Shown in pieces: positions 1-35,381 of a DNA stretch of 35,381 bases. The DNA comes from Fretibacterium sp. (GTDB lineage Bacteria > Synergistota > Synergistia > Synergistales > Aminobacteriaceae), in NCBI GenBank assembly GCA_024681935.1, contig JAIKZX010000225.1:1-35381 (forward strand), in the 5' to 3' direction. Position numbers and translations under genes: made by a program. Each line of letters begins with the position of its first letter. The stretch's first letter is position 1. The notes under the pieces were generated by a model, which saw nothing but the letters and a program-made list of their open reading frames with translations, made no database searches and was not told where the DNA came from.

Positions 1-8591: not shown

Positions 8592-10256
8592 TCAGATCAC
8601 AATGGCATCCAGAATAAACTGAACCTGCTCCTCGTTCTTCCAATAGTCCAGGCGCGGGTGGTAGACCCAGCCCTTCACGCCGGCTGTATCCTGCAGGTCT
8701 GAGGCGGCGTTGAACGCCAGGAGCTTCACGTTGTCCACGCGGACAGCGCTGTGTTTTCCATTTTTGCCCAGAGGCTCCACCCGGTCTCCGGGACTGCTGG
8801 CGTAATAAAAACGCGGACAGGGGTTGTCGTTGCCAAAGGGGCCCAGCTCCGTCACGGTCCGCCAGTCGTCCAGCGAGATTTGCGCGGGGGACAGGTTGAT
8901 GGCCGAGACGACCTCCTCCTCCACGTCCACCTCGGCGAGCAGTTTTTCCAGCGACTGCGCGACCGTCTCCCAGTTTTCGCTCAACACGGAGAAGCCCGCG
9001 GCATAACGGTGCCCTCCCCAGGCGTCCAGGAGATCGGATATCGTGCTGAGGATGCCCACGGCGTTGCCTCCCACGGGGACGCGCAGAGTGCCCCTTATCT
9101 TGCCCGCGACGGGTGCGGCCAAGACAACAGGGCTGCGGCGCTGGGAGCAGATCCGGCTTGCAACGCCGCTCAGCACTCCGACGGGCCAGGATTCCCCGTA
9201 CAGAACATGCCGGTCCGCGCCGGGGTCCTCGCAGATCTCGCCCGCGATACGCTCGGATATCATTTGGCGCCGCCGGTTGGCACGGATGAGGTCGTTGACA
9301 CATTCATAGACGGAGTCATCGTTCCCCAGACCCAGAAGGGCACGCACTGCGATATCCGCGCTGGAAATGCGCCCCGGAGCGTTCAGGCAGGGTATCACCC
9401 GCATGGAGAGCTGCTCCTCGGAAAGCTGCTGCCGGTTGATGCCGAGACGGCTCAACAGCGCAGCCAGCCCACGGCGCGGGTTCGTCTTCATGAGCCGCAT
9501 TCCCCGGCGAACCAGACAGCGGTTCAAACTGTTCAGGGGCATGCAGTCTGAGATGGTCGCCAGGGCTACAAGGTCCAGAGTGTACTTCAGCCAGTCGCGG
9601 GAGACGATATCTTCCTTCCATGCCCAGCACCACAGCACGGCTGTGGCGCAGAGCTTCCGCCCCTTATCCCCTCCATCGAAGCAGGGATTGACGATTGTGG
9701 GGAATGTCGGGTTGTCTGCAACGGTGTGATGGTCAAATACGAAGATATCCATCCCGCGCTTCTTCAGCTTGTTCAGCAGCTCTGAGTCGTTTGTGCCGCA
9801 GTCCACGACAACCAGAGTGTTGCAGTTTCTGCTGGTAATCTCCTCCAGTACCCCGGCGTTGAGCCCATAGCCCTGAGTGTCGCGCCGGGGGATGAAGTAG
9901 CGCGTCTGAGCGGCTTTGTGGCGAAAAATCTCCATCGCCAGGACTGTCGACGAAATGCCGTCCGTGTCGTAGTCTCCATAGACAAGGACGTTGCCGAAGG
10001 AGCTCTTGGAGTTCCACAGCTCCCTCGCGGCCACACTGGCAGAGCCAAGGTCCAGAGAGTCCATCAGCTTGTCAAACTTCGGCTGAATCCACTCCTGCAC
10101 CCAATCTGAATCGACAGCTGAGATACCGCCGCCGGCCCGCGTCATTTCCAGGACCATCGCCGTCAGCTCGGAACAGGGAACGCAGCGGGCCAGATCCCGG
10201 GCGTCGTCGCCAATCTCATATAGTTTTAAATTAGAATCCCTACAGGTTGCCAGCAA
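8592..10256 (-). CDS. recJ: Single-stranded-DNA-specific exonuclease RecJ (DHH family)
   Basis: LVYGDYDTDGISST, VVDCGTND, FDHHTVADN, C-terminal GGHRYAAGFSV (DHHA1). Confidence 0.88.
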   Translation of the reverse strand: MLATCRDSNLKLYEIGDDARDLARCVPCSELTAMVLEMTRAGGGISAVDSDWVQEWIQPKFDKLMDSLDLGSASVAARELWNSKSSFGNVLVYGDYDTDGISSTVLAMEIFRHKAAQTRYFIPRRDTQGYGLNAGVLEEITSRNCNTLVVVDCGTNDSELLNKLKKRGMDIFVFDHHTVADNPTFPTIVNPCFDGGDKGRKLCATAVLWCWAWKEDIVSRDWLKYTLDLVALATISDCMPLNSLNRCLVRRGMRLMKTNPRRGLAALLSRLGINRQQLSEEQLSMRVIPCLNAPGRISSADIAVRALLGLGNDDSVYECVNDLIRANRRRQMISERIAGEICEDPGADRHVLYGESWPVGVLSGVASRICSQRRSPVVLAAPVAGKIRGTLRVPVGGNAVGILSTISDLLDAWGGHRYAAGFSVLSENWETVAQSLEKLLAEVDVEEEVVSAINLSPAQISLDDWRTVTELGPFGNDNPCPRFYYASSPGDRVEPLGKNGKHSAVRVDNVKLLAFNAASDLQDTAGVKGWVYHPRLDYWKNEEQVQFILDAIVI

Positions 10257-10294
10257 AGATACAAAATCCCCTCAGCCCTCCGTTGGAGGGACGT

Positions 10295-10768
10295 TTAATT
10301 TTTTACATTTGTCCTGTGCCGCCGCATCAAAAAGTACTCCTGTAAAAGCCCGGAACATTCCCGGGACAGAATCCCCGCGCAAACCTCGCAGCGGTGATTC
10401 AGGCGCGTGTCGTGAAGGATGTTGTAAAGCGAACCGCCCGCCCCCGCCCTGGGGTCCGCGGCACCAAAGACCACACGGCTCACCCGCGCGTTCACACACG
10501 CGCCGGCACACATAGGACAGGGTTCCAGCGTCACATAAAGGACGCAACCCCTCAGATTCCAGCGGCCAAGTTTCTCCGCAGCCCTGCGGAGGGCCTGCAC
10601 CTCAGCATGAGCGGTGGGGTCCGTATCCTTGCGGTTGCTGCCTTTTCCAAGTATCTCTCCGTTCAGGACCACCAGTGCCCCTACGGGGACATCCCCGCGT
10701 TCCAGGGCCCTCTGCGCCTCCTCCACCGCCTGACGCATAAAAAACAGATCGGAAACCGGATCTCTCAA
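10295..10768 (-). CDS. tadA: tRNA-specific adenosine-34 deaminase
   Basis: DPTAHAEVQALR and TLEPCPMCAGACVNARVSRVVFGAADPRAGA deaminase zinc motifs. Confidence 0.93.
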   Translation of the reverse strand: MRDPVSDLFFMRQAVEEAQRALERGDVPVGALVVLNGEILGKGSNRKDTDPTAHAEVQALRRAAEKLGRWNLRGCVLYVTLEPCPMCAGACVNARVSRVVFGAADPRAGAGGSLYNILHDTRLNHRCEVCAGILSRECSGLLQEYFLMRRHRTNVKN

Positions 10769-11229
10769 AGCCCCTGGAGTTTCACCTTCAGGACGAGCTT
10801 CCGCACCAACCCGGGCTCCTTGAAAAACACCCTGGATTTGTGAGCATCCTCCGGCATAAAGAGGACGAAGTGTCCCGGAGGGGCCTGAAGATAGACGCCC
10901 TCGCCCTCGCCCTTATAGAAGGCAACATCGTTCTCCGGCGAGTAGGGTTCTGTCTCCTCCAGGTGCTTGACCATGGCGTGTCCAAACCACTCCTCGCCGC
11001 TCAGGGTGACGTGGATATCCAGATAGCGCCGATGAGCCTCAAAGAGAGCGGCGCTGGCAGGCATCGTCGTCACCTCGGAGACATCGAAGAAGATGTTGTC
11101 CCCATCAATGACGTGCCGCCCCAGCGGCAGGGAAGACAGGTCGTGCTCGGCAAGGTACTTCAGCCCGGTCTTGACTCCCGGGCCCAGGCCGCCGTAGCGG
11201 GATGGATATTGTATCGTTCCTAAGATCAT
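10765..11229 (-). CDS. YhcH/YjgK/YiaL (DUF386) family protein
   Basis: HVIDGDNIFFDVSEVTT...EAHRRYLDIHVTLSGEEWFG...GHFVLFMPEDAHKSRV; 4-bp overlap with the tadA start. Confidence 0.88.
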   Translation of the reverse strand: MILGTIQYPSRYGGLGPGVKTGLKYLAEHDLSSLPLGRHVIDGDNIFFDVSEVTTMPASAALFEAHRRYLDIHVTLSGEEWFGHAMVKHLEETEPYSPENDVAFYKGEGEGVYLQAPPGHFVLFMPEDAHKSRVFFKEPGLVRKLVLKVKLQGL

Positions 11230-11260
11230 CGGTCCATCTCCTTCTCTTGTTGTTGATTTA

Positions 11261-11935
11261 TTATACGCCTTCCTGCCGCTGGGCACACATCGTCGCCAGA
11301 GGGCAGGCCCCGCATAAAGGATTTCGTGCCCGGCAGACAGCCCGGCCATGCTCAATGATATTGACGTGTCCGCCCAGGAAGCGCGCAGGGGGCACTTCCC
11401 GTTCCAGCAGAGAAGATATCTCCTCTGCCGGCATCTTCTCCGGCACAAAACCGACACGGCGGCAGACTCGCCCAATATGAGTGTCCACCGGGAAGGCCGG
11501 CATATCCATGTCAAAGAGCAGCACGCAGGCCGCCGTCTTGGCTCCCACGCCGGGCAGGGCGGTGAGGTACTCCCTTGCCCCATCGCGGCCCCGCTCCTTC
11601 AGAGGGATAATGGAATACTCCCCAAAGTCCCGGCGTATGGTTCCCAAAATCGTCAGGATGCGCCGCGCCTTTGTCGGGGCGAGACCGGCCGGGCGAATGG
11701 CGTCCGTCAGGGAGTCCTCCTCCGCTTGCGCCGCAGCCTCCCACGTTGGGAAACGCGTTTTCAGACGGGCAAAGGCCGTGTCCCGGTTGCGGTCGTTTGT
11801 GTTCTGGGACAGGACGGTCAGGATAAGTCCGTCCAACGGTTCATCGTGCTTCAGGTCAGGCGGGTCGGCCTCGTTGTGATACAGGGCCTCCAGCAAGTCC
11901 AGCGCGGAGGCTATCTGCCGTGTCAGCTTCCCCAT
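11261..11935 (-). CDS. nth: Endonuclease III-family DNA glycosylase/AP lyase
   Basis: HhH motif LPGVGAKTAACVLLFDMDMPAFPVDTHIGRVCRR and C-terminal 4Fe-4S cluster CRARNPLCGACPLATMC (C-x6-C-x2-C-x5-C). Confidence 0.9.
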   Translation of the reverse strand: MGKLTRQIASALDLLEALYHNEADPPDLKHDEPLDGLILTVLSQNTNDRNRDTAFARLKTRFPTWEAAAQAEEDSLTDAIRPAGLAPTKARRILTILGTIRRDFGEYSIIPLKERGRDGAREYLTALPGVGAKTAACVLLFDMDMPAFPVDTHIGRVCRRVGFVPEKMPAEEISSLLEREVPPARFLGGHVNIIEHGRAVCRARNPLCGACPLATMCAQRQEGV

Positions 11936-14395
11936 TTACTCATCCCCGGCCCTGTTTCGGTGCGTTTTGCGGCCTCCGTCCAGGGTCTTTAGCAGCCTTA
12001 TGTTGTCCTTCAGCATCTTCCTGAGCCGTGCCTTGACGCGCCCATGGACGGAGCTCTTTGTGTAGGAGCCGTCCTTGTGGACCCGCCCCGCCGGCACGCC
12101 GGTCAGGAGTTCAATGCCCTCGTCGATGGAACTGACGGCCCACACAGAGAACTTTCCGTCCCGGACGGCCTGGATGACATCCGCCTTCAGCATGAGGTGG
12201 CGGACGTTTGATTTGGGAATCATCACGCCCTGATCCCCCGTCAGGCCCGTGAGCCTGCAGTACTCAAAGAACCCCTCGATTTTCTCGTTGACGCCGCCGA
12301 TGGGCTGGACGTTGCCGAACTGGTCCACCGAGCCCGTCACGGCGATGCCCTGTTTCAGCGGCAGGCCTGACAGCGCGGAAAGCAGACAGTAAAGCTCCGT
12401 GGACGAGGCGCTGTCCCCCTCAATGCCGCCGTAGTTCTGCTCAAAGGTGATGCGGGCGGAGAGTGACAGCGGCATGTCCTGAGCGTACATCCGCCCCAGG
12501 TAACTGGAGAGGATCATCAGCCCCTTGTTGTGAATGGGGCCCGTCATGCGGACCTCGCGCTCGATGTTCACAACGCCCTCCTGCCCCATGAAGACGTTGG
12601 CTGTGATACGCGAGGGGTGTCCAAAGCGGTAGTCTGTCAGGTCGATGACGGACAACCCGTTGATCTGTCCCACGGCCGTGCCCGTGGTATCCACACGGAT
12701 GACCCCGTCCTGAAACGCGCGGGTCAGCTTATCCTGGTAGAGTGAGGAACGGTAATGCTTGTGATCAATAGCCTTGCGAACATGTTCCCGCCCCACGCGC
12801 TCCGCCTCCGGGGACAGTATGCCCGCCCAGGCGCTGGCCTCCACCAGCAGTTCCCTCAGCCGCCCCAGTTCCACGGAGAGGAGTTCCTGATCCTCGGCCT
12901 CGCGGCTTGCCCATTCAATGACCTCTGAGAGGGCTTCTGCGTCGAAGGGCTTGAGCCCTTCCCGCTCAAGAATGCTGGCGATGCACTGGGCCATCTGACG
13001 CTCCGTCCTCGCGCTGCGCGGCATATCCACGTCAAAGCTTGCCCGGATCTTGAAGAGCTTCTGGAACTCCGGGTCGTAGTACTGAAGCAGCTCATAAATG
13101 TAGGGAGAACCGATCATGACGACCTTAAGGTTCATCCTGATGGGGCTGGGACGGAGGGAGGAGACGGGGATGGAGCCGTACTGCTCGCCCATATTCTCGA
13201 TAACGGCTTCTCCTGTCCGCAGCAGACGCTTGACGGCCTCCCAGGACATGAAGTTCATCAGGACCTTCTCCGCGTCCAGCACCAGGAACCCGCCGTTGGC
13301 GCGGTGAAAAGCTCCGGCGACGATGCGGCGGAAGTCGGTGTAAAGGTAGCCCTGGCGGCTCTCATACTCCACTTTGCCGGAGAGGTTGTAGTACGTCGGG
13401 TTTGTCTCCCACACCACGGGCGCCCCCGCCTTGGGGTCGTTGCTGACAAAAAGGTTGGCCTGATAGCGCGTGAAGTCCACCTCGGCAGATTCGTCGCGCA
13501 TAGAGGTGACGAACGCGCCGAAGTTTTCGATCACGTCCTCGGCCATGCGGGCAAACCACTGAGAAAGCGGCTTGTTTTCACTCCAGGCATCGCAGACGTC
13601 CGCCAGACAGGGTGCGATGGCGGCGCGGCAAATCTCGGACTCCAGGCGGCTGAGTTTTTCCTTGAGTTCCTTCTCCAGGTCGCGTATGCGGCGCAGCCCC
13701 AGAAGCGTCTTCTGGGAAACCTTCTCGGACAGGGACTGGAAGTGCTTCTGCTGCTTTTCGGATAAGTCCTCAAACTCTTCTTCTTTGATTTCCCGGGTGA
13801 TCTTCTTCCCCTTCTCGTCCACATCCTCCACCAGAGGGATGTTGATAAAACCCTGGGGGGTCCGCTTTAGCGAGAAGTGGTGTTTTGCGGCCTGAGCCCG
13901 CAGGCCCTCCATAATTGCCCCGGCCTTCTCCTGGAACTCCTTGACATGCTGGGCCTTGGCGTCCTCGTACTGGCTCTGCTCAAAGGCCTTGCTGATGGTC
14001 ACCTTCAGGTCGTTCAGCAGCGCGTCCAGGGCAGCAGCCAGTTTCCGGCCTTCCCCGGCCGGAACGGAGACCGCCAGGGGTTCGCCCGGCTCGTCGAAGT
14101 TGAAGAGATAGAGCCAGTCATCGGGGACAGGAAACCCCTTGGCCCGCTCCCGGAGCCGGTCCAGAGCATAGGATGTCCGCCCGCTCCCCGGCTGGCCGGT
14201 CAGGAAGATATTGTAGCCCCTGCCGGGGACGGCGAGGCCAAACTCCACTGCCTCCACGGCGCGTTCCTGCCCAATCGGGCGAAGAGACGGCTTTGCCTGT
14301 ATTCTGTCCGTCCCCTCCAGCTTCCAGCTCTCAGGCTTCTTGACCTTCCTGAGCTGATTGGGTCCCAGACGTAATTTATCTGATTTAGCCCTCAC
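11936..14395 (-). CDS. Lon-like ATP-dependent protease (AAA_32 / Lon_C type)
   Basis: P-loop-like LTGQPGSGRTSYAL; C-terminal Lon protease domain with Ser (EGDSASSTELYCLLSALSGLPLKQGIAVTGSVDQFGNVQPIGGVNEKIEGFF) and Lys dyad. Confidence 0.9.
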   Translation of the reverse strand: MRAKSDKLRLGPNQLRKVKKPESWKLEGTDRIQAKPSLRPIGQERAVEAVEFGLAVPGRGYNIFLTGQPGSGRTSYALDRLRERAKGFPVPDDWLYLFNFDEPGEPLAVSVPAGEGRKLAAALDALLNDLKVTISKAFEQSQYEDAKAQHVKEFQEKAGAIMEGLRAQAAKHHFSLKRTPQGFINIPLVEDVDEKGKKITREIKEEEFEDLSEKQQKHFQSLSEKVSQKTLLGLRRIRDLEKELKEKLSRLESEICRAAIAPCLADVCDAWSENKPLSQWFARMAEDVIENFGAFVTSMRDESAEVDFTRYQANLFVSNDPKAGAPVVWETNPTYYNLSGKVEYESRQGYLYTDFRRIVAGAFHRANGGFLVLDAEKVLMNFMSWEAVKRLLRTGEAVIENMGEQYGSIPVSSLRPSPIRMNLKVVMIGSPYIYELLQYYDPEFQKLFKIRASFDVDMPRSARTERQMAQCIASILEREGLKPFDAEALSEVIEWASREAEDQELLSVELGRLRELLVEASAWAGILSPEAERVGREHVRKAIDHKHYRSSLYQDKLTRAFQDGVIRVDTTGTAVGQINGLSVIDLTDYRFGHPSRITANVFMGQEGVVNIEREVRMTGPIHNKGLMILSSYLGRMYAQDMPLSLSARITFEQNYGGIEGDSASSTELYCLLSALSGLPLKQGIAVTGSVDQFGNVQPIGGVNEKIEGFFEYCRLTGLTGDQGVMIPKSNVRHLMLKADVIQAVRDGKFSVWAVSSIDEGIELLTGVPAGRVHKDGSYTKSSVHGRVKARLRKMLKDNIRLLKTLDGGRKTHRNRAGDE

Positions 14396-14534
14396 GTTGC
14401 CCCCGCCTTACCGTCGTTTTTCCCCCGCGTGGGGGGGATTCTAACTTCTAATTGTATCAAATATCTGCGAATCAGGCCGCCCCTCCCTGATATAATGAAA
14501 AAGAATCGTAAGAGAAAGCGAAGGCGGTGTTAGT

Positions 14535-15002
14535 TTGTTTCGAAAACTGTTCGATCATATCCCTCTTTTTCTGCGGCCTGCCATCTTCATCAGCGGTCTG
14601 GGTGATATCCTTTCCCTGTGGCAGAGGGCCGGTGTGAAGGAGAGAGGGATTCTTGTCCTCGTGTTCGCGCCCATGCTGGTCTGCCTTGGGGGGCTGCTCA
14701 TCAGTGTTGTCTCCTTCGTGCTGTTTGTCCTTCCCTCTTTTGTCCTGCGGGTGCTGGGCTGGGGGGTGCTCTCGGCGCTCTTCGGGGCAGGGGGGCGTTA
14801 CTGCTATGAGCGTATGACGGGGCGGAGCGTGCCGCGCGGCGCCTCATCGACCTACGGGGGGGGCTCCGGGCAGGCGTACACGGATGTGAAGTTTACAGAA
14901 AATGGCCCCGGGCCCCGTACACAGGCCGGAGGAGGATCTTCTGACTCTCATCGGGAAGAGGTCCGCCGGCGGTGGTTTGAAAGGGTAAGAGAAACAAAAT
15001 GA
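14535..15002 (+). CDS. Hypothetical small membrane protein translationally coupled to nikR
   Basis: TTG start; one or two hydrophobic helices (GILVLVFAPMLVCLGGLLISVVSFVLFVLPSFVLRVLGWGVLSAL), Gly/Ser-rich polar C-terminus; stop overlaps the downstream ATG. Confidence 0.65.
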   Translation: MFRKLFDHIPLFLRPAIFISGLGDILSLWQRAGVKERGILVLVFAPMLVCLGGLLISVVSFVLFVLPSFVLRVLGWGVLSALFGAGGRYCYERMTGRSVPRGASSTYGGGSGQAYTDVKFTENGPGPRTQAGGGSSDSHREEVRRRWFERVRETK

Positions 15003-15448
15003 GGACGGGAAAAACAAAAAAGACGTCAAAACTTGCGCGGTTCAGCATCACGATGCCCGAGCCTCTTCTTCAGGAGTTTGACAAGCGCGTCCAAAGCTCG
15101 GGGAGAAACAACCGTTCCGAAGCTTTCCGAAAACTGATGCGGCGCTACATTGCGGAGGAACAGTGGAGGGCTGCTGCGGACTCCGGCCGGGAGGAGCGCG
15201 AGGTGTATGGAACGGTGACGCTGGTGTATGACCACCACCTCCCGAACCTCACCCGCAGGCTGACCGGCGTGCAGCACGACCATGGTAAGGTTATCCTCTG
15301 CACAACACACGTTCATGTGGCTCACGACACGTGTCTTGAGTGTATTGTCATGAGGGGGGCCCCCGGGGATGTGCAAAATTTTCTTGAAGCCCTTGGAGCG
15401 CTCCGGGGAATCAAGAGCCTCGAGAAGGTCATAGTCCAGGGTGCCTGA
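14999..15448 (+). CDS. nikR: Nickel-responsive transcriptional regulator NikR
   Basis: Ribbon-helix-helix N-terminus (LARFSITMPEPLLQEFDKRVQSSGRNNRSEAFRKLMRRYI); Ni-binding ACT domain with QHDHG and TTHVHVAHDTCLE ligand motif. Confidence 0.93.
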   Translation: MRTGKTKKTSKLARFSITMPEPLLQEFDKRVQSSGRNNRSEAFRKLMRRYIAEEQWRAAADSGREEREVYGTVTLVYDHHLPNLTRRLTGVQHDHGKVILCTTHVHVAHDTCLECIVMRGAPGDVQNFLEALGALRGIKSLEKVIVQGA

Positions 15449-15462
15449 CCTGGTTTATATGC

Positions 15463-15500
15463 CTCAGGGGAGCAGGGGAAAAATCCTCTGCTCCCCTGAG
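15463..15500. terminator. Bidirectional-looking intrinsic terminator between convergent genes
   Basis: ctcaggggagcag...ctgctcccctgag, at least a 13-bp perfect stem. Confidence 0.8.
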
Positions 15501-15515
15501 ATTTGTCTGCGGGGC

Positions 15516-17468
15516 TTATTGTCCTGACAGGTCCGGCCAGAGGGGCATCCAGGCTCTCGTCTGCATCAGGCCGATGTCCAGGTAGACGGCAAGCATGGAG
15601 CGGCTGGGGTATCCCGATGAGGACAGCTCCTGCGGGAGAGGAATCTGTATCTGCATCCGGGACTGGGGGATGGGAAGCTCCGGGGAGCGGTGGAGGGAGA
15701 GGAGTGTCTTCCCCCCCGTGAAGGCCGAGGCGCGCGTCAGTGGCAGCGAGGGGATATCCCGCGCCCAGATGTCCATCTCAAGGCCGTTCATCAGGCAGAA
15801 GCGCAGCAGGAAGAGAATGTCGTCCGCCGAAAAGGGGATGGAAGCGTCAGCAATGACGTGCGTCAGCGTCTCGCGGTGAAGGAACCAGAGAGGCGGGATG
15901 ACGGAGCGTATGTCGCGTCCGCGTTCGATCTGAGCCGCCTTCAGCGTGGGGGGCAGTACCTGTCCCGGCGCGAGAGCCCTGTGCAGGAGCAGCCCGTCAA
16001 AGGCCGGGGGCGTCGCAGTCCACTGGGCTGTCGAGCGGAGGGTCTTCTCGTTCCAGACGGATTGAACCACAATTGTCGCGTCCTGGAGATGGCTTGTGAA
16101 AGGGCTCCCAAGGGTTGCGCTGATGAGGAAGCTCTCCCGGTTGGCCGACTCCAGAGCCAGGGTGGGACGATAGATCCCCAAAAACCCCTGATTGAGCGTC
16201 CGGGAGGGCAGCATCACCATCTTATACAAGTGGAAAGCAGAGATATCGAAGCAGTAAAGTTCCCCTTTCGGGGAGGAAAAGAACGACCAGATGTCCTTCA
16301 GACCGGTCCACAGGGGTTCTCCCACGTTGGCAGTTTTTTCTCCCAGGTCCACGCCCAGGCAGAATATCTCCCCGCGTTCCGTGAGAACGAACAGTTCCCC
16401 CAGTGGGGACCACATGATGTCCCGCGGCACGGGGACCTCCGCGAAGAAGGCCTCCCGGCGGTTGGCAGCATTCAGGAAGTACACCCGGCCGTTCCCCCTG
16501 TCCGCCACAGCCAGCCAATCCGCATAGTGGTCCAGGGCCACCGGCTCGAACAGCATCTCAGCAGCGGGCGGGGCCCATTGACTCACGAGCTCCGGCGCGC
16601 CCTGCCCGCCAGAGGCAAAACGGTAAAAGGCGACAACGCGCGTCACAGGATCCGTGACAGCAAAATCGTTTTCCGAAAGGACTTCCGCGTCGGAGACGTC
16701 CGCTTCAATATGTCCCGCCAGGTCCAGCGAGATGGGGGTCTCCCCGTCCAGAGGGCAGGTGAAGGAGTAGATATCTCCCTCCGCGCAGAACAGGGTGAAG
16801 GTCCTGTCGCCATGGGGCAGTACCGTGACGGGTTTTCGGACGGTAAAGGAGCGGAATGCCTCCTTTGGGGCCTGGGTTTGCTCCTCCCCGGGGGCCGGTG
16901 TCACGGCAGGAACCCCCGATACGCTTGCCGGCCGAAGGTACACGCGGTCCCCCAATGTGTCCGCAATGCAAAGAGCTTCTCCCAGAGCCTCGGCCTTGCC
17001 CATGCCGCTGACATTGAACGGTTGGGCGAGCGGCAGACCAAGCTCCGTCTGCAGATCCGGTCTTGAGAGCTGCCAGCGGGGGAGAAGCGGCCGGGTCCCC
17101 AGGATGCTCCGGAGCAGACGGTCCTGTTCCACGAAGTTCCTCGCGATGCGGGGCACGGCGCTGTCCAGGGGGCGGACCTCAAGGTAGTTGGCCAGCGCGG
17201 CCCGCGCTCCCTCCCCATCGCCGGCGCGCTGAAGCGTCAGCCCGCTCAGAAGATAGTAATCCACCAGATAGGTGTTCGCCCTCAGGGCCCGGTCCAGGTA
17301 GTCCAGTGCGCTCCAGTAATCCCGGTCCATGAGATGCAGATAGGCCCGTGTGAACTGCCGTTCGGACTCATCCAGCTGTGCGCGGGGCATCTCCGCTGCC
17401 CGAACCGGCCCCGGCCCGAACGCAGCCAGGCAGACCGTCATGATCGAAAGAAGAATCGTTCGCCTCAT
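15516..17468 (-). CDS. Secreted/periplasmic hypothetical protein with TPR-like N-terminus and probable beta-propeller-like region
   Basis: Signal peptide MRRTILLSIMTVCLAAFGPGPVRAAE; helical repeat region LHLMDRDYWSALDYLDRALRANTYLVDYYLLSGLTLQRAGDGEGARAALANYLEVRP; later repeated LAVADRGNGRVYFLNA / SPLGELFVLTERGEIFCLG / SPKGELYCFD segments. Confidence 0.7.
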   Translation of the reverse strand: MRRTILLSIMTVCLAAFGPGPVRAAEMPRAQLDESERQFTRAYLHLMDRDYWSALDYLDRALRANTYLVDYYLLSGLTLQRAGDGEGARAALANYLEVRPLDSAVPRIARNFVEQDRLLRSILGTRPLLPRWQLSRPDLQTELGLPLAQPFNVSGMGKAEALGEALCIADTLGDRVYLRPASVSGVPAVTPAPGEEQTQAPKEAFRSFTVRKPVTVLPHGDRTFTLFCAEGDIYSFTCPLDGETPISLDLAGHIEADVSDAEVLSENDFAVTDPVTRVVAFYRFASGGQGAPELVSQWAPPAAEMLFEPVALDHYADWLAVADRGNGRVYFLNAANRREAFFAEVPVPRDIMWSPLGELFVLTERGEIFCLGVDLGEKTANVGEPLWTGLKDIWSFFSSPKGELYCFDISAFHLYKMVMLPSRTLNQGFLGIYRPTLALESANRESFLISATLGSPFTSHLQDATIVVQSVWNEKTLRSTAQWTATPPAFDGLLLHRALAPGQVLPPTLKAAQIERGRDIRSVIPPLWFLHRETLTHVIADASIPFSADDILFLLRFCLMNGLEMDIWARDIPSLPLTRASAFTGGKTLLSLHRSPELPIPQSRMQIQIPLPQELSSSGYPSRSMLAVYLDIGLMQTRAWMPLWPDLSGQ

Positions 17469-17521
17469 CCTTTATCCTCTCCCACTGAGATGTTTATTAT
17501 CATCGTTGTTTTTAAAGTTCT

Positions 17522-17556
17522 TAAAAAAAATCCCGCCTTTTGGGCGGGATTTTATC
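17522..17556 (-). terminator. Intrinsic terminator downstream of tRNA-Asn
   Basis: Minus strand aaaatcccgcccaaaaggcgggatttttttt: GC stem then T-tract. Confidence 0.85.
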
Positions 17557-17584
17557 GATTACCGGCTTTGCCCGGAGAATCTTC

Positions 17585-17660
17585 TGGCTCCACGACCAGG
17601 ACTCGAACCTGGAACCTAGTGATTAACAGTCACCCGCTCTGCCGATTGAGCTATCGTGGA
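17585..17660 (-). tRNA. tRNA-Asn (GTT), CCA encoded
   Basis: TCCACGATAGCTCAATCGGCAGAGCGGGTGACTGTTAATCACTAGGTTCCAGGTTCGAGTCCTGGTCGTGGAGCCA folds as a full cloverleaf with anticodon GTT. Confidence 0.97.
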
Positions 17661-17768
17661 ACATAACAGAGGGAATTATACCCCCTTCCCCAACCCCTGT
17701 CAACGTTAGGATTATAAAAGCGAAAATTTTTTCAGTGCCACTTCATTTCATTTTCTTAAGTTAAATGA

Positions 17769-17774
17769 TATAAT
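17769..17774 (+). promoter_or_regulatory. Candidate -10 element upstream of the amino-acid ABC transporter operon, overlapping a small inverted repeat
   Basis: TATAAT within tgatataatttcagaattatca (ATAATT-tcag-AATTAT). Confidence 0.4.
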
Positions 17775-17859
17775 TTCAGAATTATCAGGGATGCGTAGGG
17801 AAAAGGAATCTGCGCGCTTCCTGGGCTTTGAAATAACAACAATCACTTAGGAGGTTTCG

Positions 17860-18690
17860 ATGATGAAAGGGAACAGAAGGATATGGACGCTGTGTTTTGC
17901 GCTGGCGGCCCTTTTTTCCGTAACGTTGTGCGCCGCCGCGGAGGAGAAGCTGACGGGCGTGGAGCAGCTCAAGACGTCGTATCTGGCGGCCCAGCGCGGC
18001 ACGGTGGGGCAGTTTATCGCTGAGGATCTGCTGGGCGACAAAAAGGGTGAATTGCTGACGACCTATGAGAAGTATGTGGATGCCATCGCCTCGCTCCGGC
18101 AGGGCAAGGTCCGTGCCGTGGTGATGGACGAGCTGCCTGCCAAACGTTTCCTGAACGAGGTGAAAGGGCTGGCAATCATGAGTGAAGCCCTGTCGGAGGA
18201 GAGCTACGCCATTGGCTTCAGGAAGGGCAACGCGGAGCTTCTCGGCCAGGTGAACAAGGCGCTCTCTGAGCTCAAGGCGGACGGGAGCCTTGCGGCCATA
18301 TTCGATAAATATCTCAACGGCGACGTTGCGTCTGTCAGCCCTGAGAAGATTGACATGAATAAGGGGGCTAAGGGCGGTCTCCTCGTCGTGGGGACCGAAG
18401 CCGGTTTTGCCCCCTATGAGCTGAAGGTGGGCAGCGGCTATATCGGCATCGATATCGAGATGTGCGCGGCCATCGCAAAAAAACTGGACCGGGTGCTGGT
18501 CATCGAGAACATGAACTTTGACGCGCTGCCCATGGCTGTGGCTACAGGCAAGGTCGACATGATCTGCGCCGGCATCACCGTCACGGAGGAGCGCAAGGAA
18601 AACATGGACTTCTCAGATAATTATGTGGAGGGAGCCCGGCAGGTCGCGGTAGTGCGCGCGGATGACTATCAGGCTCCGGCAGGGAAGTAG
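17860..18690 (+). CDS. Family-3 (polar amino acid) ABC substrate-binding protein, circularly permuted domain order
   Basis: Signal peptide, then the C-terminal-type half (LAAQRGTVGQFIAEDLLGDKKGELLTTYEKYVDAIASLRQGKVRAVVMDELPA...YAIGFRKGNAELLGQVNKALSELKADGSLAAIFDKYL), then the N-terminal-type half (GGLLVVGTEAGFAPYELKVGSGYIGIDIEMCAAIAKKL...VDMICAGITVTEERKENMDFSDNY). Confidence 0.92.
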   Translation: MMKGNRRIWTLCFALAALFSVTLCAAAEEKLTGVEQLKTSYLAAQRGTVGQFIAEDLLGDKKGELLTTYEKYVDAIASLRQGKVRAVVMDELPAKRFLNEVKGLAIMSEALSEESYAIGFRKGNAELLGQVNKALSELKADGSLAAIFDKYLNGDVASVSPEKIDMNKGAKGGLLVVGTEAGFAPYELKVGSGYIGIDIEMCAAIAKKLDRVLVIENMNFDALPMAVATGKVDMICAGITVTEERKENMDFSDNYVEGARQVAVVRADDYQAPAGK

Positions 18691-18691
18691 G

Positions 18692-19504
18692 ATGAGAGCA
18701 GACATAAATTCGAGACGGGGCGTGGGGCGCGGGGACGTTATCCTTGCGGTTTGCGCCGCCGCTTTGTTGTTCCTTCTGTTCCGCTCCGGTTTCTTCACAG
18801 AGGCGGCGTGGGATGATTTCAGCCGGCGTTTCTACCAGAACTTCGTCAAAGACCGGCGTTACATGATGCTTGTAGACGGCTTGAAGGCCACGCTGTTCAT
18901 GACGGCATTCTCAACGCTTATCGGGCTGGCTGTCGGACTCATTCTGAGCGTCATCCGCGTGGCGTACAAGGGGGGCGTTCCCATCCGCCTTCTCAATGCC
19001 TTTGCGGAGTGCTACATCACCGTCCTGCGGGGAACACCGGCCATGGTGCAGCTTTTGATCTGGAACTTCACCATCTTCGCCTCGGCCCGGGAGCTCAACA
19101 CGCAGTACATCGCCATCCTGGCCTTTGGGCTCAACTCCGGGGCCTATGTGGCGGAAATATTTCGCGGGGGCATTGAGTCCATTGACCCCGGCCAGATGGA
19201 GGCCGGGCGTTCGCTGGGCCTGTCCTACGGCACGTCCATGCGTTTCATCGTCCTGCCGCAAGCCCTGCGCAATGTTGTTCCCATGCTGTTCAACGAATTT
19301 ATCGCCCTGCTGAAGGAGACGTCCGTTGCGGGGTACATTGGCATCGACGACCTGACCCGTGCCGGGCAGAACATCCAGGCCCTGACCCTGGAGCACTCTC
19401 AGCCCCTGGTGATGGTGGCCATTATCTATCTGGTGATTGTCCTGTTCCTGACGGGTGTGGTGCGCCGGCTGGAACAGTGGCTGAGCCGCGGCAGAAGGGG
19501 GTAG
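18692..19504 (+). CDS. Polar amino acid ABC transporter permease (HisMQ/GlnP type)
   Basis: [27 protein letters not shown]..., [68 protein letters not shown] (EAA loop). Confidence 0.95.
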
Positions 19505-19509
19505 GAACA

Positions 19510-20259
19510 ATGGACGATATGAAAACCCCGATGATCGAGGTCAGGGATCTTCGCAAGGTCTTTGGCGAGCTGACGGTTCTGAATGGAATCAGCACAGGCA
19601 TCTGCAGGGGCGAGAAGGTGGCTGTGATTGGCCCCTCCGGTTCCGGCAAGAGCACGTTCCTGCGCTGTCTGAACCGCATGGAGGAGCCCACCTCCGGCGT
19701 CATTCGCTTCAAGGGGGAGGACATCACCGCCCCCGGCTGCGACATCGACCAGATCCGCAGCCATGTGGGGATGGTCTTCCAGCACTTTAACCTCTTTCCG
19801 CACCTCACGGTGCGCCGCAATATCACCCTGGCCCCGACGCAGCTTAAGATTATGGACCAGGCGAGGGCAGACAAACGGGCTGAAGAGCTGCTGGCCCGCG
19901 TGGGACTGGCAGACAAGGTGGACGAATGGCCGGAGCGCCTTTCCGGCGGACAGAAACAGCGTGTCGCCATTGCCCGCGCTCTGGCGATGGACCCGGACGT
20001 TCTTCTCTTCGACGAGCCGACCAGCGCGCTGGATCCGGAGATGATCGGCGAGGTGCTGGCGGTTATGAAGGAGCTGGCCGACGAGGGAATGACAATGTAC
20101 CTCGTTACTCATGAAATGGGCTTTGCCCGCGAGGTGGCTGACCGCGTGCTCTTCATGGACGGGGGGCTTATCGCCGAGGAGGGCACGCCGGAGGAAGTCT
20201 TCGATCACCCTCGTGAACCCCGCACGGTGGAGTTCCTCTCCAAGGTACTGAGACGCTGA
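19510..20259 (+). CDS. Polar amino acid ABC transporter ATP-binding protein (GlnQ/HisP type)
   Basis: Walker [10 protein letters not shown], signature [41 protein letters not shown]-loop [21 protein letters not shown]. Confidence 0.96.
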
Positions 20260-20290
20260 CGCGGAAGAATGCCACAGAGGAGGGGATATC

Positions 20291-21505
20291 ATGGGAGACT
20301 TTGCTGAATGCCTGGCTCCGGAAGAGGCAAAACATTATATTGATAAGGTTGTGGCGTGGCGGCGGGACATTCACCGCCACCCGGAATTGAGTCAGCAGGA
20401 GGAGAGGACTTCGGCCCTCGTCACGGAGGTCCTGACGGGTCTGGGCCTGGAGGTGCGGAGCAACGTGGGGGGATATGGGGTCGTCGGTCTGCTGCGTGGA
20501 AAAACGGGCGGCAGGACCGTGGGACTGAGGGCGGACATGGACGCCCTGCCCCTGAAGGAGGAGACGGGCCTGCCCTACGCTTCGGAGTCCGAGGGCGTCA
20601 TGCACGCCTGTGGACACGACACCCACACGGCCATGCTGCTGGGTACGGCCTGTGCTCTGGCGGACAGACGGGAGAAAATTTTGGGGAATGTGAAGTTCCT
20701 GTTCCAGCCCGCTGAGGAGCTGAACCCGATTGGCGGCGCCCCGGGGATGATTGCCGGCGGTGCGCTGGAGGAGCCCCATGTGGATGCGCTTTTCGCGCTG
20801 CACGTCTGGCCCCGCTTTACGACGGGAACAGTGGCCATGAAGCCGGGGCCCCAGATGGGGGCGTCAGACCGGCTTTTCCTGACAGTGCACGGCAAGTCCG
20901 CCCACGGCTCCGCGCCGGACCAGGGAATTGACGCGGTCATGATCGCCTCCCAGGTGGTCTCAGGGCTCCAGAGCATCGTGAGCCGCAGCGTCTCCCCTCT
21001 GGATTCTGCAGTTGTTACGATTGGCACCATCAAAGGCGGCTGGCGCTACAACGTCATTCCCGACCGCGTGGAAATGGAGGGCACGGTCCGCACGCTCCGT
21101 GAGGGAACCCAGGCGCTCATGCCGGAGCTCATCACCCGCACGGCTAAGGGCATAGCGGAGTCGCTGGGGGGGAGCTGTGAGGTGAAGTACGTCAAGGGCT
21201 ATCCCCCGATGGTGAATGACCCCGCACTGTTTGAGCTGGCAGCGAGGGCCGTGCGGCGGGCCATGGGGCCGGACGCACTGGTTGTGGCCGAACAGCCGGA
21301 ACTGGGGGCGGAGGATTTCGCATTCTTCGCGCGGGAACGCCCCTCGGTGATGGGCTGGCTGGGATGCCGCCCGAAAGGGGCACGTCCTGAGGACACCGCC
21401 GTTCTGCACAACACACGCTTCTGTCCGGACGAAGGCTGTTTCCCCTACGGGATGAGCTTCCTGGCTTCCTGCGCGCTGGGTTTTCTGAACAGCCCCGCCT
21501 CCTGA
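20291..21505 (+). CDS. M20-family metallohydrolase (N-acyl-amino-acid amidohydrolase / hippurate hydrolase type)
   Basis: WRRDIHRHPELSQQEERTSALV, HACGHDTHTAMLLG, GAEDFAFFARERPSVMGWLG. Confidence 0.93.
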   Translation: MGDFAECLAPEEAKHYIDKVVAWRRDIHRHPELSQQEERTSALVTEVLTGLGLEVRSNVGGYGVVGLLRGKTGGRTVGLRADMDALPLKEETGLPYASESEGVMHACGHDTHTAMLLGTACALADRREKILGNVKFLFQPAEELNPIGGAPGMIAGGALEEPHVDALFALHVWPRFTTGTVAMKPGPQMGASDRLFLTVHGKSAHGSAPDQGIDAVMIASQVVSGLQSIVSRSVSPLDSAVVTIGTIKGGWRYNVIPDRVEMEGTVRTLREGTQALMPELITRTAKGIAESLGGSCEVKYVKGYPPMVNDPALFELAARAVRRAMGPDALVVAEQPELGAEDFAFFARERPSVMGWLGCRPKGARPEDTAVLHNTRFCPDEGCFPYGMSFLASCALGFLNSPAS

Positions 21506-21534
21506 TTTTCAGACACTTTTGGGCTTCAAATTCA

Positions 21535-21568
21535 AGACGACGGGAGACGATTGCGCCTCCCGTCGTCT
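21535..21568. terminator. Hairpin between convergent M20 hydrolase and pgi genes
   Basis: agacgacgggag-(acgattgcgc)-ctcccgtcgtct, 12-bp perfect stem. Confidence 0.7.
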
Positions 21569-21587
21569 GCTGTCACAAACTTGTCCT

Positions 21588-22907
21588 TTACTTGTTATAC
21601 CCTGGTTTGCCCAGCAGCTTGAACATATTGCTCTTGTAGAACTCCACGCCCGGCTGGTCGAAGGGATTGATTCCGTTTATATAGCCGCTGACGCCCACGG
21701 CAAACTCAAAGAAGTAGAAGAGCTGCCCAAGACTGAACTCGTCCTGTTTCGGGATATTGACGATGAAGTTGGGCACGCCGCCGGCCACATGGGCCTCCAT
21801 CGTTCCCTGCATGGCGCAGCGGTTGACGTAGCTCATGGATTTGCCGGCCAGGTAGTTCAGCCCGTCAACGTTGTTTTCCTGAGCCTTGAGCGTGAAGTCA
21901 CGTTTGGGCTCCTCCAGGCTGAGAACGGTCTCGAACATCAAACGGCTGCCGTCCTGAATGAACTGTCCCATGGAATGAAGGTCGGTGGTCAGGTCCACGG
22001 ACGCGGGCATGATGCCCTTCTGGTCCTTGCCCTCGCTCTCCCCATAGAGCTGCTTCCACCACTCGGAGACGTAGTGCATGGAGGGCTCGTAGTTCGCCAG
22101 GACCTCCACGTCCTTGCCCTTGCGGTGCAGGATGTTCCGCAGCGCTGCGTACTGGAGTGCAGGATTCTCCTCAAAACTTTTGTTCAGCGCCACCTCGCGG
22201 AAAGCAGCCGCGCCCTCCATCAGTTTGTCGATGTCCGCACCGCTGACAGCGATAGGCAGAAGCCCCACCGCCGTCAGCACGGAGAACCGCCCGCCCACGT
22301 CGTCCGGAATGACGAAGCACTCATACCCTGCCTCGTCCGAGAGAGTCTTGAGCGCCCCCCGGGCCTTGTCCGTGGTGGAGTAGACGCGCCTGGCCGCGCC
22401 CTCTTTGCCGTATTTTTTGATCAGAAGCTCCTGGAACACGCGAAAGGCGATGGCAGACTCCGTCGTCGTCCCGGATTTGGAGATGACGTTGATGGAGAAG
22501 TCCTTGCCCTCCAGCAGGCCGATGACCTCCTCGATGTAGGTCCCGTTCATGCTGTTGCCAACGTAATAAATCTGCGGCGTCTTGCGGGCTTCCTTGCTCA
22601 TGTCGTTGTAGAAGCTGCCGCGGAGGAAGTCTATGGCCGCCCTCGCGCCGAGGTATGAGCCGCCGATGCCGATTACCAGCAGCACGTCGGAGTCCTCCTG
22701 GATACGCTTTGCCGCCGCTTTGATGCGGGCGAATTCCTGCTTGTCGTAGTTCACGGGCAGATCGATCCAGCCCAGAAAACCGTTGCCCTCACCCTTGCGG
22801 GACTTCAGCCTCTCCGCCGCATTCAGGGCGGTGAACTTCATGCTCTCTACCTCATGCGCCGCCACAAAGGCGGAGGCATGAGAATAGTCAAAGCTAATGT
22901 TCTTCAT
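21588..22907 (-). CDS. pgi: Glucose-6-phosphate isomerase
   Basis: [71 protein letters not shown]. Confidence 0.95.
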
Positions 22908-23036
22908 AACATTCGCTCTCCTTTTGTTTGTTCATAACATTGACTGGACCTGAAAGAATGTTATCATAAGCTGAACTTTCTTGTAAATACCTCAAAAAAA
23001 CTCTGTCATTATCCTCCCGGTGACCGGAAGCGGTTT

Positions 23037-23657
23037 TTACTCAAACAGCCGCGCGATGGCGGACGCCGATTTGGCCAGGTCAGCTGCGCTTGTATTCAGG
23101 CAGAGGTCGTAGTTCAGGCGTTCTCCCCAGGTCTGTCCGGTGTAGAACTCGTAATACTTTGCACGGTTCCTGTCCACCTCTGTGATGCGCCGTTTCAGCT
23201 CTTTGTCCGTCATCGTCTCCCCGTTGTCCAGATGTCCGGCATCTTCCCCCCGCTCCCGGCAGCGGGCAATCCGGCTGTCCATGTCAGCGTAGACGAAAAT
23301 GCGAAACGGTTTCAGCTCCCTCAGAATGTAGTCTGCGCAGCGGCCGACAATGACGCAGTCCGATTTCTGCGCCATTTCGCGAATGAGGCGGTGCTGTTCC
23401 TGGTAGACGGTCTGCCCCTGATCCCACATGGGGTTAAGCATGGGGTAGAAACTACGCCCCACATGAATGGGAAACGCCACGACAGGCCGGCGTTCCACAA
23501 TCTGTTGAACATATGCTTCTGACAGGGAGGTCCGTTTCGCAATCTCCGAGACAATCTCACGGTCGTAGTAAGCCACTTTCATCATCTCCGCAAGGCGGTG
23601 TCCCAGCTCACGCCCCCCGCTCCCAAATTCGCGCCCGATAGTGATGATCCTGTTCAT
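23037..23657 (-). CDS. Cytidylate kinase-like family protein (P-loop)
   Basis: MNRIITIGREFGSGGRELGHRLAEMMKVAYYDREIVSEIAKRTSLSE...CVIVGRCADYIL. Confidence 0.85.
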   Translation of the reverse strand: MNRIITIGREFGSGGRELGHRLAEMMKVAYYDREIVSEIAKRTSLSEAYVQQIVERRPVVAFPIHVGRSFYPMLNPMWDQGQTVYQEQHRLIREMAQKSDCVIVGRCADYILRELKPFRIFVYADMDSRIARCRERGEDAGHLDNGETMTDKELKRRITEVDRNRAKYYEFYTGQTWGERLNYDLCLNTSAADLAKSASAIARLFE

Positions 23658-23973
23658 TCCCCCATACCTCCTTTAACCTATATTTTTATTTTATAATATA
23701 CTCGAAAAAATTCCGGTTTGCAAAAGCAGATATCAGAGCAAGCCAAAAGCCGGAGATAACGTGACTTCGTGGCGGATCCGGCTGCTTTCTGCTCTCCCGG
23801 TCACCGGCGCGCAGGCCGGCCGTCCCGTCCCCGTGAAAGCGGACACAGCGCTGAAGCGCAGTTTTGCCGCGGCGGGAATGCCTTTTGACAAAAACACGGC
23901 GGTGTGAAAAGATGGGAACAGATTTCAACGCACTCATCATGCGATAAGGAGCGGTCAAAAAGGAGGGTTGAGG

Positions 23974-25086
23974 ATGAACAGGGGAGTTCTGGCCGCCATG
24001 AGCGGCGGCGTGGACAGCAGTGTGGCCGCCTTCCTTCTGAAGGAACAGGGCTATGCCTGCACGGGAGCGACGATGCGCCTGTTCCTCAACGGGGATATCG
24101 GGCTGAGCTCGCACCACCCCTGCTGTTCCCAGCGGGATATCGGCGACGCCGCCGCTGTGGCTGCGCTCCTGGGTATCCCGCACGAGGTGATTGACTGCAT
24201 GGTGGACTTCAAACTTCGTGTGATTGACAAGTTTATCCGTGTCTACGAGTCTGGGGGGACGCCCAACCCCTGTATCGACTGCAACCGTTACCTGAAGTTC
24301 GAGGGCCTTATCGCAGCTGCATGGAAACGCGGGCTGGACTTCATCGCCACGGGGCACTACGCCCGCATTGAACGTGCTGCCTCCGGCCGGTATCTTTTGA
24401 AAAAAGCGTTCGATCCGGAACGGGATCAGAGCTATGTTCTGTACAGCCTGACTCAGAATCAGCTTGCCCACGTGCTCTTTCCCCTGGGGGAGATGACCAA
24501 GGCAGAGGTTCGGGCCCTTGCGGAGGCTCAGGGGTTTGTGAATGCGCGCAAACACGACTCTCAGGATATATGCTTTGTCCCCGACGGGAATTACGCCGGA
24601 TTTATTGAACAGTACACGGGACGGACCTCGCCGCCGGGGGATTTTATCAGCCCGGAGGGAAAGGTCCTGGGCCGGCACCGCGGCATCGTCCACTATACCG
24701 TCGGACAGAGACGGGGGCTGAGCGTTCCGGCGGGGACACGGCTCTACGTCTCCGCGATTGACCCGGCGGCAAACACGGTCACGCTCTCCGGTGAGGAGGC
24801 CCTGTTTGTGCGTGCGGTGCAGGCGGAGGACGTCAACCTCATCTCTGTGCCGTCCCTTGAAGGACCGGTCCGCGTCTCGGCGAAGGTTCGCTACCGTCAG
24901 CGGGAGGTCCCCGCGACGGCGGTCCAGACGGACGATGGGGGACTGCTGGTCACGTTCGATGAGCTTCAGCGCGCCCCGGCAGTGGGTCAGGCCGTCGTCC
25001 TTTACGATGGGGATGTTGTCGTCGGGGGCGGGACGATCTCACGGGTCTTATGGCCGGAGTGCCCCGCCGGAAGGGGACTCAATTAA
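23974..25086 (+). CDS. mnmA: tRNA-specific 2-thiouridylase MnmA
   Basis: VLAAMSGGVDSSVAAFLLKEQGY (PP-loop), GGTPNPCIDCNRYLKFEGL, FIATGHYARIE, SQDICFVPDGNY, HYTVGQRRGL. Confidence 0.93.
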   Translation: MNRGVLAAMSGGVDSSVAAFLLKEQGYACTGATMRLFLNGDIGLSSHHPCCSQRDIGDAAAVAALLGIPHEVIDCMVDFKLRVIDKFIRVYESGGTPNPCIDCNRYLKFEGLIAAAWKRGLDFIATGHYARIERAASGRYLLKKAFDPERDQSYVLYSLTQNQLAHVLFPLGEMTKAEVRALAEAQGFVNARKHDSQDICFVPDGNYAGFIEQYTGRTSPPGDFISPEGKVLGRHRGIVHYTVGQRRGLSVPAGTRLYVSAIDPAANTVTLSGEEALFVRAVQAEDVNLISVPSLEGPVRVSAKVRYRQREVPATAVQTDDGGLLVTFDELQRAPAVGQAVVLYDGDVVVGGGTISRVLWPECPAGRGLN

Positions 25087-28000
25087 GACTCAATCAGTTC
25101 CAGCAGCTCCTTCACCGAGAGGCGAAGCGCCTCTCCCGTGTCGTCCAGGAGGCCGCCGGCCAGGTTGCGCTTCCAGGTGTGCAGCGCAACAATCTGTTCC
25201 TCAATCGTGCCCCGGGCCACAATGCGGTAGACCGTCACGGGCCGTGTCTGCCCGATGCGGTGGGCACGGTCGGACGCCTGAGCCTCCACCGCCGGGTTCC
25301 ACCAGGGATCCATGTGGACCACGTAGTCCGCGGCGGTCAGATTCAGCCCCGTTCCCCCCGCTCTCAGGCTGATGAGGAAGCAGTCCCCCTCCCCAGCCTG
25401 AAAAGCTGCCACACGCCGCTTTCGCTCCTCCTGAGACGTCGAACCGTCCAAATATTGGTAGGGTATTTTTTCCTTATCCAGCCACGTCCGCAGGATTGAC
25501 AGATGATCGACGAACTGGCTGAACACCAGGGCCTTGTGTCCGCCTCCGCGAAGCTCTGTCAGCACGTCGGTGAACGCCTCCAGTTTGGCTGACGGCAGAT
25601 GGATGTCCGGGCTCACCAGCGATGAGGAACAGCAGGCCCGCCGCAGTTTCATCAGGGCTGCCAGAACCTGGAATCGTCCCTCTTCCCCCTCCCCCCGGAT
25701 CCCGGAGAGCTCCTCCACGGCGCTGCGGCGCAGGGCCTCGTAGAAAGCTCTTTCCTCGTCCTTCAGGTCCACCTTCAGGGTGATTTCCGTCTTGGGAGGC
25801 AGCTCGCTCAGCACCTGTTCCTTTGTGCGCCGCAGGACAAAGGGGCGGATCATCCGGCGTAGCCGTGACCGGGCCTGTCGTCCCACAGCGGAGACATTGG
25901 AACCCCTTGCCGGAGAAGCCCCCTCGCTCCTCTCGATGGGGGCTCCAAACCGCCGCCAGAAACTCTCTAAAGAGCCCAGATAGCCGGGATTCAGAAAACG
26001 GAAGAGGTTCCATAGCTCGCTCAGTGTGTTTTCAATGGGAGTTCCCGTCGTGGCAATGCGAAAGGCGCCATTCAGCTTCATCACAGCGGACGACCGCTTG
26101 GTCCCCATGTTCTTGATGGCCTGGGCCTCGTCCAGCACGATGACGTTCCACTCCACTTCGGAGAGGATGTCCCTCTCGTTTTGAAGAATGCCATAGCTTA
26201 CGATGACCACATCTCTTGGCCCTAACTGGGACAGAAGTTCCCCGCGTCCCATACGTCCCGGACCCGTCTCACGGAGGGACTTCACGTTCAGCGTTGGGGC
26301 AAAACGCTCCGCCTCGGTCATCCAGTTGGGGCAGACCGACGTGGGGGCCACGACGAGGGACGGGCCCTCCGCGCCGCGTGCGATAAGCACCGCCAGCGCC
26401 TGGATTGTCTTGCCCAGGCCCATATCGTCCGCCAGGCAGGCCCCTGCCCCCCAGTGCGCCAGGCGCATGAGCCAGCGGAACCCCTCAAGCTGGTAGTCAC
26501 GCAGCTCGCCGCGGAAGGTGGAGGGCAGCTCGGGGACCATCCGCTCTGCCTCCGTGATCTGGAGCGCCTTTGACCGCCACTCCTCCGCCACGTCAGCCTG
26601 TCCCACCCCCTCCAGCAGTTCCCCGGCTAAGCTGGCCGCCAGGGGGGAAACGCGCACCTCATTGCCCCGCACGTCGCCCAGCGAGGCAAGGGTCTCCAGG
26701 CGGCGATGGAACTCCCGTGTCAGGGTCAGGAACTCCCCGTTCCCCAGGGGAACAAAACGTCCCTTCCCGGCCTTCATGGCCTCCAGCAGCTCCTTCATGT
26801 TCAGGACCAGCCCCTCATGGACACGAAGCTCGCCGGAAACGGCAAACCAGTCCCTTGCCTGACGGATGGAGACGTTGAGCTGGGACTCTCCGGTGGGGCG
26901 GGAAACCTTCATGCTCTGCCCCTTGGGCCACTCCACCACGACCGTTTCCTCAAGCTCCTTCAGCTGTGCCAGGAACTCCAGCGCCAGGTTGGGGCCGGAA
27001 ATCTCCCAGCCTTCCTCCCTCACCTGTTCCGCCTCCGGCAGGGCCGGGCATGTCTCCATGAGGGCGGAGAGGGCGGCATTTTCTGCCTCAAGATTGCGGG
27101 AGGTCCGTACCCTCCGTTTGTTCTGAAGACCAAAAAGAGCCGCCCCGCCCTGTCCCGGGCGGCAGACAGGGCCCTGAGGCCCCAAAGGCCGGGTCACGGC
27201 TCCTATATCCAGCCCCTCGCCATGGGGCTGGAGCTGTACATAGATGCGCGAGTCAGGCTCCACAGCCTCAGCCAGCCCCCCCGTTCCCTCAAGATCCGAC
27301 TGGATTGTGATGACGGAGGCCAGACTCTCCAAAGTCCTCAGGATTGATTCTTTGGCCTGGGCGGGAATCAGAAGTCCGGAGGGCCCAAGGATGTGGGCAA
27401 TATGCAGGCGGCGTTCGTCAAAACACGTCACACGCAGGCGGTTGGGGCCTTCCTCAACGATTGAATAACGCTCGTTATCCTCGGGGAAGGGAGCAAGCGC
27501 CAGCACATAGCCGCGTTCCTGCTCCTTAACGGAGAGAATGGGCTCCATCGCCTGGACTTCCACCCGTTCCCCCGTGTTGCTGCTGAAGAGAAGGGGGTGT
27601 CCCGCCAGAAGAGCCAGAGCCCTGTGGGTGTCCAGAAAATATTCTGTTCCGTAATAATTTCGTGTCACGCGGATTGCCGGCAGGACCTGAATATCCTGTT
27701 CCGTGATTCCGGAGACGGTGCGGGCGTTTTTGAAAAGCCGCTTAAGGGAGATGTTGCGTCCCCCGCTCCAGACGTTTTTCCTTAAGGTCTGCTCAACGGG
27801 CACCAGATTCAGCGAGAGGACGCTGCCGTCTTTGGCGGTATACCAGTCCAGTTCCCAGATGACCCGCTTGGGGTTCCCCCGCGGCCGGGGCTTGTCTCCG
27901 ATGCTCAGAAGCTCATCCAGGGATTTTTCCCACATCTCCCTGTCCCGGAAGACCGCCGCCAGCGGATGGGGCACAGCCTTCCCGTCCGTCAGCTCAAAGG

Positions 28001-35381: not shown

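Follow-up and report, generated by a model that had tools for sequence, protein, structure and literature searches.

The closest described systems are GlnH, HisJ, ArgT/LAO-BP and ArtJ (SBP_bac_3; type II, cluster F). The protein considered here is encoded at positions 17860-18690 of a 35,381-nt contig of Fretibacterium sp. (the window, meaning the whole stretch of DNA analysed). It shares with these receptors the sequence family, the ligand residues and the operon partners, and is distinct from them in that its halves are swapped, with new termini at hinge 1. A man-made counterpart is cpLAO-BP, obtained from E. coli LAO-BP by opening one inter-lobe linker and bridging the termini with (GGS)4; it still binds lysine with a Kd of ~107 µM (PMC5087393, after Okada et al. 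2009), its affinity being ~36-fold lower after permutation (PMC5087393). Like the 17860 protein, cpLAO-BP belongs to this family and has one of its two inter-lobe linkers cut and a short linker bridging the old termini; it differs in being engineered, in the linker used, in its reduced affinity and in that transport has not been shown for it.

Permuted SBPs are already known from nature. TpMglB-2 (Tp0684) of Treponema pallidum (PMC4990184) is likewise a natural permuted SBP with an ABC importer and widespread relatives, but it represents a type I, cluster B sugar-binding family with another fold class and another cut site. Membership of the TpMglB-2-like group (type Ic / cluster Bc) was not met by the 17860 protein, whose Pfam and NCBIfam hits were only SBP_bac_3 and its relatives. 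Permutation among type II-like SBPs is likewise represented by OpuAC/ProX as compared with molybdate-binding proteins and CysB (CPSARST, PMC2395249), a structure-found case at <24% identity, whereas the SBP_bac_3 case involves several topologies in one subfamily and operon type. Neither Pfam nor NCBIfam gave a hit of the 17860 protein to the OpuAC/glycine-betaine family, and Foldseek matched OpuAC/ProX structures to its model with a TM of only 0.41-0.45. GlnPQ (SBD1-SBD2, 6h30; PMC8025302) resembles the array-forming relatives described below in that a GlnP-type TMD carries fused SBP_bac_3 domains in tandem; its order is (N-C)2-TMD, whereas that of the relatives is (C-N)1-8-TMD. The open-access literature searched, outside of which most subscription journals lie, yielded no account of SBP_bac_3 proteins permuted in nature, nor of an operon family holding several topologies, nor of permuted arrays this long. 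Given the type I and glycine-betaine/molybdate precedents, it is the SBP_bac_3 case that appears to be new.

Results

Domain order of the permuted receptor

The 17860 protein matches SBP_bac_3 (PF00497) with an E value of 6.6e-32 and 110.5 bits, against a gathering cut-off of 26.4. The match is split into two stretches, the best of which places residues 175-269 on profile positions 1-94. The N-to-C order of the profile is thus not met, and the protein is a family member by sequence and a variant by topology. Purpose-built HMMs for the separate halves located the C-half at 37-154 and then the N-half at 176-266 (Table 1), numbered on the stop-to-stop reading frame that starts 3 aa upstream of the 276-aa protein. 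The C-half comprises lobe 2 together with the C-terminal helices of lobe 1; the N-half comprises the main part of lobe 1, with the hinge strand at its end, and carries Phe183, Phe220, Thr240 and Arg245. After reordering, the protein is complete in alignment with E. coli GlnH, HisJ, ArgT and ArtJ. Its chain begins just upstream of the lobe 2 segment LxxVEQLKxxxLAAQRGT and opens after the hinge strand (...RQVAVVRADDYQAPAGK), and a stretch of ~20 residues runs from what was the C-terminal helix (...AAIFDKY) to what was the first strand (LLVVGTEAGFAPYE). Every part is present once, in rotated order, on a continuous chain with a single confident fold, as is required of a circular permutant. The 17860 protein is a natural circular permutation of SBP_bac_3, cut at the first inter-lobe hinge.

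Table 1. Positions of the features described (L numbers denote loci fetched from other contigs or genomes)
Feature	Position	Strand	Basis or remark
Permuted amino-acid SBP, type A	17860..18690	+	whole gene, 276 aa, ATG, single frame
Shine-Dalgarno AGGAGG of permuted SBP	17849..17854	+	direct sequence reading; 5 nt upstream of ATG
Signal peptide, ~residues 1-26 (...SVTLCAAA/EEK)	17860..17937	+	hydrophobic N-terminus; cleavage site inferred
Canonical C-half, now first, residues 30-154	17947..18321	+	half-HMM E 1e-40; GlnH/HisJ alignment
Asp90 codon, within C-half	18127-18129	+	
Linker, old C-terminus to old N-terminus, ~residues 152-172, LNGDVASVSPEKIDMNKGAKG	18322..18375	+	AF2: well ordered
Canonical N-half, now last, residues 173-270	18376..18669	+	half-HMM E 8e-38; alignment
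Arg245 codon, within N-half	18592-18594	+	
Cognate GlnP-type permease, 270 aa, BPD_transp_1	18692..19504	+	PF00528 E 1.6e-22; GlnP model E 1.7e-39; conserved operon
Cognate GlnQ-type ATPase	19510..20259	+	PF00005 E 1.2e-39; polar amino-acid ATPase models
M20 amidohydrolase/carboxypeptidase-like gene	20291..21505	+	downstream of importer
Permuted SBP type B, orphan paralog	3379..4200	-	same cut
tRNA gene	17588-17660	-	tRNA-Asn by anticodon reading
Perfect TTGACA-N17-TATAAT promoter match	17675-17703	-	just upstream of the tRNA gene
Helix-turn-helix-like protein	31744-32508	-	Lys-rich tail of repeated near-identical blocks (SPAVSSKGTPKSQAIKPGKKDTKREEKL...)
Window-type operon	L087:1796-4391	+	MAG labelled Clostridiaceae
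Divergent permuted SBPs, ~280-320 aa	L176:4315-5142	-	
	L177:3818-4765	+	
	L188, L191		
Giant fused importers, 6-8 permuted units	L163:5161-11922	+	
	L173:4641-11423	+	
	L156, L159, L161, L166		
CNCN-permease-ATPase chains	L262:4083-7484	+	1134-1210 aa
	L263-L267, L269		
P2 proteins	L231:241-1113	+	
	L238:1228-2115	-	
	L299:4577-5380	-	
	L301:4621-5448	-	
	L229:2345-3214	-	
	L233:1351-2307	+	
	L302-L321		
P1b proteins	L226:1447-2325	-	
	L229:1432-2298	-	
	L230:1447-2325	-	

Operon context, paralog and distribution

The SBP stop is separated from the permease start by 1 nt, and the permease stop from the ATPase start by 5 nt. The order permuted SBP-permease-ATPase is conserved in ~40 fetched Synergistaceae-type loci, in which no canonical SBP was detected; the permease accompanies type A in nearly every fetched locus, as does the ATPase where the contig is long enough. 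The M20 gene is kept in place in two same-genus loci (L047, L048), a third (L049) ending shortly past the ATPase gene.

The type B paralog is 57% identical to the 17860 protein, with the same half order and linker site, and is conserved across loci, yet lacks a linked permease of its own. Dozens of independent assemblies show the swapped order too, as does the complete sequence of Fretibacterium fastidiosum, NC_021038 (a type-B relative, L122). By approximate count, ~50 of the 188 phylum genomes encode full-length permuted singles of the window type. The original prediction had claimed a swapped half order for the 17860 protein, the same order and linker position in a diverged 3379-4200 copy, and a normal GlnP-type permease and GlnQ-type ATPase directly downstream. 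All three claims held, by Pfam and the half-HMMs for the receptors (standard domain order was not found) and by PF00528, PF00005 and the conserved operon for the transporter.

Separately, the window-type operon of the MAG labelled Clostridiaceae (L087) groups with Synergistota, and a mislabelled bin or recent transfer is its likely explanation. Divergent permuted SBPs also occur in the window's own and related genomes. In most of them the Asp/Arg clamp for amino acids is gone, making a changed ligand or role likely. In plasmid searches for a named permuted SBP, the rows listed gave only two-piece, canonical-looking full-cover hits.

Ligand clamp, predicted fold and selection

Arg245 and Asp90 align with R75 and D157 of GlnH, and the alpha-amino-acid clamp of SBP_bac_3 (Arg on lobe 1, Asp on lobe 2) is thus met. 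As general background, which also supplies the GlnH numbering, the Asp of GlnBP holds the ligand ammonium and the Arg its carboxylate. Both residues are retained in 86 of 89 permuted singles on the Synergistota side and in all 29 from Clostridia. That the ligand is an amino acid is inferred, and no narrower assignment is made, there being no structure, binding or transport data.

AF2, run on the monomer only with 40 homologues as input, predicted one well-ordered fold, linker included (pLDDT 91.2, pTM 0.83). Of the PDB chains that the sequence search listed, only the GlnPQ tandem SBD1-SBD2 (6h30) was colinear across the linker, and the same tandem was the best structural match of the model in Foldseek. 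That aligner, which is sequential, superimposed one half on GlnBP at 1.0 Å over 83 columns, and none of its listed matches was full-length with TM(query) >0.45. Ortholog dN/dS of 0.06-0.19 shows the 17860 protein to be under purifying selection.

Phylogeny of receptors and permeases

In the SBP tree, built on reordered units, the Synergistota types A and B and a third subfamily form one clade (11 rows, support 100/100), which makes the permutation ancestral within these Synergistota; a single event for these three subfamilies is well supported. Its closest outside relatives, canonical L125/L243/L248, join the clade at 100/98, and among the Clostridia in the tree the different topologies are intermingled. 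An AU test rejected a single clade for all hinge-cut singles with L226/L229/L230 (the P1b group) included (p 3.2e-8), and again without that group (p 0.02); each result is one test on ~210 columns, with hypotheses chosen after the tree was seen. On Synergistota alone, without Clostridia data, single origin was not rejected (p 0.114). Overall, several permutation events, or reversions, are the likely history.

In the permease tree, the permeases of permuted SBPs, except L236, fall in one clade (support 98) together with permeases of canonical SBPs, and that of the window lies nearest to permeases that accompany hinge-cut SBPs in Clostridia (SH-aLRT 94, not starred). Since the two trees place the window lineage beside different neighbours, the histories disagree in detail and the origin is unsettled.

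The original prediction of an ancestral permutation therefore held for the Synergistota clade, and not for permuted SBPs overall, which are not one clade. The check it proposed for a single origin indicated that cuts were seemingly made more than once, or undone, the nearest outside relatives being canonical; the check for an exclusive clade of cognate permeases found none. Its claim that the permutation is stable, functional and no artefact is supported as regards inheritance and constraint (by the 100/100 clade and the dN/dS values), function being inferred. Docking onto a conventional translocator, as it had presumed, is compatible with the mixing of permeases and likewise remains an inference.

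Fused arrays and further topologies

The window's own genome encodes a 799-aa protein of order C-N-C-N-permease (G000:C37, L162), and related Synergistaceae carry (C-N)n-permease proteins that reach eight permuted units and 2261 aa (L163, L173). The C-to-N spacing in arrays is 19.6 ± 1.2 aa and the N-to-C spacing mostly 6 to 31 aa; the first being tight and the second variable, C-N is understood as the folding unit. The alternative pairing of N_i with C_i+1 is disfavoured by these linker-length statistics. In the giant importers, where a single permease domain is preceded by 6-8 tandem permuted binding domains, the usual Asp or Arg is missing from many units, so their ligands may differ.

The Clostridia order to which L125's genome belongs has many free-standing C-N SBPs in SBP-permease-ATPase operons. 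Single-chain CNCN-permease-ATPase importers (L262-L267, L269) and canonical NCNC-permeases (L227, L228, L239) were also found. In another permutation, P2, the cut lies within lobe 2, giving the order C'' - N - C'. It was read in 26 proteins, six cases first and then 20 of 20 further candidates (L302-L321), the latter 20 all beside permease and ATPase genes; the trailing C' piece fell below the HMM threshold in 3 of the 20 (L304, L306, L313). At one locus (L300) a P2 gene is the direct neighbour of a hinge-cut one. P1b proteins, hinge-cut ~20 residues further on, share a 100/99 clade with P2 proteins.

Discussion

Based on the evidence computed for domain order, conservation, operon, selection and predicted fold, the 17860 gene is very likely (probability ~0.9) a naturally permuted periplasmic amino-acid-binding protein of SBP_bac_3 (type II, cluster F) serving the adjacent importer; ligand class, docking, transport and route of origin are inferred. 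The ~20-aa linker joins the old termini, which both lie on lobe 1, and the chain is instead open at the first inter-lobe hinge, so that the polypeptide runs through lobe 2, the C-terminal helices of lobe 1, the linker, the rest of lobe 1 and the hinge strand. The three-dimensional fold, the ligand cleft and the transporter-facing surfaces would be nearly unchanged. Closure on an L-amino acid would bring Arg245 to the carboxylate and Asp90 to the ammonium, with the side chain surrounded by aromatics 183 and 220, and the amino acid would be handed to the GlnP-like permease, powered by the GlnQ-like ATPase. Because LAO-BP, with both termini on one lobe, tolerates an inter-lobe cut and joined ends, the protein is by analogy most likely an ordinary Venus-flytrap SBP; because the engineered analogue lost ~36-fold in affinity, natural permutants may bind differently. 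The permutation predates the split of the A, B and third subfamilies of these Synergistota. Its simplest putative origin is tandem duplication to N-C-N-C, as in GlnPQ and the NCNC-permeases, with the outer halves then being lost.

Of the rival explanations, a single ancient permutation survives best and remains possible. It derives all hinge-cut SBPs (Synergistota, Clostridia, fused arrays) from one ancestor and takes nested canonical relatives as reversions or tree error. The cut region and linker length are alike, single origin is not rejected without Clostridia data, and window-type permeases group with permeases of Clostridia hinge-cut SBPs. Against it stand both AU rejections with Clostridia data, the canonical sister of the Synergistota clade, linker motifs that vary between groups, and the shifted cut of P1b. 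Domain-swapped dimers, in which the N-half of one chain closes on the C-half of another in place of a permuted monomer, are unlikely. They are not excluded by a monomer run of AF2, and domain swapping is known in TmArgBP of the same family; however, the monomer is confident across the linker, the tight C-to-N spacing in arrays marks C-N as a folding unit, and both canonical termini lie on one lobe, as stated for LAO-BP (PMC5087393). A sensor or enzyme in place of a transport receptor has in its favour that cyclohexadienyl dehydratase and MltF are SBP_bac_3 relatives and that type B lacks a linked permease, but is very unlikely for type A, given its near-constant company of permease and, where the contig reaches, ATPase. 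An assembly, binning or annotation artefact, suggested by the fragmented, MAG-like assembly of 226 contigs, is all but excluded by purifying selection and by the recurrence of this order across dozens of independent assemblies as well as in complete NC_021038.

With a natural permutant serving its importer as the preferred reading, a bolder one is also likely, namely that one SBP_bac_3 lineage of Clostridia and Synergistota has used circular permutation repeatedly as an evolutionary switch. Canonical, hinge-cut (P1), P1b and P2 receptors with the same clamp share one SBP-permease-ATPase operon type, sometimes adjacent to each other, and in this reading a further permuted lineage gave rise to permease-fused proteins with as many as eight permuted binding domains and to CNCN-permease-ATPase chains.

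Lastly, annotation that is blind to domain order hides permuted SBPs. Nature's design is broadly that of the engineers' LAO-BP sensors, with an inter-lobe cut and the old ends linked, and a ~20-aa linker may work better. The tandem arrays suggest a route by which permutants originate, from N-C-N-C arrays minus their outer halves. As canonical and rotated receptors occur with the same partners in related genomes, natural near-pairs make it possible to measure how chain order affects folding, affinity, docking and the motion of the hinge. Natural circular permutants are usually isolated cases, far apart in evolution; here the halves were apparently swapped separately at more than one place in relatives, and a common receptor fold can therefore be re-wired repeatedly by evolution.
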